Below the pieces are notes generated by a model, which was given only the letters and a program-made list of their open reading frames with translations, did no database searches and had not been told where the DNA came from. Shown in pieces: positions 1 through 64,000 of a stretch of 64,000 nt of DNA. The translations under genes and the position numbers were made by a program. Source of the DNA: Saccharibacillus brassicae (GTDB taxonomy: Bacteria > Bacillota > Bacilli > Paenibacillales > Paenibacillaceae); assembly GCF_006542275.1 (NCBI RefSeq), contig NZ_CP041217.1:1969501-2033500 (forward strand), given 5' to 3'. Positions within the stretch are counted from its first letter, which is position 1. Each line of letters begins with the position of its first letter.

Positions 1-849
1 ATCTTTTTTATAACCGATTTCCTTGAAGAATAAAGCTTTCAAATGAAGAAGGTCTGTTTCATTAGGATATACATTAACCGCATCAATCAAAATAACTAAT
101 GCTTCTTCATATCGCTTCAGCTCACCCAATGCTTTGCAAAGCGTTGTTACAAGCTCAGGTAAGATTGTAAGTCCCTTACTTAGAGAATAAGCCTTTTTCA
201 AAAAAGTCATTGCCTTTTGATATTCTCCTACCCAAAAATAAGTTCTTCCTAGGTTGAATAAATTATAAGCGCTTGGATCTTCTTCCGCTCCTTTAAGAAT
301 TAGAGCAAGGTTACGATTAGCTTTATTGCGATCCTGCATCATATCATCTGTATAACCTACATGCATGATCACAGAATTTGCATGCCCGGCAATTAAGTGA
401 GCACCTTCGCCTGTAACATCCAAATGTTCATGTAATCGATTTTTATAATTTAATCCTTTATGATTCGCAAATAAACGGATAGCTAAATGGTTGAGAGCAC
501 GTTCCCCAGAAAGCAAATTGTGAATTTTCACAAAATAATAATCGTCTTCTGAAGAGATATCGTTTTGCAGATCAGCATCTTCAGGTAAATATTCATCCGC
601 ATCCAGAACAAGAATGTAATCTGTATGGGCATACTTGATCGCTTTATTTCTTGCCGCCGAAAAATCATTGATCCATTCAAAATGATGAATTTCTGCTTGA
701 TATTGCTCGGCAATTTCAAGAGTTCGATCTGTTGATCCTGTGTCTACAATAACAATCTGATCGACCACCGATGCTACGCTATCCAAGCACTTTTTCAAAT
801 GCTTTTCTTCGTCTTTGACGATCATGCACAGAGCAATTGTTTTTTTCAT
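1..849 (-). CDS. Family 2 glycosyltransferase with TPR-like tail (3' end outside window)
   Basis: The frame opens at ATG 849 and stays open for 283 codons to the window edge, so the C-terminus is missing. The N-terminal 100 residues form a GT-A fold of family 2: MKKTIALCMIVKDEE start, DTGSTD at residues 36-41 for nucleotide binding, and a DADE metal-binding motif near 83-86. The second half (EDPSAYNLFNLGRTYFW and following) looks like helical TPR repeats. Family knowledge: such SunS/WcaA-like enzymes transfer sugars to proteins or glycans. It lies directly downstream of four flagellin genes and has a weak SigD-like promoter of its own, so flagellin glycosylation is a reasonable inference. The sugar and the acceptor cannot be read from sequence. 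Confidence 0.85.
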   Translation of the reverse strand, partial: MKKTIALCMIVKDEEKHLKKCLDSVASVVDQIVIVDTGSTDRTLEIAEQYQAEIHHFEWINDFSAARNKAIKYAHTDYILVLDADEYLPEDADLQNDISSEDDYYFVKIHNLLSGERALNHLAIRLFANHKGLNYKNRLHEHLDVTGEGAHLIAGHANSVIMHVGYTDDMMQDRNKANRNLALILKGAEEDPSAYNLFNLGRTYFWVGEYQKAMTFLKKAYSLSKGLTILPELVTTLCKALGELKRYEEALVILIDAVNVYPNETDLLHLKALFFKEIGYKKD

Positions 850-892
850 TATTTCTTCCCTCTCATTCCTGAGTAAAAAACCCTATATTTCT

Positions 893-920
893 TTATCGGT
901 CTAACTACTTTTTATTATTA
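893..920 (-). promoter_or_regulatory. Possible SigD promoter of the glycosyltransferase gene
   Basis: On the minus strand the sequence reads TAAT, 16 bases, then ACCGATAA, close to the SigD pattern TAAA-N15-GCCGATAT. It lies about 45 bases upstream of the glycosyltransferase start. The -35 box is imperfect. Confidence 0.4.
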
Positions 921-965
921 GGCGCTGCAAAATCAAACTCATCAGCTCTTTAAAGTAAATATGTA

Positions 966-1004
966 ATAAAAAAACAAAAAGACCACCAATATGGCAGTCT
1001 TTTT
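966..1004 (-). terminator. Terminator after flagellin gene 1
   Basis: Arms AAAAAGAC (976-983) and GTCTTTTT (997-1004) form a hairpin 13 bases after the flagellin stop. An A-rich tract at 966-975 becomes a U-run on the minus strand. The hairpin is nearly symmetric, so it may work in both directions. Confidence 0.75.
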
Positions 1005-1016
1005 GTTTTTTCTGGA

Positions 1017-1832
1017 TTAACGAAGAAGTTGCAGTACGCTTTGCGGCTGTTGGTTCGCTTGCGCAAGCATCGCTTGCGAAGCTTGAGCCAGAATGTTGCT
1101 CTTCGTTTGGTTCATCATTTCTTTCGCCATGTCGACGTCGCGGATACGGGATTCCGCAGCCGACAGGTTCTCCGACGTCGTGCCCAGGTTGTTGATCGTG
1201 TGCTCCAGACGGTTCTGGATCGCACCCAATTGCGAACGCTCGGCTGATACAGTCTTCATCGCCGCATCCAGTGCCGTGATAGCCGCGTTGGCTCCGGTTT
1301 GCGTGCCGATAGCAATACTATCGATACCCAGTGCAGATGCTCCGATGTTGGCGATACTCAGCGTGATCGCTTGGCTCGCGTTGGCACCGATATGCAGGAC
1401 CGCTGCGCTGACTCCAGCACCGTTCAACAATTTCTTCGTATTGAATTCAGTATCTGTCGAGATCCGCGTTACTTCACTGTTGAGCTGCGCTACTTCTCTT
1501 TGCAGTTCCGCACGGTCGTCATTTGTGTTCGTATCATTCGCAGACTGGACCGCCAATTCGCGGATGCGCTGCAGAATGCTGTGCGTTTCGTTCATCGCGC
1601 CTTCCGCCGTTTGGATCAGCGAGATGCCGTCTTGAGCGTTCTTCGAAGCCATGTCCAGACCGCGGATCTGGCCGCGCATTTTCTCGGAGATCGCCAGGCC
1701 GGCAGCGTCGTCGCCTGCACGGTTGATCCGAAGACCCGAAGACAGTTTCTCGATCGATTTTGCGGTGTTCACGGTGTTCGCGCTCAGCTGGCGGTGCGTG
1801 TTCATGGCCGAAATGTTGTGGTTGATAATCAT
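1017..1832 (-). CDS. hag: Flagellin, tandem copy 1
   Basis: A 271-residue flagellin. It has the conserved N-terminal D0/D1 region (MIINHNISAMNTHRQL, then KLSSGLRINRAGDDAAGLAIS) and the C-terminal D1/D0 region (NRLEHTINNLGTTSENLSAAES to VLQLLR). The central variable domain is almost absent, so the filament surface should be plain. Flagellin is exported by the flagellar type III system and polymerises into the filament. This copy is nearly identical to copy 2; the clearest differences are an Asn for Ser in the MMNQTKSN stretch and QQPQSV for QQPQGV. A SigD promoter, a CsrA-type hairpin and its own terminator flank it, so it can be transcribed alone. The symbol hag follows Bacillus usage. Confidence 0.97.
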   Translation of the reverse strand: MIINHNISAMNTHRQLSANTVNTAKSIEKLSSGLRINRAGDDAAGLAISEKMRGQIRGLDMASKNAQDGISLIQTAEGAMNETHSILQRIRELAVQSANDTNTNDDRAELQREVAQLNSEVTRISTDTEFNTKKLLNGAGVSAAVLHIGANASQAITLSIANIGASALGIDSIAIGTQTGANAAITALDAAMKTVSAERSQLGAIQNRLEHTINNLGTTSENLSAAESRIRDVDMAKEMMNQTKSNILAQASQAMLAQANQQPQSVLQLLR

Positions 1833-1863
1833 TGTGGTAGTTCCTCCCTGAAATTAGTTATTC

Positions 1864-1877
1864 CCACATCCATGTGG
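1864..1877 (-). promoter_or_regulatory. CsrA-type hairpin in flagellin 1 leader
   Basis: The perfect 14-base palindrome CCACATCCATGTGG folds on the transcript as CCACAU-GG-AUGUGG and presents the A-N-GGA core of CsrA sites. It lies about 32 bases upstream of the start codon, and a second GGA lies in the Shine-Dalgarno sequence. The Bacillus hag leader has the same arrangement. Confidence 0.65.
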
Positions 1878-1921
1878 TTGTGCCGGTGTTGAGCTTGGCT
1901 GCTCTTCACTAGCTTATTATA

Positions 1922-1949
1922 TATATCGGTTAATTATTACTTTTATTTA
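1922..1949 (-). promoter_or_regulatory. SigD promoter of flagellin 1
   Basis: The minus strand reads TAAA, 15 bases, ACCGATAT. It matches the SigD consensus except for one base and lies about 90 bases upstream of the flagellin start. Confidence 0.8.
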
Positions 1950-2000
1950 GATCTATTAATTTTTTATTTTAATTTATTTTCTTATTGATTAGCCGTATCC

Positions 2001-2034
2001 AAAAAAAGCGGCTCTCCCGAAGGAGAGCCGCTTT
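2001..2034 (-). terminator. Terminator after flagellin gene 2
   Basis: A perfect 13-bp stem, AAAGCGGCTCTCC and GGAGAGCCGCTTT around CGAA, is followed on the minus strand by a U-run (A-run at 2001-2007). Confidence 0.85.
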
Positions 2035-2046
2035 GGCGTTGAAGTA

Positions 2047-2862
2047 TTAACGAAGCAGCTGCAGTACGCCCTGCGGCTGTTGGTTCGCTTGCGCAAGCAT
2101 CGCTTGCGAAGCTTGAGCCAGAATGTTGCTCTTCGTTTGGCTCATCATTTCTTTCGCCATGTCGACGTCGCGGATACGGGATTCCGCAGCCGACAGGTTC
2201 TCCGACGTCGTGCCCAGGTTGTTGATTGTGTGCTCCAGACGGTTCTGGATCGCACCCAATTGCGAACGCTCGGCTGATACAGTCTTCATCGCCGCATCCA
2301 GTGCCGTGATAGCCGCGTTGGCTCCGGTTTGCGTGCCGATAGCAATACTATCGATACCCAGTGCAGATGCTCCGATGTTGGCGATACTCAGCGTGATCGC
2401 TTGGCTCGCGTTGGCACCGATATGCAGGACCGCTGCGCTGACTCCAGCACCGTTCAACAATTTCTTCGTATTGAATTCAGTATCTGTCGAGATCCGCGTT
2501 ACTTCACTGTTGAGCTGCGCTACTTCTCTTTGCAGTTCCGCACGGTCGTCATTTGTGTTCGTATCATTCGCAGACTGGACCGCCAATTCGCGGATGCGCT
2601 GCAGAATGCTGTGCGTTTCGTTCATCGCGCCTTCCGCCGTTTGGATCAGCGAGATGCCGTCTTGAGCGTTCTTCGAAGCCATGTCCAGACCGCGGATCTG
2701 GCCGCGCATTTTCTCGGAGATCGCCAGGCCGGCAGCGTCGTCGCCTGCACGGTTGATCCGAAGACCCGAAGACAGTTTCTCGATCGATTTTGCGGTGTTC
2801 ACGGTGTTCGCGCTCAGCTGGCGGTGCGTGTTCATGGCCGAAATGTTGTGGTTGATAATCAT
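2047..2862 (-). CDS. hag: Flagellin, tandem copy 2
   Basis: A 271-residue flagellin differing from copy 1 at only a few residues. Gene plus upstream leader repeat copy 1 with a 1030-base period, including the 200 non-coding bases. That points to a recent tandem duplication or to continuing gene conversion. Its C-terminal coding end (QQPQGVLQLLR) matches copies 3 and 4 rather than copy 1, which fits exchange between copies. Role and export are as for copy 1. Four closely spaced genes probably raise flagellin dose. Confidence 0.97.
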   Translation of the reverse strand: MIINHNISAMNTHRQLSANTVNTAKSIEKLSSGLRINRAGDDAAGLAISEKMRGQIRGLDMASKNAQDGISLIQTAEGAMNETHSILQRIRELAVQSANDTNTNDDRAELQREVAQLNSEVTRISTDTEFNTKKLLNGAGVSAAVLHIGANASQAITLSIANIGASALGIDSIAIGTQTGANAAITALDAAMKTVSAERSQLGAIQNRLEHTINNLGTTSENLSAAESRIRDVDMAKEMMSQTKSNILAQASQAMLAQANQQPQGVLQLLR

Positions 2863-2893
2863 TGTGGTAGTTCCTCCCTGAAATTAGTTATTC

Positions 2894-2907
2894 CCACATC
2901 CATGTGG
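2894..2907 (-). promoter_or_regulatory. CsrA-type hairpin in flagellin 2 leader
   Basis: The same CCACATCCATGTGG palindrome sits at the same distance from the start codon as in copy 1. Confidence 0.65.
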
Positions 2908-2951
2908 TTGTGCCGGTGTTGAGCTTGGCTGCTCTTCACTAGCTTATTATA

Positions 2952-2979
2952 TATATCGGTTAATTATTACTTTTATTTA
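2952..2979 (-). promoter_or_regulatory. SigD promoter of flagellin 2
   Basis: Identical to the copy 1 promoter: TAAA-N15-ACCGATAT on the minus strand. Confidence 0.8.
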
Positions 2980-3030
2980 GATCTATTAATTTTTTATTTT
3001 AATTTATTTTCTTATTGATTAGCCGTATCC

Positions 3031-3064
3031 AAAAAAAGCGGCTCTCCCGAAGGAGAGCCGCTTT
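3031..3064 (-). terminator. Terminator after flagellin gene 3
   Basis: The same 13-bp stem with CGAA loop as after copy 2, followed by a U-run on the minus strand. Confidence 0.85.
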
Positions 3065-3076
3065 GGCGTTGAAGTA

Positions 3077-3892
3077 TTAACGAAGCAGCTGCAGTACGCC
3101 CTGCGGCTGTTGGTTCGCTTGCGCGAGCATCGCTTGCGAAGCTTGAGCCAGAATGTTGCTCTTCGTTTGGCTCATCATTTCTTTCGCCATGTCGACGTCG
3201 CGGATACGGGATTCCGCAGCCGACAGGTTCTCCGACGTCGTGCCCAGGTTGTTGATCGTGTGCTCCAGACGGTTCTGGTTCGCACCCAGTTTCGAACGCT
3301 CGGCCGACACGCTCTTGATCGCTGCGTCCAGTGCCGTGATAGCGGCATTGGCTCCGGTTTGCGTAGCGATATTCACCGTATCGATACCCAGCGAAGCCGC
3401 GCCCATGTTAGCAATGCTCAACGTGATCGCTTGGCTCGCGTTGGCACCGATATGCAGGACCGCTCCGCTGACTCCAGCACCGTCCAACAATTTCTTCGTG
3501 TTGAACTCGGTATCTGTCGAGATCCGTTGTACTTCTTTCGTCAGTTCCGCTACTTCTTTTTGCAGTTCTGCACGGTCGTCGTTCGTGTTCGTATCATTGG
3601 ACGATTGAACCGACAGTTCGCGTACGCGCTGCAGAATGCTGTGCGTTTCGTTCAGGGCGCCTTCCGCCGTTTGGATCAACGAAATGCCGTCTTGAGCATT
3701 CTTCGAAGCCATATCCAGACCGCGGATCTGGCCGCGCATTTTCTCGGAGATTGCCAGGCCGGCAGCGTCGTCGCCTGCACGGTTGATCCGAAGACCCGAA
3801 GACAGTTTCTCGATCGATTTTGCGGTATTTGCGGAGTTGGCGCTCAGCTGACGGTGCGTGTTCATGGCCGAAATATTGTGGTTGATAATCAT
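3077..3892 (-). CDS. hag: Flagellin, tandem copy 3
   Basis: A 271-residue flagellin of a second subtype shared with copy 4. Compared with copies 1 and 2 it has changes in the D1 helices (RVRELSVQSSND, KEVAELTKEVQRIS) and near the centre (NMGAASLGIDTVNIATQ). The D0 ends are almost the same in all four. The array therefore holds two diverged pairs, 1/2 and 3/4, which suggests duplication of an ancestral pair or pairwise homogenisation. Expression signals are the same as for its neighbours. Confidence 0.97.
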   Translation of the reverse strand: MIINHNISAMNTHRQLSANSANTAKSIEKLSSGLRINRAGDDAAGLAISEKMRGQIRGLDMASKNAQDGISLIQTAEGALNETHSILQRVRELSVQSSNDTNTNDDRAELQKEVAELTKEVQRISTDTEFNTKKLLDGAGVSGAVLHIGANASQAITLSIANMGAASLGIDTVNIATQTGANAAITALDAAIKSVSAERSKLGANQNRLEHTINNLGTTSENLSAAESRIRDVDMAKEMMSQTKSNILAQASQAMLAQANQQPQGVLQLLR

Positions 3893-3923
3893 TGTGGTAG
3901 TTCCTCCCTGAAGTTGGTTAATT

Positions 3924-3937
3924 CCACATCCATGTGG
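3924..3937 (-). promoter_or_regulatory. CsrA-type hairpin in flagellin 3 leader
   Basis: The CCACATCCATGTGG palindrome is conserved although the sequence around it differs from copies 1 and 2, which supports selection on the site. Confidence 0.65.
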
Positions 3938-3982
3938 TGGTTCTGGCGTTGAGCTTTGCAGCTCTCTACCAGCTTATTATAT

Positions 3983-4010
3983 ATATCGGTCGATCTTATC
4001 TTTCTGTTTA
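3983..4010 (-). promoter_or_regulatory. SigD promoter of flagellin 3
   Basis: The minus strand reads TAAA, about 16 bases, then CCGATATATAT. The spacer sequence differs from copies 1 and 2 while the boxes are kept. Confidence 0.8.
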
Positions 4011-4061
4011 GGTTTTTATTGCTTTTTTAAATTTAATTATAAACTTTAGATAAAGAATTCC

Positions 4062-4096
4062 AAAAAAAAGCAGCTCTCCCGAAGGAGAGCCGCTTT
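4062..4096 (-). terminator. Terminator after flagellin gene 4
   Basis: Stem AAAGCAGCTCTCC / GGAGAGCCGCTTT with a CGAA loop and one mismatch relative to the other copies. A U-run follows on the minus strand. Confidence 0.85.
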
Positions 4097-4108
4097 GGCG
4101 TTGAAGTA

Positions 4109-4924
4109 TTAACGAAGCAGCTGCAGTACGCCCTGCGGCTGTTGGTTCGCTTGCGCGAGCATCGCTTGCGAAGCTTGAGCCAGAATGTTGCTCTTCGTTT
4201 GGCTCATCATTTCTTTCGCCATGTCGACGTCGCGGATACGGGATTCCGCAGCCGACAGGTTCTCCGACGTCGTGCCCAGGTTGTTGATTGTGTGCTCCAG
4301 ACGGTTCTGGTTCGCACCCAGTTTCGAACGCTCGGCCGACACGCTCTTGATCGCTGCGTCCAGTGCCGTGATAGCGGCATTGGCTCCGGTTTGCGTAGCG
4401 ATGTTCACCGTATCGATACCCAGAGAAGCCGAACCCATGTTAGCAATGCTCAACGTGATCGCTTGGCTCGCGTTGGCACCGATATGCAGGACCGCTCCGC
4501 TGACTCCAGCACCGTCCAACAATTTCTTCGTGTTGAACTCGGTATCTGTCGAGATCCGTTGTACTTCTTTCGTCAGTTCCGCTACTTCTTTTTGCAGTTC
4601 TGCACGGTCGTCGTTCGTGTTCGTATCATTGGACGATTGAACCGACAGTTCGCGTACGCGCTGCAGAATGCTGTGCGTTTCGTTCAGGGCGCCTTCCGCC
4701 GTTTGGATCAGCGAGATGCCGTCTTGAGCATTCTTCGAAGCCATATCCAGACCGCGGATCTGACCGCGCATTTTCTCGGAGATCGCCAGGCCGGCAGCGT
4801 CGTCGCCTGCACGGTTGATCCGAAGACCCGAAGACAGTTTCTCGATCGATTTTGCAGTGTTCGCAGAGTTGGTGCTCAGCTGACGGTGTGTGTTCATGGC
4901 CGAAATATTGTGGTTGATAATCAT
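4109..4924 (-). CDS. hag: Flagellin, tandem copy 4 (csrA-proximal)
   Basis: A 271-residue flagellin differing from copy 3 at few positions (QLSTNSANT for QLSANSANT, NMGSASLG for NMGAASLG). It is the copy next to csrA and so occupies the place of the single hag gene of Bacillus subtilis. Both flagellin ends needed for filament packing are intact, with no variable D2/D3 insertion. It has its own SigD promoter and leader hairpin like the other three. Confidence 0.97.
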   Translation of the reverse strand: MIINHNISAMNTHRQLSTNSANTAKSIEKLSSGLRINRAGDDAAGLAISEKMRGQIRGLDMASKNAQDGISLIQTAEGALNETHSILQRVRELSVQSSNDTNTNDDRAELQKEVAELTKEVQRISTDTEFNTKKLLDGAGVSGAVLHIGANASQAITLSIANMGSASLGIDTVNIATQTGANAAITALDAAIKSVSAERSKLGANQNRLEHTINNLGTTSENLSAAESRIRDVDMAKEMMSQTKSNILAQASQAMLAQANQQPQGVLQLLR

Positions 4925-4955
4925 TGTGGTAGTTCCTCCCTGAAGTTGGTTAATT

Positions 4956-4969
4956 CCACATCCATGTGG
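4956..4969 (-). promoter_or_regulatory. CsrA-type hairpin in flagellin 4 leader
   Basis: The same CCACATCCATGTGG palindrome about 32 bases upstream of the start codon, exposing GGA at the loop. Confidence 0.65.
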
Positions 4970-5013
4970 TGGTTCTGGCGTTGAGCTTTTCAGCTCTCCA
5001 CCAGCTTACTATA

Positions 5014-5041
5014 TATATCGGATGTAAAGCCTGTAAGTTTA
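5014..5041 (-). promoter_or_regulatory. SigD promoter of flagellin 4
   Basis: TAAA, about 16 bases, CCGATATATAT on the minus strand. It lies between csrA and flagellin 4, just past the csrA stop. Confidence 0.8.
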
Positions 5042-5064
5042 TAGCTAAATTTCAGTTTTGCCAA

Positions 5065-5304
5065 TCATTTTTTAGGGCTATTTTTCATATGCTTCATCAG
5101 ACGTGCAACGTCTTGCGAAGCCGGAGCAGCGGATTCCCGATTGGATTGCTGAATCAACTCATAGACTTCTTTACGAAAAATATCGACTTGTTTCGGTGCC
5201 TGTATGCCAATGCGCACAGTCTCGCCTTCTACAGCAATCACCGTAACTTCGATATTATCTTGAATTACGATTGTTTCTCCCTTTTTCCGGGAAAGCACCA
5301 ACAT
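5065..5304 (-). CDS. csrA: Translational regulator CsrA
   Basis: A 79-residue CsrA with the canonical start MLVLSRKKGETIVI and the conserved VRIGIQAPKQVDIFR core. The dimer binds GGA-containing hairpins in mRNA leaders and blocks ribosome access. In Bacillus its target is hag and FliW antagonises it. fliW ends one base upstream of the csrA start, so the two are translationally linked, and four flagellin leaders with matching hairpins follow. The tail after about residue 55 is typical of Gram-positive CsrA. Confidence 0.96.
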   Translation of the reverse strand: MLVLSRKKGETIVIQDNIEVTVIAVEGETVRIGIQAPKQVDIFRKEVYELIQQSNRESAAPASQDVARLMKHMKNSPKK

Positions 5305-5305
5305 A

Positions 5306-5761
5306 TCATTCCCCTCCTTCGACAGGGTTTATAGCAGATTCCAGCTCACTTGGCCAGAGTAGATGTTTGGTAGGATAGGAAGAATTATGCAAAACAACTT
5401 GAAGACCCTTGCGTTTTTTTGGGTTCAGTACGATTGGCGCCAAAATGTTCATTGTGGATTTCTCGACTTCTTCATGCAAAGTTACTATGCTGCGTACGAC
5501 TACATCTGAATGAATTCCCAACGCTTCCTTTTCAGAACTTCCAAGTTCAAATTCATATTCCGGGAAAAACACGAACGGATCGACAAGCAAAAAAGACAGA
5601 TGTTTCTCTTTTAGAGATTGGAAATGAAAAAACGGACTATCTTCTACGGGAATAAGCGCAAACTCTGTTTCTTCGTCGAAACCAGGGATACCTTTTTCAA
5701 AATGATAGATCTGCTCTACCGTAATTTCTGTACTGCCCAAAGTGGCTGTCTCGATAATCAA
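5306..5761 (-). CDS. fliW: Flagellar assembly factor FliW
   Basis: FliW binds both flagellin and CsrA. When cytoplasmic flagellin is low it releases CsrA inhibition incompletely, coupling flagellin synthesis to export. The protein has the family signature FEKGIPGF near residue 26 and ends in VEGGE. The frame extends to a GTG at 5770, but that codon overlaps the Shine-Dalgarno sequence CGAGGAG. The TTG at 5761 has ideal spacing and gives the start MIIETATLG, which matches the Bacillus N-terminus MIIDTKYHG; 151 residues are therefore preferred. It forms a flgL-yviE-fliW-csrA string. Confidence 0.95.
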   Translation of the reverse strand: MIIETATLGSTEITVEQIYHFEKGIPGFDEETEFALIPVEDSPFFHFQSLKEKHLSFLLVDPFVFFPEYEFELGSSEKEALGIHSDVVVRSIVTLHEEVEKSTMNILAPIVLNPKKRKGLQVVLHNSSYPTKHLLWPSELESAINPVEGGE

Positions 5762-5868
5762 TCCGATCACTCCTCGATTTCTCGATTAAAAATCCTGTAT
5801 TGCGATTATAGAATAAAAAAAAGCCGGGCACCACAATCTATTGCGTGTCACGACTCATGTTAAGGCAT

Positions 5869-6438
5869 TTATCCAATTGTATCAATCGAAGGCGGAATAA
5901 TCTCAAACGTGTTCTTCTGAAGCAAATACATGTTGATACTGCCTACCGTGTAATTGATCTCTACAGGCTGTGTCTCGATTCGAATGTCTACTTTAGCCGC
6001 TCTAAAATCGATTTTGGGCGGTGGCGTCTCGAAACGAATTTGTACATTTCCCATTGAAGCCGGTCCTCGAGATTCCGGTATCGGCAGCGCCTTGTTGTCT
6101 GTTCCATAGATCTCTGCGATGGTGTTGCCCGGCTTATGAATGGCAGCCAATTGATTGCCCGCATCGACACGCTTAGCCAAAGCCTGCATAAAATTTTGCT
6201 GATACCCCGAAACAAGACGATCATTCAGTTCTCGCATCGTCCCACCCGTATATGCTGCAAAAGCTTTGCTCTGGTCAATGGTCAGCTGAGGTTTGTACTG
6301 CTCGATAGACAGCTGTGCAGCCTGAGTTTCCTGCTGCATCTGCGGCTTGGGCTGACGAATCTCCATCTGTCCACGCGTCGTTTCGATCCCAATCTTGGCC
6401 GGAGTTTGCCTAATTTGAATTTGAGGAATAGAAGGCAT
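5869..6438 (-). CDS. yviE: DUF6470 family protein (YviE)
   Basis: About 189 residues. It corresponds by position and sequence style to YviE, found between flgL and fliW in Bacilli; its function is unknown. The N-terminal half is rich in Q, I and P with short repeats (IPQIQIRQTPAKIGIET, EIRQPKPQMQQE). The C-terminal part has alternating beta-like segments (VQIRFETPPPKIDFRAAKVDIRIET). No signal peptide or membrane segment is seen. ATG 6438 is chosen because AAAGGTGG lies eight bases upstream; the GTG at 6450 overlaps that site. Co-transcription with flgL and fliW suggests a role in the late flagellar stage. Confidence 0.8.
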   Translation of the reverse strand: MPSIPQIQIRQTPAKIGIETTRGQMEIRQPKPQMQQETQAAQLSIEQYKPQLTIDQSKAFAAYTGGTMRELNDRLVSGYQQNFMQALAKRVDAGNQLAAIHKPGNTIAEIYGTDNKALPIPESRGPASMGNVQIRFETPPPKIDFRAAKVDIRIETQPVEINYTVGSINMYLLQKNTFEIIPPSIDTIG

Positions 6439-6462
6439 GGAAGCACCCACCTTTCCGCGGCT

Positions 6463-7377
6463 TTATCTCATAAAATCAACCAGGGAAGTGCTGATAATTT
6501 TGGCTCCAACAGACAGGGAGGCATTATAGACGCTTTCTTCGATCTTCGACTTGATCATCAATTTTGCATAATCAGCGTCTTCCGTTTTGGATTGAAGTTC
6601 GGTCAAGTTAGTTTCCAAATTCCCAAGACGGTTCTCCATCAATTCAAGACGATTCGTTTTTGCACCGACTTCCGCATGAACAACAGCAAACTTATTTGTT
6701 CGCGAATCGATCATATCCAACTGAGCACCGATCGCTTTCAAGTCACCATTATCAAGTGCCGCTTCAAGATTATTGAAAATAGCAAACATGTTATCGGCTT
6801 CATCGCCGCCGAATACCGTATTCCCCGAAGTATTGATAGACATTTGCACCCCGGCGCCGACCGTATATTTAACCTGACCCTGATCCAAAACAAGCGATCG
6901 AGCAGCCGAAGTGTCGGAAACTCCATTTACTTTGGCAAACCCGTACGGTTTTTGATCGTAAGTTTCGCCGTTAAAAATGTATTTGCCGTTAAATTGGCTG
7001 TTACCGACATCGATCATTTGCTCTTTGAGCTGTTTGATTTCGGCCTGGATGCTGTTATGCGACTCTTGGGAATTGGTTCCTGTCGATGCTTGAACGGTCA
7101 ATTCACGCACACGCTGCATGACGGAATTAACTTCGGTCAGCACATCATCATTAAATCCTAACCACGATAACGCACTGTCCGTATTGCGTTGATACTGTTC
7201 GTTCGAAGACAGCTCTTGCCGATACCGCAGCGAATAAGTGATGCCTGTCGGATCATCGGAAGGCTTGTTAATCTTCATGCCTGTTGTCATTTGAAGCTGG
7301 GTATCATTCATTTTCGATGCTGTTCGATTCAGGTTATTCAATAAGTGATTGCTCATCATCCCTGACGTTACTCTCAT
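6463..7377 (-). CDS. flgL: Flagellar hook-associated protein FlgL (HAP3)
   Basis: A 304-residue junction protein between hook (via FlgK) and filament. The start MRVTSGMMSNHLLNNLN and the motif MKINKPSDDPTGITYSLRYR are typical of flagellin-like HAP3. The C-terminal helix (EDADYAKLMIKSKIEE to STSLVDFMR) matches the flagellin D0 domain. It follows flgK by about 30 bases in the flgM-flgN-flgK-flgL order seen across Bacilli. Confidence 0.96.
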   Translation of the reverse strand: MRVTSGMMSNHLLNNLNRTASKMNDTQLQMTTGMKINKPSDDPTGITYSLRYRQELSSNEQYQRNTDSALSWLGFNDDVLTEVNSVMQRVRELTVQASTGTNSQESHNSIQAEIKQLKEQMIDVGNSQFNGKYIFNGETYDQKPYGFAKVNGVSDTSAARSLVLDQGQVKYTVGAGVQMSINTSGNTVFGGDEADNMFAIFNNLEAALDNGDLKAIGAQLDMIDSRTNKFAVVHAEVGAKTNRLELMENRLGNLETNLTELQSKTEDADYAKLMIKSKIEESVYNASLSVGAKIISTSLVDFMR

Positions 7378-7407
7378 AATTATGACGACTCCCTTCTTAT
7401 TTCGATT

Positions 7408-9009
7408 TTATCTTCCGACTGTTCCCGTACCGTTAATCAATTTATCGAGCATCTCATCATAGGTGGTCATAAAACGGGCCGAAGCGTTATACGCTTGTTG
7501 GAATTTGACCAAATTCGTCATTTCTTCGTCCTGCGATACCCCGCTGACCGACTGGCGATTCGTATCGACCTGGGTCTTCAACGATTCTGCATTTGCCATT
7601 TTGCGATTAGCTTCCTGCGCTTGAATACCAAGTTGACCTACCATTCCGCTGTAACGATCGCCGATTGTGGCATTCGTGGTATTTCCGGCGGCATCTGTAA
7701 CAGTAAATTTGCTATTTTTCAAATCTGCCATGATTAAAGCTAGCCCATTATTGCCTTTGATCGCATTTCCGCTAGCATCGGTACGAATTGAAGAAGCCAG
7801 CTTGTCGGGATTGTTGGCAATGACGGAATTGAGAGCAATCGAAGATGCTGTGATCGTCGTTCCTCCGCCCGTACTTACGAAAAGAGGAACTCCCCGCTGT
7901 GAACTACCGTCCGTAGTCAAGCCCATTTGCTGCAATCCGTTAATACCTGCTACCGTTAACGTACTGTCGTCTTTTAAAGATGCGCCTTTTGGGAAAGCCG
8001 TATTTGCAGGGAGTGTTGCACCGTTTGAGAGCACGACTTCTTTGGATAACATGGTGCCCTCAGGGAAAGAAGAACCGGCCGGGAAAGTGACATCTACGTT
8101 TCCGTTAGCCAACGTATTTGCAATTTGGTCCAATTGAACCTGGTAATCGGCCGTATATTTGTCACGACCCAGGAACATCCCGTGAATTTCGCCGCCGGTT
8201 GCCGTACTCAGAATCGTCTCCAGCGCACTCCCTTTGGCCGCAGGCTGGTCTACAGGAAGCTGCGTAGCCGTCGTACCGTTTACAAGAGCTTGCCCGCCCA
8301 TACTGATGTTGTAACCGGCATCCGTATCCGTGACCGTAATATTTACGAGCTTGGAAAGTTTATCGGTCAGCAAATCTCTCTGGTCGCGGAGATCGTTGGC
8401 ATTGTCGCCCAGACTTTCGATTCGCGAAATCGATCGATTCAGATCCGCGATCGAATCGATGTTGGACTGAAGCTCTTTTCCTTTGAGTGCGATATTCGAG
8501 GTGAGATCCGCATTCATGTCGCTGAGTTGTTTGGACGTATGATTAAACGTATCCGTCAGAGCAAGAGCGGCCTCTTTGACTACTTTCCGCGCGGTCATGC
8601 TCTCCGTATCTTTGCTTAAATCCGATACGGATTTCCAAAACTTGTCCATTACCGTACGTAAACCGGTGTCGGAAGGCTCGTTAACGATCCCTTCCAGTTT
8701 GCTTAGAGCATCCGCTTGAGTTGTCAGCGTTCCCAAAGAGCTGTTCTCGCTCCGGAACTGCGTATCCAAATAACTTTCGCGAATCCGAGTAATGCTTGTA
8801 AATTCCACGCCGGTACCCAGCTGTCCGGGGTTAAGCGAACGCATTGCACCATAGGCTTCCATAGGAATGGACGCTTGCATGTTAACGCGCTGACGCGTAT
8901 ACCCTTCCGTATTTGCGTTCGCAATGTTATGTCCTGTCGTATCCAGTGCCGTTCTTTGAGTCATCAAGCTGCGACGCGCCGTCTCGATTCCATGAAATGT
9001 AGATGCCAT
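7408..9009 (-). CDS. flgK: Flagellar hook-associated protein FlgK (HAP1)
   Basis: A 533-residue first hook-filament junction protein. The N-terminus FHGIETARRSLMTQRTALD, followed by HNIANANTEGYTRQRV, is the rod/hook family signature. The C-terminus VSQDEEMTNLVKFQQAYNASARFM is the FlgK end motif. The middle (about residues 270-420) is a variable exposed domain. FlgK is exported with the help of FlgN, encoded just upstream, and must be in place before FlgL and flagellin assemble. Confidence 0.97.
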   Translation of the reverse strand: MASTFHGIETARRSLMTQRTALDTTGHNIANANTEGYTRQRVNMQASIPMEAYGAMRSLNPGQLGTGVEFTSITRIRESYLDTQFRSENSSLGTLTTQADALSKLEGIVNEPSDTGLRTVMDKFWKSVSDLSKDTESMTARKVVKEAALALTDTFNHTSKQLSDMNADLTSNIALKGKELQSNIDSIADLNRSISRIESLGDNANDLRDQRDLLTDKLSKLVNITVTDTDAGYNISMGGQALVNGTTATQLPVDQPAAKGSALETILSTATGGEIHGMFLGRDKYTADYQVQLDQIANTLANGNVDVTFPAGSSFPEGTMLSKEVVLSNGATLPANTAFPKGASLKDDSTLTVAGINGLQQMGLTTDGSSQRGVPLFVSTGGGTTITASSIALNSVIANNPDKLASSIRTDASGNAIKGNNGLALIMADLKNSKFTVTDAAGNTTNATIGDRYSGMVGQLGIQAQEANRKMANAESLKTQVDTNRQSVSGVSQDEEMTNLVKFQQAYNASARFMTTYDEMLDKLINGTGTVGR

Positions 9010-9029
9010 ATTGTTCGCTAATCCCCCTT

Positions 9030-9530
9030 TTACCCTCTTGCATTATAGAAGCCTTGATTGCGATAACCGGTAGATGTGCTGGCCGGATGCGTATATGTGT
9101 GGCTGTCTGTCGGAGTTCCGACAAGCAGATCAATCGAAAGATTAATGAATGTAAGCGACTGCTCGGTCAACTGCTGGTTAATGTCGTTGAGCGATTTGAG
9201 CTTCTGCAGTATGGTGGCAAGTCTATGCTGAACGTCTACCAGACGAGCCTTGTCCTCGACATCAAAAACCAGACGGGTAAGTTCACTGAGCTTGAGGTTC
9301 AAATTTGACTTGATTCCCATTGCCTGCATAAAAGAAAAAGCTGCTTCCGTGCGCTCTTGGTCCAGTGCTCCGATCATTTTGACGATCTTGGACTCCTGGT
9401 TGTTGATGACAATCACACGATCGACGTCGTTTGCCATGATTGCCGTCTTCTTCTGTTCGCCAAGTTCCAACATCCGCTTGTGCGCCGCTTCCATTTGTTC
9501 CAAAATCTCAATCAGTCGGTTCAATGCCAC
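9030..9530 (-). CDS. flgN: Flagellar export chaperone FlgN
   Basis: A 166-residue mostly helical protein beginning MALNRLIEILEQMEAAHKRMLELGEQKK, in the position of B. subtilis yvyG. FlgN chaperones bind FlgK and FlgL before export. The start is GTG with AGGTGA nine bases upstream. The C-terminal 25 residues are Thr/Ser-rich and look disordered. It ends 20 bases before flgK. Confidence 0.9.
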   Translation of the reverse strand: MALNRLIEILEQMEAAHKRMLELGEQKKTAIMANDVDRVIVINNQESKIVKMIGALDQERTEAAFSFMQAMGIKSNLNLKLSELTRLVFDVEDKARLVDVQHRLATILQKLKSLNDINQQLTEQSLTFINLSIDLLVGTPTDSHTYTHPASTSTGYRNQGFYNARG

Positions 9531-9580
9531 TGTTCGTTCACCTGTCTTCTTTATATATTTGTAGTTGAATGCTCTGTATT

Positions 9581-9634
9581 TAAAAAGAGGACTTCCCCAA
9601 AAGCTCCGGACCTGCCGGGCTTCTGAAAAAGTCC
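9581..9634 (-). terminator. Terminator-like hairpin between flgM and flgN
   Basis: Outer arms GGACTT (9589-9594) and AAGTCC (9629-9634) enclose an inner GC-rich stem. On the minus strand the hairpin is followed by TCTTTTTAAA. It lies inside the flg gene string, so it would reduce read-through from flgM to flgN. Confidence 0.55.
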
Positions 9635-9662
9635 CCCATTCCGTTATAACCTTTATCGGTCA

Positions 9663-9932
9663 TTACGTAAGAAAAGGTAAGAGTTTCTCGGCAATTTTAT
9701 TTGCGTCCACCGAATAAGTTCCGGCAGATACCTGCTGCTTCAATTCCTGAATACGTGCAGCGCGGTCGCTTTCAGCCGGCTTGTTGGCAGCTTGCAGCAT
9801 CTCCATCGCCTCCGTGGAAATCGTAACTTCGTCCTTGCGCGCCGTCTTCTTCGTTTCTTCGGTACGCTGCGTCTCTTGGGTCCGTTGGTAAGGGTTCAAG
9901 GCACCGATTCTCGATGGTTCGTTGATCTTCAT
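9663..9932 (-). CDS. flgM: Anti-sigma-D factor FlgM
   Basis: An 89-residue FlgM. It holds SigD inactive until hook completion, after which SigD-dependent late genes are expressed. The C-terminal half (KDEVTISTEAMEMLQ, then RAARIQELKQQVSAGTYSVDANKIAEKLL) is the conserved sigma-binding region. A near-perfect ribosome site TAGGAGGT precedes the start, and a SigD promoter lies upstream, giving the usual feedback loop. SigD itself is not encoded in the window. Confidence 0.94.
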   Translation of the reverse strand: MKINEPSRIGALNPYQRTQETQRTEETKKTARKDEVTISTEAMEMLQAANKPAESDRAARIQELKQQVSAGTYSVDANKIAEKLLPFLT

Positions 9933-10003
9933 AATATATTCAACCTCCTAAAGGTTTGTATTTTCGCTGGCTAGGAAAAAGCACCGATAAGCTTATACTA
10001 AGT

Positions 10004-10031
10004 TTATCGGCGCCTCTTCAAACATTGTTTA
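10004..10031 (-). promoter_or_regulatory. SigD promoter of flgM
   Basis: The minus strand reads TAAA, 16 bases, GCCGATAA, a strong SigD match about 70 bases upstream of flgM. Confidence 0.75.
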
Positions 10032-10123
10032 GAGCTATTCAAAGAAAAAAATTAAATTGTCAAGCGTAAATTCGGGCTATTTCCGTTTCGCTATTCCTAT
10101 TGCTGGGTAAAGCTGCACGAATT

Positions 10124-10528
10124 TTACAGCGGCCGGTTGCGGTCGAACGCCTTGTAGGCGCCGGTCGAATTGTTTTTCTGAACGGGCGCGGTCTCTTTGC
10201 CGGCCTGGCGCAGGTCTCCGGCGAGCTTGGTCCGGCAGGAATCGCACATATTTCCTTCCCGGATAAACGTTCCGCACACTTCGCATTCGTAGCTCAGGTT
10301 GGGCGCGCTCGCGGTGGAGATGCGTCCTTCGCGGATAAACGTCGTGATCTGCCGGATGCTGACGCCGGTCTCGTCCGACAACTCCTGCATGTGGGCGCCT
10401 TTGTTATCGCGCAAATATTTGACGCAGGCCTCGTATTCGTTCTCGATATCTTTTGCGCAGTTGGCGCAGATTCCTTTGTAATTCATCACGAAAACCTTGC
10501 CGCAGCGCGGACAGTTCGCCAAATTCAT
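10124..10528 (-). CDS. yvyF: Flagellar-region protein YvyF (zinc-ribbon)
   Basis: A 134-residue protein of the TIGR03826/YvyF family, always found between comF and flgM in Bacilli and sometimes described as a FlgM-operon regulator. It has two zinc-ribbon pairs: CPRCG and CANC near residues 7-23, and CEVCG and CDSC near residues 79-97. Between them lies a helix-turn-helix-like segment (ISTREEG type: VSIRQITTFIREG). The start ATG has CGAGGAGG upstream. DNA or RNA binding is an inference from the fold. Confidence 0.85.
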   Translation of the reverse strand: MNLANCPRCGKVFVMNYKGICANCAKDIENEYEACVKYLRDNKGAHMQELSDETGVSIRQITTFIREGRISTASAPNLSYECEVCGTFIREGNMCDSCRTKLAGDLRQAGKETAPVQKNNSTGAYKAFDRNRPL

Positions 10529-10583
10529 CTTGAAGTGCCTCCTCGTCTTTCGTTGTTCCTATAAAAAAACAAACCTCGAATTA

Positions 10584-10611
10584 TATATCGGATATCGTTC
10601 TCTTTTCCGTT
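10584..10611 (-). promoter_or_regulatory. Possible SigD promoter upstream of yvyF
   Basis: The minus strand reads TAAC, 16 bases, TCCGATATATAA in the gap between comFC and yvyF. The -10 box is good and the -35 box is imperfect. Confidence 0.4.
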
Positions 10612-10666
10612 AAAAAGCATCCCGCTTCTCCCATTTTAACCGAAAGCAGAGCGATTACAAGCGCTT

Positions 10667-11554
10667 TTACGAACGGGCGAGCGTCAGGCTGTAGACGGAA
10701 ACGGGGCGTCCCGAACGTTCTTCCAGTCTCTGCAAAGCCGAAGCGCAGACGGCGGCGGTCGTTCCCGTCGTATAAATATCGTCGATCAATAGGATTCGAA
10801 TAGGAAAAGACCCTCCGGGTTGTTTTGTTCTTCCTATAAGGTCCCATTCCTTAAAGATCCGGGGGTCCAAATTAGGAGCGGGGCAAAAAGCGCCGTTCAG
10901 ATTATGCAGCCGCTGCGCCCGCGTCTTGAAACTCTGTTTGCCGGTATGCCGTGTACGCGCAAGCAGTTCGTGGGCCGGCAGCCGCATATGCTTCGCCAAA
11001 CGGCGCGCCATCCGCTCCGCCTGATTAAAGCCCCGTTCCTCCAGCCGCTCCGCGCTGACCGGGACCCATGTGACGCAGTCCGCACTCCAGGCATCGGAGC
11101 GGAAAGCATGCCGAAAACGGGAAAGCAGCCGCTTCTCGATCACTGTCCTGTCCGCATGCGCCGAGTCCGCTTCGCTTCGCGCCGACAACTCGCTGCGCAT
11201 CCGGCGGTACGCCTGTTCCAGCATGAGCGAGAACGGTTCGGCGAACAGCTCCTGTCCGCCGTATTTGTACGCGGCGATCCATTCCCGCATCGTCTTGTCA
11301 TACAGCGCCGCGCTGCGATTCAGCGTAAAGGCCCGGCGGGCCGCATCGGGGCGCAGACAATCGGGACAGCCCTGCGCCCGCCCGCAGACGAGGCAGCGGG
11401 GCTCCGTGATCCACGGCACGAGGGCGGCGCAGCGCCGACACAGCAGCGGCAGCGACGCACCCAAAAGAGCGGGACGGCCGCAGGCCAGGCAGGTGTCGAG
11501 CCGCGGAGACAGCAGACGGCGCAGAGTGGCAGAGGGATTCGGGAATCCGTTCAT
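10667..11554 (-). CDS. comFC: Competence protein ComFC (phosphoribosyltransferase-like)
   Basis: About 295 residues. The N-terminal zinc-binding region has CLACG, LCRRC, CLVCG and CPDC. The C-terminal PRTase domain carries the PRPP loop ILLIDDIYTTGTT. ComFC is needed for DNA uptake in naturally competent bacteria and acts in the cytoplasm with ComFA. The start ATG at 11554 overlaps the comFA stop by four bases (ATGA), so the pair is translationally coupled. The open frame further upstream is a shadow of comFA. comFB is absent, as in many Paenibacillaceae. Confidence 0.92.
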   Translation of the reverse strand: MNGFPNPSATLRRLLSPRLDTCLACGRPALLGASLPLLCRRCAALVPWITEPRCLVCGRAQGCPDCLRPDAARRAFTLNRSAALYDKTMREWIAAYKYGGQELFAEPFSLMLEQAYRRMRSELSARSEADSAHADRTVIEKRLLSRFRHAFRSDAWSADCVTWVPVSAERLEERGFNQAERMARRLAKHMRLPAHELLARTRHTGKQSFKTRAQRLHNLNGAFCPAPNLDPRIFKEWDLIGRTKQPGGSFPIRILLIDDIYTTGTTAAVCASALQRLEERSGRPVSVYSLTLARS

Positions 11555-13761
11555 CGTCTTGGCTCTCCGGGCGAACGAACAGGACTGGGGTCTTCGCCGG
11601 GGGCGGTCAGCAGAAAAGGCTTGGCCCATCTGTTCATCCGGCGGATCTGGCGGCGCGCTCCCGCCTGGGCAGCCGTATGCTGCGCGGAAGCGAACACGAC
11701 GCGGCCCGACGGATCTTCGGCCGACCGGCCCGCGCGACCGGCCATCTGTACGAGAGAAGCTTCGTCGAACAATCGGCTGTCCGCATCCAGAATATAGACG
11801 TCGCTGCGGGGAACGGTCACGCCGCGTTCCAAAATGGTCGTCGTGACCAAAATCCGGAACTCGGCGGAGCGAAAAGACAGCACTTTGTCGCCGCGCTTTC
11901 CGTCTTGCGAAGAAGTGGCGCCGACTGCTATGCCCGGAAAAGCTCGGCGCAGCAGGGCGGCCAGACGTTCGGCGTACACAATTTTCGGAACAAAAACGAA
12001 AAGTTGGGCACCCCGGCGCAGCGATTGCCCGCATCTGCGCAGCAAAGCGTCCGGCAGGCGGCCCCGGCGCAGACACTCCGCAAGCGAAAGCATACGCAGC
12101 GGTTCCGGCACAGGCAGCGGATGCCGATGGTAGCGCACAGGCACTTTGGCGCAGGCCAGCCGGCCGCGGCGGACGAGCGCCAGCATGCCGCGCGGCGGCG
12201 TGGCGGACAGGTAAACGGTCCTGCCGCCGTCTGTCCGGCAGGTCTCGGCGGCATAGGACAGCATCGGATCGCCGTGAAAAGGAAAAGCGTCCAATTCGTC
12301 GATCACGACCAGATCGAACGCCCGCGCGAATCGCAGCAGCTGATGGGTCGTCGCAAGCGTGATCCGACCTCTCTGCCAGCGTTCTTCGCTGCCCCCATAC
12401 AAAGCCGTCAGCGGCTCGTGCGGGAAAGCCCTGCGCAATCGGGGCGCAAGTTCCAGCACGACGTCGCGCCGCGGAGTCGCGACCAATACGCGCCCTCCGC
12501 GGCGCAGCGCGCTCTCGATCAGCGGAAACAGCATTTCCGTCTTGCCGGCGCCTGTCACCGCCCAGAGCAGAAAGCGGCTGGCCGGATCGGCCGCGGCATA
12601 GCCGGACGTGTCCGGCCGCGCGCCGGGCCAGGCCGCGCCAAGCATGGCGGTGGCGGCGAGCCGCAGGGCGCCGGCTCGCCGGGGCGGCGGCGCCGAAGCG
12701 TGCGGCACGCGGCGCGGCGCACGCGGTTCGCGCCCGGCCCTGCCGGGCCGCGCAGGTCCCGGTTCCGCTTCGAGGAACCGGACCGCAAGCTCAGACGCGG
12801 CCGTCTGCGCCGGGCTGAGCTTCCAGCGCGCGAGTCTCGCGCGCAGGGCGGCTTCCGGCTCCGCATCGGCCGGAAGCCCGGGCCCGGGCGGCGCAGCGCC
12901 CGGGCCGCCCTGCCCGCCGCGGCGCGGCGCGCGCGGCAGGCTCTGCAGCAGCGGCTCGCAGGAGCGGCTGCGCCCGAGCGCACGGCACGCTTCGCAGCGT
13001 GCGCAGTCCGCCGAGCCGCAGGCGGCGCAGGGGCCGCCCGCAGCTTCGCTGCCGCAGCGCACGCAGCGATGCGCGGCGCGGGCCGCGGCGGCGAAGCGGC
13101 CGCCGGACAAGCCGCACATGCGCGCTTGCCCGTTCAGTCGGCCGAAAAGCCGACTTGGGCCGGCTCCCGCGGTCTTCTCCACCGCGCCCGATAAGGTGAG
13201 CCGTCCCTGCAAATACGCCCACTGCACGATCGCTTTCCAATCGCGTTCCAGCTCCGGGGCGATCTCGCGAATCATCGCAAGCAGTTCGCGGCCGAGCAGC
13301 GACCGGCCTTCCAGCAGTTCTCCGAGTACGGTGGCCTGCTCGTTCAAACGCTGTTTCTTTTCCAGTTGATCGATGTCGGGCTCGCCCGGTTCCCGTCCTG
13401 CCGCTCCTGTCCAGCTTTGCCCCGCGCTCCGGCAGTCCGCCGCCTCCTCCTCCATCCCGAGCAGCGAAGCGATCGAATGGGGGGCTTCGGCCGCAAGCTC
13501 AGGTGCGAGCCACCGGCGAATATACCGCTCCCACTCCCGGTGACTCCAACGGTCCGCCGATTCGGGCACGGTTTTCCCGCTCAGCCGCGCGGCCCACTGC
13601 AGCGGCATGCCGGAAGAAACCAATTGCATAGGCAGCGAGCCGGCCTTGCCGTATCCCGCGGCGCCCAACTCTCCCCACCACAGAAAGTCCGCTTTCAAAT
13701 CTAGCGATAGATATAATTTTCTCTCGTGCCCGTCTCCCGCCGCATACAATGAAGCTTTCAT
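11551..13761 (-). CDS. comFA: Competence helicase ComFA
   Basis: A 736-residue DEAD-box-like ATPase that helps pull transforming single-stranded DNA into the cytoplasm. Seen: Cys-rich zinc finger (CVRCG, CAACG, CARC, CEAC), Walker A GAGKTEM, DELDAF as Walker B, LSATPP motif III and QMAGRAGRS motif VI. Long Ala/Pro/Arg-rich linkers around the zinc finger and just before Walker A (roughly 12600-13140) have far higher GC than the surroundings and enlarge the protein well beyond the usual 450-500 residues. ATG 13761 is preferred, with GGGAGG upstream. Confidence 0.92.
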   Translation of the reverse strand: MKASLYAAGDGHERKLYLSLDLKADFLWWGELGAAGYGKAGSLPMQLVSSGMPLQWAARLSGKTVPESADRWSHREWERYIRRWLAPELAAEAPHSIASLLGMEEEAADCRSAGQSWTGAAGREPGEPDIDQLEKKQRLNEQATVLGELLEGRSLLGRELLAMIREIAPELERDWKAIVQWAYLQGRLTLSGAVEKTAGAGPSRLFGRLNGQARMCGLSGGRFAAAARAAHRCVRCGSEAAGGPCAACGSADCARCEACRALGRSRSCEPLLQSLPRAPRRGGQGGPGAAPPGPGLPADAEPEAALRARLARWKLSPAQTAASELAVRFLEAEPGPARPGRAGREPRAPRRVPHASAPPPRRAGALRLAATAMLGAAWPGARPDTSGYAAADPASRFLLWAVTGAGKTEMLFPLIESALRRGGRVLVATPRRDVVLELAPRLRRAFPHEPLTALYGGSEERWQRGRITLATTHQLLRFARAFDLVVIDELDAFPFHGDPMLSYAAETCRTDGGRTVYLSATPPRGMLALVRRGRLACAKVPVRYHRHPLPVPEPLRMLSLAECLRRGRLPDALLRRCGQSLRRGAQLFVFVPKIVYAERLAALLRRAFPGIAVGATSSQDGKRGDKVLSFRSAEFRILVTTTILERGVTVPRSDVYILDADSRLFDEASLVQMAGRAGRSAEDPSGRVVFASAQHTAAQAGARRQIRRMNRWAKPFLLTAPGEDPSPVRSPGEPRR

Positions 13762-13796
13762 GTTCAGGCCTCCCACCAAATTTTTTAGAAAATTCC

Positions 13797-13846
13797 ACAA
13801 AAAAAGCACACCCTTTTCGCTCTTGGGAGCGTATAAGGAGTGTGCT
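13797..13846 (-). terminator. Terminator after degU
   Basis: Arms AGCACACCCTT and AAGGAGTGTGCT (one mismatch) around a 19-base loop, followed on the minus strand by eight U. It separates degSU from comFA. Confidence 0.75.
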
Positions 13847-13986
13847 TCATTCCTTCCGACCGGTCTGGGACCGTTTCGGATTTTACGTTATTTTGTTCAC
13901 TTACTAACCTTTTCCAAGTTCTATCAATTCCCTACTTTCGCTCATGAAATAAAAATGCGTCTTCCTGCCTTCGCGAATCGTCTAAC

Positions 13987-14712
13987 TTACAGCGTAACCC
14001 AGCCCATTTTGATCGCATTGATTACGGCCTGCGTACGGTCTTCGACTTCCATCTTTTGCAAAATGCTGCTGACATGGTTCTTGACCGTTTTCTCGCTGAT
14101 AAACAGGAACTCGCCGATCGCCTTGTTGCTCTTGCCTTCCGACATGAGACGCAGCACTTCCGCTTCGCGGCGCGTCAGCGGATTGTCTTCCCCGCCGATG
14201 AACTTGACGCCGGCTTCCTCGTTCTGCGTGCTTTCGAACATCGCGCCGCGCTCGTTGACGAACGTCATGCGCTGCAGCTGTTGAATCAGTTTGCCCGTCA
14301 CTTTGGGATGAATATAGGCGTGGCCGGCCGCTACGCTGCGGATTGCGTTGATCAGCGATTCCGCTTCCATGTCTTTCAAGAGATAGCCGCTTGCTCCCTT
14401 GCGAAGCGTCTCGAAGACATAGCTTTCATCGTCATGAATCGACAGCATGATGACTTTGATATCCGGAAAAATCTCGCGGAGTTTCGCCGTCGCTTCCACG
14501 CCGTTCTCGTTGGGCATGTTGATGTCCATCAGGATGACGTCGGGTTTGAGGGAATTGCAAAATTCCAGCACCTGAATGCCGTCGCTGCACTCCCCGATGA
14601 CCTCGATGTCGTCCTCCATGTTCAAAATCCTTTTCAATCCCTCACGGAACAACTGGTGATCGTCAGCCAAAAGCACTTTAATTTTAATTTGTTCCGAGTT
14701 CATGCTCTCCAT
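13987..14712 (-). CDS. degU: Two-component response regulator DegU
   Basis: A 241-residue NarL/FixJ-type regulator. The receiver domain has the acidic pair in VLLADDHQLFREG, the phospho-acceptor Asp in VILMDINMP, and Lys in KGASGYLLK. The C-terminal LuxR-type helix-turn-helix is LTRREAEVLRLMSEGKSNKAIGE. DegU controls exoenzymes, competence, biofilm and motility in Bacilli. The gene overlaps the end of degS. ATG 14712 is chosen because AAAGGGG lies seven bases upstream; ATG 14730 is too early. Confidence 0.95.
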   Translation of the reverse strand: MESMNSEQIKIKVLLADDHQLFREGLKRILNMEDDIEVIGECSDGIQVLEFCNSLKPDVILMDINMPNENGVEATAKLREIFPDIKVIMLSIHDDESYVFETLRKGASGYLLKDMEAESLINAIRSVAAGHAYIHPKVTGKLIQQLQRMTFVNERGAMFESTQNEEAGVKFIGGEDNPLTRREAEVLRLMSEGKSNKAIGEFLFISEKTVKNHVSSILQKMEVEDRTQAVINAIKMGWVTL

Positions 14713-15898
14713 CTTCATACCCCTTTCCATTTTCTACATTCGTCGGGATATGGATCACGATTTTAGTTCCTTGATTCTCGGCTGATTCGATCTCCATTCT
14801 TCCCTCAAGCAGCTCGACTCTTTCCCGCATTCCAATCAGACCGAAGTGCACATGCTGATTCGCCTTTTGCTCCAAGATTTCCGTGTTAAAACCGCGCCCG
14901 TTATCCCGAATCGAGATTTTGACAAGCTGCGTCTGGTAGGCGATCTCGACGACGACATGAGTCGGGTCCCCGTGCTTGGCCGCATTGGTGAGCGCCTCCT
15001 GAATCAAACGGAAGACGGCAGCCTCCATTGCGGAAGAGAGCCGATACTCTTTGCCCCTCGTCTCGAATACGGTACGAATCCGGTTCTTATCCTCGTAATC
15101 GCGCGTGTACTTGCGAAGCGTCGGAATCAATCCGAGGTCGTCAAGCGCCATGGGACGGAGGTTAAAAATAACTTTGCGGATCTCTTCCAGGCTGTAACGT
15201 ACCTGCTTTTTGAGATCCGCCACTTCTTCTTGAACGCGGCCGTAATCTTTTTTGCTCAGCATGCGCTCGACGATTTCGGTCCGGAGCGCCATATTAGCCA
15301 TTAGTTGCGCCGGACCGTCATGAATTTCCCTGGAAATGCGTTTGCGTTCTTCTTCCTGAGCCAGAATGATTTTCAGGCCGACCATCTGACGGGTTTTGGC
15401 GGATTCCAGCATTTTGGTCGCCTGACCGACTTCTCCGCCGGACAAGTATTCGGTGACGACGCTCATCTGCGAGCCCAGCGTCTCGGCGCGCTCGATCGCG
15501 TTCATCGAATTGCGCACACGAAGCTGAAGCTCATCGCGCCTGGCTCTCAAATAAGCTTCTTTCTCCCGATACACCGAAAGCTCCAACTGAAACTGCGTCG
15601 CCCGTTCATAAGCCTGCCGAATATCATTCTCCGTATATTTTACGAAATCCCGGCTCACTTCCGTGAGCCGGATACGGGAAAGACGGAATTTACCTTCGAG
15701 ATCGTCGACTTTGTCGGCGGTGTCCGAAGTATCCTTGATGACCTTCTGCAGTTCTTCGGTGAGTGAGTTGAGTTCGGCGCGGGACTGATCCAATATCTCA
15801 AAAATTTGATACTTGCTGTCTTCCACGACTTGAATGGCATTTTTGATGACTCGGTCTAAAGCATCCGCTTGGAAATCCACGGGCAAAATCGACTCCAT
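14684..15898 (-). CDS. degS: Sensor histidine kinase DegS
   Basis: About 404 residues, cytoplasmic, with no membrane segments, as usual for DegS. The N-terminal half is a coiled coil. The dimerisation/phospho-acceptor motif is REIHDGPAQL, followed by LRPMALDDLGLIPTL and an HATPase domain with DNGRGF and GLIGMRERVELLEG. It phosphorylates DegU. ATG 15898 is preferred; a GTG at 15913 would sit directly on the AAAAAGG site. It overlaps degU by about 29 bases. Confidence 0.94.
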   Translation of the reverse strand: MESILPVDFQADALDRVIKNAIQVVEDSKYQIFEILDQSRAELNSLTEELQKVIKDTSDTADKVDDLEGKFRLSRIRLTEVSRDFVKYTENDIRQAYERATQFQLELSVYREKEAYLRARRDELQLRVRNSMNAIERAETLGSQMSVVTEYLSGGEVGQATKMLESAKTRQMVGLKIILAQEEERKRISREIHDGPAQLMANMALRTEIVERMLSKKDYGRVQEEVADLKKQVRYSLEEIRKVIFNLRPMALDDLGLIPTLRKYTRDYEDKNRIRTVFETRGKEYRLSSAMEAAVFRLIQEALTNAAKHGDPTHVVVEIAYQTQLVKISIRDNGRGFNTEILEQKANQHVHFGLIGMRERVELLEGRMEIESAENQGTKIVIHIPTNVENGKGYEDGEHELGTN

Positions 15899-15963
15899 TC
15901 TTCTGGCGTTCACCTTTTTGCTAGCCTTCCTATTGTAAGGGTGATCGTTCAGAACCTATCGTA

Positions 15964-18660
15964 TCATGACTCGATAGTCACGGTCTTCGTTTTTTGTTCC
16001 CATTTTACGGACAATCCGAGCTGCTCGGAAACAAGTCTAACAGGGACTAAAGTCCTATTAGAGATACTTATCGTCGCCGCTTCGGCCGTTTTGCGTTTTC
16101 CGTTGAGGATATAGTCCTTTTTATTCAAATTCAGTACAAGCAGTTGATCGCCGCGCCGAACGGCAATCGAACCGGTCTTCGCTTCCCAGCCCGACGTTCC
16201 TCCGAACGCATCGGTGATATATTTGACCGGCAGATAGGTGACGCCGCCCTGCACGACCGGAGCCGCATCCATTGTGCTGGAAGTTCCGTTCGTGAGCAGC
16301 GTTTTCGAACCGACGGTCATCTTCGCGGTTACACCGGACGGAAGGTCCAGCGAGCCCGCGGAAGCCGTGGACATCGTTTTGATATTATCGATTTCCACGA
16401 AGCCGCTGGCCGAACGTTCGTCTTGTCCTTCTGCCAGATTCACCACGTAAATCCGTTTCAACTTGGCCGGATACGCGATGCTGCCGTATTGGTTCAAGTT
16501 GACGGTCAGTGTTTTCCAACCGGTAAAGTTCAGGCTTTTGGCCAGGTCGACGTAGACGGTTTTGCCGTCGGCGCCGACAACTTCGGCACGTAGCCAATTG
16601 TAACTGTTATCGCCCAATACGTCGAGACTCATCGAACCTGCGCCCGATGATAGCGTTTTGCCGGACGAACCGTTCAGATTGGCGTAGGCGTACTTGTTGC
16701 CCGTGCCTCCCGTCGTATCGTAGTCGATCCGCAGCACTTTGGAGTTGGCATGCGTGCCGCTCCCCGCTTTGATCTGCGCGCTGCCGGTCACCGCCGACGG
16801 ACTGCCGGTAAAGCCCAATCCGTAGGTAACGTTCTCGAAGTTTTCCCAACTGTTCTCCTGAACGTCCGCCAGCGTCAGCATGCTTTTGAACCCTTCGTAG
16901 CTTGCGATCGCATAGCCGACTTTGGTTCCGGCATCGACCGAAGTCACGTTCAATGCCCCGTCTTTGATGCTGCCTTTGAACCCGACGAACTCCCACTGCA
17001 GCGCCGAAGGATCGATGCTGACCGTAGCGCCGGACTTCAGCGTCGCCGTTGCCGGCAGCGGAATCGTCGTGCCTGCCTTGAGCGGAGCCGAGACCGTGCC
17101 GAGATTCAGCGCCGACAACGAATCCGCGCCCACGACTTCGACCTGCAAAGTGGAAGTCACTCCGCCGCTTGTGGCCGTAATCGTCGATGTGCCCGCTTTT
17201 TTCGCCGTAAACGTGCTTCCGCTGACCGCGACGTTCGCATTGCTCGATTTCCACGCCGGATTGATGCTCGACGCGGCGATCGGATTATAGTAGGTATCGT
17301 ACCCTTTGACGCTGTAACTTGCGCTCTCGCCGATCAGCAACTGCTTTTTGCCGCTGACCGCGAAGCCTTTCAACTGGCCTGCCGGAGCCGTCGTATAGAC
17401 GCCGAGCCCGTTGACGACGCTGCGCTGCACCTCTCCGCCGTATTCGGTCGTGAACGTCAGCTGCGCCTGCTCTTCGCCGAGCGGACGCGTCACCATCGTC
17501 GTCGATCCGCCTCCGTCGAGGTTCATGCCTTTCCAGATACCGAGACTCGTCATCAGTCCCTGAAGCTCGGTCAGCGACATGCCGCTGCTGCCGTCGTTGT
17601 CCTGCACCGTCACGATATACGCGTACTGTCCGCTCTGGGAGTAGCCGAGCGCCGTCCGTGCGCGGTATCCGCCGATCGAATCGACATTGCGGGAAAACGA
17701 AGACGCTTTGCCGTTATCGACCAGAATGGTATGCCCGCCGATCATCACTTCCAGCGAATTCGGATCGAGCTTTTGCCCGTTCGTTTTGGACACGAGGCTG
17801 TAATCGGTCTGGACTTTGGCGCCGACGGTCAGATTCGCTTTGAGATACGCCGCCGCCGTTCCGTGCGCTCGCAAAATGTAGCCGCCTGCCGGGACGGTGC
17901 CTTCCAGCGCTTTGCCGAGCGAGACTTTCGTCACGACGCCGTCTTGCACGAGCGCTTCGGACGGAATCGTCGCGCTGTTCTTCGGACGTTCCGCGTTGCC
18001 CCACGCTTCCGTGTACATGTACATCGCGTCCACGTGGCTGTAGGTTTTGCCCGACTCTGTCGAATACGAGACCAAATTGATGCCGGACAGTTCAAACGGC
18101 TGCCCGCCGTTCGCTGTGACCGTGCCCGCAAAATCGTATTGGTCGATCACCGGTTTGCGGTCCTTCGTCACGCCGAACGCGTACATGCCTTTGAGATCCG
18201 ACGGGCTGGACATCAGGACGCCGTTCGATACCTGCGCGCCCATCGGAGCCCCTTCCGCCGCCGTGTTGAAGTAATCCCCGTTGACGCCGGCTACCGCACC
18301 GGTTTCTTTGGCCATGCCGCTGACGGTCTGAAGCGTGGTAAACTTGCCGCCGCGTCCGGTCATGACATCCATTTTCACGTACGGGTTTTTCAGATCCACC
18401 TGGATCACGTCCGCCAGTCCCGAAGCCGTTTTGCCCGAGCGGGGTACGGAATATTTATAGGTCATCAGTTTGGCGCCCGACGTAATGATCTCTTCCGACG
18501 CCTTCTCGATCGACACGGCTGCCGCCGCGGAAGCGGTGTACGTACCTGTCAGCGCTCCCCAGCCCGGTACGGCCAGCGGTTGTACGATCAAGGCTCCGGC
18601 CAGCGCGGCGATCATCCACTTTCGGCTCGTTTTCAACGTTTTGCTGCCCTGCTTGTTCAT
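15964..18660 (-). CDS. Secreted phosphodiester glycosidase-family protein with copper amine oxidase-like C-terminal domain
   Basis: An 898-residue exported protein. Residues 1-45 form a signal peptide (KWMIAALAGALIVQPLAV, cleavage near SAAAA). Residues about 85-385 match the phosphodiester glycosidase (NAGPA-like) family, with GVNGDYFNT and MNLDGGGSTTMV. Residues about 400-510 form an Ig-like Big_2 type domain, and 610-765 a possible carbohydrate-binding domain. The last 110 residues resemble the copper amine oxidase N-terminal stalk domain (GVTYLPVKYITDAFGG, RTLVPVRLVSEQLG), a common wall-associated module in Paenibacillus. A role in trimming phosphodiester-linked glycans is inferred. It sits just upstream of degS with no clear terminator. 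Confidence 0.85.
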   Translation of the reverse strand: MNKQGSKTLKTSRKWMIAALAGALIVQPLAVPGWGALTGTYTASAAAAVSIEKASEEIITSGAKLMTYKYSVPRSGKTASGLADVIQVDLKNPYVKMDVMTGRGGKFTTLQTVSGMAKETGAVAGVNGDYFNTAAEGAPMGAQVSNGVLMSSPSDLKGMYAFGVTKDRKPVIDQYDFAGTVTANGGQPFELSGINLVSYSTESGKTYSHVDAMYMYTEAWGNAERPKNSATIPSEALVQDGVVTKVSLGKALEGTVPAGGYILRAHGTAAAYLKANLTVGAKVQTDYSLVSKTNGQKLDPNSLEVMIGGHTILVDNGKASSFSRNVDSIGGYRARTALGYSQSGQYAYIVTVQDNDGSSGMSLTELQGLMTSLGIWKGMNLDGGGSTTMVTRPLGEEQAQLTFTTEYGGEVQRSVVNGLGVYTTAPAGQLKGFAVSGKKQLLIGESASYSVKGYDTYYNPIAASSINPAWKSSNANVAVSGSTFTAKKAGTSTITATSGGVTSTLQVEVVGADSLSALNLGTVSAPLKAGTTIPLPATATLKSGATVSIDPSALQWEFVGFKGSIKDGALNVTSVDAGTKVGYAIASYEGFKSMLTLADVQENSWENFENVTYGLGFTGSPSAVTGSAQIKAGSGTHANSKVLRIDYDTTGGTGNKYAYANLNGSSGKTLSSGAGSMSLDVLGDNSYNWLRAEVVGADGKTVYVDLAKSLNFTGWKTLTVNLNQYGSIAYPAKLKRIYVVNLAEGQDERSASGFVEIDNIKTMSTASAGSLDLPSGVTAKMTVGSKTLLTNGTSSTMDAAPVVQGGVTYLPVKYITDAFGGTSGWEAKTGSIAVRRGDQLLVLNLNKKDYILNGKRKTAEAATISISNRTLVPVRLVSEQLGLSVKWEQKTKTVTIES

Positions 18661-18830
18661 GAGGTTGAGTTTCGCTCCCTATCTGTGCAGATTCGTTCGC
18701 GTATGTACGACTGTGTAGTGTAGACCTATATACGCCACTATTCTAATAGACTGAAACGGCGTAAAAAAGTTCCTGCAAATTCGACAAAAAAGAAATCACA
18801 ATAACTAATTTTACCTTACTTCAGCAAAAT

Positions 18831-18883
18831 GAAAAGAGAAAAAGCGATCATTTCCTCAAATAATCCGAAGAAATGATCGCTTT
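18831..18883 (-). terminator. Terminator after the large SLH protein gene
   Basis: A perfect 14-bp stem, AAAGCGATCATTTC (18841-18854) and GAAATGATCGCTTT (18870-18883), followed on the minus strand by U-rich sequence. Confidence 0.8.
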
Positions 18884-18952
18884 TGTTTACACGTGTATAA
18901 AGTTTGGTTGAAGAAGAAGAAAATGCTTGGGACTTTTGATTTAGGCAGGAAT

Positions 18953-21900
18953 TTAGTTCAAATATCCCGATTTTTGGAGAACGCGCTGCAGCATCGTCGC
19001 CGCTTCCGCTTTGGTCGCGCTGCCCTGCGGATTAAATTTACCGCCGCTCGCTCCTTGAATGACGCCGGCTTGTACCGCTTTGGCGGCTTCGTCAACGAAT
19101 TTGATCTTGGCTTTGTCTTTGAAAGAGGACAATACCTGGCTTGCGCTGCCGTCAAGCGTCAGCTCGGTTCCCGTATAATTCAACGCCCGGACCATCATGA
19201 TCGCCATCTGCTCGCGCGTGATCGAATCATTCGGTCGGAACGTACCGTCGGTATTTCCGTTAATGATGCCTGCCTTGACGGCGGCACCGATCGATCCGAT
19301 CGGCACTTTGCTGTATCCGATATCGCTAAAAGCGGCCGCAGCCGCGGCGTCGGAACTTAATCCGAAGCCGCGCGAGATGAGTTCGGCAAACTCGCCGCGC
19401 GTCATGTTGGCTTTTGGAGCGAACGCATTGAACAAAGTCGGACTCAGCACATATTTGGCGCCCAGTTCGTTAACCGTGTCCTGCGACCAATGTCCGGCTG
19501 CTCCGCTGACCGTGCGGGTCGAATTGACCGGAATCAGCGTACGTCCGCCCGTGAAATCCCCGGTCAACAGCATGCCCGCGGATTGTGCATTCGTTTTGGT
19601 CGGCACAAAAGACGGGGAGGTCGACGTGCCGTCGAAATAGACGACGGACGTCCGCGAGGCCGGAGCGTTCACGTTCAGCTTCAGCCGGTACGTGCCCAGC
19701 AGGTCAACGTTTTGGCCGGAAGATTGGGCACTGCCCGACGGACTGACGGAAGTTCGAATATCGACGGGACCGGTCAGCATTTGCGCGTCCGCATCGCTCA
19801 GCATGGTGATGGTGCGACCGAGCGAGGCCGCAGGCACCGTCTCAAGCTGTACGTTCAGCTGTGCATCGCTTCCGCCGGATACGCCGGCCAGCGAAGCCAG
19901 CGGCAGTTCGTAGGCGATGTCTTTGTGCCGAACCGTAAACGACAGGCCATCGTGTTTGGCGTAAGCGTCTTTCAATGGCTGGATCGGAATCGCGACGACT
20001 CCGGCCGTTTCCGCGTCGGGTACTTCAAAAACGACGGCGCCGTTTTTGGAGCTGCGCGCAAAAGCGGCATCCAACGCTTTTTGCAGCTCGGCCGCATTAA
20101 GCGTATACCGGTGCGTATTCGTATTGAGCGCCGAAGTCGCATCGGACGAAACGGCCGCAGAGCGCGCAAGAATCGTCATTTCCTTGCCGAATTCGGATGC
20201 CGGTAGAATCGATCCGTCCGCTGCGGGCGTAGTCGCCGGATCTGTCGCCTTCGTCGTTCCGGTGACGTTTTGTACCGGCATGCGGTTGAAGCCGATGACC
20301 GGTGTTCCCGATACGTTCTTGAGCGGTGTTCCGCCCGGCATATAGGACAACATAACGACTTGCCCGGCTTTTAATTCGGTTCCGAGTTTGAGCGTCAGGG
20401 TGCTGCCCGCGAACGAAGCCGAAGTCACTTCCAGTGCGTTGTTGTCCGCCGTAACCGAAAACTGCTTGTAAGCCGCTTCTGCCGGCGTAAGCAGGGAACC
20501 GGTGAACGTTACCGCGACCTGTCCCGCATTCCCGCTCGCCGTACGAATTCCGCTGGTGCCGGAAGCCGCATCGACCGGTTGGAGATTCAGGTAACCGGCG
20601 GCGTTGGCGTTAAGGTCGGCCAGCTTCAACGTCCCCGGAACATACGATACCGTGATATTTCCGTTTGCGATCAAGGAAGAAGCAAGCGTCAAGCGAACCT
20701 GGCTGCCCGTAACTTTGACTCCGTTCACATATACCGGGTTGCCGCCCGACAGTACCGAAAATTGGCTGTTGGTCGGCAGCGCGTCCGTTCTGAGCGTCTC
20801 GTTGTAATTCAGGACCAACTCCGTGCCGGCAAGTTCCGCATTCACGAACTCCGGCGGACGGGTATCCATCAGGTTTCGAATGCTGAAGTCGGAAAAGGCG
20901 GAGATATTTTGACCCAGCACGTCCTGCAGCGGATATCCGGCAGGCGTGTAGTTCACTTTTACGACGGCTCCGTCCGGCACTGCCGCATCCAGATACAGCA
21001 GAAGCGCCTGGGCACTGCTGCTGAGCGAACGAACCTCATAGCTGCGTCCGCCTGCCGTTACCGTAAACTGCCTTGCGGCTTGCGACGTAGGCGCTTTAAC
21101 GCCGTTCTCGAAAATCAACGTAATCATGCTGCCGTATACGTTGCCTTCTTTTGGCTTAGGCATGGCGCTGTCGATCCCGTTCGTTACCGCGTAAGAAGAC
21201 AGGGAAGCGGCCGCGTTCGCGTTATAATCGATCAGCGGACGGACTCCGGGATCGTAAGACACTTTCACGTCCTGGCCGACCGCAATTCCCGTATCCAAAC
21301 GGATATACACGCTGTCTCCGCTAATATACGCGCTGCCCGGCACACGCTTCTCTCCGTTCACCCATACGGTGTAACTGGCCAGCAGAGGCGTCTGCGACAC
21401 GTTCAGCGACTTGTTGTAGGCGAGACGAATCAATGTAGGGCTGTCCATTTTGGCACTTTGGATGACCGGCAGCGTGCTGTCGGAAGAAGACGTCTGGAAG
21501 CTCCACGACGTGCTCCCTTTGATCCCGGCAAAAGCAATCCCGGTATTCACCCGATCTCTGACCGCACCATTTTCCAAGTCGACGTAATAGAACGTTCCCG
21601 GCGCAAGTTTCTCTTTGGGCGTGAGGATGACTTCCGCCGCGTTGGCGGGATTGACGACAGCTTCCGCTTCGACCTTCGCTCCTCCGCTGCGATACAACGT
21701 AATCCCCGTGCCGCTCAAAGCCACGTTTCGGTTGAAGCGGATAGTCGGCTTGGCATCGGTAGGGACGCTCGTACTGCGATCGGTCGGATACAGGCTGGAC
21801 ATTTGCAGCAGTCCCGTATCCGCCATCGTCGAAAAGCTCCAAGTCAGAGGCTGTCCGGCTTTCGGATAGACGTTGCCTTCCGAATCTCCGAACAGGCCGG

Positions 21901-23389
21901 CCGGAACTTCCACCGTATACGTATACCCGCTCACAAGCGGCGTCGCCGGCGTAATGGTCATCGTCTTCGTTCCGCCGCCGGTAATGCGTCCGGAGCCCAG
22001 CGTCACGGTATCCGTGACTCCGTCGTTTCTGACGATTCGAAGGCTTCCCGTGCCGCTGTTCGGATACACGTTACGGCTGAACGTCAGCTGCAGGTTGGAG
22101 CCGGCCGTCACGCCTGTCGTCCCGGTCTGAGGAGTCATTGCGGACAAAGCCAAAGCGTCTCCCGTCGTCGTAAACGTCCACGTCCGGGAAGTCGGAATGC
22201 CGGCGAACGGCGTGCCGTCCAAATCGCGGAACAGGTCGGCATCGGCCAGTACATAATAAGTCGTGCCGCGTTCCAGTCCTTTGTAAGAAGCGGACGCCTG
22301 CGCACCCGTCTCGCTGTCCATTTTGAATTCGCTTGGCGTCAGCGTCTGAATGAGTTTACCGTCGTTCAGCCGATAAATCGAGACGCCGCCTTTGTTTGGC
22401 AAAGCTTCGGTCCCTTTATTCGGTACGACCGGCTCGCTGAACCGAATCGACAACGTTCCGTCCGTCCCTGCTCCCGACAAGCCGTTCTGCGGATTTTGCG
22501 TTAAAATCGTCGGTGCCACGTTGTTCGCCGACTCGGTTCGGAACGTCCAGTCGATCGCCTTGGCGTAGAATCGTCCCGACATGTCCGCAAACACGTTGGC
22601 ATCGACATGCGCCCGATATCGAACGCCGGGCTTCAAAAATTCCGCATCCGGTTTGATCGATACGTTAGCCGTACCCAATCCGCTTACCTTTTCCGAGAGA
22701 ACGGGAATTTTAAGAATCGCTTTGTTATCCGGCAGCGCCGGATCTTCTTGCGTCAAGACAATATCGCCTTCTGCCGCGGCAACGGCTTCCGAAAAAGCCA
22801 ACCCCATTTTGAAGCCGCTTTTCACTCCGATCTCGTCGTTCGACGGGCTCGTTGCGGTCAATTCGGGATCGGTCGTATCGGCTTCCGCCCCCGTTTTGAA
22901 CGTCCAGGTGATTGCGCTCGTAATGCCCGTCCAGACTTTGGCGGAAACGCCCTGCTGAATCTCCGTATCTTTCAGAACCGGAGACAGTATGCCCGCATCG
23001 GCCAAAATATAGTAGCCGGTGTTGGGCTCAAGCTTGAGCTGATCGCTTGGAAGCACCACTTGAGTCCCTTCGGTTTGAAATTGAAGTTCTCTGCCTCTGA
23101 TTGTGCGTACCGTCGTGTTATCGCTTTGTTTTTTCAACACGAAAGTTTTGTCCGCTGCCCCTTCGGCCAACTTGACCGCACGATCAAAAGTCAGCAAAAA
23201 CCCGGGTGTCAAAGACACGTTGGGCGCTTTGACGGCGGGCGAATACACTTGAACGGAAGCGGTCGCTTCCGCCTCGGCAGCGGCCGCGATATTCGAGCTT
23301 TGCGCTCCACCCATCGTTTCCCATGCGGCGGGCGCAAGCAGATTGATCATCATCAAGGAAGCCATGGCCAATGCGATTTTATTTTTCAT
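18953..23389 (-). CDS. Large SLH-domain surface protein with Ig-like and SwmB-like repeats
   Basis: 1478 residues. A signal peptide (MKNKIALAMASLMMINLLAPAA) is followed by four or five SbsA/Big_5-type Ig-like domains (each with a TSP-x-x-GATGV-like start and TFTT-like end), then at least three SwmB-like repeats ending in VSYxPGxxPLxD. An unassigned region of about 250 residues follows, and three C-terminal SLH domains finish the protein (TRGEFAELI, TREQMAIMM, TKAEAATML). SLH domains bind pyruvylated secondary wall polymer. ATG 23389 is chosen for GGAAGGAGAG upstream. A SigD-like box lies 45 bases upstream. Its role is probably cell-surface architecture or adhesion. Confidence 0.88.
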   Translation of the reverse strand: MKNKIALAMASLMMINLLAPAAWETMGGAQSSNIAAAAEAEATASVQVYSPAVKAPNVSLTPGFLLTFDRAVKLAEGAADKTFVLKKQSDNTTVRTIRGRELQFQTEGTQVVLPSDQLKLEPNTGYYILADAGILSPVLKDTEIQQGVSAKVWTGITSAITWTFKTGAEADTTDPELTATSPSNDEIGVKSGFKMGLAFSEAVAAAEGDIVLTQEDPALPDNKAILKIPVLSEKVSGLGTANVSIKPDAEFLKPGVRYRAHVDANVFADMSGRFYAKAIDWTFRTESANNVAPTILTQNPQNGLSGAGTDGTLSIRFSEPVVPNKGTEALPNKGGVSIYRLNDGKLIQTLTPSEFKMDSETGAQASASYKGLERGTTYYVLADADLFRDLDGTPFAGIPTSRTWTFTTTGDALALSAMTPQTGTTGVTAGSNLQLTFSRNVYPNSGTGSLRIVRNDGVTDTVTLGSGRITGGGTKTMTITPATPLVSGYTYTVEVPAGLFGDSEGNVYPKAGQPLTWSFSTMADTGLLQMSSLYPTDRSTSVPTDAKPTIRFNRNVALSGTGITLYRSGGAKVEAEAVVNPANAAEVILTPKEKLAPGTFYYVDLENGAVRDRVNTGIAFAGIKGSTSWSFQTSSSDSTLPVIQSAKMDSPTLIRLAYNKSLNVSQTPLLASYTVWVNGEKRVPGSAYISGDSVYIRLDTGIAVGQDVKVSYDPGVRPLIDYNANAAASLSSYAVTNGIDSAMPKPKEGNVYGSMITLIFENGVKAPTSQAARQFTVTAGGRSYEVRSLSSSAQALLLYLDAAVPDGAVVKVNYTPAGYPLQDVLGQNISAFSDFSIRNLMDTRPPEFVNAELAGTELVLNYNETLRTDALPTNSQFSVLSGGNPVYVNGVKVTGSQVRLTLASSLIANGNITVSYVPGTLKLADLNANAAGYLNLQPVDAASGTSGIRTASGNAGQVAVTFTGSLLTPAEAAYKQFSVTADNNALEVTSASFAGSTLTLKLGTELKAGQVVMLSYMPGGTPLKNVSGTPVIGFNRMPVQNVTGTTKATDPATTPAADGSILPASEFGKEMTILARSAAVSSDATSALNTNTHRYTLNAAELQKALDAAFARSSKNGAVVFEVPDAETAGVVAIPIQPLKDAYAKHDGLSFTVRHKDIAYELPLASLAGVSGGSDAQLNVQLETVPAASLGRTITMLSDADAQMLTGPVDIRTSVSPSGSAQSSGQNVDLLGTYRLKLNVNAPASRTSVVYFDGTSTSPSFVPTKTNAQSAGMLLTGDFTGGRTLIPVNSTRTVSGAAGHWSQDTVNELGAKYVLSPTLFNAFAPKANMTRGEFAELISRGFGLSSDAAAAAAFSDIGYSKVPIGSIGAAVKAGIINGNTDGTFRPNDSITREQMAIMMVRALNYTGTELTLDGSASQVLSSFKDKAKIKFVDEAAKAVQAGVIQGASGGKFNPQGSATKAEAATMLQRVLQKSGYLN

Positions 23390-23434
23390 TCGTACATCTC
23401 TCCTTCCGAAATCCGTAACAGACCGTCTTTTTCT

Positions 23435-23462
23435 ATATCGGAAGAGAGCAAGAAAATGATTA
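23435..23462 (-). promoter_or_regulatory. Possible SigD promoter of the large SLH gene
   Basis: The minus strand reads TAAT, 16 bases, TCCGATATAG. No SigA promoter was recognised nearby. The -35 box is imperfect. Confidence 0.35.
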
Positions 23463-23490
23463 GCCAAGCAGCCCGCGGACGTGGAGGGAT

Positions 23491-23527
23491 GCAGCGCAAA
23501 AAGGGCCTCCCGAAGGAGACCCTTTTT
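23491..23527 (-). terminator. Terminator after metK
   Basis: Stem AAAAAGGG-CTCC / GGAG-CCCTTTTT around CGAA, with one bulge on each arm, 40 bases after the metK stop. Confidence 0.8.
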
Positions 23528-23566
23528 CACGTAATGACCGCTGTAAACGAACAGGAAAACGAACCT

Positions 23567-24772
23567 TTAAGAGACGCCTGCCTGGCTTTTGAGATCTTCC
23601 GCTTTGTCCGTACGTTCCCAAGGCAGATCGATGTCCGTACGTCCGAAGTGGCCGTAGGCTGCCGTTTGCTTGTACAGCGGGCGGCGCAGATCCAGCATGC
23701 GAATGATGCCAGTCGGGCGCAGATCGAAGTTCTTGCGCACAAGCTTCACAAGCGTCTCTTCGCTGACCGTACCGGTTCCGTACGTATCGATACTGATCGA
23801 AACCGGGTTGGCTACGCCGATCGCATACGCCAGCTGAATCTCGCATTTGTCGGCCAACCCGGCGGCTACCAGGTTCTTGGCTACGTAACGGGCCGCATAA
23901 GCCGCGGAACGGTCGACTTTGGTCGGATCTTTGCCCGAGAAAGCGCCGCCGCCGTGGCGTGCATAACCGCCGTACGTATCGACGATGATCTTACGTCCCG
24001 TCAGTCCTGCGTCTCCCTGCGGGCCTCCGATCACGAAACGCCCGGTCGGATTGATGAAGTATTGGGTGGCGTCGTCCAGCAGTTCGGCCGGTACAACCGG
24101 CAGAATAACATGTTCTTTGATATCGCGCTGAATTTGCTCCAACGTGATTTCTTCGGCATGCTGCGTGGAGACGACAATCGCATCGACACGAACCGGCGTA
24201 TCGCCGTCATATTCGATCGTCACCTGCGTTTTGCCGTCGGGCCGCAGGTATTCGAGCGTTCCGTTCTTGCGAACTTCCGCCAAGCGGCGAGCAATGCGAT
24301 GCGACAGCGCGATCGGAAGCGGCATCAGTTCCGGCGTCTCATTCGACGCGAAGCCGAACATGAGTCCCTGGTCGCCGGCACCGATGTTTTCCGTTTCAAG
24401 CTTCATTTGCTCGGGATCGCGTGTCTCCAGCGCCGAATTGACGCCCTGCGCAATGTCAGCCGACTGTTCGTTAAGCGAAGTCAGCACCGCGCACGTATTG
24501 TAATCGAACCCGTATTTGGCACGGGTATACCCGATTTCCTTGATCGTGTTACGCACGATGGCCGGAATGTCCACGTATTCCGATTTCGTGCTGATCTCGC
24601 CGATGACGAGTACCAGTCCCGTCGCAACAGCGACTTCGCAAGCTACCCGGGCATTCGGATCATTAACCAAAAACGCATCCAAAACCGCATCGGAGATCTG
24701 ATCGCAGATCTTGTCCGGATGACCTTCCGTTACGGATTCAGACGTAAATAAACGCCGTCCTTGAAGCGACAT
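23567..24772 (-). CDS. metK: S-adenosylmethionine synthetase MetK
   Basis: A 401-residue enzyme that makes SAM from methionine and ATP. Signatures: [19 protein letters not shown], the methionine/ATP motif [10 protein letters not shown] and the phosphate loop [19 protein letters not shown]. Its length is standard. AAGGAGGT lies upstream. It is a single-gene unit between two SLH genes with its own SigA promoter and a leader hairpin. No S-box (SAM-I) riboswitch is visible in the short leader, which is unusual for a Bacilli metK. Confidence 0.97.
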
Positions 24773-24815
24773 AAGCGTGTACCTCCTTGAATTCCACCTT
24801 AAAATTTCCCGTATA

Positions 24816-24849
24816 CAAAAAACGAACCTTTCCCAATCGGGAAAAGGTT
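24816..24849 (-). terminator. Intrinsic terminator inside the metK leader
   Basis: The minus strand reads AACCTTTTCCC-GATT-GGGAAAGGTT followed by CGTTTTTTG. It lies about 15 bases after the predicted start of transcription and 45 bases before the metK start, so it would act as an attenuator. Confidence 0.65.
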
Positions 24850-24871
24850 AATGATTCCATCCTCGGTTGTA

Positions 24872-24900
24872 ATGGTAGCGGATTTGGGATGGGGTGTCAA
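24872..24900 (-). promoter_or_regulatory. SigA promoter of metK
   Basis: TTGACA, 17 bases, TACCAT on the minus strand. The -35 box is perfect. Confidence 0.7.
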
Positions 24901-24907
24901 ATAAAAC

Positions 24908-24941
24908 AAAAAAACACCCCGGCGTCCCGGGGTGTTTTTCC
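24908..24941 (-). terminator. Terminator after the S-layer protein gene
   Basis: GC-rich stem ACACCCCGG-GACG-CCGGGGTGT with a long U-run on the minus strand; very stable. Confidence 0.85.
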
Positions 24942-24980
24942 GTAACTTTGTCTGATTGAGAATTAAATCAGATTAGGAAA

Positions 24981-27900
24981 TTATTGTTGACGTGCTGGTA
25001 CAGTAGCGTTAACGCTGAAGGTAGCAAGAGCTGCATTGTCATCTGCGTTTACGACCGAAGATGTGCCAATTTGCTTAGTTGTAGCGTTAGCAGTTCCATC
25101 GAACGAAATGATTGCGGAAGCGCTAGCTGCGCCGGCATCACGAACGTTGAAAATTACTGTCAAAGTGTTGCTTGCAACAGCATTATTAGCTGTAGTAACG
25201 CTTGTTGCTTTTACAGGAGTGTTCGTACCCAGGTTGAGCGTGAACAATCTTGCAGCAGATTCAGCACCACCGTTTACATATACGCCTCTTGTAACTGGGA
25301 TTTGTACTGTAAGGGTATCTGTCGAATTAGCGTAAGTGCGAGCTGTAACAGTTGCTGCTGTTCCAACTGGTCTGATTGCATTTGTTACACGAACAGTTTG
25401 AGCAGCCGAGTTGCCAAACTGGTCATTCAATGTGCTGAATACCAATCTGCCATTAGTGAAATCAGCTGGTACAGTATCTGGCAGTGTAACCGTTACTGTT
25501 TTGTTGCTGTTCGATGCAACAACGTTAGAAGGAGTCGCAACCGCTTCTACACCTGCAGCATTTACATAGTTGAATGTAACATTATTTGTTGTTGCTCCGG
25601 ATACTGGAGCATCAAATGTTACTGCAACTGTGCGATCGTTGCCTACGCTTGGAGTTCCGTTAGCGCCGATCGATTCACGTGCATTAGTAATAGTTTTTCT
25701 TGCTTCAACTCGGCCTTCAGTGTTCGGAGTCGTGAAGAAGTTTCCGGAAGTGTTACCTACATAACTTGCTACCAATTCTTGTCCTTCCAGAATTGTAGCA
25801 GAACCAGAATTGTTCAAGAAGTTTCTAGCGTAGATGCGCACTGTGTTTGCACCTACTGGTTCTACATCTGCATTGCGATCAGTCAGAATAGTAGTTCCAG
25901 CTGCTGTACCGTTTTGAAGTGCTCTAGCCAGACGGTATTTGTTTGCTTCCAAAGCGTTCCCTGTTCCGCTAGTTGCGATTTGACCGGAGAATTGAACATA
26001 TACCCACGATCCGCTAACCCAAGTGCGTTCCAGGGTAGCAGCAGCCGCTTGAGTCAGGTTGATTTGTGCGCTGTACGGAGTCAGAATGTTCTGAGCCGTT
26101 GTCACGTCACGTACGCCTGCTACTTCCAGCGTGTAGCTAGTTGCTGTCAGAGCCGTTGTAGGACCCAACGTGATGCGAACGGTACGGTTGTTCGTTCCTT
26201 GTGTTGCAGGAGCTACAACCGGATGTCCTTCGCTAGTCAGACCTGCGCTCGTTACAACTGCGCCGCTTGTGCTTCTCAGCGTGTAGTTGTTACGGTTCAG
26301 AGCCGAACCCGCTTCGGTTCCAGCAACGTTTACAGCTTTGCTGAACTGAACGTCTACATAGTAGTTGCCGTTTGCTGTACCAACGCTAGTACCCAGTACG
26401 GTAGGAGCAGTCAGATCCAGTGTAGGCGTTACTGTAGCTGTCAGCGTTTGAGCAGCGTTGCCGCTGTAATCCGTTACGCCAGTCAGCGTAATCGTGTTAG
26501 CGGAGAAGCTCAGGTTGCTGGAGAACGTCAGTTTAGCCGTTCTGCCGGACAGTTCAACGTTTGCTGGAGTCGATACATTGTTAGCGCGTGCGCTTGCAAT
26601 GCTGCGAACTGGCTCACTGAATGTTACAGTCACTTCACGCAGATCGTTCGAAGTTGTCGAAGCGATCGTAGGAGCAGTCGTGTCCGCAACTACTGTGAAT
26701 GTACGTTGTACCGGAGCCATTACCAGACCCGAGTAATCGCGTACGCCCGACAGGCTGATTGTGTGCTCGCCTACTGTCAGAGGAGTCTCGATCACAACCG
26801 AGTTTCTGTCGTAGTCGTAGTTGAAGTTTGCAGCTACTGCGCGGCCGTCGATGTTGATGCCGGCAACTGTGATGGAGCTAGCTACAACTGGCTCGCTGAA
26901 CATAACTTCTACTGCGCCAGTGCCCAGAGCGTTAACTTCAGTGATTGTTGGAACTGCTACGTCCGAAGGTGTGAAGTTTACAGTGCCGGAGATTACAGTC
27001 GCTCCAGTGTTTTGCTTCACGTTGCTAACTTTAACCGAAGTTTGACGGTTGTTAGTAAGCATGTTGTTGGCTGTGTCAGCCAGCAGCAGGGTAACCGAAC
27101 GGTTGTCGGCCGACAGCATAGCGCTTTCGATCGTTACGTCCGGGATGCTGTAGTTGTTGACGTTTTCTGCGGAAACCTTGTCCACTTGTCCGTCGAACAT
27201 TACAGTTACTTGCTTCAGGTTGCTTGCAGCAGCGCTGTCAACCTTAGTAGCGTCCGTTACTTTCCAAGTTACGCTTTCGCTGTAATCTTTGCCGTCGTAA
27301 GTGAATGTTACAGTTGTAGCTACGTTAGGCTTAAGAGCCGTTGTAGGTTTAACTGTTACTTTTTCACCGTTAGCCAGCGTGAACACTACAGTTGCGCCGT
27401 TGTCTGTTACTTCGTACGAAGTTACAGCCGGTTTAACGACTGCAGTTTGGTACGAGTAAGCTGTGTCAACCAGCAGGCCGCGTGTTGCTGCTGCCGTGAA
27501 GTTCGACGTTCCGCTGATCAGGCCAGCGTTGATTGCAGCTTGTACTTCGCCTTTGGCCCAAGCCGATGCGCTATTGTTGATGCCCGTAGTTGGAACTTCG
27601 AGCTTAGCTGCGCGTACCAGTGTAGCTGCCATTTCTTGAACTGTTACTTTACCGTTCGGGTTGAACAGTTTTTTAGTTCCAGTTGTTGTACCTTGCATGT
27701 AGCCGGCTTTCGTTACGGCTTCAACGAAAGGCTTGTACCAAGCGTTCGCATAGTTTTGATCCTGGTAGGAGTTCGTGCCAGTAGTCGAAGTTTCCAGACC
27801 AGTCAGCAGAGCTACTACTTTCGCGAATTCAGCGCGAGTCATGTCTTTGTCGAGGTAAGCGTTGCCGTCTGGGTAGCCGGCGAAGATACCTTGAGTAACC

Positions 27901-28007
27901 AGTGCGTTATACTTTTCTTGCGTAGTAAGCGTTGCTGCCGATGTTACCGAAGCGAACATCGAGAGAGCCATAGCCGTAGAAAGGGCCAGGGATACAATTT
28001 TCTTCAT
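24981..28007 (-). CDS. SLH-domain protein, probable main S-layer protein
   Basis: 1008 residues. A signal peptide (MKKIVSLALSTAMALSMFASVTSAA) is followed by three N-terminal SLH domains (residues about 28-205, with TRAEFAKVV, TVQEMAATL and TRGLLVDTA). A long array of Ig-like/Big_5-type beta domains continues to the end (residues about 215-1008). The composition is rich in Thr, Val, Ala and Asn with very few Cys. Codon choice favours GCT, GTT and ACT more than its neighbours, as in very highly expressed genes. A long leader, strong promoter and strong terminator support the S-layer role. ATG 28007 is chosen; the frame upstream is leader. Confidence 0.87.
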   Translation of the reverse strand: MKKIVSLALSTAMALSMFASVTSAATLTTQEKYNALVTQGIFAGYPDGNAYLDKDMTRAEFAKVVALLTGLETSTTGTNSYQDQNYANAWYKPFVEAVTKAGYMQGTTTGTKKLFNPNGKVTVQEMAATLVRAAKLEVPTTGINNSASAWAKGEVQAAINAGLISGTSNFTAAATRGLLVDTAYSYQTAVVKPAVTSYEVTDNGATVVFTLANGEKVTVKPTTALKPNVATTVTFTYDGKDYSESVTWKVTDATKVDSAAASNLKQVTVMFDGQVDKVSAENVNNYSIPDVTIESAMLSADNRSVTLLLADTANNMLTNNRQTSVKVSNVKQNTGATVISGTVNFTPSDVAVPTITEVNALGTGAVEVMFSEPVVASSITVAGINIDGRAVAANFNYDYDRNSVVIETPLTVGEHTISLSGVRDYSGLVMAPVQRTFTVVADTTAPTIASTTSNDLREVTVTFSEPVRSIASARANNVSTPANVELSGRTAKLTFSSNLSFSANTITLTGVTDYSGNAAQTLTATVTPTLDLTAPTVLGTSVGTANGNYYVDVQFSKAVNVAGTEAGSALNRNNYTLRSTSGAVVTSAGLTSEGHPVVAPATQGTNNRTVRITLGPTTALTATSYTLEVAGVRDVTTAQNILTPYSAQINLTQAAAATLERTWVSGSWVYVQFSGQIATSGTGNALEANKYRLARALQNGTAAGTTILTDRNADVEPVGANTVRIYARNFLNNSGSATILEGQELVASYVGNTSGNFFTTPNTEGRVEARKTITNARESIGANGTPSVGNDRTVAVTFDAPVSGATTNNVTFNYVNAAGVEAVATPSNVVASNSNKTVTVTLPDTVPADFTNGRLVFSTLNDQFGNSAAQTVRVTNAIRPVGTAATVTARTYANSTDTLTVQIPVTRGVYVNGGAESAARLFTLNLGTNTPVKATSVTTANNAVASNTLTVIFNVRDAGAASASAIISFDGTANATTKQIGTSSVVNADDNAALATFSVNATVPARQQ

Positions 28008-28211
28008 ACTTGTTTGTTCTCCTCCTTGGAGTAAAGCTGTGTTTTTTTTGTCTGTAGTCGGTTCGCATTCGCTCATGTTACCAATCGCTGATTGCACCCC
28101 CTTTCCAGAGTAGAGCAGGTAAATAAGTATAAATAAGGTCTGTGACGGGTATCACAGAAACTTGAAACCGGTAGTTAAGTAAGTGCAAAGACAAAGGATA
28201 CCCAGTCCCGC
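28008..28211 (-). promoter_or_regulatory. Long 5' leader of the S-layer gene
   Basis: About 200 untranslated bases between the predicted transcription start and ATG 28007. It contains the inverted repeat CTGTGA-N6-TCACAG (28140-28157) and AAGGAGGAG near the gene. Long stable leaders are common in S-layer mRNAs. No known riboswitch was recognised. Confidence 0.5.
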
Positions 28212-28218
28212 TTCCCGT

Positions 28219-28247
28219 ATTATACATTGGTCGCTAACCGCCGTAAA
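28219..28247 (-). promoter_or_regulatory. SigA promoter of the S-layer gene
   Basis: TTTACG, 17 bases, TATAAT on the minus strand, with a perfect -10 box. Confidence 0.7.
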
Positions 28248-28281
28248 GTCCATTTTCGCACAAGCGCTCACAACTTTACGG
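28241..28281. repeat. 9-bp inverted repeat at the S-layer promoter
   Basis: CCGTAAAGT (28241-28249) and ACTTTACGG (28273-28281), a perfect inverted repeat separated by 23 bases. One arm covers the -35 box, so it could be an operator. The rest of the gap from 28282 to 28480 is AT-rich with no recognised element. Confidence 0.5.
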
Positions 28282-28480
28282 ATTTAAGGCCAATCTTTGG
28301 AAAATCAGGAGCTAAAGGCGTCTTGTTTTGACACTCAATAGATTAGACGCTGAAGGTTACAATAAAGTTGCGGCATTTTAAAAGTTTTTTTCGTTTTTCT
28401 AAAATGTCTGTAACTTCTAGCGCTTTTCCTCATTATGAGAGATGTCCACTCATTTACTTAAACCGCTTTTTATCTTTATA

Positions 28481-28517
28481 AACACAAAAAGCGCCGGGAA
28501 TCGACGCTTTTTGTGTT
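28481..28517. terminator. Bidirectional terminator-like hairpin
   Basis: Perfect 13-bp arms AACACAAAAAGCG (28481-28493) and CGCTTTTTGTGTT (28505-28517), 55 bases downstream of the small unknown gene. Confidence 0.75.
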
Positions 28518-28571
28518 CTTCTATCTTGTTCTTCTATTATAGAAGGTTACAAACTCCGGACGCAGCCGCTT

Positions 28572-28913
28572 TTAACGAATACGCAGAGCCAGCTGGATGA
28601 TACGGGCGCGCATCTGAGGATCGACATCGAGCTTCTCGTACATTTCGTCGATCGGCTTCTTGTTGTCCTTGTACGTCTTGTCGTGCTTGATCGTGGCATG
28701 CGACCACGAGATCAGCTCGTTCTCGGCTTCTGCCAATTCGTTGAACGCGTCGTGGAATCCGGTCTCGATGACCAGCTTCTCCATCAGTTCCTGTTCAACC
28801 TCTTCGGTCTTCTGTTCTTCGGCTACACGTGCTTCCAATACCTTGGAACGTTCCTCGAACTTTGTTTTGGCTTTCATGTAATCGATCTGGGCTTTCGACT
28901 TAATCGGTTTCAT
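28572..28913 (-). CDS. Hypothetical helical protein, 113 residues
   Basis: Not recognised. The protein is charged and predicted almost all helical, with heptad-like stretches (KTKFEERSKVLEARVAEEQ, LAEAENELISWSHATIK). It has no signal peptide, membrane segment or cysteines. ATG 28913 has GAAGGTGG eleven bases upstream; a GTG at 28928 overlaps that site. It lies alone between two SLH genes, with a terminator behind it. Coding character is supported by clear third-position GC and a well-placed ribosome site. Confidence 0.7.
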   Translation of the reverse strand: MKPIKSKAQIDYMKAKTKFEERSKVLEARVAEEQKTEEVEQELMEKLVIETGFHDAFNELAEAENELISWSHATIKHDKTYKDNKKPIDEMYEKLDVDPQMRARIIQLALRIR

Positions 28914-29013
28914 CGCTACGTTTTCCACCTTCGCAGTAAGTATTGTTATTCGTTATTTTAACGTAAACTGCTTTAAATTACAAAAACGGTTTTAGACAAT
29001 CTTTCAAGCGTAC

Positions 29014-29066
29014 AGACATAGAAAAAGCAAGAAGCGCCTCCAAAATATAGAGACGCTCCATGCTTC
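29014..29066 (-). terminator. Probable terminator after SLH gene (29104-32682)
   Basis: Stem GCGTCTC / GAGGCGC with a 9-base loop on the minus strand, followed by TTCTTGCTTTTTC. Moderate strength. Confidence 0.5.
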
Positions 29067-29103
29067 AGTTTAGTTGCGTTAAATCGAAATCATTCTTGCA
29101 AGC

Positions 29104-32100
29104 TTACAGAGACTTCATTTTCTTCATAACCTTGACTGCGATGTCGGCAGCTTCGGCACGCGTGAACGTCGCTTTCGGATCGAAGCGGTACGTCGCCTTC
29201 TTCTGGCCTTCTTCGAGTTTGTTGGCCTTGCCTTCCATATACTTGCCTTTGGTCACCGCGAGAACGGCGCCTGCGTAGCTGGCATTGATGGTCGTGGCGT
29301 CGGTAAACGCTTTTTCGAGACCGGCTTTGGCTTTGGTGTTATCCGTAAGCTTCAGGTTCATCGCTCTGGCGATCATCATCGTGGCATCTTCGCGGCTGAG
29401 CGTGTTGTAAGGCATGAACACTCTCGGACCCGTACCCCGAATGATCCCTTTGCGTACGGCCGTTTCGATGTAGCGATAATCCATGTACTGGTTCGTCACG
29501 GGACCCACGTCATCGAAAGTACGTTTGGTGATGTCTTCGTCGTAATCCAGCGGAATGTTCAGCATTCTCACCAGCATCGTCGCGAACTCGCCGCGCGTAA
29601 TGACTTCGTTGACGCCGAATTCGTTGGCATCTTTGGCTTTCATCACGCCGCGGGACATCATCATCTCTACGGATTCCCGCAGGTCGGATTGGGCAATGAC
29701 GTCGCCGTAGCTGTAACGCAGGCCGAGTACGGCGTAATAACCGAATCCGTCGAGCGGAGCCGTAACGGTTTTAGCGGATTTGTTGACGGTACCGCCCAAG
29801 TTGATCCATTCGTTGCCGTTCAATCTCCAGATCCCCAGGTTGCCGGCCGAAGCATCGACCAGTTTAGGGTCATACTTGATGGTGATCGTACCGGTTTGGG
29901 TCGGTTCCAGCCACTGCTTGGACGAACGGCTTTCGAAGCCCGGAGTCGTGTAAGGCTGGTTGCCCGGAACGGTTTTGTAATCGTCGCTTGTAGCGGTCGA
30001 CGTGAAGTACCCGGCATCGGTCCAGTACAAGTTGGAAGCATAACCGAAGTGCGGCTTTGGCACCATGCGGCTGATCATCGTACCGTTGGATTCCAGCAGT
30101 TTCAACTGGCCGTCGCGGTATCCGCCCTGACCGTCGTTTACGTTGACTTGATTGTAAATTTTAAGCGTGCGTCCATCCAGAGGGCTCGCGATTCCCGCGA
30201 TCAATTCCTGCTTGTCGAACAAGCTGATCGTCGGAGACTGGCTGCCCGGCGTCGGGTTAATTTCTCTCAGCAGCGTTCCTTTTGGCAGGGAAATTTGCAG
30301 ATCCCCTTTGAACAGTTTGAGCTTGCCGCCGGAAGGCATCGTCGTGCTGTACTGCGCGCCCTGTACGTTTTCGGACGAGTAGTTCACTTCGAACGTTCCG
30401 TTGGTTTTGGTCTTTCCGGCATTGACTACGAACTTAACAGTGTTTTTGCCCGCTTTCAATCCGGTAAGACGGCCGCGGAAAATGTCTTTGTCGCCTTTTT
30501 CAAGAGTCAGTTTGCCCACGAGCACGCTTGTCGCGCCTTCGGCTTGGATACTGATATCCAGGAAGTTTTGCGTAATGACGCTTTCGTTAGGCAGTTTCGG
30601 CGACAAAATCGTGTACGGACGCAGTTCGCGCGTTACCGTCAGCGTCTTCGATGTCGTCGAAGTTCCTTTGCGTACAAATACGGTTACTTTCAGGTCGCCC
30701 GTCGTCGGAAGGGACAGATCTTCGATAATAAACCCGTTTACGGTGCCTGCTTTGGAACTTACTCTCAGTTCGCCCGTGGACTGGGACCACGAAGTGCCGG
30801 TTCCGCGAGTCAGGCGCGTTTCTTTTTTGTTGCCGTCCAGACGCACGATGATTTCGTCTGCCGTATCGGCAGGCGTAATGGCGAACTCGACGTCCATCGA
30901 CAATTCATTCGTCGTATACTTGTCTTTTTCCCCCGGAATAAAGAGTGCATTGTCCTGAGTCAGGGAATTGACCGGAAGCGGATGGAAATTTTCGATTTGA
31001 ATGCTGTCGTTTTCGATCAGATACAAATTCAGCGTCGTCGAGACTTTTTTGCCGTCCGTCGTACCCGACAGCGTCAGCGTGTTGGAGCCCGGCGTCAGCG
31101 TCAGCGGGAAATCCGCGGAGCTGAGCGAGAACGTTCCGTCCGTAGACGTCACGGTTTTGGTCCGTCCGCTGTATTCGACCGTAACCGTATTGGTGGCTGC
31201 CGTAAAGTTAATCAGGCGGCCTTGAACCGATTTGACGTCTTCGGCGCTCGTGAAGACCTGCTCGTTATACAGGTTGGTCACCTGGATATAAGGAGCGGAT
31301 TGATAGTTGATCGGAACGGAGACCGAATCGCTTCCGTATTCGAAAGTCAGAGTCTGGCGTCCGCTTTGGAGCTTGGTGATTTGGTACACGTTATAGCCTG
31401 TGCCGCTCGAATCGGTAAAAGCTTTGTAGTTGCCGGCCGGCAGCGCCGTACCGTCGACTTTGATATTGACCGCGGCGGAGTTGCCCGTATCGACGGCGAT
31501 CCACAGCGGAAGTTCAGGAACGGAAACATACGGAGACGTGCCCGCATCGAAAAGAACTTTACTGCTGTAAGAGCTGATGCTGCTTGCGCCGTTCGTCACT
31601 CCGTAGAGCTGGTAAATGCTTTTGATGTAAGAATCGTTCGTTCCGCGCACTTTGAAGTTTACGGTTGCGCGCTGTTGGCTGTTGACGCGCAGGTCGAGTT
31701 GATACGAGCCCGAATCGAGCGCATCCACGGAGGCGGTCGTCCGGAAGCTGTAGATGACCAGCGAAGTGCCTACCGTATCTTTTTTCGTCAGCGTAACGCT
31801 GGCTTCATTGAAGTTCGTATACACCTGCGGCGTGTTGTCTACGATTTTGTTAAACGTGATCTTGCCGTCCAGCGTGTTCGGTGCCGTGCCGCTTGCCGGC
31901 ATGGCGATGACGACTTCGCCGGACAGCTGTCCGGACGGCGAACCTTCGACGGTCGTATTCGGCTCGATCGCCGTCGTACCGATCTTGGTATTGTATACCT
32001 GTGCGTTGCCGTCGTAATACACGAGTGTCCGTGTCTCCGCGTACGAAGACGTAGCCGACTTGACTACGAACGTCAGCTTGTTGGAACCCTGCGTCAACGT

Positions 32101-32682
32101 CGGCGTGGCGTAGAACGTGCCGGCTCCGCCGCTGAACATCGAATTGCCGTTCAGCGTGACGTCGGCTGCGTTCGGAGCTTCTACCGTAATGGAAGGCGTC
32201 TGCGAGGATACGACGAACGGAACGTTTTCCTGCGTATCTTCGGCTCCGACTTTTACGGAAGAAAGGTTAGGAGCATCGATGAACGTGACGTAAGCCTGGT
32301 TCGAAACTTCCTGGCCGGTCGTGGTGGTCGCTTTGACCGTAATCCGGTTAAGTCCCGATTTCACGTTGACCTGATAAAACTTGAACGTCTTGTTGTCTCC
32401 CGTATCCGGTTGACGGTCGCCGCCGCTGCTGCTGCCGACAACCTTATCTCCTACCATCGATTCGATCACGTAAGTGATCGTCGACGTGTTCACATCCTGA
32501 AACGTACCGATAATGTCAATCTTGCCGTTGGCGCTGTTGGTAGGCGCCTTGATATCGGGACTCAAATTGGTGATTTTCAAGCTTCCGCCTGCCGCTGCTG
32601 CCGGATAGACCGGAAGCAGGGTGAAAATCAATACGACTGCCATCATTAAGCTCAGCAGAGACTTAATGCCCTGTTTACCCAC
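29104..32682 (-). CDS. Secreted SLH-domain protein with C-terminal SLH triplet
   Basis: About 1192 residues. A signal peptide (SLLSLMMAVVLIFTLLPVYPAAAA) is followed by roughly 900 residues of repeated beta-sandwich domains with no named family recognised. Three C-terminal SLH domains close the protein (TRGEFATMLVRML, SREDATMMIARAM, TRAEAADIAVKVM). It should be anchored to secondary wall polymer like its two SLH neighbours. GTG 32682 has GGGGAG eight bases upstream and gives a normal signal peptide. TTG 32745, with AGGGAG upstream, would add 21 residues and cannot be excluded. It follows the csaB-tagA-tagO cluster after a terminator. Confidence 0.87.
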   Translation of the reverse strand: MGKQGIKSLLSLMMAVVLIFTLLPVYPAAAAGGSLKITNLSPDIKAPTNSANGKIDIIGTFQDVNTSTITYVIESMVGDKVVGSSSGGDRQPDTGDNKTFKFYQVNVKSGLNRITVKATTTTGQEVSNQAYVTFIDAPNLSSVKVGAEDTQENVPFVVSSQTPSITVEAPNAADVTLNGNSMFSGGAGTFYATPTLTQGSNKLTFVVKSATSSYAETRTLVYYDGNAQVYNTKIGTTAIEPNTTVEGSPSGQLSGEVVIAMPASGTAPNTLDGKITFNKIVDNTPQVYTNFNEASVTLTKKDTVGTSLVIYSFRTTASVDALDSGSYQLDLRVNSQQRATVNFKVRGTNDSYIKSIYQLYGVTNGASSISSYSSKVLFDAGTSPYVSVPELPLWIAVDTGNSAAVNIKVDGTALPAGNYKAFTDSSGTGYNVYQITKLQSGRQTLTFEYGSDSVSVPINYQSAPYIQVTNLYNEQVFTSAEDVKSVQGRLINFTAATNTVTVEYSGRTKTVTSTDGTFSLSSADFPLTLTPGSNTLTLSGTTDGKKVSTTLNLYLIENDSIQIENFHPLPVNSLTQDNALFIPGEKDKYTTNELSMDVEFAITPADTADEIIVRLDGNKKETRLTRGTGTSWSQSTGELRVSSKAGTVNGFIIEDLSLPTTGDLKVTVFVRKGTSTTSKTLTVTRELRPYTILSPKLPNESVITQNFLDISIQAEGATSVLVGKLTLEKGDKDIFRGRLTGLKAGKNTVKFVVNAGKTKTNGTFEVNYSSENVQGAQYSTTMPSGGKLKLFKGDLQISLPKGTLLREINPTPGSQSPTISLFDKQELIAGIASPLDGRTLKIYNQVNVNDGQGGYRDGQLKLLESNGTMISRMVPKPHFGYASNLYWTDAGYFTSTATSDDYKTVPGNQPYTTPGFESRSSKQWLEPTQTGTITIKYDPKLVDASAGNLGIWRLNGNEWINLGGTVNKSAKTVTAPLDGFGYYAVLGLRYSYGDVIAQSDLRESVEMMMSRGVMKAKDANEFGVNEVITRGEFATMLVRMLNIPLDYDEDITKRTFDDVGPVTNQYMDYRYIETAVRKGIIRGTGPRVFMPYNTLSREDATMMIARAMNLKLTDNTKAKAGLEKAFTDATTINASYAGAVLAVTKGKYMEGKANKLEEGQKKATYRFDPKATFTRAEAADIAVKVMKKMKSL

Positions 32683-32859
32683 TTGTACAGCTCCCCTTTT
32701 CGACGTACGTTCAATGAACGTCGTGTTGTTGTTGCCATTCCGCAATGGATCTCCCTCATTTCCCGCTTTACTGTTCCTGCTTACTCTTACTACGCGTCGT
32801 TATCTTTTTTATCGGCCCTGTCCCTGCAATATGTTATAAAAAACCCTTAATTTATGAAT

Positions 32860-32900
32860 AAAAAAAGCCTTACCCCATCTTGGAAAGATGGAATAAGGCT
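32860..32900 (-). terminator. Terminator after tagO
   Basis: Stem AGCCTTA-CCATCTT / AAGATGG-TAAGGCT with small bulges, followed by seven U on the minus strand. It ends the pgcA-to-tagO string. Confidence 0.8.
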
Positions 32901-32921
32901 CTTGATGCTTGCGAAAATGAC

Positions 32922-34043
32922 TCAAGGTTCCGTCCGGTCGCCCGGCTTCACCTTGAAGCGCGCCAGGAATCGCAGCACGGGACGCTTGGTCTGGCCGACG
33001 AGGCCGATGACTTCGGCGCCGATCTGCAGGAAGAACATCATGACGCAGATGACGACGAACGTGACCCAGTTCGCTTCGAACATGGCGGAAGCGGATTGGA
33101 TGACGGCCAGAATGCCGAAGAATGCCGCGATGCCGTAAATGATCAGCACCGTCTGGCGGTGGCTGAACCCGAGTTCGCGCAGGCAGTGGTGCAAATGGCC
33201 TTTGTCCGGGGCGAAGATCGGCTTCTTCTGCAGCTTGCGGCGCACGATCGCGAAGAACGTATCCGACAGCGGCACGCCGATGATGATCAGCGGCGTGATG
33301 AAGGACAGGACGGCGATCTGCTTGAAGCCGAGCAGCGAGAGCATGGCCAGGCTGAATCCGAGGAAAAGAGAGCCGGTATCGCCCATAAAGATTTTGGCCG
33401 GATGGAAATTGAAGAACAGGAAACCGACGATTCCGCCGAGCAGCAGCAGACAGAGCATCGCTACCAGCAGGTTGCCGTTGATCAGCGCCATCACGAGGAT
33501 GGTGCCGATCGCGATGCCGGACACGCCGGCCGCCAGGCCGTCGAGACCGTCGATCAGATTGACCGCGTTCGTCACGCCGACGATCCAGAAGATGGTCAGC
33601 GGAATGGCGATCCAGTTTTCAAGCGAAGAATATGCATCCATAAAAGGTATGTTGACGAAATCCACTTTGATGCCGAATCCGAACACGACGACGGAAGCCG
33701 CACCGATCTGAATAAGAAACTTCAGTTTGGCGTTCAGGTCGAACCGGTCGTCCAGGGCACCGGTCAGCACGATGATCGTACCGGCCGTCAGGAAGGCCTT
33801 GATAAAGTTCCCGTCCCGCTGCGACAAATCGAACGGAAGGAAGGGCAGAACGGCAAGCAGCGCGATGACGAAAGCGAGAAAAATTCCGAGTCCGCCGAGT
33901 CTTGGCATGATGCGCGTATGCACTTTTCTTGCGTTCGGCACGTCTACCGCTCCGACTTTGATGGCGAACCGCTTGACGAGCGGAGTCAAACCGAGAGCCA
34001 ATCCGAGCGCAAGTACGAAACCGAGAATATAGACAATGAACAT
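32922..34043 (-). CDS. tagO: Undecaprenyl-phosphate GlcNAc-1-phosphate transferase
   Basis: A 373-residue polytopic membrane enzyme of the WecA/TagO/MraY family. It loads GlcNAc-1-P on undecaprenyl phosphate, the first step of wall teichoic acid or secondary wall polymer. Seen: PRLGGLGIFLAF, DDRFDLNAKLKFL, NAVNLIDGLDGLAAG, FMGDTGSLFLGF and the cytoplasmic HLHH-type motif KGHLHHCLRELG. About ten or eleven hydrophobic segments are visible. GGAGG lies twelve bases upstream of the ATG. The C-terminal 25 residues are basic. Confidence 0.95.
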   Translation of the reverse strand: MFIVYILGFVLALGLALGLTPLVKRFAIKVGAVDVPNARKVHTRIMPRLGGLGIFLAFVIALLAVLPFLPFDLSQRDGNFIKAFLTAGTIIVLTGALDDRFDLNAKLKFLIQIGAASVVVFGFGIKVDFVNIPFMDAYSSLENWIAIPLTIFWIVGVTNAVNLIDGLDGLAAGVSGIAIGTILVMALINGNLLVAMLCLLLLGGIVGFLFFNFHPAKIFMGDTGSLFLGFSLAMLSLLGFKQIAVLSFITPLIIIGVPLSDTFFAIVRRKLQKKPIFAPDKGHLHHCLRELGFSHRQTVLIIYGIAAFFGILAVIQSASAMFEANWVTFVVICVMMFFLQIGAEVIGLVGQTKRPVLRFLARFKVKPGDRTEP

Positions 34044-34144
34044 GTTTGTCTCAAACCTCCAATGTGTTTCAACCGGGAATCATTATACCGCGCCCCGCGG
34101 CTGAATGCCAGCACGAATATGCGATTTTCGGCGTAAAAAGCTGC

Positions 34145-34912
34145 TTATTCCGTGCTTTTTTTCGCTTTTTTGACCGTTTGCATAAACCGGGGCAGCGCCA
34201 TCATCCGCGGCAGGCGCGAAGGTTCCTTCGCCAGCCGGTAAAACCATTCGAGGCGCAGCTTCTGCATGAACACCGGAGCGCGCTTCGTTTTGCCGGAGAT
34301 TACGTCGAAACTTCCGCCCACGCCCATGATCACCGCGGCGCCCAATTCCTGCTTATGGCGCGCGATCCACGGCTCCTGCGTCTTGGCGTCCCGCGCCACG
34401 AACAGCAGATCGGGCTTCGCCTGGCGAATGTGTTCGATCACGCCGGCATTTTCGGACTCGCCGAAATATCCGTTGCGGACGCCGACGATTCGAACCTTCG
34501 GATATTGGTTCTGTAACCGGCTTGCCGCTTCCTGAACCACTTCCTCCGCCGCTCCCAGCAGGTACGCGGTCCAGCCCAACTGCTCGCCGCGCTTCATCAG
34601 CTCGTGCAGCAGATCGAATCCGGCGACGCGTTCGGCGACCGGATCGCCGAATTCTTCGGCTGCCCACACGACGCCCGCGCCGTCCGGCACGATCAGTTCG
34701 GCTTCGCGCATCGCGCGCATATTGTCTTCGCTCTCGAGCGCCGCCATGATCATGATCGGGTTCGCCGTAATGATCTGATGCGGTTTGCCCGAAGCGACGG
34801 CGCGTTCCAGCACGTCGACCGTATCGCGCATGCCCAGCTTCGAGACGTTCACGCCGAGGATCGAAGTGACCGGCACCTGCCGGACTCCGTCTTCAAGATG
34901 GATTTGACTCAT
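34145..34912 (-). CDS. tagA: WecG/TagA/CpsF glycosyltransferase (N-acetylmannosaminyl transferase)
   Basis: A 255-residue GT26 enzyme. It adds ManNAc to GlcNAc-PP-undecaprenol, completing the linkage disaccharide. Motifs: TANPIMIMAALE, VPDGAGVVWAAEEFG (Asp base), VGVRNGYFG, LFVARDAKTQEPWI, and GVGGSFDVISGKTKRAP with ...LEWFYRLAKEPSR. There is no membrane span; it acts at the inner face. It starts nine bases after csaB ends. The UDP-ManNAc donor would come from MnaA, encoded at 53913-55085. Confidence 0.93.
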   Translation of the reverse strand: MSQIHLEDGVRQVPVTSILGVNVSKLGMRDTVDVLERAVASGKPHQIITANPIMIMAALESEDNMRAMREAELIVPDGAGVVWAAEEFGDPVAERVAGFDLLHELMKRGEQLGWTAYLLGAAEEVVQEAASRLQNQYPKVRIVGVRNGYFGESENAGVIEHIRQAKPDLLFVARDAKTQEPWIARHKQELGAAVIMGVGGSFDVISGKTKRAPVFMQKLRLEWFYRLAKEPSRLPRMMALPRFMQTVKKAKKSTE

Positions 34913-34921
34913 AAGTTTCGC

Positions 34922-36049
34922 TCATCCTTTTTGTGCAAAATATTCGGCGATCGCCCGCGCGGGACGCGCCGCTTCGCTTTGAAGACCGGCAATCAGCGGC
35001 TCGCGGTCCGATTTCCAGCTCTCGGCGTCGTCCAGCAGATGCGCCAGCTCTTCGGCCAGACGCTCCGGGCGCACTTCTTCGCTCGTGCCGATCGCTTTGA
35101 CTTTTAACCGGCCGAGGAAATTGTCGATCTTCGGATCGTACGAAATGCCGGCAAGCGGAATACGCTGGGAAGCGGCATAGATCAGGCTGTGCAGACGCAT
35201 GCCGACAAGCGCCGAACAGCGGCCGACTTCAAGCAGCATCGCCTGAGGATCTTCCGTCTGACGCGTCGTGATCTTCGAACCGAGCGATTTGACGTCGCCC
35301 ATCCGTTCGATCACGTAATTCGAAGCGGCTTCGTCGTCCGGCAGGTGAAAAGGCAGGAAGCAAAAGTGGACGCTGCGGCTCTCCGCCAATTTGCGCAGGC
35401 CGTCGGCGATGCCCGCAAGTTCGGTCCGGTCGGGATTCCAGAATCGGACCGAGATGCCGATCTTCGGCAGGTCGCCCGGCTTCTCGGCTGGAAATTTCGA
35501 CGTCGCGCCCGCGGGCAGCGGCAGTCCCATCACCGGGTCCGGCACCACTTCGATCCGGCTTCCGTCCATCCGCATCGCATGCAGCAGCTGCGCGGATTCC
35601 TGATCGCGCACCGATACGTAAGCGCTGCGTTTGAACGCACCGTGGATCAGCGGGTAGAAAAACTTGCGGCTGACCGGACCAACGCCCTGCGCGTAGATGA
35701 ACACCGGCTTGCCGATCCATTGGGCCAGCCGGATCACGCCGATGTAGTAAGGAATCGTTTTGGCACTGGTCGCGTCCTGCAGCAGGCTTCCGCCGCCGCT
35801 GATCAGTCCGTCGCTTTCCTTGATCGCCTGGCGCACTTCCTTCATATTCATTCGGTGCACCGCCTTGACGCCGTAAATACCCGACGTCCAGGAAGGATCC
35901 CCGGAGAGAACGATCGGCTCGAATGCGATGCCGATCCGTTTCCCTTCCTGTTCCAGCGCGGTCAGAATCGACTTGAGCACCGCCTCGTCCCCACTGTTGC
36001 GGAATCCGTAGTAGCCCGATATTACAATCTTGCGAGCAGCGGAGACCAT
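34922..36049 (-). CDS. csaB: Polysaccharide pyruvyl transferase CsaB
   Basis: A 375-residue enzyme that adds pyruvate ketal to ManNAc of the secondary wall polymer, creating the ligand of SLH domains. Seen: the N-terminus KIVISGYYGFRNSGDEAVL, then SGGGSLLQDATS, YAQGVGPV and GMRLHSLIYAASQRIPLAGISYD. ATG 36049 (AAAGGTG upstream) is preferred; the longer frame to 36151 is a shadow of the gene before it. It overlaps the end of the DUF5693 gene by 28 bases. Three SLH proteins lie close by, fitting this role. Confidence 0.95.
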   Translation of the reverse strand: MVSAARKIVISGYYGFRNSGDEAVLKSILTALEQEGKRIGIAFEPIVLSGDPSWTSGIYGVKAVHRMNMKEVRQAIKESDGLISGGGSLLQDATSAKTIPYYIGVIRLAQWIGKPVFIYAQGVGPVSRKFFYPLIHGAFKRSAYVSVRDQESAQLLHAMRMDGSRIEVVPDPVMGLPLPAGATSKFPAEKPGDLPKIGISVRFWNPDRTELAGIADGLRKLAESRSVHFCFLPFHLPDDEAASNYVIERMGDVKSLGSKITTRQTEDPQAMLLEVGRCSALVGMRLHSLIYAASQRIPLAGISYDPKIDNFLGRLKVKAIGTSEEVRPERLAEELAHLLDDAESWKSDREPLIAGLQSEAARPARAIAEYFAQKG

Positions 36050-38040
36050 TTCTTCCAACACCTTTCGATGATTTGCCATAAGAGCACGAACACCAGGCCG
36101 ACGATAATGCCGAAGCCGATTCCGAGCAGATCGCGGACGAGGGAGATCCAAATCGGCGTATGAATATGGGCGAATGTATCGACCATCGACAGCTGGCCGA
36201 TCGACGCGATGATAAGCACGTAGATTGCATGACGATATTTCAGCGCTACGAAAATACCGGCAATGAAGATCGGATGGCCCAGCAGGAATTCTTTGGTACG
36301 CGGACGCACGCCGACCGTATTCTCAAGCAGGTTGCGGAACGCGATCTCCAGGGAGCTTGCGCTGCCGCTGTTTCCGGTACGGGACAGGTAGTAAAGTCCG
36401 GCCACTCCGGCGATCGCCACGATGACGACCATCGCGATCGTAACCGGCATGCGCATGATTTTGCCCACGCTGCCGAATGCCGAGTTTTTACGATAAAACA
36501 ATACATACAACGCGGTCAGCGCGATCGGTGCCAAATGCAGCAGGCTGACTCCGCGGAACTGGTCCAGCACGAGCTGGTACGTAACGTGATGGAGCAGCGC
36601 GATGATGAACGGAACGGCCATAAGCGACATTGCGCTCGTGCGCAGGAACAGCAAAATGCTGTGCGCCAACCGCCTGCCGGTGCTCATTGTCTGCCCAACC
36701 TCATGCAGGCGATCGATTTTGCGAACGGCGAAGACCATCGCGATCGTCGGCGCGCTGATCGCGGCGAACAGCGCTAGCGCCTGCTCCATGACATGCGGAC
36801 GTAGCACGTAAAGTCCGGCGACTCCGACCAATCCCAACACGAAGGACAGCAGGGTCAGCGGCGGCACGAAAATGGAGACCAGCAGCGCGACCAGAGCGAC
36901 CGCTCCGATAATGGCGATCCAGCGGAAATAGTTCTGCCCGGCCATTTCGGCCACGTCAAACGCGGACGCGGTGCCCATTTCGAAACCGTAATTTTGAATG
37001 CGCTGGATAGCGCCTTCCGGTCCTTCCAGGCTTTCGACGATATTCTCGATCGTGTCGGTAATTTTGCCTTCGACGCTGTTCGTCTGAACCGCCGTATGAA
37101 TAAACATCATGCGGATGTTGCGGTCTTTGGCGGCCAGGGCGAAACGATCGGCGAGAATGTCCGGATCGAGCGCCGAGTCGCGTCCGCTGAGCGAATAGAG
37201 GCGGGCGACGTTATAGTTGGTCTCTTTTGCCAACGTCTCGAACCCGCGCTGGGCTCCGCGCAGATTCTCGATCGCGGCGATACCGATTCCGCGCTCGTTC
37301 AGCAGTTGGGCGAATTCGTCCAGATGCCGGTCTTCCGGCTCTTCCGCATAGCCCGGCGTTTCTTCACCGTCGAACAAAATGCGGTCCACGCCTGCGGCTT
37401 TGAATCGATCGAGCAGCGAAGCCAGTGCTTCCTGATCGTAAATGGCGCTGTTGCCCATACGCGGCAGCAGATGGAATCCTTTTTGCTCCAATCGTTCCAT
37501 CGAGATCGGGTCGGGTTCCATCGTTTTGAGCACGGCGTTTTGCAGCGGAGTCGCGATCTTCAGACCGTTTCGTCCGTTCAGGGACCAGTCCGCAACGGCG
37601 ATCTCCTGACTGGCGAACGCTTTGCGGATGATCGGTTCGATCCGGCTCTGGCTCTCCGCGTCCGTAAACAGCAGATATGTAGCGTTCTCGTTGGCCGTCA
37701 GCACTTTGCCGGTCAGACGTGCCGCATCCTGCTCGCTGTATACCGTAATTCTGCGGGAGTTGGACAGCTCGGTCAGCGTAGCCTGGTAAATGGCCATCGT
37801 ATGAATGCCGGCTTCTTGAAGTACGTCGAGCTGTTCATTGATAAAAGCGTTCGGATTGCCCTGGTACGACGATACCTGGATCAGGTCCCGGTAATCGAAA
37901 ATCATTTCCACGTTTTTGGACGTGCCTTCTGTCCGGATGCGGTCGTACGCGACCGGAAGAGAAGCCACTATTCCCAGGATCACCAGGATCCACAACACTT
38001 TACTTGCAGCTTTGTTCCACTGCCGCCACTTCTGACTCAA
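36022..38040 (-). CDS. DUF5693 family polytopic membrane protein
   Basis: About 672 residues. One N-terminal membrane helix (SKVLWILVILGIVASLPVAYDRI) is followed by an extracytoplasmic domain of roughly 320 residues and about eight or nine C-terminal membrane helices. Family knowledge: DUF5693, of unknown function, common next to csaB in Paenibacillaceae. Its place in the pgcA-DUF5693-csaB-tagA-tagO string suggests a role in wall polymer assembly or export. TTG 38040 is chosen because AAGGAGG lies ten bases upstream. The 215 bases upstream hold a GC-rich hairpin near 38119-38145 and nothing else recognised. Confidence 0.85.
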   Translation of the reverse strand: MSQKWRQWNKAASKVLWILVILGIVASLPVAYDRIRTEGTSKNVEMIFDYRDLIQVSSYQGNPNAFINEQLDVLQEAGIHTMAIYQATLTELSNSRRITVYSEQDAARLTGKVLTANENATYLLFTDAESQSRIEPIIRKAFASQEIAVADWSLNGRNGLKIATPLQNAVLKTMEPDPISMERLEQKGFHLLPRMGNSAIYDQEALASLLDRFKAAGVDRILFDGEETPGYAEEPEDRHLDEFAQLLNERGIGIAAIENLRGAQRGFETLAKETNYNVARLYSLSGRDSALDPDILADRFALAAKDRNIRMMFIHTAVQTNSVEGKITDTIENIVESLEGPEGAIQRIQNYGFEMGTASAFDVAEMAGQNYFRWIAIIGAVALVALLVSIFVPPLTLLSFVLGLVGVAGLYVLRPHVMEQALALFAAISAPTIAMVFAVRKIDRLHEVGQTMSTGRRLAHSILLFLRTSAMSLMAVPFIIALLHHVTYQLVLDQFRGVSLLHLAPIALTALYVLFYRKNSAFGSVGKIMRMPVTIAMVVIVAIAGVAGLYYLSRTGNSGSASSLEIAFRNLLENTVGVRPRTKEFLLGHPIFIAGIFVALKYRHAIYVLIIASIGQLSMVDTFAHIHTPIWISLVRDLLGIGFGIIVGLVFVLLWQIIERCWKKWSPLLARL

Positions 38041-38255
38041 GTTCGATATACCTCCTTGCCGGCACGACTTGCGCATCCGGCATTGTTCAAGTTGTATAAG
38101 TCAGACGCCCCCTGCCGAAACGCGCCGCTTCGGCGCGCTTTGGCAAGAGGCATCCTCGGGAATTCCGGAAAAACTTCCGCGAACGCGCACAAGCGGGTTC
38201 GCGGTCGTCTCGATGTAGGTACAGCAATCGTTCCAAGCCGACTTAAGTGTTAAAG

Positions 38256-39968
38256 TTAAGCATCCACGCGCGCGGTGACGGCAGCCACAAGGCGCCCTAC
38301 CGCTTCTTCCGCGTCCGCGAGCGAATCGCCGCGTACCGCAAAATAGACTTTGATCTTCGGCTCGGTGCCCGACGGACGCAGCACGAACCAGGAGTCATCC
38401 TCCAGCATGTACTTCAGCACGTTCTCCGACGGCAGGCCGTCGATGCCCTGCGCGTAATCGAGCGTCTGCACGACTTTGACGCCGCCCACTTCGGTCGGCG
38501 GGTTCTCGCGCCAATCGGACATGATCGACTGGATTTTGGCCAGTCCGTCCTTGCCTTTCATCGTCCGCGATTCCAGGCGTTCGACGAATGTGCCGAACTG
38601 CTCGTACAAACCTTCGAGCACTTCGTACAGCGTCTTGCCCTGCGTCTTGTAGTAGGCCGCCGCTTCGGCCAGCAGCATAGAGGCCAGCACCGCATCCTTG
38701 TCGCGTGCGTAGTTGCCGGCCAGGTAGCCGTAGCTTTCTTCGTAGCCGAACAGGAAAGTGTGCTCCCCGCTTTGTTCGAACTGGTTCATTTTCTCGCCGA
38801 TGTACTTGAAGCCCGTCAGCGTGTTCAGCACTTCCGCGCCGTAATGACGGGCAATAACCGCACCCATCTCGCTGGTCACGATCGTTTTGATGACCGCGCC
38901 GTTCTTAGGCAGCGTACCCGCTTCTTTCATACGGCCCAGCACGTAATCGACCATGATCGCGCCCGATTGGTTGCCGCTCAGGACGACGTATTGGCCTTCC
39001 TTGTTGCGTACGACGGCGCCTACGCGGTCGCAGTCGGGATCGGTGCCGATCAGGATGTCGGCATTGAGTTGTTCCCCGAGCTTCATCGCGAGCGTGAACG
39101 CTTCGCGTTCTTCCGGGTTCGGCGATTTGACGGTCGGGAAGTCGCCGTCCGGCTGCTCCTGCTCCGGCACGACAGCGACGTTCTTGAAGCCGATCTTCTC
39201 CAGTACGCGGCGTACCGGCAGATTGCCCGTTCCGTGCAGCGGAGTGAACACGACCTGCAGATCGCTGCCCTGGCCCGCGGCCAACTGCTCGCGGCTCAGG
39301 GACAGGCTTGCGACCGTCTCGATGAACGCTTCGTCTTCGGCGTCGCCGAGCCAGACCAGCAGACCCTGCGCTTCCGCTTCTTCGCGGGTGATACGCTTGA
39401 TTGCGGAGAACGATTGCACGCCCTGCACGAGGCTGATCACGCGTTCCGCTTCATGCGGTACGAGCTGTCCGCCTTCATGGTTGTACACTTTGTAGCCGTT
39501 GTATTCCGGCGGGTTATGGCTCGCCGTGACCATGATGCCGCCGTCGGCCTGCAGATGGCGCACCGAGAACGACAGCTGCGGCGTCGTGCGCAGCGAAGGA
39601 TACAGCTTGGCCACGATTCCGTTCGCCGCCAGGACCAATGCCGCTTCGAGCGAAAATTCAGGCGAGAAATGGCGCGAATCGTGCGCGATGATGACGGACG
39701 GCTGCCCGTCTTTGCCCTGCGCCGTTTCGAGTATGTACTCAGCCAGGCCCTGCGTCGCTTTGCCTACCGTATACCGGTTCATGCGGTTGCTGCCGGCGCC
39801 GATCACGCCGCGCAGTCCGCCCGTTCCGAATTCAAGCTCCCGGTAAAAGCGATCTTCCAGTTCTTCCGGCTGCGATTCCAGCGCGCGCAGCTCTTGTTTG
39901 GTCGTTTCGTCGATGCTTGGGTCTTCCAGCCATTGGCTGACCACCGCCGCGGTTTTTTCGTTCAACAT
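38256..39968 (-). CDS. pgcA: Phosphoglucomutase/phosphomannomutase PgcA
   Basis: A 570-residue alpha-D-phosphohexomutase. The catalytic phosphoserine loop is TASHNPPEYNGYK, the metal loop is GTDPDCDRVGA, the sugar loop is GYEESYGYL and the phosphate-binding loop RPSGTEPK is near the end. It interconverts glucose-6-P and glucose-1-P, feeding UDP-sugars to wall polymers. ATG 39968 with GGGAGG ten bases upstream is chosen. It starts about 50 bases after fabZ, so transcription may run through. Confidence 0.95.
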   Translation of the reverse strand: MLNEKTAAVVSQWLEDPSIDETTKQELRALESQPEELEDRFYRELEFGTGGLRGVIGAGSNRMNRYTVGKATQGLAEYILETAQGKDGQPSVIIAHDSRHFSPEFSLEAALVLAANGIVAKLYPSLRTTPQLSFSVRHLQADGGIMVTASHNPPEYNGYKVYNHEGGQLVPHEAERVISLVQGVQSFSAIKRITREEAEAQGLLVWLGDAEDEAFIETVASLSLSREQLAAGQGSDLQVVFTPLHGTGNLPVRRVLEKIGFKNVAVVPEQEQPDGDFPTVKSPNPEEREAFTLAMKLGEQLNADILIGTDPDCDRVGAVVRNKEGQYVVLSGNQSGAIMVDYVLGRMKEAGTLPKNGAVIKTIVTSEMGAVIARHYGAEVLNTLTGFKYIGEKMNQFEQSGEHTFLFGYEESYGYLAGNYARDKDAVLASMLLAEAAAYYKTQGKTLYEVLEGLYEQFGTFVERLESRTMKGKDGLAKIQSIMSDWRENPPTEVGGVKVVQTLDYAQGIDGLPSENVLKYMLEDDSWFVLRPSGTEPKIKVYFAVRGDSLADAEEAVGRLVAAVTARVDA

Positions 39969-40020
39969 AATTCTTGTACCTCCCTGTCCGGATTGTTGGG
40001 GTGAAGAGGCAACCGTGCGG

Positions 40021-40455
40021 TTATTCGCGGTTCGCAAGCGCAAACATCATGTCGCCTTCGGCTACCACTTTTCCGTCCACTTTCGCCACGGCGTGTCCTT
40101 TTCCGATCATCCCTTTGAAGCGGGTCATCTCGACCTCAAGCTGCAGCGTATCGCCGGGCTTGACCTGCCCCCGGAAACGGAATCCGTCGATGCCGGCAAA
40201 AAACCCGAGCTTGCCGCGGTTTTCTTCCACGATCATCATCGCGACGCTTCCGACCTGGGCGAGAGCCTCAACTATTAATACCCCCGGCATGACCGGATAA
40301 CCCGGAAAATGTCCGGCAAAGAAAGGTTCGTTAACGGTTACGTTTTTGATGCCGACCGCGCGCTTGCCCGGTTCGACCTCCAGAATCCGGTCCACCAACA
40401 GGAACGGCGGACGGTGCGGAATAATCTCTTGAATCTGCTGCGAATCCAAAATCAC
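40021..40455 (-). CDS. fabZ: 3-hydroxyacyl-ACP dehydratase FabZ
   Basis: A 144-residue hot-dog fold dehydratase of fatty acid elongation. The catalytic His is in [14 protein letters not shown] and the catalytic Glu in [26 protein letters not shown] 40455 has AGGGAG eight bases upstream and gives [15 protein letters not shown]; the longer frame is less likely. It lies between the EpuA-like gene, separated by a terminator, and pgcA. Confidence 0.95.
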
Positions 40456-40534
40456 GAGCAAAACTCCCTTCGGCAATTTCCCCCATCATTATACAGTTTC
40501 CCGACGTAAAAAGAAATCGCGGAAAACCGGGCAT

Positions 40535-40574
40535 CAAAAAAGCCGCCCCGGGCCGAATGGCCCGACAAGCGGCT
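40535..40574 (-). terminator. Terminator after the EpuA-like gene
   Basis: Minus-strand stem AGCCGC-TTGT-CGGGCC-ATTC-GGCCCGG-GGCGGCT followed by six U. Confidence 0.75.
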
Positions 40575-40681
40575 CTGCCTTACCCGACAGGGCATGGCTT
40601 TTTCAAATATTGGACCGTGCCAAAACGCCGTTCCCGAGCGAACTTCGCGCTTGGTGCCGAAGGCTTGCGTCCCCGCCGCTG

Positions 40682-40900
40682 CTACGGAGCAAACACCAGA
40701 TCGAACACGTGCACCCACGTTTCCGGCTGAAAAGCTTCTTCCAGCGGCTGCTTGCCGACGTACACGTAGCCGAACACCAGTCCTCCGGCCAGGCATACGA
40801 TGAAAAAAAGCAGGAAAAGAGTAAAACGCAGCGCCTTTCTGCCGAACTTTCTTTTACGGCGTACGGGAACTTCGTTCTGCTCGTCCATCACCTTTTCCAC
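40682..40900 (-). CDS. EpuA-like small membrane protein (annotated DNA-directed RNA polymerase subunit beta in relatives)
   Basis: 72 residues. A basic N-terminus (VPVRRKRKFGRKA) is followed by one membrane helix (FTLFLLFFIVCLAGGLVFGYVYV) and the C-terminal motif PETWVHVFDLVF, typical of the EpuA family. The inherited name RNA polymerase subunit beta has no basis in sequence. GTG 40900 is seven bases after AGGAGGGG. It follows flhP after a stable hairpin. Its function is unknown; genomic association with murA, mbl and flagellar rod genes is usual. Confidence 0.75.
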   Translation of the reverse strand: MEKVMDEQNEVPVRRKRKFGRKALRFTLFLLFFIVCLAGGLVFGYVYVGKQPLEEAFQPETWVHVFDLVFAP

Positions 40901-40922
40901 TTCTACCCCTCCTTGCCGCAAA

Positions 40923-40957
40923 GTCCGAAGCCCCAGGCATCTGCCGGAGCTTCGGAC
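40923..40957 (-). other. Stable hairpin between flhP and the EpuA-like gene
   Basis: Perfect 9-bp arms GTCCGAAGC and GCTTCGGAC around a 17-base loop. Only three U follow on the minus strand, so it is more a stability or processing element than a full terminator. Confidence 0.5.
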
Positions 40958-40992
40958 TTATTGTTGATTACTTTTAGTTATACGTGATTCGA

Positions 40993-41796
40993 TTACTGAC
41001 GGATGCCGTTGGCGATCGTCGCCATCGTATCGCTTGAAGTCAGCGCCTTAGCGGCCAGCTGATACGCGCGCTGCACCTGCAGCAGTTCGGTCATCTGCGC
41101 GGTCAGGTCGACGTTCGATTGCTCCACGTAACCTTGTCTGACCTGGGCTTGTCCGGCGTTGCCGAGTACTTCCGCTTCGTTCGCGCCCTCGGCAAGCACA
41201 AAGGTGTTGCCTTCCGTCTGAACCAGTCCTTCCGAACGATTCACACGCGCCAGCGAGATCTGGCCGGCCGCCGTGCTCGTGCCGTTCGGATTCAGCGCCC
41301 GGACGCTGCCGTCGCTGTCTACTTGCAGCTTGGAGTTGGCCGGGATGCGGATCGGCTGTCCGTTCGTGCCCATGACCGGGTGTCCCTGATTCGTCATCAG
41401 ATATACGTTCCGGGCATCGTCGCCGAGCGAAGCGAGTTGGAATCCGCCTTCGCGCGTCCACGCTTTCTCGCCGTTTACCTGAACTTCGAATACGGCGTTG
41501 CCTTCGATCGCGAGATCCGAAAGGCTGCCCGTTTCCTTAAGCGGCCCCTGGGTCAGGTCGATCGTGACTTCGCTCATTCGCGCGCCGAAGCCGAGGTTGT
41601 ATCCGGCATCCGTGCGGCGTCCGCCCAGTTGGAACGAATCTCCCTGCTGCTGCACGCGCGTCAAGACGTCCTGGAAACTGCCCTGCTTGGCTTTGTAGCC
41701 GACCGTATCGACGTTTGCGATATTGTCCGAAATGAGGTCGAGCTTCCGTTGGAGGCCGTTCATCGTTACCGCGGCGCCGATCATCGAGTTATTCAT
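40993..41796 (-). CDS. flhP: Flagellar hook-basal body protein FlhP
   Basis: A 267-residue rod/hook family protein. It starts MNNSMIGAAVTMNGLQRKLD and has DNIANVDTVGYKAKQ near residue 23; the C-terminus is VEQSNVDLTAQMTELLQVQRAYQLAAKAL. FlhO and FlhP form the distal rod in Bacillus. It follows flhO by 16 bases, with AAGGGGG upstream. Its FlgG/FlgF relatedness is clear; the name rests on position after mbl and flhO. Confidence 0.9.
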   Translation of the reverse strand: MNNSMIGAAVTMNGLQRKLDLISDNIANVDTVGYKAKQGSFQDVLTRVQQQGDSFQLGGRRTDAGYNLGFGARMSEVTIDLTQGPLKETGSLSDLAIEGNAVFEVQVNGEKAWTREGGFQLASLGDDARNVYLMTNQGHPVMGTNGQPIRIPANSKLQVDSDGSVRALNPNGTSTAAGQISLARVNRSEGLVQTEGNTFVLAEGANEAEVLGNAGQAQVRQGYVEQSNVDLTAQMTELLQVQRAYQLAAKALTSSDTMATIANGIRQ

Positions 41797-41812
41797 GAAT
41801 ATGCCCCCTTAG

Positions 41813-42691
41813 TTAGACTCTTCCGACTTCGTTAACTGCTTTTTCCAGGCTCTTGTCGTAGAACTGCACGACCTTCTGGTTCGCTTCATATGCACGCAGC
41901 GCGGCGGTCATGTCGACCATCGACTGGGCCGCGTCTACCGTCGAGCGCTCCAGGTAACCCTGCTTCACGTCGAACTGGTCGGCGTCGGTAGCCGCCCGGA
42001 GCGAAGCTCCGCCCTGCGTCTTCTCCGTAAACAAGCCTTCGCCGTCTCGCGTCAGTTCGTTCGGCCGTTCCGCGACCGTTATGCCGATGCGGCCCGAAGC
42101 CGCCCCTGTCGCTTTGTTGAAAATGGTTCCGTTCTCCCGTACCCAGTAGTCGTCCATCGTGCCGGCCAGCACGATCGGCTGTCCGTCCTGTCCGAGCACG
42201 CTCTGGTTCATCGAGGTCAGGAGACGTCCGTCGACGCCCAGATGCATGTCGCCGTCACGCGTGTAGCTGACGCCGCCCTGCGGATTCTGTACGTTGAAAA
42301 ACGCCTGAGGCTTATAGACCGTATCGCCGTTCCCCTGAACCGCTTTGCCGGAAGCGTCGAACACGAAGTTGCCGCCCTGCGGATTGGCCAGTTGAATATC
42401 GGAAGTGAGAGCCAGGTCGTCCGAAGACAGCGTCTCCGTCACGTCGCCCTGTACCATCATCGAAATGCTTTCTTCGGCGAACACGCCCGTGTTCAACTTG
42501 CCCACGCTGCGGTTGTCGCGGCCTTCGTCACCGTTCTGCAGCGCCACCATGACTTCCGGAAAAGAACGCGCCACGCTCTCTACCTGCTTGTACCCCGTCG
42601 TGTTCAGGTTGGCGATGTTCTGCGTAACGGTGTCGTGTCTGTGCTGCTGCGTCATCATGCCTGCGGTTGCCGTGTATAATCCTCTAAGCAT
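41813..42691 (-). CDS. flhO: Flagellar hook-basal body protein FlhO
   Basis: A 292-residue rod/hook family protein with MLRGLYTATAGMMTQQHRHD, QNIANLNTTGYKQVE and the C-terminal segment YLERSTVDAAQSMVDMTAALRAYEANQKVVQFYDKSLEKAVNEVGRV. It is the first gene after mbl, as flhO is in B. subtilis, and has its own SigD promoter. It is probably exported by the flagellar apparatus for rod completion, which lets flagella cross the thick wall. Confidence 0.9.
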   Translation of the reverse strand: MLRGLYTATAGMMTQQHRHDTVTQNIANLNTTGYKQVESVARSFPEVMVALQNGDEGRDNRSVGKLNTGVFAEESISMMVQGDVTETLSSDDLALTSDIQLANPQGGNFVFDASGKAVQGNGDTVYKPQAFFNVQNPQGGVSYTRDGDMHLGVDGRLLTSMNQSVLGQDGQPIVLAGTMDDYWVRENGTIFNKATGAASGRIGITVAERPNELTRDGEGLFTEKTQGGASLRAATDADQFDVKQGYLERSTVDAAQSMVDMTAALRAYEANQKVVQFYDKSLEKAVNEVGRV

Positions 42692-42815
42692 TCGATGTGT
42701 TCCCCTTTCCGATATCGCGGATGCGGTCTGTTCCTTCGTGTATGAATCCCGGCTGTCTCCGTCCGTTCCCCTGCCGTCGGCGCCTTTAAAAAAGCCCCTC
42801 GGCCTTGTGTTATAT

Positions 42816-42842
42816 ATATCGGCAGATTCGGAAAATAATTAA
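42816..42842 (-). promoter_or_regulatory. SigD promoter of flhO-flhP
   Basis: TTAA, 15 bases, GCCGATAT on the minus strand, with a perfect -10 box. It overlaps the mbl stop region, so flhOP can be expressed independently of mbl. Confidence 0.7.
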
Positions 42843-42849
42843 GCGAAAA

Positions 42850-43848
42850 TCAGAATTTTTTCTTTGCGGTCTGATCGAGATGGTCCAGCATCTTCTGCGT
42901 TCCTTTGACTACGCAGTGCATCGGGTCTTCCGCGATCCAGACCGGCACCCGCAGTTCGCTGGCCAGCAGGTCGTTCAGGCCGTGCAGCAGGGCTCCCCCG
43001 CCCGTCAGCACGACGCCGCGATCGATGATATCGGCCGACAGTTCCGGCGGAGTGCGTTCCAGCACCGACTTCGCGGCGCTAACGATCAAAGCGACCGACT
43101 CGTCCAGCGCTTCTTTGACTTCGGCCGACGTGACGGACACGGTGCGCGGCAGGCCGCTTACCATGTCCCGTCCGCGGATATCGACTTCGGCCTGGCGTCC
43201 GTCCGGATGCACGGAAGCGATATTGATTTTGAGATCTTCCGCCGTCCGTTCGCCGATCAGCAGCTTATATTTATTTTTGATATAACGGATAATCGATTCG
43301 TCGAACGTGTCGCCCGCCACTTTGATCGAGGAGGACGTCACGATGTCGCCCATCGACAGGACGGCCACGTCGGTCGTGCCGCCGCCGATATCGACGACCA
43401 TATTCCCGCTCGGCTGGTAAATGTCCATGCCGGCTCCGATCGCCGCGGCTTTCGGTTCTTCTTCCAGATAAACGTCTTTCGCTCCGGTACGCTGGGCCGC
43501 TTCACGGATCGCTTTTTGCTCGACGGAGGTGATGTTGGTCGGCGCGCAGATCAAAATCCGCGGATTGCTGTACCAGCTGCGACCGCCCACTTTGTTAATA
43601 AAGTAACGCAGCATCGCTTCCGTAATATCGAAGTCCGCGATGACGCCGTCGCGCAGCGGCCGCACCACTTCGATATTGCCGGGCGTGCGTCCGACCATGC
43701 GGCGCGCTTCTTCGCCGACAGCCAGCACGCGTTTCGACTCTTTCTCCACTGCCACAACCGACGGCTCATCGATGACGACGCCTTTGCCCTTTACGTAAAT
43801 CAGCACGTTCGCCGTGCCCAGGTCGATTCCGATATCCTTGCTCAACAT
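42850..43848 (-). CDS. mbl: Rod shape-determining protein Mbl (MreB family)
   Basis: A 332-residue bacterial actin guiding lateral wall synthesis. Seen: phosphate 1 loop DIGIDLGTANVLIYVKGKG, phosphate 2 VVDIGGGTTDVAVLS and the adenosine loop VVLTGGGALLHGLNDLL. Assignment as Mbl rather than MreB rests on gene order (murA - mbl - flhO) and on the absence of mreCD beside it. The ATG is about 200 bases after murA ends, past a terminator. Confidence 0.93.
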   Translation of the reverse strand: MLSKDIGIDLGTANVLIYVKGKGVVIDEPSVVAVEKESKRVLAVGEEARRMVGRTPGNIEVVRPLRDGVIADFDITEAMLRYFINKVGGRSWYSNPRILICAPTNITSVEQKAIREAAQRTGAKDVYLEEEPKAAAIGAGMDIYQPSGNMVVDIGGGTTDVAVLSMGDIVTSSSIKVAGDTFDESIIRYIKNKYKLLIGERTAEDLKINIASVHPDGRQAEVDIRGRDMVSGLPRTVSVTSAEVKEALDESVALIVSAAKSVLERTPPELSADIIDRGVVLTGGGALLHGLNDLLASELRVPVWIAEDPMHCVVKGTQKMLDHLDQTAKKKF

Positions 43849-43993
43849 GTCTTTTCGCGGCCTCCAGCATCCTTGTTATTCGGCTTTTTTTACTGCGCGC
43901 TTCCGTCGGCGCCCTGCAAACTACCAGCTTTTAACATACCATATTTATAGGCTCTACATCAACGGAAATTCAAGGGAAATCCCGCTCTGAAGC

Positions 43994-44027
43994 GCAAAAA
44001 ACCCAAGTTCGAATGAACTTGGGTTTT
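43994..44027 (-). terminator. Terminator after murA
   Basis: Stem AACCCAAGTTC / GAACTTGGGTT with loop ATTC, followed by U6 on the minus strand. Confidence 0.85.
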
Positions 44028-44053
44028 GGAACGGTGTCCGCGTCTTCCCGGGC

Positions 44054-45400
44054 TTAGGCCCAGGTCGGCTGAACGTTAAACATCGGAGTTTCTGTACGCA
44101 CGGACGTTTCCGCCGCGGCGGACGTCTCAGCTGCCGCTTCCGGCATCGAAACGCGCCAGATGTCTGCGCCCAGACCGACCAGCTTCTCCGTCAGGTTGAC
44201 GTAGCCACGGTCGATATGGTGCGTACCGCCTACTTCGGTCGTGCCTTCCGCTACGAGGCCGGCACAGATCAGCGCCGCGCCCGCGCGAAGATCGGTCGCC
44301 GTTACTTTGGCGCCCACGAATTTGGTGTTGCCCGTCACGAACGAAGAACGGCCTTCGACTTTGATCTCGGCGTTCATCAGGCTGAACTGATCGACGTGCA
44401 TGAAGCGGTTCTCGAACACCGTCTCGGTCACGACGCTCGTTCCGGTCGCGCTGAGCAGCAGCGCCATCATCTGCGACTGCATGTCCGTCGGGAAGCCCGG
44501 GTAAGGCAGCGTTTTGATGTCAACGGCGCGCAGAGGCTTGTCGGCGATAACGCGAATGCCGTTTTCGTCCGGCAGTACCGTTACGCCCATCTCTTCCATC
44601 TTGGCTACGACCGGACCGAGGTGGTCGGCAATCGCGCCTTCGACGTACACGTCGCCGCCCGTGATCGCTGCGGCTACCATGTAGGTGCCCGCTTCGATCC
44701 GGTCGGGAATGACGGTGTGCGGAGCGCCGATCAGCTTCTCGACGCCTTCGATCCGGATCGTGCCCGTACCGGCGCCGCGAACAACCGCGCCCATGGCGTT
44801 CAGATAGTTGGCCAAGTCGACGATTTCCGGCTCTTTCGCCGCGTTCTCGATCGTCGTCGTGCCGTCAGCCATCGTGGCTGCCATCATGATGTTCTCGGTA
44901 GCGCCCACGCTGGCTACGTCGAGATAGATTTTCGCGCCGCGGAGTCTGCCGTCGCTTTTCGCTTCGACGTATCCTTCGCCCAGCGTGACAGTCGCTCCCA
45001 TCGCCTCGAACCCTTTCAGGTGCAGGTCGATCGGGCGCGTACCGATGGCGCATCCGCCCGGCATCGAGATGCGGGTAGAGCCCAAGCGCGCAAGCAAAGG
45101 CCCCATTACGAGGAAGGAGGCGCGCATCTTGCTCACCCATTCGTAAGGCGCTTCAGATGAAGTCAGGTTTCGTGCATCTACGCGGATGACTTCATCCTGG
45201 TATGTAATGCCCGCTCCTAGCGATTCCAAAACTTTATTGATGGTCATGACGTCGTCAAGAGGAGGCGCATCCGAAATGATGCTCTCTCCTTCTTGTCCCA
45301 ACAGACTGGCAGCGATGATAGGAAGCACCGAATTTTTGGCTCCGCTAACTTTCACGGTTCCGGTCAATCGTTTGCCGCCGCGGACGATAAATTTGCTCAT
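44054..45400 (-). CDS. murA: UDP-N-acetylglucosamine 1-carboxyvinyltransferase MurA
   Basis: A 448-residue first enzyme of peptidoglycan precursor synthesis (enolpyruvyl transfer from PEP). Seen: [15 protein letters not shown] near residue 20, and the catalytic Cys in [15 protein letters not shown], the residue fosfomycin alkylates. Also [14 protein letters not shown] and [15 protein letters not shown]. The last 25 residues after MPEAAAETS form an Ala/Thr/Glu-rich tail not present in most MurA proteins. It stands where murAA stands in Bacillus, between the DUF1146 gene and mbl. Confidence 0.96.
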
Positions 45401-45562
45401 CTACGTATTCCCTCCGCGCGTTTAATTTGCGTTTAATTGTGTGTTTGTTTGTGGTATTGTGCACATGCCGACTTGAAGGTCGGTTCGTCTTGTGAGTCAT
45501 GAGGGCAAATAGGCCTAATCAGTGATTAACCCAAGCACTCCGACTTAAAACAATTTCGTTCT

Positions 45563-45817
45563 TTAGAATCCCATTCTAAGCAGTTGGGACCATCCGATAT
45601 AATCCAACATGAATTTTGCGACGAAATGCCCGAGCACTATCGCCAGCAGCACATGCAGCATTTTCCCCTGCGGGCTCTGCGGATGACGGATGATCAGATC
45701 GAGCTTCAAATTCTGCAGCGCCCACCAGGACAAGAGGATACAGCCCAGCGATATGACCATGGACAAAATACCGAAAACTCCGGTTTGCGAGAAAGATGCC
45801 AGGGCGTTTTCACCCAT
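45563..45817 (-). CDS. ywzB: DUF1146 family membrane protein (YwzB)
   Basis: 84 residues with two membrane helices (VFGILSMVISLGCILLSWWAL and MLHVLLAIVLGHFVAKFML) joined by a basic loop. Its length and position between atpC and murA match YwzB. Function unknown. GAAAGGAG lies nine bases before the ATG. The 160 bases to murA hold only a small hairpin at 45469-45484; ywmB, which often follows in Bacillus, is missing. Confidence 0.85.
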   Translation of the reverse strand: MGENALASFSQTGVFGILSMVISLGCILLSWWALQNLKLDLIIRHPQSPQGKMLHVLLAIVLGHFVAKFMLDYIGWSQLLRMGF

Positions 45818-46001
45818 CGTCCCTCACTCCTTTCGTTCGTCCGGTCGTGCTCCGATCCGCATAACGATATTTTTGCGGACTCCTCTATAATACGGGGAAG
45901 TGGCCGAAGAATCCAGCACATTTCGAACAAATTTTGCAAAAAAGCGACCATTACTTTCCTTCGCAGCCGATTAATTGGGTTTTGCTTGCCCGCTTAAAAC
46001 G

Positions 46002-46015
46002 TGTAAGCGTTTCAT
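46002..46015. promoter_or_regulatory. cre-like site upstream of ywzB
   Basis: TGTAAGCGTTTCAT matches the catabolite-responsive element consensus at 13 of 14 positions. It lies about 185 bases upstream of ywzB in the gap 45818-46149. Confidence 0.4.
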
Positions 46016-46047
46016 TGGGAAAGGCTTGTCCGACAGGTCTTTTTGAT

Positions 46048-46074
46048 TTATCGGCATACGGATTTTTTTCATTA
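46048..46074 (-). promoter_or_regulatory. SigD-like promoter in the atpC-ywzB gap
   Basis: TAAT, 15 bases, GCCGATAA on the minus strand, about 230 bases upstream of ywzB. The -10 box is perfect; function is unproven. Confidence 0.35.
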
Positions 46075-46111
46075 GACTTTGCCGAAAATTATTTCCGGGG
46101 AAATAAGCGAA

Positions 46112-46146
46112 AGATGCAAAAAACCGATCTCCGGAGAGATCGGTTT
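46112..46146 (-). terminator. Terminator of the ATP synthase operon
   Basis: Stem AAACCGATCTC / GAGATCGGTTT with a 4-base TCCG loop, then U6 on the minus strand, directly after atpC. Confidence 0.85.
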
Positions 46147-46149
46147 GCG

Positions 46150-46572
46150 TTATTTGTTCACGATGTCCATGTTGGTTACGTCGAGACGGGTAAGCGCCCG
46201 TTTGAGCGCAAACTCCGCACGCATGTAATCGACTTCGTCCTGGTGCATTTTTCCGCTTTCGAGACGCATCTCGGCTCTTTCTCTCGCCGCGCGTGCGCGG
46301 TCGATGTCGATGCTCTCCGGCAGTTCGGCGCTTTCGGCCAACACGACGACCTTGTCGCGGCGAACTTCAAGGAAGCCGCCGTGCACGGCAATGTGCGAGC
46401 GCTTGCCGTCATGCTGGACCGTGAGCGCGCCGATCTGAAGCGGAGCGACTGTCGGGATGTGTCCCGGCAGCACGCCCATGTCGCCTTCGACGCTTTTGGC
46501 GATGATGCGGCTGACGTCGCCGGAGTAGATAAGGCGCTCCGGCGTAACGATTTCAAGCAAAAAGGTGCTCAC
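46150..46572 (-). CDS. atpC: ATP synthase epsilon subunit
   Basis: A 140-residue central-stalk subunit. The N-terminal beta sandwich begins FLLEIVTPERLIYSGDV, then VLPGHIPTVAPL and IAVHGGFLEVRRDKVVVLAESAE. The C-terminal helical hairpin (IDRARAARERAEMRLES) can inhibit ATP hydrolysis. The GTG start has AGGAGGGA upstream. Last gene of the atp operon. Confidence 0.96.
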   Translation of the reverse strand: MSTFLLEIVTPERLIYSGDVSRIIAKSVEGDMGVLPGHIPTVAPLQIGALTVQHDGKRSHIAVHGGFLEVRRDKVVVLAESAELPESIDIDRARAARERAEMRLESGKMHQDEVDYMRAEFALKRALTRLDVTNMDIVNK

Positions 46573-46603
46573 TTCTATCCCTCCTCACCCAAAGCTTGGC
46601 AGC

Positions 46604-48019
<1,416 letters not shown>

Positions 48020-48028
48020 CTACAAGCT

Positions 48029-48892
48029 TCAGCTTTGTGCGGCACTCGCGCCCGCCACGATTTCGGTAATTTCCTGGGTAATGGCCGCCTGACGCGCCCG
48101 GTTGTAAGTAAGCGTATATTCGTTGATCAACTTCGAAGCGTTCTTGGTCGCGGATCCCATGGCGGTCATCTTCGCGCCGAGTTCGCTCGCTTTGCCTTCG
48201 AGCACCGCTTTGTAGATCAGCGTTTCCGCGTAACGCGGCAGCAGTTCGCCGAGTACGGCTTCCGCCGAAGGCTCGAATTCGTAGGCCTGCGTCGCCCCGT
48301 CGAAGGAGACCGGCTCCATCGGCAGCAGCGCGTCGACCTGCGGAATCTGGGTAAGCGCGTTGACGAACTGGTTATAACATAAGTACAGCGCGTCGGTATG
48401 TCCCAACTCGTAATCCTGTACGGCACGTGCCGCGACCGCTTTGATATCCGCAAAAGAAGGCGAATCGGACAATTCCGTTACCGTCTCGGCGATCTCGATG
48501 CCGCGTCTGCGGAAATAGTCGCGTCCTTTTCGTCCGATTACGTACAGCACGTATTGGTCCGGCGAAGTATGCCGGTCGCGCAGTTCGTTGGATACGCGGC
48601 GCAGGATATTCGCATTGTAACCGCCGGCCAGGCCGCGGTCCGAAGTGATGACGAGATAAGCCGTTTTGCGCACTTCCCGCTTCTCCAGCATCGGATGACG
48701 GATCCCCGTACTGGCGGAAGCGATGCTCGCTACCACTTCCCGCAGTTTCTCGGAGTACGGACGAGCCGCTTCGGTCTTCTCCTGCGCGCGGCGCAGCTTC
48801 GAAGCCGCTACCATCTCCATCGCCTTGGTGATCTGACGGGTGTTCTGGGTACTCTTGATCTGACGCTTGATCTCGCGTATTCCTTTTGCCAT
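48029..48892 (-). CDS. atpG: ATP synthase gamma subunit
   Basis: A 287-residue rotor shaft subunit. The N-terminal helix REIKRQIKSTQNTRQITKAMEMVAASKL and the C-terminal YNRARQAAITQEITEIV are conserved. ATG 48892 has GGAGG eight bases upstream; the GTG at 48901 overlaps that site. Upstream lies an unusually long gap (48893-49126) with two repeated hairpins. Confidence 0.96.
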   Translation of the reverse strand: MAKGIREIKRQIKSTQNTRQITKAMEMVAASKLRRAQEKTEAARPYSEKLREVVASIASASTGIRHPMLEKREVRKTAYLVITSDRGLAGGYNANILRRVSNELRDRHTSPDQYVLYVIGRKGRDYFRRRGIEIAETVTELSDSPSFADIKAVAARAVQDYELGHTDALYLCYNQFVNALTQIPQVDALLPMEPVSFDGATQAYEFEPSAEAVLGELLPRYAETLIYKAVLEGKASELGAKMTAMGSATKNASKLINEYTLTYNRARQAAITQEITEIVAGASAAQS

Positions 48893-48905
48893 TTTGTTCA
48901 CCTCC

Positions 48906-48979
48906 AGACTTTGCGAAGCAAAGTCACTTCGTAAGCATCTACTGCAAGACTTTGCGAAGCAAAGTCACCTCGTAAGCAT
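48906..48979. repeat. Two direct repeats, each a perfect hairpin, between atpA and atpG
   Basis: Two 33-base copies (48906-48938 and 48947-48979, 41-base period, one mismatch). Each contains GACTTTGC-GAA-GCAAAGTC, a perfect 8-bp stem with 3-base loop. No U-run follows. Confidence 0.75.
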
Positions 48980-49041
48980 GTATTCCAAAAAAATCGTGTC
49001 TGTCTCTATGTCGCGAAGCCGGTCCGGCGGAGCTTATGCGC

Positions 49042-49077
49042 AAAGCCGCTCTTCCCTTACGGAAAGGACGCGGCTTT
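49042..49077. other. Third hairpin in the atpA-atpG gap
   Basis: Arms AAAGCCGC and GCGGCTTT with an inner TTCC/GGAA stem. It starts 50 bases beyond the atpA stop and has no U-run. Confidence 0.5.
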
Positions 49078-49126
49078 ACCCATTCGCAGCCCCGAAGGCT
49101 TCTGTTGAAGAGATGCGCTTGGACGA

Positions 49127-50656
<1,530 letters not shown>

Positions 50657-50659
50657 TCA

Positions 50660-51205
50660 CTATGCTTGTCTTTCGAAAGACTTTTCGAGACGGGCAAGCT
50701 TGCCCGCCAGGCTTCCGTCGTACAGCGTATTGCCGATCACGACTTTGGCGCCGCCAAGCACGCTTTTGTCTATCACGTTGTATATCGTAATTTTTTTGCC
50801 GGTCAGCATGCCGAAACGTTCGACGGCTGCGGCTTTCTCTTCTTCGGTCAAAGGAAACGCGCTGTATACGGTGGCATCGGCCACGCCGAGCGCTTCATTG
50901 GAAATCTGTTCGTAACTTTCGCGCAGTTCGCCGAACAGCTGGGTCCGTCCGCGTGCGATCAACAGTTCGACCGTGCGGATGACCGGTGCGGAGACACGGC
51001 CCGCAAAAGCGCCGTTCAGCACTTTTTGCTTGCCTTCGGCGGATACGCCGGGCGAAGACACGAACTTGTTCAGAGCCGGATCAGACGCGAAAGCTTCGGC
51101 GATGGCACGCAGCTCGGCCTGAGTCTCGGCGACTTTGCCTTCGGCGAAAGTCACTTCGAAAAGCGCGCGCGCATAACGTTTCGCGACCCGCGTATCGCGG
51201 CTCAC
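50660..51205 (-). CDS. atpH: ATP synthase delta subunit
   Basis: A 181-residue peripheral stalk subunit that joins alpha3beta3 to subunit b. The start SRDTRVAKRYARALFEVT and the C-terminal VDKSVLGGAKVVIGNTLYDGSLAGKLARLE are family signatures. The GTG start overlaps the atpF stop (GTGA), so translation is coupled. Confidence 0.95.
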   Translation of the reverse strand: MSRDTRVAKRYARALFEVTFAEGKVAETQAELRAIAEAFASDPALNKFVSSPGVSAEGKQKVLNGAFAGRVSAPVIRTVELLIARGRTQLFGELRESYEQISNEALGVADATVYSAFPLTEEEKAAAVERFGMLTGKKITIYNVIDKSVLGGAKVVIGNTLYDGSLAGKLARLEKSFERQA

Positions 51206-51687
51206 GACTTCGTTCCTACGTCTTTCAGATACTGATCGACCAGGCCTTCGTTCGATTTTTCGTCGATCTCTTTTTCGATCAGCTTGGAAGCGATCTGTAC
51301 GGAGACGCGTCCCACTTCGCCGCGCAGGGCAGCCATGGCTTTGTTCTTCTCGCTCTCGATATCGCGGAGCGCTTCGTCTTTCAGGCGCACGGATTCTTCT
51401 TTGGCCTGCGCGATCAGTTGATCGGCCTGCTTGCCGCTCGTCTGTCTCGATTGTTCAATGATGTCGTAAGCGTCTTTGCGTGCTTGCTGGAGCGCTTCTT
51501 TTTGCTGTTCCACGTAAGCGGCCGCTTCTTCGCGCGTCGCCGATGCCTCGTTCAACTGGCCAAGCACCAATTCCCGGCGCTTCTCCATGACGGACATCAG
51601 GGGTCCGATTGCATAGCGGCTGAGCAGCCAGTAGAGAATCAGAAACGCGAGCAGCGTAATCCATATTGAAGACCATACAATATCCAT
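51202..51687 (-). CDS. atpF: ATP synthase subunit b
   Basis: A 161-residue peripheral stalk. One N-terminal membrane helix (IWITLLAFLILYWLLSRYAIGPL) is followed by a long charged coiled coil. ATG 51687 has GGAGTGA eight bases upstream; the twelve extra residues of the longer frame are not conserved. Confidence 0.95.
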   Translation of the reverse strand: MDIVWSSIWITLLAFLILYWLLSRYAIGPLMSVMEKRRELVLGQLNEASATREEAAAYVEQQKEALQQARKDAYDIIEQSRQTSGKQADQLIAQAKEESVRLKDEALRDIESEKNKAMAALRGEVGRVSVQIASKLIEKEIDEKSNEGLVDQYLKDVGTKS

Positions 51688-51809
51688 CTGAGTCACTCCT
51701 TCCCAGTTCAATGAACGGAACATAGATAAGTTTATTTCAATACGTAAAAAGTACTCATTCCAAAAAGAAGGCGCGGAGGCTGTGCCATCCCCGCCCTACT
51801 AGTTTTAAG

Positions 51810-52061
<252 letters not shown>

Positions 52062-52158
52062 TTAGAAAAATAATTGTTTATATAGCCAGCTTGGACAGCG
52101 GTTATGTACCCCTTATCCTTGCGTTGGACCCGTAAAGCGGTGAACCTGTGGAATCAGG

Positions 52159-52971
52159 CTAATGCTCGTCGTGCGTTTCGACCTTTTGGGAAATGTAGAC
52201 CAGTGCCAGAATCGTAAAGACGAAAGCCTGGATCGCGCCTACGAAAATACTGAATCCTTGCCAGATCGCCATCAGCGGAATGGAAGCGATCATGCCTACG
52301 ACGTTGACGGCTGCCAGCTTCAGGATCACGCTGATCAGAACCTCGCCGGCAAAGATATTGCCGTAGAGACGCATGCCGTGCGTCAGGAGACTGGAGAACT
52401 GCTCGATCAAGTTGATCGGGAAGAATACCGGATACGGCTCGAAGTAGTGCTTGAAATAAGCCTTGGTATTTTTCGTGATGCCCAGGAAGTGGACCAGGAT
52501 GAAAATCATCGCGGCCAGCGCCATGGCGACGGAAACGTCGGCGGTAGGCGATTTCCAGAACGCGATCTCCACGTGCGGTTCCTGTCCTGCGGCGGCTGCC
52601 GAGTTGAACGCTTCCACGGCGGTAATGATCGGTTGGCCGAAGATTGTCGCTTCTTCCGCGCTGTGCGGATGCATTACGATACCGAACGGAAGGCCCAGCA
52701 TGTTGCTGACGAAGATAAACATGATCAGCGTCACGGCCAGCGTTACGAAAGGTCTGCCTTTCTTCATGTCCATCGTTCCGGCCACCTGATTCTGAACGAA
52801 TTCGATGACCCATTCCATGAAGTTCTGGAGCTTGCCCGGATTTTCGACGGACATGTTACGGGTTGCCAGCTTGGCAATCAGGAACACGACCGTACAGCTT
52901 ACGATCAACATCAGGATGATCGAAAGATCGAAGCGCATCCCTCCGAGCATAATTATTGGAGCTTCATGCAT
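52159..52971 (-). CDS. atpB: ATP synthase subunit a
   Basis: A 270-residue polytopic Fo subunit forming the ion half-channels. The essential Arg is in SSLLTHGMRLYGNIFAGEVLI near residue 187; the C-terminal helix is AIQAFVFTILALVYISQ. ATG 52971 with AAAGGGG eight bases upstream is chosen and overlaps the end of the preceding gene by eight bases. Confidence 0.96.
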   Translation of the reverse strand: MHEAPIIMLGGMRFDLSIILMLIVSCTVVFLIAKLATRNMSVENPGKLQNFMEWVIEFVQNQVAGTMDMKKGRPFVTLAVTLIMFIFVSNMLGLPFGIVMHPHSAEEATIFGQPIITAVEAFNSAAAAGQEPHVEIAFWKSPTADVSVAMALAAMIFILVHFLGITKNTKAYFKHYFEPYPVFFPINLIEQFSSLLTHGMRLYGNIFAGEVLISVILKLAAVNVVGMIASIPLMAIWQGFSIFVGAIQAFVFTILALVYISQKVETHDEH

Positions 52972-53422
52972 TTTTTTCACCCCTTTCTTCAGCCAGTTTC
53001 TCTTTCTCCCTCCGCTTTTGCTCAAAGTAGAGGGCTTCTGCCTTGGTATCCTTGTGCGTGATCAAAATGCCTACGATCAGCAGGATAATCGGGGCTGCAA
53101 CCAGGCTTGCCATCAGCGCGATCAAATTGACCTCATGCGGAAATTCGATAGCGACGACAAGAGCCGCAATCGCCGCAATCGCTCTCCAGGCAAAGCCCAG
53201 ACCGCCCCGAGCCTTTCTTCCTTCCGACACCGCGTCCGTAATCTTACGAACCCGGTGACCCAAATAATACGCGCTCATACAGCTTACGCTTGCTCCGAAA
53301 ACGATGCCCAATACCACCGGGTGATGATGGGGAGCGATCAGCATCCAACAGGCGCCGATCGCCAGGAGTGTATATGTAACGCGTGTAAGCCACCGCATGT
53401 ATTTCGGTAATTCGCTAGTCAT
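52964..53422 (-). CDS. atpI: ATP synthase subunit I-like protein
   Basis: 152 residues with four hydrophobic segments (VTYTLLAIGACWMLIA, VVLGIVFGASVSCMSAYYLG, GFAWRAIAAIAALVVAIEF, IALMASLVAAPIILLIVGILI) and a charged C-terminal tail. Position and topology match AtpI, an accessory factor for c-ring assembly. It overlaps both neighbours by eight bases, so expression is coupled. Confidence 0.85.
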   Translation of the reverse strand: MTSELPKYMRWLTRVTYTLLAIGACWMLIAPHHHPVVLGIVFGASVSCMSAYYLGHRVRKITDAVSEGRKARGGLGFAWRAIAAIAALVVAIEFPHEVNLIALMASLVAAPIILLIVGILITHKDTKAEALYFEQKRREKEKLAEERGEKNA

Positions 53423-53657
53423 CGCTTCCCTCCAAAACTTTACGGACGAGCACGACTACGCCAAACGCTCCCACGGCCAATCCGACCAACACGCCAAGTC
53501 CGATCCAGAGACCGGAACCGCCTGTTTTTTCGTTGATCCAACGCCCGAAAAAAAATCCGAGCAGCGTAAACGAAACAAGCTCGAAACCGATAGCGCTGAC
53601 AAGTCCGATCGCTTTCCAGGGGCCGCTTTTTCTGTTCGGGGCCATACGCTTCACCAT
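53415..53657 (-). CDS. atpZ: AtpZ/AtpI-family small protein
   Basis: 80 residues with two membrane helices (AIGLVSAIGFELVSFTLLGFFFGRWI and GLWIGLGVLVGLAVGAFGVVVLV). AtpZ-type proteins precede atpI and may form a cation channel or aid assembly. The start is uncertain: ATG 53657, or ATG 53645 with GGTG six bases upstream. First gene of the atp operon. Confidence 0.8.
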   Translation of the reverse strand: MVKRMAPNRKSGPWKAIGLVSAIGFELVSFTLLGFFFGRWINEKTGGSGLWIGLGVLVGLAVGAFGVVVLVRKVLEGSDD

Positions 53658-53684
53658 CGCTTGTCAATCTCATAATCCTCATTC

Positions 53685-53714
53685 ATTTTACTGAAAAGTA
53701 AGAGTTATTGTCAA
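53685..53714 (-). promoter_or_regulatory. SigA promoter of the ATP synthase operon
   Basis: TTGACA, 18 bases, TAAAAT on the minus strand, about 25 bases before the atpZ start. The rest of the gap to mnaA (53715-53912) shows no gene. Confidence 0.75.
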
Positions 53715-53912
53715 TTCGCCGAACTTTTCCTTTTGTGCCGCAATCCCTTGCCGATCAAGACTTTGGCCTGCCCGAAAGAAGGTGTCTTCACCTGCGAAAA
53801 AGCGGAATCCGGCATGCCGGCAAAACGTTGGGCGATCGTCCGAAGCGCGACGGGCAAGTTTTTGAAAGCGTATCAACCGTACAGCTATACTGTATACTGT
53901 TTACCTAGTCAA

Positions 53913-55085
53913 TCACAATGCAACTTCAGGGCCATTTGTGTCCATTGTGTGAAATTCTTCCGGCCGTTCGGTTTTGACTCCGAAACTGTGCAGAATCGCA
54001 TTGACAATACGCTGCGACGCTTTGCCGTCTCCGTACGGGTTGGCAGCCCGGCTCATGGAATCGTACAAAACGCTGTCGCTAAGCAGGGCTTGGGTCCGCG
54101 CATACACCGTCTCTTCTTCCGTGCCCACAAGTTCCAGCGTTCCGGCTTCGATGCCTTCCGGACGTTCCGTCGTATCGCGCAGGACGAGTACGGGCACGCC
54201 GAAAGAAGGCGCTTCTTCCTGCAGGCCGCCGGAGTCGGTCAGGATCAGGTGGGTATGCGGATAAAAATTGTGCAGGTCTACGACGTCGAGCGGATCGATC
54301 AGCGAAATGCGCGGATGATTGCCGAGAATTTCGTGGGCAGGCTCTTTGACGGCCGGACTCGGATGGACGGGATACACGATCGCCACGTCTTCGAATTCGT
54401 CGGCGATCCGCTTGACCGCGCGGAAAATGTTGCGGTGCGGTTCGCCCTGCGATTCGCGGCGGTGCGCCGTCATCAGGATCAGCCGCTTGCCTTTGGCCCA
54501 ATCGAGTACCGGGTGGCTGTAATCGGGCTGCACGGTATATTGAAACACATCCGTGACCGTGTTGCCTGTGACATAAACGCTTGACTTCGATTTGTTCTCT
54601 TTGGCCAGGTTGCCTCCCGACCACGAAGTCGGAGCAAAATGCAGGTCGGCCAGAACGCCGGTCAGTTGGCGGTTCATCTCTTCCGGGTAAGGCGACAGCT
54701 TGTTCCAGGTGCGCAGCCCCGCTTCCACGTGACCGACTTTGATCTGCTGCATGAACGAAGCGTAGCTGGCCAGGAACGTCGTCAGCGTGTCGCCGTGCAC
54801 GAGCACGATGTCCGGCTGGACTTCCCGCAGCACGGGCTCAAGGCCCTGCAGGACGCGGATCGAAATTTCGTTCAGCGTCTGGCGATCTTTCATAACGTCC
54901 AGATCGTAATCCGGCGTAATCTTGAATACTTCGAGCACCTGATCGAGCATCTGGCGATGCTGGGCCGTGACGCAGACGATCGACTCGATCTCTTCGGGGT
55001 GCTTCTCCAGCTCAAGAATGAGCGGGGCCATCTTGATCGCTTCCGGCCGAACGCCGAAAATCGTCATGACTTTAATTTTTTTCAT
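53913..55085 (-). CDS. mnaA: UDP-N-acetylglucosamine 2-epimerase
   Basis: A 390-residue non-hydrolysing epimerase converting UDP-GlcNAc to UDP-ManNAc, the donor for TagA. Motifs: FGVRPEAIKMAPLI at the start, TAQHRQMLDQVLEVF, VHGDTLTTF, HVEAGLRT, TAHRRES and LTDSGGLQEEAPSFGVPVLVLRDTTERPE-type end seen in parts (DSGGLQEEAP, RDTTERPEG). ATG 55085 is chosen; the longer frame lacks conserved sequence. It lies between upp and the atp operon, as in other Paenibacillaceae. Confidence 0.95.
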   Translation of the reverse strand: MKKIKVMTIFGVRPEAIKMAPLILELEKHPEEIESIVCVTAQHRQMLDQVLEVFKITPDYDLDVMKDRQTLNEISIRVLQGLEPVLREVQPDIVLVHGDTLTTFLASYASFMQQIKVGHVEAGLRTWNKLSPYPEEMNRQLTGVLADLHFAPTSWSGGNLAKENKSKSSVYVTGNTVTDVFQYTVQPDYSHPVLDWAKGKRLILMTAHRRESQGEPHRNIFRAVKRIADEFEDVAIVYPVHPSPAVKEPAHEILGNHPRISLIDPLDVVDLHNFYPHTHLILTDSGGLQEEAPSFGVPVLVLRDTTERPEGIEAGTLELVGTEEETVYARTQALLSDSVLYDSMSRAANPYGDGKASQRIVNAILHSFGVKTERPEEFHTMDTNGPEVAL

Positions 55086-55185
55086 CGGTATATTCGCTCG
55101 CTTTCCGCCCGGCATCCGGCCATTTCCGAAGCCGAACCGTGGGTTGCTCAAATGGATTCCTTCATTAAATAAGAAACAGGGCAAA

Positions 55186-55225
55186 ATAAAAAAGAAGCGG
55201 CAAAACAGGAAAATCCCGCGCCGCT
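55186..55225 (-). terminator. Terminator after upp
   Basis: Stem AGCGGC / GCCGCT with inner pairing, then U-rich sequence TTCTTTTTTATTTT on the minus strand. Confidence 0.65.
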
Positions 55226-55309
55226 GCGCCCGAACTTACCGCCCGCCGCCAACTGTCTCCCGAAAAATCGTCGGACCGGTCCGGCAAAGCGGGCAGGCTC
55301 GTCCGTCGT

Positions 55310-55939
55310 TTACTTCGTTCCGTACAGACGGTCGCCCGCATCGCCGAGTCCCGGCACGATATAACCGTGATCGTCGAGGCGCTCGTCCAGCGCGGCCACG
55401 TAAATGTCCACGTCCGGATGCGCGTCCTGTACCGCTTTCACACCTTCCGGCGCCGCGATCAGGTTCATCATCTTGATCTGCGTGCAGCCGCGCTTCTTGA
55501 GCACGTCGATCGCCGCGATCGCGGAACCGCCGGTCGCCAGCATCGGATCGATAACGATCAGCTCGCGCTCCTGCACGTCCGTCGGCAGCTTCACGTAATA
55601 CTCGACCGGCTGGAGCGTATTCGGATCGCGGAACAGGCCCACGTGGCCGACTTTGGCGGCCGGAAGCAGCTTCAGCACGCCGTCGAGCATGCCGAGGCCC
55701 GCGCGCAGAATCGGCACGAGGCCGAGCATGCGCCCGGAGATGACTTTGCCTTCGGTCTGCGTGACCGGCGTCTCTACCGGAATGGATTCCAGCGGGATTT
55801 CGCGCGTGATTTCGTACGCCATCAGCGTCGCGACTTCGTCGACAAGCTCTCGGAAGTCTTTCGTGTTCGTGTTAACGTCTCGGATAAAAGTCAGTTTGTG
55901 CTGGATCAGGGGATGATCGCAGATCACCAGTTTACTCAT
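55310..55939 (-). CDS. upp: Uracil phosphoribosyltransferase
   Basis: A 209-residue pyrimidine salvage enzyme (uracil + PRPP to UMP). The start [21 protein letters not shown] is canonical. [13 protein letters not shown] and the PRPP loop [16 protein letters not shown] are present, and the C-terminus is [16 protein letters not shown] 55939 with GGAGGG upstream is chosen. Confidence 0.97.
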
Positions 55940-56096
55940 AAGGTTCGTCCCTCCGTACAATGTTCGGCATCGCCGGTTCCTGCCGCAAACGCGCGCAAAA
56001 ACCGGCGATGTCCGTTTTCGGGAAATTCGTCTCGAATTCCGTTCCGGGTTCTTGGCACAGCTTGATGCTGCGCCCAAAGCCCCGTAAATCTTGTCC

Positions 56097-56124
56097 ATTA
56101 TAGCATTACGAAGCCCCTTGTGCA
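56097..56124 (-). promoter_or_regulatory. Extended -10 SigA promoter of upp
   Basis: TGCACA, 16 bases, TATAAT with the extended TGC before it. It would give a leader of about 150 bases, in which nothing else was recognised. Confidence 0.6.
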
Positions 56125-56193
56125 TCCGCATTGAACGGTCCGACACAAAAACGTTTCCTTTCCCCCGTTTCGCGCCGGTTCTTTTGCGCACGC

Positions 56194-56226
56194 AAAAAGC
56201 CCCCGACCGGAATGCCGACCGGGGGC
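56194..56226 (-). terminator. Terminator of the sugar ABC operon
   Basis: GC-rich stem GCCCCCG / CGGGGGC with inner pairs, then U5 on the minus strand. Confidence 0.8.
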
Positions 56227-56247
56227 GCTGCGCGGCTACTGCCTGAT

Positions 56248-57519
56248 TTAGCGTACTTTGAGATTGTCATAGGAAGCCTGAAGGTTCTCCTGCAGCTGTT
56301 CGCGCGTGTCGCGTCCCGCAATATACGACTGCATCAGATTGGCGTAATCCTGGGGCGTTCCGATCGGAAGCTGCTGGAAATACCAGTTGAGCGCTTTGCC
56401 TTCGTCGATATATGTGGTCAGATCTGTACCGAGCGGCCCCATGTCTTCCGGATCGGCTTCGATGTTCGTGAACGCCGGGATAAACTGGAACTTCTCGGTC
56501 AGGAACTGCTGGCCTTCCGGCGTGCCCGCCATCCAGTCGAGCAGCTCTTTCGCTTCTTCCTTGACCGGCGAATCTTTGTTGATGACCCAATAGGTCGGCA
56601 CGCCGACGAACAGCTTGTCGTTCTCTCCCGCGTTCTCGCTGATCGGCATCGGCATCATCCCCACGTTCAAGTCGGGATTGATGCCGTCGAGCGTCGGCTG
56701 CACCCAGTTGCCCTGCTGCGTCATCGCCGCTTCGCCGTTCGCGAATGTGGACATCTGCGTATTGTAGTCCGTCGTCAGCGGATTGGCGCCGCCGTACTTG
56801 AGCGTCAAATCGAGCAGGTCGAGCCAGCCGTCGAACACCTCGTTGTTGACGATATCCGCGTTGCCGTCGTCGAGCGCCTGCATAAACGCTTCGGGATCTT
56901 TCTGCCGGGCAAACGGCACGTTGACGTTATGGTTGCCGAGCACCCACCATTCCGCGTAGGCGTTTACGAACGGCGTGTAGCCGGCTTTCTCGATTTTTTG
57001 GGCCGCTTTTTCCAGTTGGGACAGCGTCTTCGGAATTTCGGTCACGCCCGCTTTTTTGAAAATATCTTTGTTGTACAGGAAGCCGTACCCTTCGTAGTTC
57101 AGCGGGAAGCCGTACAGTTTGCCGTCCGCGCTCATCGGGTCTTTGGATACCTGATCCATGTTCGCGACCCACGGTTGATCCGACAGATCTTCCAGATATT
57201 CCAGCCACAGATCGCGCTCCTGGAACCCGCTGATCGTGAAAATATCGGGCTTGGCGCCGGCGGAAAAGCGGGATTTGAGCGAAGCCGCGTAGTCCGTGCC
57301 GCCGCCGACCGATTGAATATTGAGCGTCACGCCGGGATGAGATTCTTCGTACAGCTGCTTCATCTCCTGCAGTTGGTCGGAGATCTCGACTTTGCCCTGA
57401 TAAATATTGATGACTTTGGTTCCGGCCTCGCCGGTACTTCCACCCTGCGCACACCCGGAAAGCGCGGTGGTCAAGGCCAGGGCGAGAGCGGGCAGCAGCA
57501 TGCGTTTTTTGATCGACAT
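56248..57519 (-). CDS. Sugar ABC transporter substrate-binding lipoprotein
   Basis: A 423-residue family 1 (MalE/UgpB-like) binding protein. The lipoprotein signal is [17 protein letters not shown], with Cys about residue 23. Typical features: [45 protein letters not shown], and [23 protein letters not shown]. It delivers an oligosaccharide or sugar to the two permeases encoded upstream; the substrate is unknown. ATG 57519 with AAGGGGG upstream. The ATPase is not encoded here and is probably a shared MsmX-type subunit. Confidence 0.92.
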
Positions 57520-57533
57520 CGAATACGTCCCCC

Positions 57534-58370
57534 TTACCCTTTCACGGCGCCGGCCGCGATGCCGGACACGATGTATTTTTGCATAGCCAGGAAAAAGATG
57601 ATGACCGGCAGGATGCCGAGCACCAGAGCCGGAAGCGCCAAATCCCACTGCTTCGTGTACTGCCCGAACAGCATGTAGGTGGCGATCGGAATCGTCTGCA
57701 AATTTTCGCTCGTCAGGATCAGGGAAGGCAGCAGATAATCGTTCCAGATCCAGAGCGTGTTCAAGATAATGACCGTCACGTACATCGGACGCATCATCGG
57801 GTACACGATCCGGAAAAAGACGCCGTACGTCCCTGCCCCGTCCACGCGGGCCGCCTGTTCGATTTCGAGCGGAATGGCTTTCATGCTGCCCTGGAACAGG
57901 AACACCGACAGCGGCGCGCCGAACCCGATATAGCAAATGATAAGCCCCCACAGGCTGTCGCTCAGGCCGAACCGGCTCGTGATGTCCGTCAGCGGAAGCA
58001 TGATCGACTGGAACGGAATGACCATCGCCGCCACGAAGACGCCGAACAGAATCCGGTTGAACAGCGAAGGACGGCGTACCATCTGGTAAGCGGCCATCGA
58101 ACTGAGCAGGACGAGCAGCAGATTGCTGACGACCGTGATGATAAGCGAGTTTTTGAACGCGGACGGGAAGTTGATCGCTTCCCAGCCCGCCTTGTAGTTC
58201 GCCCACTGCAGCGAGCCCGGCAGAGCCGCGGCGTCGGACAGAATCTCGCCGAACGTCTTGAGCGAGTTCGAGAGCAGGAAATAAAACGGCACGAGGAACA
58301 GCAGGCCGACCAGTACGAGCACGACTTCGAGGATCAGCGTCTGCACCCGGTATCTCGAATCTTGTTCCAT
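57534..58370 (-). CDS. Carbohydrate ABC transporter permease (MalG-like)
   Basis: A 278-residue inner membrane permease with six helices. The EAA loop is EIEQAARVDGAGTYGVFFRIVYPM. The end FFLAMQKYIVSGIAAGAVKG is typical of MalG/CUT1 permeases. The start overlaps the stop of the partner permease (TAATG), so translation is coupled. Confidence 0.94.
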   Translation of the reverse strand: MEQDSRYRVQTLILEVVLVLVGLLFLVPFYFLLSNSLKTFGEILSDAAALPGSLQWANYKAGWEAINFPSAFKNSLIITVVSNLLLVLLSSMAAYQMVRRPSLFNRILFGVFVAAMVIPFQSIMLPLTDITSRFGLSDSLWGLIICYIGFGAPLSVFLFQGSMKAIPLEIEQAARVDGAGTYGVFFRIVYPMMRPMYVTVIILNTLWIWNDYLLPSLILTSENLQTIPIATYMLFGQYTKQWDLALPALVLGILPVIIFFLAMQKYIVSGIAAGAVKG

Positions 58371-59251
58371 TACGCTTCAACCTCCCTGCTTTTGGTCGCG
58401 CGGACCTGAATGGCGGTAATGATCGCGACGATGACGAAGAAGATGACCGCTTTGGCGGTCCCGAGGCCGAGGCGGCTGTTCGTGAACGCTTCGCGGTAGA
58501 TGTCGAGCGCCACGGAGCGGGTCGCGTTGAACGGTCCGCCGTTCGTCAGGGCCAGGTTCAGGTCGAACATTTTGAACGACCACGAGATCGTCAGGAACAG
58601 GCAGACCGTAACGGCCGGCATGACGAGCGGGAAAATGATTTTCCACAGCACCTGCGTCCGGTTCGCTCCGTCGATCTGCGCCGATTCCAGCACGTCTTTG
58701 GAGACGTTGCTCAGCGAAGCGATATAGATGACCATCAGGTAGCCGGCGTACTGCCAGACGAACACGATAACGATGCCCCAGAAAGCGGTCGGTTCGTTGC
58801 CCAGCCACGGAAGGTTGAAAAATCCGATGCCCGTCGCTTCGCCGATCGCGGCAAACCCGCGCACGAAGATGAACTGCCAAATAAACCCGAGCAGCAGGCC
58901 TCCGATCATGTTCGGCATGAAAAAGACGGTCCGCAGCACGTTTTTGCTCTTGAGCGGCTTGGTCAGGAAATACGCGAGGAAAAAGCCGAGCAGGTTGGTC
59001 GCCAGCACGGCCACCACCGTGAAGCGTACCGTAAACCAGAAAGCGTTGCGGAATTCCGGGTCCGCCGTAAAGACGTGAACGTAATTGTTCAGTCCGACGA
59101 ATTCCAGATTCTGCGAGACCCCGTTCCAGTTCGTCATCGAATAATAGATGCCGAGCAGGAACGGGATGAGGACGATCATTACGAAAAAGATCGTCGTCGG
59201 TCCCACGAATACGAGCTGCTGTGTCAGCTGCGAAAGTTTTTTTCGGTTCAA
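58370..59251 (-). CDS. Sugar ABC transporter permease (MalF-like)
   Basis: A 293-residue permease with six helices. The EAA loop is DVLESAQIDGANRTQVLWKIIFPLV. First gene of the three-gene importer. TTG start with AAGGAGGG nine bases upstream. The 320-base gap to glyA (59252-59571) holds the glyA terminator and otherwise no recognised element; no regulator gene is present. Confidence 0.94.
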   Translation of the reverse strand: MNRKKLSQLTQQLVFVGPTTIFFVMIVLIPFLLGIYYSMTNWNGVSQNLEFVGLNNYVHVFTADPEFRNAFWFTVRFTVVAVLATNLLGFFLAYFLTKPLKSKNVLRTVFFMPNMIGGLLLGFIWQFIFVRGFAAIGEATGIGFFNLPWLGNEPTAFWGIVIVFVWQYAGYLMVIYIASLSNVSKDVLESAQIDGANRTQVLWKIIFPLVMPAVTVCLFLTISWSFKMFDLNLALTNGGPFNATRSVALDIYREAFTNSRLGLGTAKAVIFFVIVAIITAIQVRATKSREVEA

Positions 59252-59495
59252 CGTAATCCCTCCTTGGTTCGTTGTCTCCAGTATGTAAGCGATCCAGCGA
59301 TAAAAAACGCTCTCTGTCTATATACCCCGTTTCGGCCGTTTTCCGTCATATGGGTTCAATATCCGTAAATACCCGTCAGCTCTCATGCCGATTGCCGAAC
59401 GGAAAACGGGGAGGAAAAGCGAGGCGGAGAGCGAAACGGAACACAAGGCAAAGAACGATACAGCGAGGAAAAAGCGGAAATCGCAGCGGAAAACG

Positions 59496-59525
59496 ACAAA
59501 AAACCCGGCTCGGAAAGAGCCGGGT
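59496..59525 (-). terminator. Terminator after glyA
   Basis: Stem ACCCGGCTC / GAGCCGGGT with loop TTTCC, then U6 on the minus strand. Confidence 0.85.
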
Positions 59526-59571
59526 GAACAGCGGTGCAGGTCCGTTCGAACAACGAACGGAAAACGGAATC

Positions 59572-60819
59572 CTAGTATTGCAGGTCCGGGTACAGCGGGA
59601 AGCGGTCGGTCAGTTCTTTGACTTCCGCGCTCGCTTTGGACAGGACGGTCTCGTCTTTTGGCGATTTCAGGACGGAAGCGATGATACGTCCGATCGACTT
59701 CATCGCGTCTTGGTCCATACCGCGCGAAGTGGCGGCCGGCGTGCCGATGCGGATCCCGCTCGTAATGAACGGGCTCGTCGTATCGAAAGGAATCGCGTTC
59801 TTGTTAACCGTGATGCCGACAGAGTCGAGCACGTGCTCGGCTTCTTTGCCCGTAATGCCCACGCCGCGCGTGTCGATCAGCATCAGATGGTTGTCGGTAC
59901 CGCCCGACACGATCTCCAGGCCTTCCGCGACCAGAGTCTCGGCCAATACGCGGGCATTGTCGATGACGTTCTGCGCGTACACTTTGAACGAAGGGTCCAG
60001 CGCTTCGCCGAACGCGACGGCTTTGGACGCGATCACGTGCATGAGCGGTCCGCCCTGCGTGCCCGGGAACATCGCTTTGTCGATCGCCTGCGCCCAAGGC
60101 TTCTTGCACAGGATCATGCCGCCGCGCGGTCCGCGCAGCGTCTTGTGCGTCGTCGTCGTCACGAAGTGGGCATGCGGCACCGGCGACGGATGCAGGTCGG
60201 CCGCGACGAGGCCGGCGATATGCGCCATGTCGACCATGAACAGCGCGCCCACGTCGTTCGCGATCGAAGCCATCGCTTCGAAATCGATCGTGCGCGGATA
60301 AGCGCTGGCGCCGGCTACGAGCATGCGAGGGCGATGCTTGAACGCCGCTTTGCGCACTTCGTCGTAGTCGATGCGGAAGTTGTCTTCGCGTACGCCGTAC
60401 GCCACGAAGTTGTACAGGATGCCGGAAGCGTTGACCGGGCTGCCGTGCGTCAGGTGGCCGCCGTGGGCCAGATTCATGCCGAGGACGGTATCGCCCGCTT
60501 TGAGCGCGGCCAGATATACGCCCAGATTGGCCTGCGCGCCGGAGTGCGGCTGCACGTTGACGTGCTCCGCGCCGAACAGCTGCTTGGCGCGGTCGCGCGC
60601 CAGATCTTCGACGATATCGACGTGCTCGCAGCCGCCATAGTAGCGTTTGCCCGGATAACCTTCGGCATATTTATTGGTCAGCACCGAGCCCATCGCTTCG
60701 ATAACGGCTTCGCTGACGATGTTCTCGGATGCGATCAGTTCGATGTTCGCTTTTTGACGGTCCAGTTCCAATCCCATTGCTTTCAATACGGCCGGGTCGC
60801 TTTTTCTCAAGTTCTCCAT
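59572..60819 (-). CDS. glyA: Serine hydroxymethyltransferase
   Basis: A 415-residue PLP enzyme making glycine and methylene-THF from serine and THF. Seen: [43 protein letters not shown], and the PLP Lys in [18 protein letters not shown] 60819 with GGGAGGA upstream is chosen. It is the second gene after the ZTP riboswitch, which fits one-carbon control. Confidence 0.97.
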
Positions 60820-61031
60820 GTTTACGTGTTCCTCCCTGGGTTTGAAAAATATCGTCTGTATTCGCATGAGGCAAAAATCGGGCAAACGCGGACAAAATCG
60901 GACCTTGCTCACTTCGCTTCATTGCCGCGTCGCGGCGAAGCGCTTATAGGGACTTGTCTCGCAGCCTGTCTCCAGACTTGCGGAAATCTTCCGGGCAAAT
61001 TCTGCGCCGAACTTGCCCGGACCGGATTCGA

Positions 61032-61610
61032 CTACTCGCAAAACGTCGAATCTTCTTCTTCCGCGATACGGTATTGCGCCCGTTCCCCGCCGATCAGCGG
61101 CGGACGGGTCAAAGCGGCATTGACGCGCGCTTCGCCGATCTGGCGCACGGACAGCCGCAGCGGAACCGCGACGCGGCGCAGATGCATGCCGATCAGCGTC
61201 TCCCCGATATCGATTCCGGCATGCGCCTCGATAGTCTCGGCCAGCGCCGGTTCGTCCATGCCGCGGTACGCGGCGGAAGCCATCGAGCCGCCCGCTTTCG
61301 GTACCGGCACCGCCGATACTTCGCGCAGGTTCAACCGTTCGAGCACTGTCCGTTCCAGCACGAGCGCACGGTTGAGGTGCTCGCAGCACTGGTAAGCGAC
61401 GTCGAAGCCGAACTCCCGCTGCACGCTGCGGATGCCGGCGAGCAGCGACTGCGCGACGTCCAGCGCGCCCGACGTCCCGATATGGCGGCCGGCCACTTCG
61501 CTGGTGCTCGTGCCAACGACCAGCACTTTGCCGGCCTTCAGCCCTGCCGTCTGCGCCAGTTCCCTGATCGCCTGCTCCGCCTGCTCTTGAATCTGATCTG
61601 CACGTTCCAT
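61032..61610 (-). CDS. ywlG: UPF0340/TIGR01440 family protein (YwlG)
   Basis: A 192-residue conserved protein of unknown function found next to glyA in Bacilli. Features: VLVVGTSTSEVAGRHIGTSG, FQCCEHLNRAL-like segment (YQCCEHLNRALV), and GIDIGETLIGMHLRRVAVPLR. ATG 61610 with GGAG ten bases upstream; the GTG at 61619 is too close to that site. First gene downstream of the ZTP riboswitch, so it may take part in one-carbon or glycine metabolism. Confidence 0.88.
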   Translation of the reverse strand: MERADQIQEQAEQAIRELAQTAGLKAGKVLVVGTSTSEVAGRHIGTSGALDVAQSLLAGIRSVQREFGFDVAYQCCEHLNRALVLERTVLERLNLREVSAVPVPKAGGSMASAAYRGMDEPALAETIEAHAGIDIGETLIGMHLRRVAVPLRLSVRQIGEARVNAALTRPPLIGGERAQYRIAEEEDSTFCE

Positions 61611-61701
61611 TCTGCCCACTCTCCTTCGCTGAGTCTCGTTCGCCGCAATATCGGCGTTCCTCTAACGATCATAACGCCGAACGGAAACAAAGGAAAGCCG
61701 G

Positions 61702-61751
61702 CAAAAAAACAAAAAGAGCGACCTCGCGCGAAAAACGCGAAGCTGCTCTTT
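61702..61751 (-). terminator. Expression-platform terminator of the ZTP riboswitch
   Basis: Arms AAAGAGC (61745-61751 on the minus strand) and GCTCTTT (61713-61719) with GCGCG inner pairs, followed by a TTTTTGTTTTTTT tract. Confidence 0.8.
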
Positions 61752-61824
61752 GCCCAGGCGACCGGCCGATAACTCCGGTGCTCCATCGTGGTTGAACCCA
61801 CATTTGTCGCCAGTTACACCGGAT
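61751..61824 (-). ncRNA. ZTP (pfl) riboswitch
   Basis: The minus strand reads CCGGTGTAACTGGCGAC, then GTGGGTTCAACCAC, GATGGAGCACCGG and finally CGGTCGCCTGGGCA. These are the conserved parts of the pfl motif: the CCGGTG/CACCGG stem, the GGCGAC-GTCGCC pseudoknot and the terminal CCTGGGCA loop. ZTP/ZMP accumulates when 10-formyl-THF is short; binding stops terminator formation. A glyA operon downstream is a known association. Confidence 0.85.
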
Positions 61825-61876
61825 CTGTAAATTTAAATTCATCATAAGGCAACAACCGGCAAAAATCAACTTAAAC

Positions 61877-62095
61877 TTGCGCGAAACCCGGACGAAAAAC
61901 GCCGGAGGCGCGGGGGTGTTCGGGAGTGGGGTGAGCGTTAGAGGGAGCGCGAGAGAGCGGCGGGTCCGAGGGGCGGGCGAAGCGCGGAAGGGAGAGCGCG
62001 AAGGGCGGCGCAGCGGGGAGCGCGGCGGCCGGGCGTTGGGGGAGCCGCGGGCAGAGCGCGAGAAGCCGCGGGCCCGAGGGGCGGGGCGAAACCTG
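61877..62095. other. Purine-rich, G-skewed low-complexity tract
   Basis: About 220 bases of mainly G and A on the plus strand with repeated GAGCGCGAG and GAGGGGCGGG blocks. An open frame crosses it, but its Arg/Gly/Glu-only content looks like low complexity rather than a gene. Confidence 0.6.
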
Positions 62096-62108
62096 ATTTC
62101 CCTAAAGC

Positions 62109-62290
62109 TAACGAATCGTCAGCACGCTAAAGGGTCGTTTTTCGCTCTTCTCGATTTCTAACGAATCGTCAGACTGTTATTCGGCGTTATCGGCTGCAAA
62201 AACCTGTTTTGCGCCCAAATAGCGTGACTAGGATTCGTTAAAATCGGAAAAACGCCAAAAACCCTCAAATAGCGCGCTGAGGGTTCGTTA
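62109..62290. repeat. Four 50-bp repeat units in mirror arrangement
   Basis: Units begin TAACGAATCGTCAG at 62109 and 62159 (plus) and, on the minus strand, TAACGAATCCTAGT at 62240 and TAACGAACCCTCAG at 62290. Each pair is spaced exactly 50 bases. Shared features are the start, a CACGCTA/CGCGCTATTTG block and a T-rich middle. Confidence 0.8.
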
Positions 62291-62422
62291 GGATTTGTCG
62301 GCGTACTGTTGGAGGCGTCGGAGCGGGTTGGACCGCCTCGAACTTTGGAGGAAGCAGTTGGTGGCTGTCCGTTCGGCGATTAGCAGTTAGCATTTGGTGA
62401 TTGCCGGTTGGCGGCTGCCGCG
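62291..62422. other. Low-complexity GTTAGC/GTTGGC-like gap
   Basis: The stretch between the repeat block and ywlE is made of degenerate GGTTGGCGGCTG/GCAGTTAGC-like words. No gene is seen. Confidence 0.4.
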
Positions 62423-63010
62423 TTACGGCCTGCTTTCGTTTTGCAGCTTGTCGAGCAGGCGGTCGAGCGCCGCGCGGATCTCGGCGGCCGTCGATTCGTA
62501 CTCGTCGCGTGAGCCGCCGAACGGATCGGAGATATCGAACTGCGGAATGCGCTGGCGCAGCTCGATCATCCGCTGGCGCGCCGAAGCTTCCGGAGCTTCC
62601 CCGAGCGCACGGGACAGTTCGGCGGACGCCGTCAGGCTGTCGAACTCTTCGAGATCGCCCAACACGTTGGGATCGTCTTCCACGTATTCTTTGAGCGTGA
62701 ACGTGCGTTCGAACGCGTGCGGAAAATGGCGCAGTACGTGACTCTTGTGCGAACCGGTCAGCGTGAGAATAAGATCGGCCCACTCCACCAGATCCGCGTC
62801 GAGCGGAGAAGAAGTCAACCGGTCGTCGATACTGTGGTCGCGCAGCACCGCTTCGGCCTGACGGGAGATCGGAACGCCCCGCGAGGCGGCCACGCCCGCC
62901 GAACGCACTTCGACTGTCACCCCGCGCTGCCGCGCCATCTGCCGCAGCAGCGCTTCGGCCATCGGACTGCGGCACGTATTGCCCGTGCATACGAATAAAA
63001 TATGTGTCAT
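62423..63010 (-). CDS. ywlE: Low-molecular-weight protein-arginine phosphatase (YwlE type)
   Basis: A 195-residue LMW-PTP-fold phosphatase. P-loop CTGNTCRSPMAEALL near residue 8: the Thr before Cys-Arg is the residue linked to phospho-arginine preference in YwlE. The general acid loop is ISDPFGGSRDEY. It removes arginine phosphate set by McsB, opposing ClpCP targeting. ATG 63010 with GGAG nine bases upstream is chosen; the frame to 63055 lacks support. Confidence 0.93.
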   Translation of the reverse strand: MTHILFVCTGNTCRSPMAEALLRQMARQRGVTVEVRSAGVAASRGVPISRQAEAVLRDHSIDDRLTSSPLDADLVEWADLILTLTGSHKSHVLRHFPHAFERTFTLKEYVEDDPNVLGDLEEFDSLTASAELSRALGEAPEASARQRMIELRQRIPQFDISDPFGGSRDEYESTAAEIRAALDRLLDKLQNESRP

Positions 63011-63079
63011 GGGAACCGTCTCCTTTGCCTGAAAATGAAATTCGATCGAGTGCAAGCCGTTTGGCGCATACGTCTAAAT

Positions 63080-64000
63080 CTAAAGTCGGTGAATCCGGCC
63101 GCCGGCGGCTTTCTCCATGCGGTTCATGACGGCCGCGCCGATCCCTTCCTCGCCGCAGCCTTCGGCCAGCATGTACGTCGTGCCTTCGTCGTCGAAACGC
63201 CGCAGCGCCGCGTACAGCCGCGCGGCGGCCTGCCGCAGGTCGCTGCGGCTGCCGAGCGTCAGCGCGACGTCCGCGAAGTCGCGGACGTGCTCCAGATGCT
63301 CGTCGAACACGAGCACGCCGGTCCGCTCGCCGCGGGCCTGCGCGGCGGCGAGTAGCTCGCGGATCTTGTCCGCGACCGCGCTTTCGGCGCCGAGCACCAG
63401 TTCGAGCCGGCCGCTCGGCGCGTAGTGCGCGTACTTCATACCCGGCGAACGCGGCGCTTCGTCCGCGCCTTCGGCAGCGGAAGCGGCCGCAGACGGGTCC
63501 GCCGGCCCGGCGCCGAGCGCCGCTTCGGCTCCCGTGTCGCCCGGCCCCGCGCTGCCTTCGCGCCCGGCAGCTCCAGCTCCGCCCGGCTCTACGCCGCTTT
63601 CGCCCGCACTGCCTTCGCTCCCGCCGCCGGCCCGACCCGGCCCTACGCCGCCTTCGCTCCCGGCAGCGCCAGCTCCGCCCGGCCCTACGCCGCTTTCGCC
63701 CGCGCCGCCGCCGCCCCGCCCCATCGCGGCGGAACGCTCCCCGGCCGCAGCCGCCGGGTCAATGTCCGCGCCTTCGGCCGCGGACACGGCGCGCACTTCC
63801 GCGCCGAGTACCCGGCCGAGTGCCTCGGCCGGGATGCCGCCCGGGCGCAGCACGGTCGCCCCGCCTGCGGCGTTCGTCCGCACGACGGTCGACTCGACGC
63901 CCACGCCGGCCGGCCCGCCGTCGACGATGCCGTCGATCCGGCCGTCCAGATCTTCCCGCACGTGGCTCGCGAGAGTCGGGCTCGGGCGTCCCGACCGGTT
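63080..64000 (-). CDS. ywlC: L-threonylcarbamoyladenylate synthase (5' end outside window)
   Basis: The frame enters from the window edge (NRSGRPSPTLASHVREDL, the end of the YrdC/Sua5 catalytic domain), so the N-terminus is missing. ESTVVR and VLRPGGI close the catalytic domain. The C-terminal Sua5 domain begins SPGMKYAHYAP. The enzyme makes TC-AMP for the t6A37 modification of tRNA. Between the domains lies an abnormal Gly/Ala-rich insert of about 110 residues (63455-63784) with internal repeats. The gene product should still be functional as both domains are intact where visible. Confidence 0.9.
   Translation of the reverse strand, partial: NRSGRPSPTLASHVREDLDGRIDGIVDGGPAGVGVESTVVRTNAAGGATVLRPGGIPAEALGRVLGAEVRAVSAAEGADIDPAAAAGERSAAMGRGGGGAGESGVGPGGAGAAGSEGGVGPGRAGGGSEGSAGESGVEPGGAGAAGREGSAGPGDTGAEAALGAGPADPSAAASAAEGADEAPRSPGMKYAHYAPSGRLELVLGAESAVADKIRELLAAAQARGERTGVLVFDEHLEHVRDFADVALTLGSRSDLRQAAARLYAALRRFDDEGTTYMLAEGCGEEGIGAAVMNRMEKAAGGRIHRL

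Follow-up and report, generated by a model that had tools for sequence, protein, structure and literature searches.

A dispersed non-coding element with two inverted pairs of 23-bp sites in Saccharibacillus brassicae and other Paenibacillaceae

Near the end of the window, i.e., the whole stretch of 64,000 nucleotides of the Saccharibacillus brassicae chromosome that was analysed, a block of four similar units lies between the gene of an LMW phosphatase (positions 62423-63055, minus strand, PF01451), whose stop codon is 132 bp away, and, on the other side, DUF436 followed by glyA. A ZTP riboswitch (61745-61827, minus strand, 57.9 bits) precedes DUF436-glyA, and a GC-rich, purine-rich repetitive stretch adjoins the block at 61900-62085, containing a 22-base direct repeat (91%) with copies 108 bp apart. 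The preliminary description of this DNA presented the block as a mirror-symmetric structure of 182 bp, composed of two plus and two minus units with TAACGAA starts and an exact 50-base period in each pair, and this is confirmed by the coordinates (Table 1). On the plus side, CTAACGAATCGTCAG recurs at +50 with zero mismatches; on the minus side, 25 bases recur at +50 with 80% identity, and the 60-nt arms of the block are complementary at 72%. Measured between their 5′ bases, units 2 and 3 lie 81 bp apart in the window element and mostly 82 in G125 and G214, two other genomes of Paenibacillaceae. A CRISPR array was considered and rejected, as the block consists of two inverted pairs and not of direct repeats in one orientation.

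Table 1. Parts of the four-unit element (positions in the window)
Feature	Position	Strand	Remarks
Whole element, four units (two plus, two minus) in two inverted pairs	62108-62291	.	182 bp from first TAACGAA to last TTCGTTA, plus one flanking C/G
Unit 1 core	62109-62131	+	Begins at 62109; TAACGAATC-N7-CGCTA; the final TT of the consensus is AA here
Unit 2 core	62159-62181	+	Begins at 62159, exactly 50 bp from unit 1; single departure from consensus, at position 17
Unit 3 core	62218-62240	-	5′ end at 62240; exact match to consensus; genome C1:2031718-2031740
Unit 4 core	62268-62290	-	5′ end at 62290; exact match to consensus, 50 bp from unit 3; genome C1:2031768-2031790
Central spacer between inner cores	62182-62217	.	

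The block was also said to sit where rpiB is expected in relatives. In P. athensensis, an ORF between the LMW phosphatase and DUF436 (L175:5750-6391), which by eye we take to be RpiB, agrees with this expectation, but no rpiB-like ORF is present between the same genes in Paenibacillus sp. P96 (L182:5591-5910), nor is there one at the window locus. In four other Saccharibacillus species, the corresponding gap of ~100 to 410 bp looks too short for rpiB. Only S. deserti among them holds a full element at the same place (83% identity); S. qingshengii holds a one-unit remnant there, and in the two further species the window element was not found at this place. Thus, a simple replacement of rpiB by the element does not account for the locus.

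Each unit is a 23-bp imperfect dyad, TAACGAAnC-N7-CGYTATT, and, because TAACGA and TCGYTA are dyad halves on either side of N9 (TAACGA-N9-TCGYTA), an element comprises four imperfect palindromes. Units were collected from the S. brassicae genome (195), G214 (85), and G125 (162) with a regular expression whose two ends are preset as TAACGAA-like and CGYTA-like; conserved beyond these fixed ends are C9, T22-T23, and, in G125 and G214, A15, with C or T at position 19. The site centres follow each other at distances of ~50, 61 (in other genera 62), and 50 bp, and in three genera the prevailing unit spacings are 50 bp inside a pair and 81-82 from pair to pair. The units begin CTAACGAA and fall into lineage subfamilies, TAACGAAYC in S. 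brassicae and TAACGAAAC in G125 and G214. The bases just outside the elements are partly conserved, with CTC before TAACGAA in the latter two genomes. Predicted curvature exceeded that of shuffles in two genomes and not in the third, i.e., the signal is modest and inconsistent. Ten-bp AT phasing was dropped: no common best period emerged across genomes, and S. brassicae flanks, used as control, scored as well.

The block recurs in its own genome beyond chance, both as a spaced pattern and as a 23-bp core. The pattern TAACGAA-N150..178-TTCGTTA has 35 matches (one of them, at 5064889, is by eye no element) and the core has 93 exact occurrences; the reversed controls have 0 in both cases. A profile made from 29 strict copies and iterated found 54 elements in 51 regions, and the core search added three places, namely two full-length elements and one two-unit remnant. 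This soil bacterium accordingly carries ~57 elements, 54 of them longer than 170 bp; the merged total is 59 intervals, as array remnants are counted apart. Both a similarity search and spaced patterns revealed many relatives in the genome, which rules out a single occurrence. All 93 exact cores lie inside elements or remnants; no solitary core, which could have pointed to a regulator, is among them. Alignment and flank analysis covered 52 of the 54 elements, the truncated L141 and L142 being left out. The aligned copies are 181 (1 copy), 182 (37), 183 (13), or 184 bp (1) long, share a mean pairwise identity of 64%, and differ on average by 26% from their consensus, with 16 indel events and 2483 substitutions. 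They can be oriented, since their two sides differ consistently. Some elements have extra units, with three minus units at 1.43 Mb and six at 2.83 Mb; in the latter array (C1:2828438-2828767, L125), the units follow each other in 49-50-bp steps and some adjacent ones are near-identical. A second stretch, L135:10351-10555, matches many other places in Saccharibacillus genomes and is possibly another repeat or RNA.

The family extends over several genera of Paenibacillaceae. A loose pattern was compared with its reversed control in 394 genomes of the family, and a strong excess (pattern/control) was seen in a number of genomes, namely G125 with 150/4, G351 with 71/1, G214 with 67/8, G361 with 61/0, G105 with 60/4, and G094 with 53/0. 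Many genomes stay at background, so the 302 of 394 genomes with any loose match are no count of carriers. Of 398 genomes taken from the class, 10 contain a strict three-unit pattern; each of these belongs to the 37 of the family, and the 361 others have none (control 0). Copies from different genera agree at ~50% of positions, with the geometry recurring. The sample from G125 and G214 comprised 20 regions per genome, in which 36 of the 150 and 21 of the 67 pattern matches were recovered as elements. On contigs C8 and C10 of G125 (L253, L254, L261), whole elements with their flanks are tandemly amplified with periods of ~201, 244, and 286 bp. At G073:C4:256938-257211, a palindromic unit of 51 bp, TAACGAAG..CTTCGTTA, is repeated in tandem; this seems to be a different repeat that has the heptamer in common. 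A 91-152-bp stretch (L280:1182-1326, with matches in L285 and L297) is repeated in two sister species, close to their four-site elements but not within them.

The elements are intergenic. In S. brassicae, none of the 54 overlaps gene calls made with a codon model, and the gaps holding them are convergent in 29, co-directional in 24, and divergent in 1 case. Three-genome counts were based on copies fitting the strict expression (42 from S. brassicae); of these 99 elements from the sampled regions, 1 overlaps a gene, 33 lie in convergent, 61 in co-directional, and 4 in divergent gaps. The excess of convergent over divergent gaps, compared with other gaps of at least 100 bp, gave p 9e-6 for S. 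brassicae, p 0.005 for G214, and p 0.12 for G125, which is not significant. A terminator-like hairpin precedes the element at 29 of 74 facing gene 3′ ends (0.2 in base shuffles). The element itself resembles a terminator, with a GC-rich hairpin and a T run, in 2 of 54 cases only, and an intrinsic terminator was therefore rejected. Among the 24 elements with co-directional neighbours in S. brassicae, 15 point with the genes and 9 against them (hand count). Orientation with respect to replication was also considered, with the origin at ~2.5 Mb and the terminus at ~5.3 Mb as estimated by the GC skew of sampled regions; 32 elements point with the fork and 22 against it by hand count, which is not convincing. 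Elements are dense at 2.88-4.15 Mb (13 of the 54 in 3.5-4.0 Mb), with 20 plus and 4 minus orientations there by hand count, for which replication direction alone is insufficient.

Part of the history of the family can be read from the relationships of its copies. For 96 of 119 elements, counted among the copies fitting the strict expression, the nearest neighbour is in the same genome (at most 47 in shuffles), so copies multiplied within lineages. Besides the window element, further elements are common to sister species at the same places. Partial copies with lost units exist, and in one sister comparison, a whole outer unit was lost between TTCGTTAG repeats. A target duplication was searched for in 52 of the 54 elements at lengths 2-9 and offsets 0-3, with nothing above shuffled pairings. 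Four genomes were searched with the joined flanks of five elements, and no clean empty site was found: in two cases both flanks are present in a sister species and hold the element or a remnant, one case gave a single flank, and two gave nothing. PF01797 (Y1_Tnp/RAYT) has no match in the S. brassicae genome and is present in 1 of 16 genomes of the genus, G006, in which the element pattern is below its control; within the regions examined, no autonomous copy or partner transposase was met. No DNA similar to one element of S. brassicae, or to one of G214, was found in plasmids or phages; in viral contigs, two scans with patterns picked out 20 stretches, 2 with a full element. A mobile origin is likely. 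The suggestion of a non-autonomous mobile repeat, put forward in the preliminary description, agrees with the past multiplication within lineages, but neither an empty site nor a target duplication nor, within the regions examined, a transposase was found.

The conservation of sites was assessed at orthologous places, where sites change more slowly than spacers. In eight orthologous pairs, changed positions amount to 34/419 in cores, 226/940 in the rest of the element, and 692/3215 in flanks; thus, the non-core positions evolve like flanks (226/940 versus 692/3215, p 0.11). The heptamer (positions 1-7) was used to find elements, and members found by BLAST or the profile let other core positions count. 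In seven pairs (the pair L125/L050 left out), positions 8-9, 17-18, and 20-23 changed in 17/208 cases versus 135/570 in the spacer (p 4e-7); of the other unit positions, 1-7 changed in 7/181, 19 in 0/26, and 10-16 in 30/182. For the pairs C4 and C8, the cleanest in this respect as they were found only via the heptamer pattern or flanks, the non-heptamer core changed in 7/64 versus 43/180 in the spacer (p 0.03), and for the three pairs with a partner located through a gene or a flank (those of the rpiB site, C4, and C19), in 6/88 versus 61/236 (p 9e-5). In L125/L050, cores (14/45) and other positions (54/133) differ little. Orthologous indels are not significantly rarer in elements than in flanks (10 per 1359 versus 43 per 3215, p 0.096), hence fixed spacing is argued from the paralogs and from the concordance of the genera.

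The block is thus a member of a family of non-coding DNA elements dispersed in genomes of Paenibacillaceae. We tentatively interpret the element, with a probability that we place slightly short of even, as a four-site platform for a putative DNA-binding protein. It is proposed that the four 23-bp dyad sites, arranged in two inverted pairs, are bound together by this protein as one complex, and that protein binding, not a transcript, would be what is kept. The binder might be a nucleoid protein, or else a transposase or recombinase that was domesticated. The one observed loss of an outer unit looks like the outcome of recombination between TTCGTTAG repeats. The function of the sites cannot be essential, since in many species of the family the pattern is no commoner than its control. 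Among the three options initially offered for the block (a non-autonomous mobile repeat, a recombination or binding site, a source of structured RNA), a binding site for a putative protein is best supported, by the fixed spacing, the lack of solitary exact cores, and the slow change of cores. An extended form of this proposal, which we consider unlikely, assumes that the elements serve as places on the chromosome where an undescribed, lineage-adaptable DNA-organising system of Paenibacillaceae assembles. Its protein, perhaps a domesticated recombinase, would wrap or bridge the four phased dyads to form a discrete complex between genes, and site and protein would coevolve, giving every lineage a site dialect of its own in an unchanged 50-61-50 geometry.

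The main rival is a purely selfish non-autonomous mobile repeat, similar to MITEs or REPINs, whose units would be recognised by a transposase supplied in trans and which would have no host function. Bacterial interspersed palindromic repeats are often taken as neutral or selfish, and the dispersed copies, the terminal inverted units, the lack of coding capacity, the nearest neighbours within the same genome, the lineage subfamilies, and the uneven numbers of pattern matches per genome (background level up to 150) fit such an explanation. We regard it as possible but rather doubtful, for cores are slower than spacers at orthologous places, and neither target duplication, clean empty sites in sister species, a Y1/RAYT transposase in the S. 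brassicae genome, an autonomous copy in the regions examined, nor a plasmid or phage match for the two query elements accompanies the repeat. If the elements were relics of an extinct mobile element in neutral drift, their high divergence, the flank-like rate of non-core positions, and the partial copies would be expected; the same slow cores and the few indels among paralogs make this very improbable.

The other explanation places the function at the RNA level: the element would be transcribed at gene 3′ ends and form a long hairpin, read from either side, that ends, stabilises, or processes mRNA. The predicted hairpin of the window element is strong (z -4.26), but any inverted repeat can give such a value. 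Placement at gene ends (33 convergent, 61 co-directional, 4 divergent of the 98 classified) agrees with this explanation, and some pairing measures slightly exceed shuffles. Three named structures were counted on the 52 copies against 500 shuffles. Standard pairs reached 88.6% versus 87.8%, 50.2 versus 48.8, and 79.3 versus 79.3, i.e., a gain of about one point or none; the pairing of the first two structures was reached by 6 and 21 of the 500 shuffles, which relatedness alone can give. Pairs changed on both sides number 9 versus 9.2, 34 versus 32.9, and 2 versus 1.7, and the covariation score was at least as high in 16, 15, and 160 of the 500 shuffles, so covariation is marginal at best. In unit 1, the third pair of the dyad is unpaired in 42 of 52 copies, which would be unfavourable to an RNA stem. 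No Rfam 15 family matches over the window element at E up to 1, many facing gene ends already have a terminator-like hairpin before the element, few elements are terminator-like themselves, and co-directional copies point both with and against the genes. The suggested structured RNA is thus not upheld, its pairing being explained by the repeated motif, and we judge a function at the RNA level to be quite improbable.

If the four-site platform is correct, the 182-bp element with its four 23-bp sites offers a defined bait for the putative protein. A rigid four-site architecture shared by genera at about half base identity, together with slowly changing sites, makes a function for the host or for the element directly testable.

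Dispersed palindromic repeats are a known kind of thing, but we know of no described repeat with a four-site, fixed-geometry, family-wide form. It was stated in the preliminary description that the block is not recognised as a described family, and this still holds for Rfam and for the literature matches listed. Titles and abstract starts of these matches, which come from freely available papers, contain no description of the repeat; among passages of PMC3733652, PMC2267715, and PMC3012674, those on P. vortex count 184 global and 32 local inverted repeats and do not describe them. As defining features that were looked for are lacking, we do not assign the element to the REPINs, the MITEs, or any known RNA family. 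With the REPIN/BIME and RAYT system, it shares short imperfect palindromic units, inverted pairs, extragenic location, many copies, and lineage subfamilies; it differs by four units (++--) at fixed 50-bp steps and by the lack of a RAYT/Y1 gene in its own genome. The GTAG or CGTC tag beside the palindrome of REP/REPIN (PMC3733652) is not constant in the consensus here; CGTC is present in a part of the S. brassicae units, and position 10 is G in 15 of 162 G125 units and 10 of 85 G214 units. ERIC of enterobacteria is likewise a dispersed intergenic imperfect palindrome with no known transposase, but it differs in sequence, length, internal four-site architecture, and phylum. BOX of Streptococcus pneumoniae (see PMC3049150) is a modular interspersed repeat with ~45-50-bp modules of varying number, which are not known to form two inverted pairs of fixed geometry. 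The bcr1 element and other bacterial MITEs (PMC3733652) are also short, non-coding, and placed between genes with terminal inverted repeats, whereas no target duplication and, in the regions examined, no partner transposase were met here. Multi-site transposon ends such as those of Tn7, with several 22-23-bp protein sites per end and the ends inverted, resemble the two inverted pairs; in the element described here, no genes lie between the ends, there is no terminal TGT, and the length is near-constant at 182 bp.
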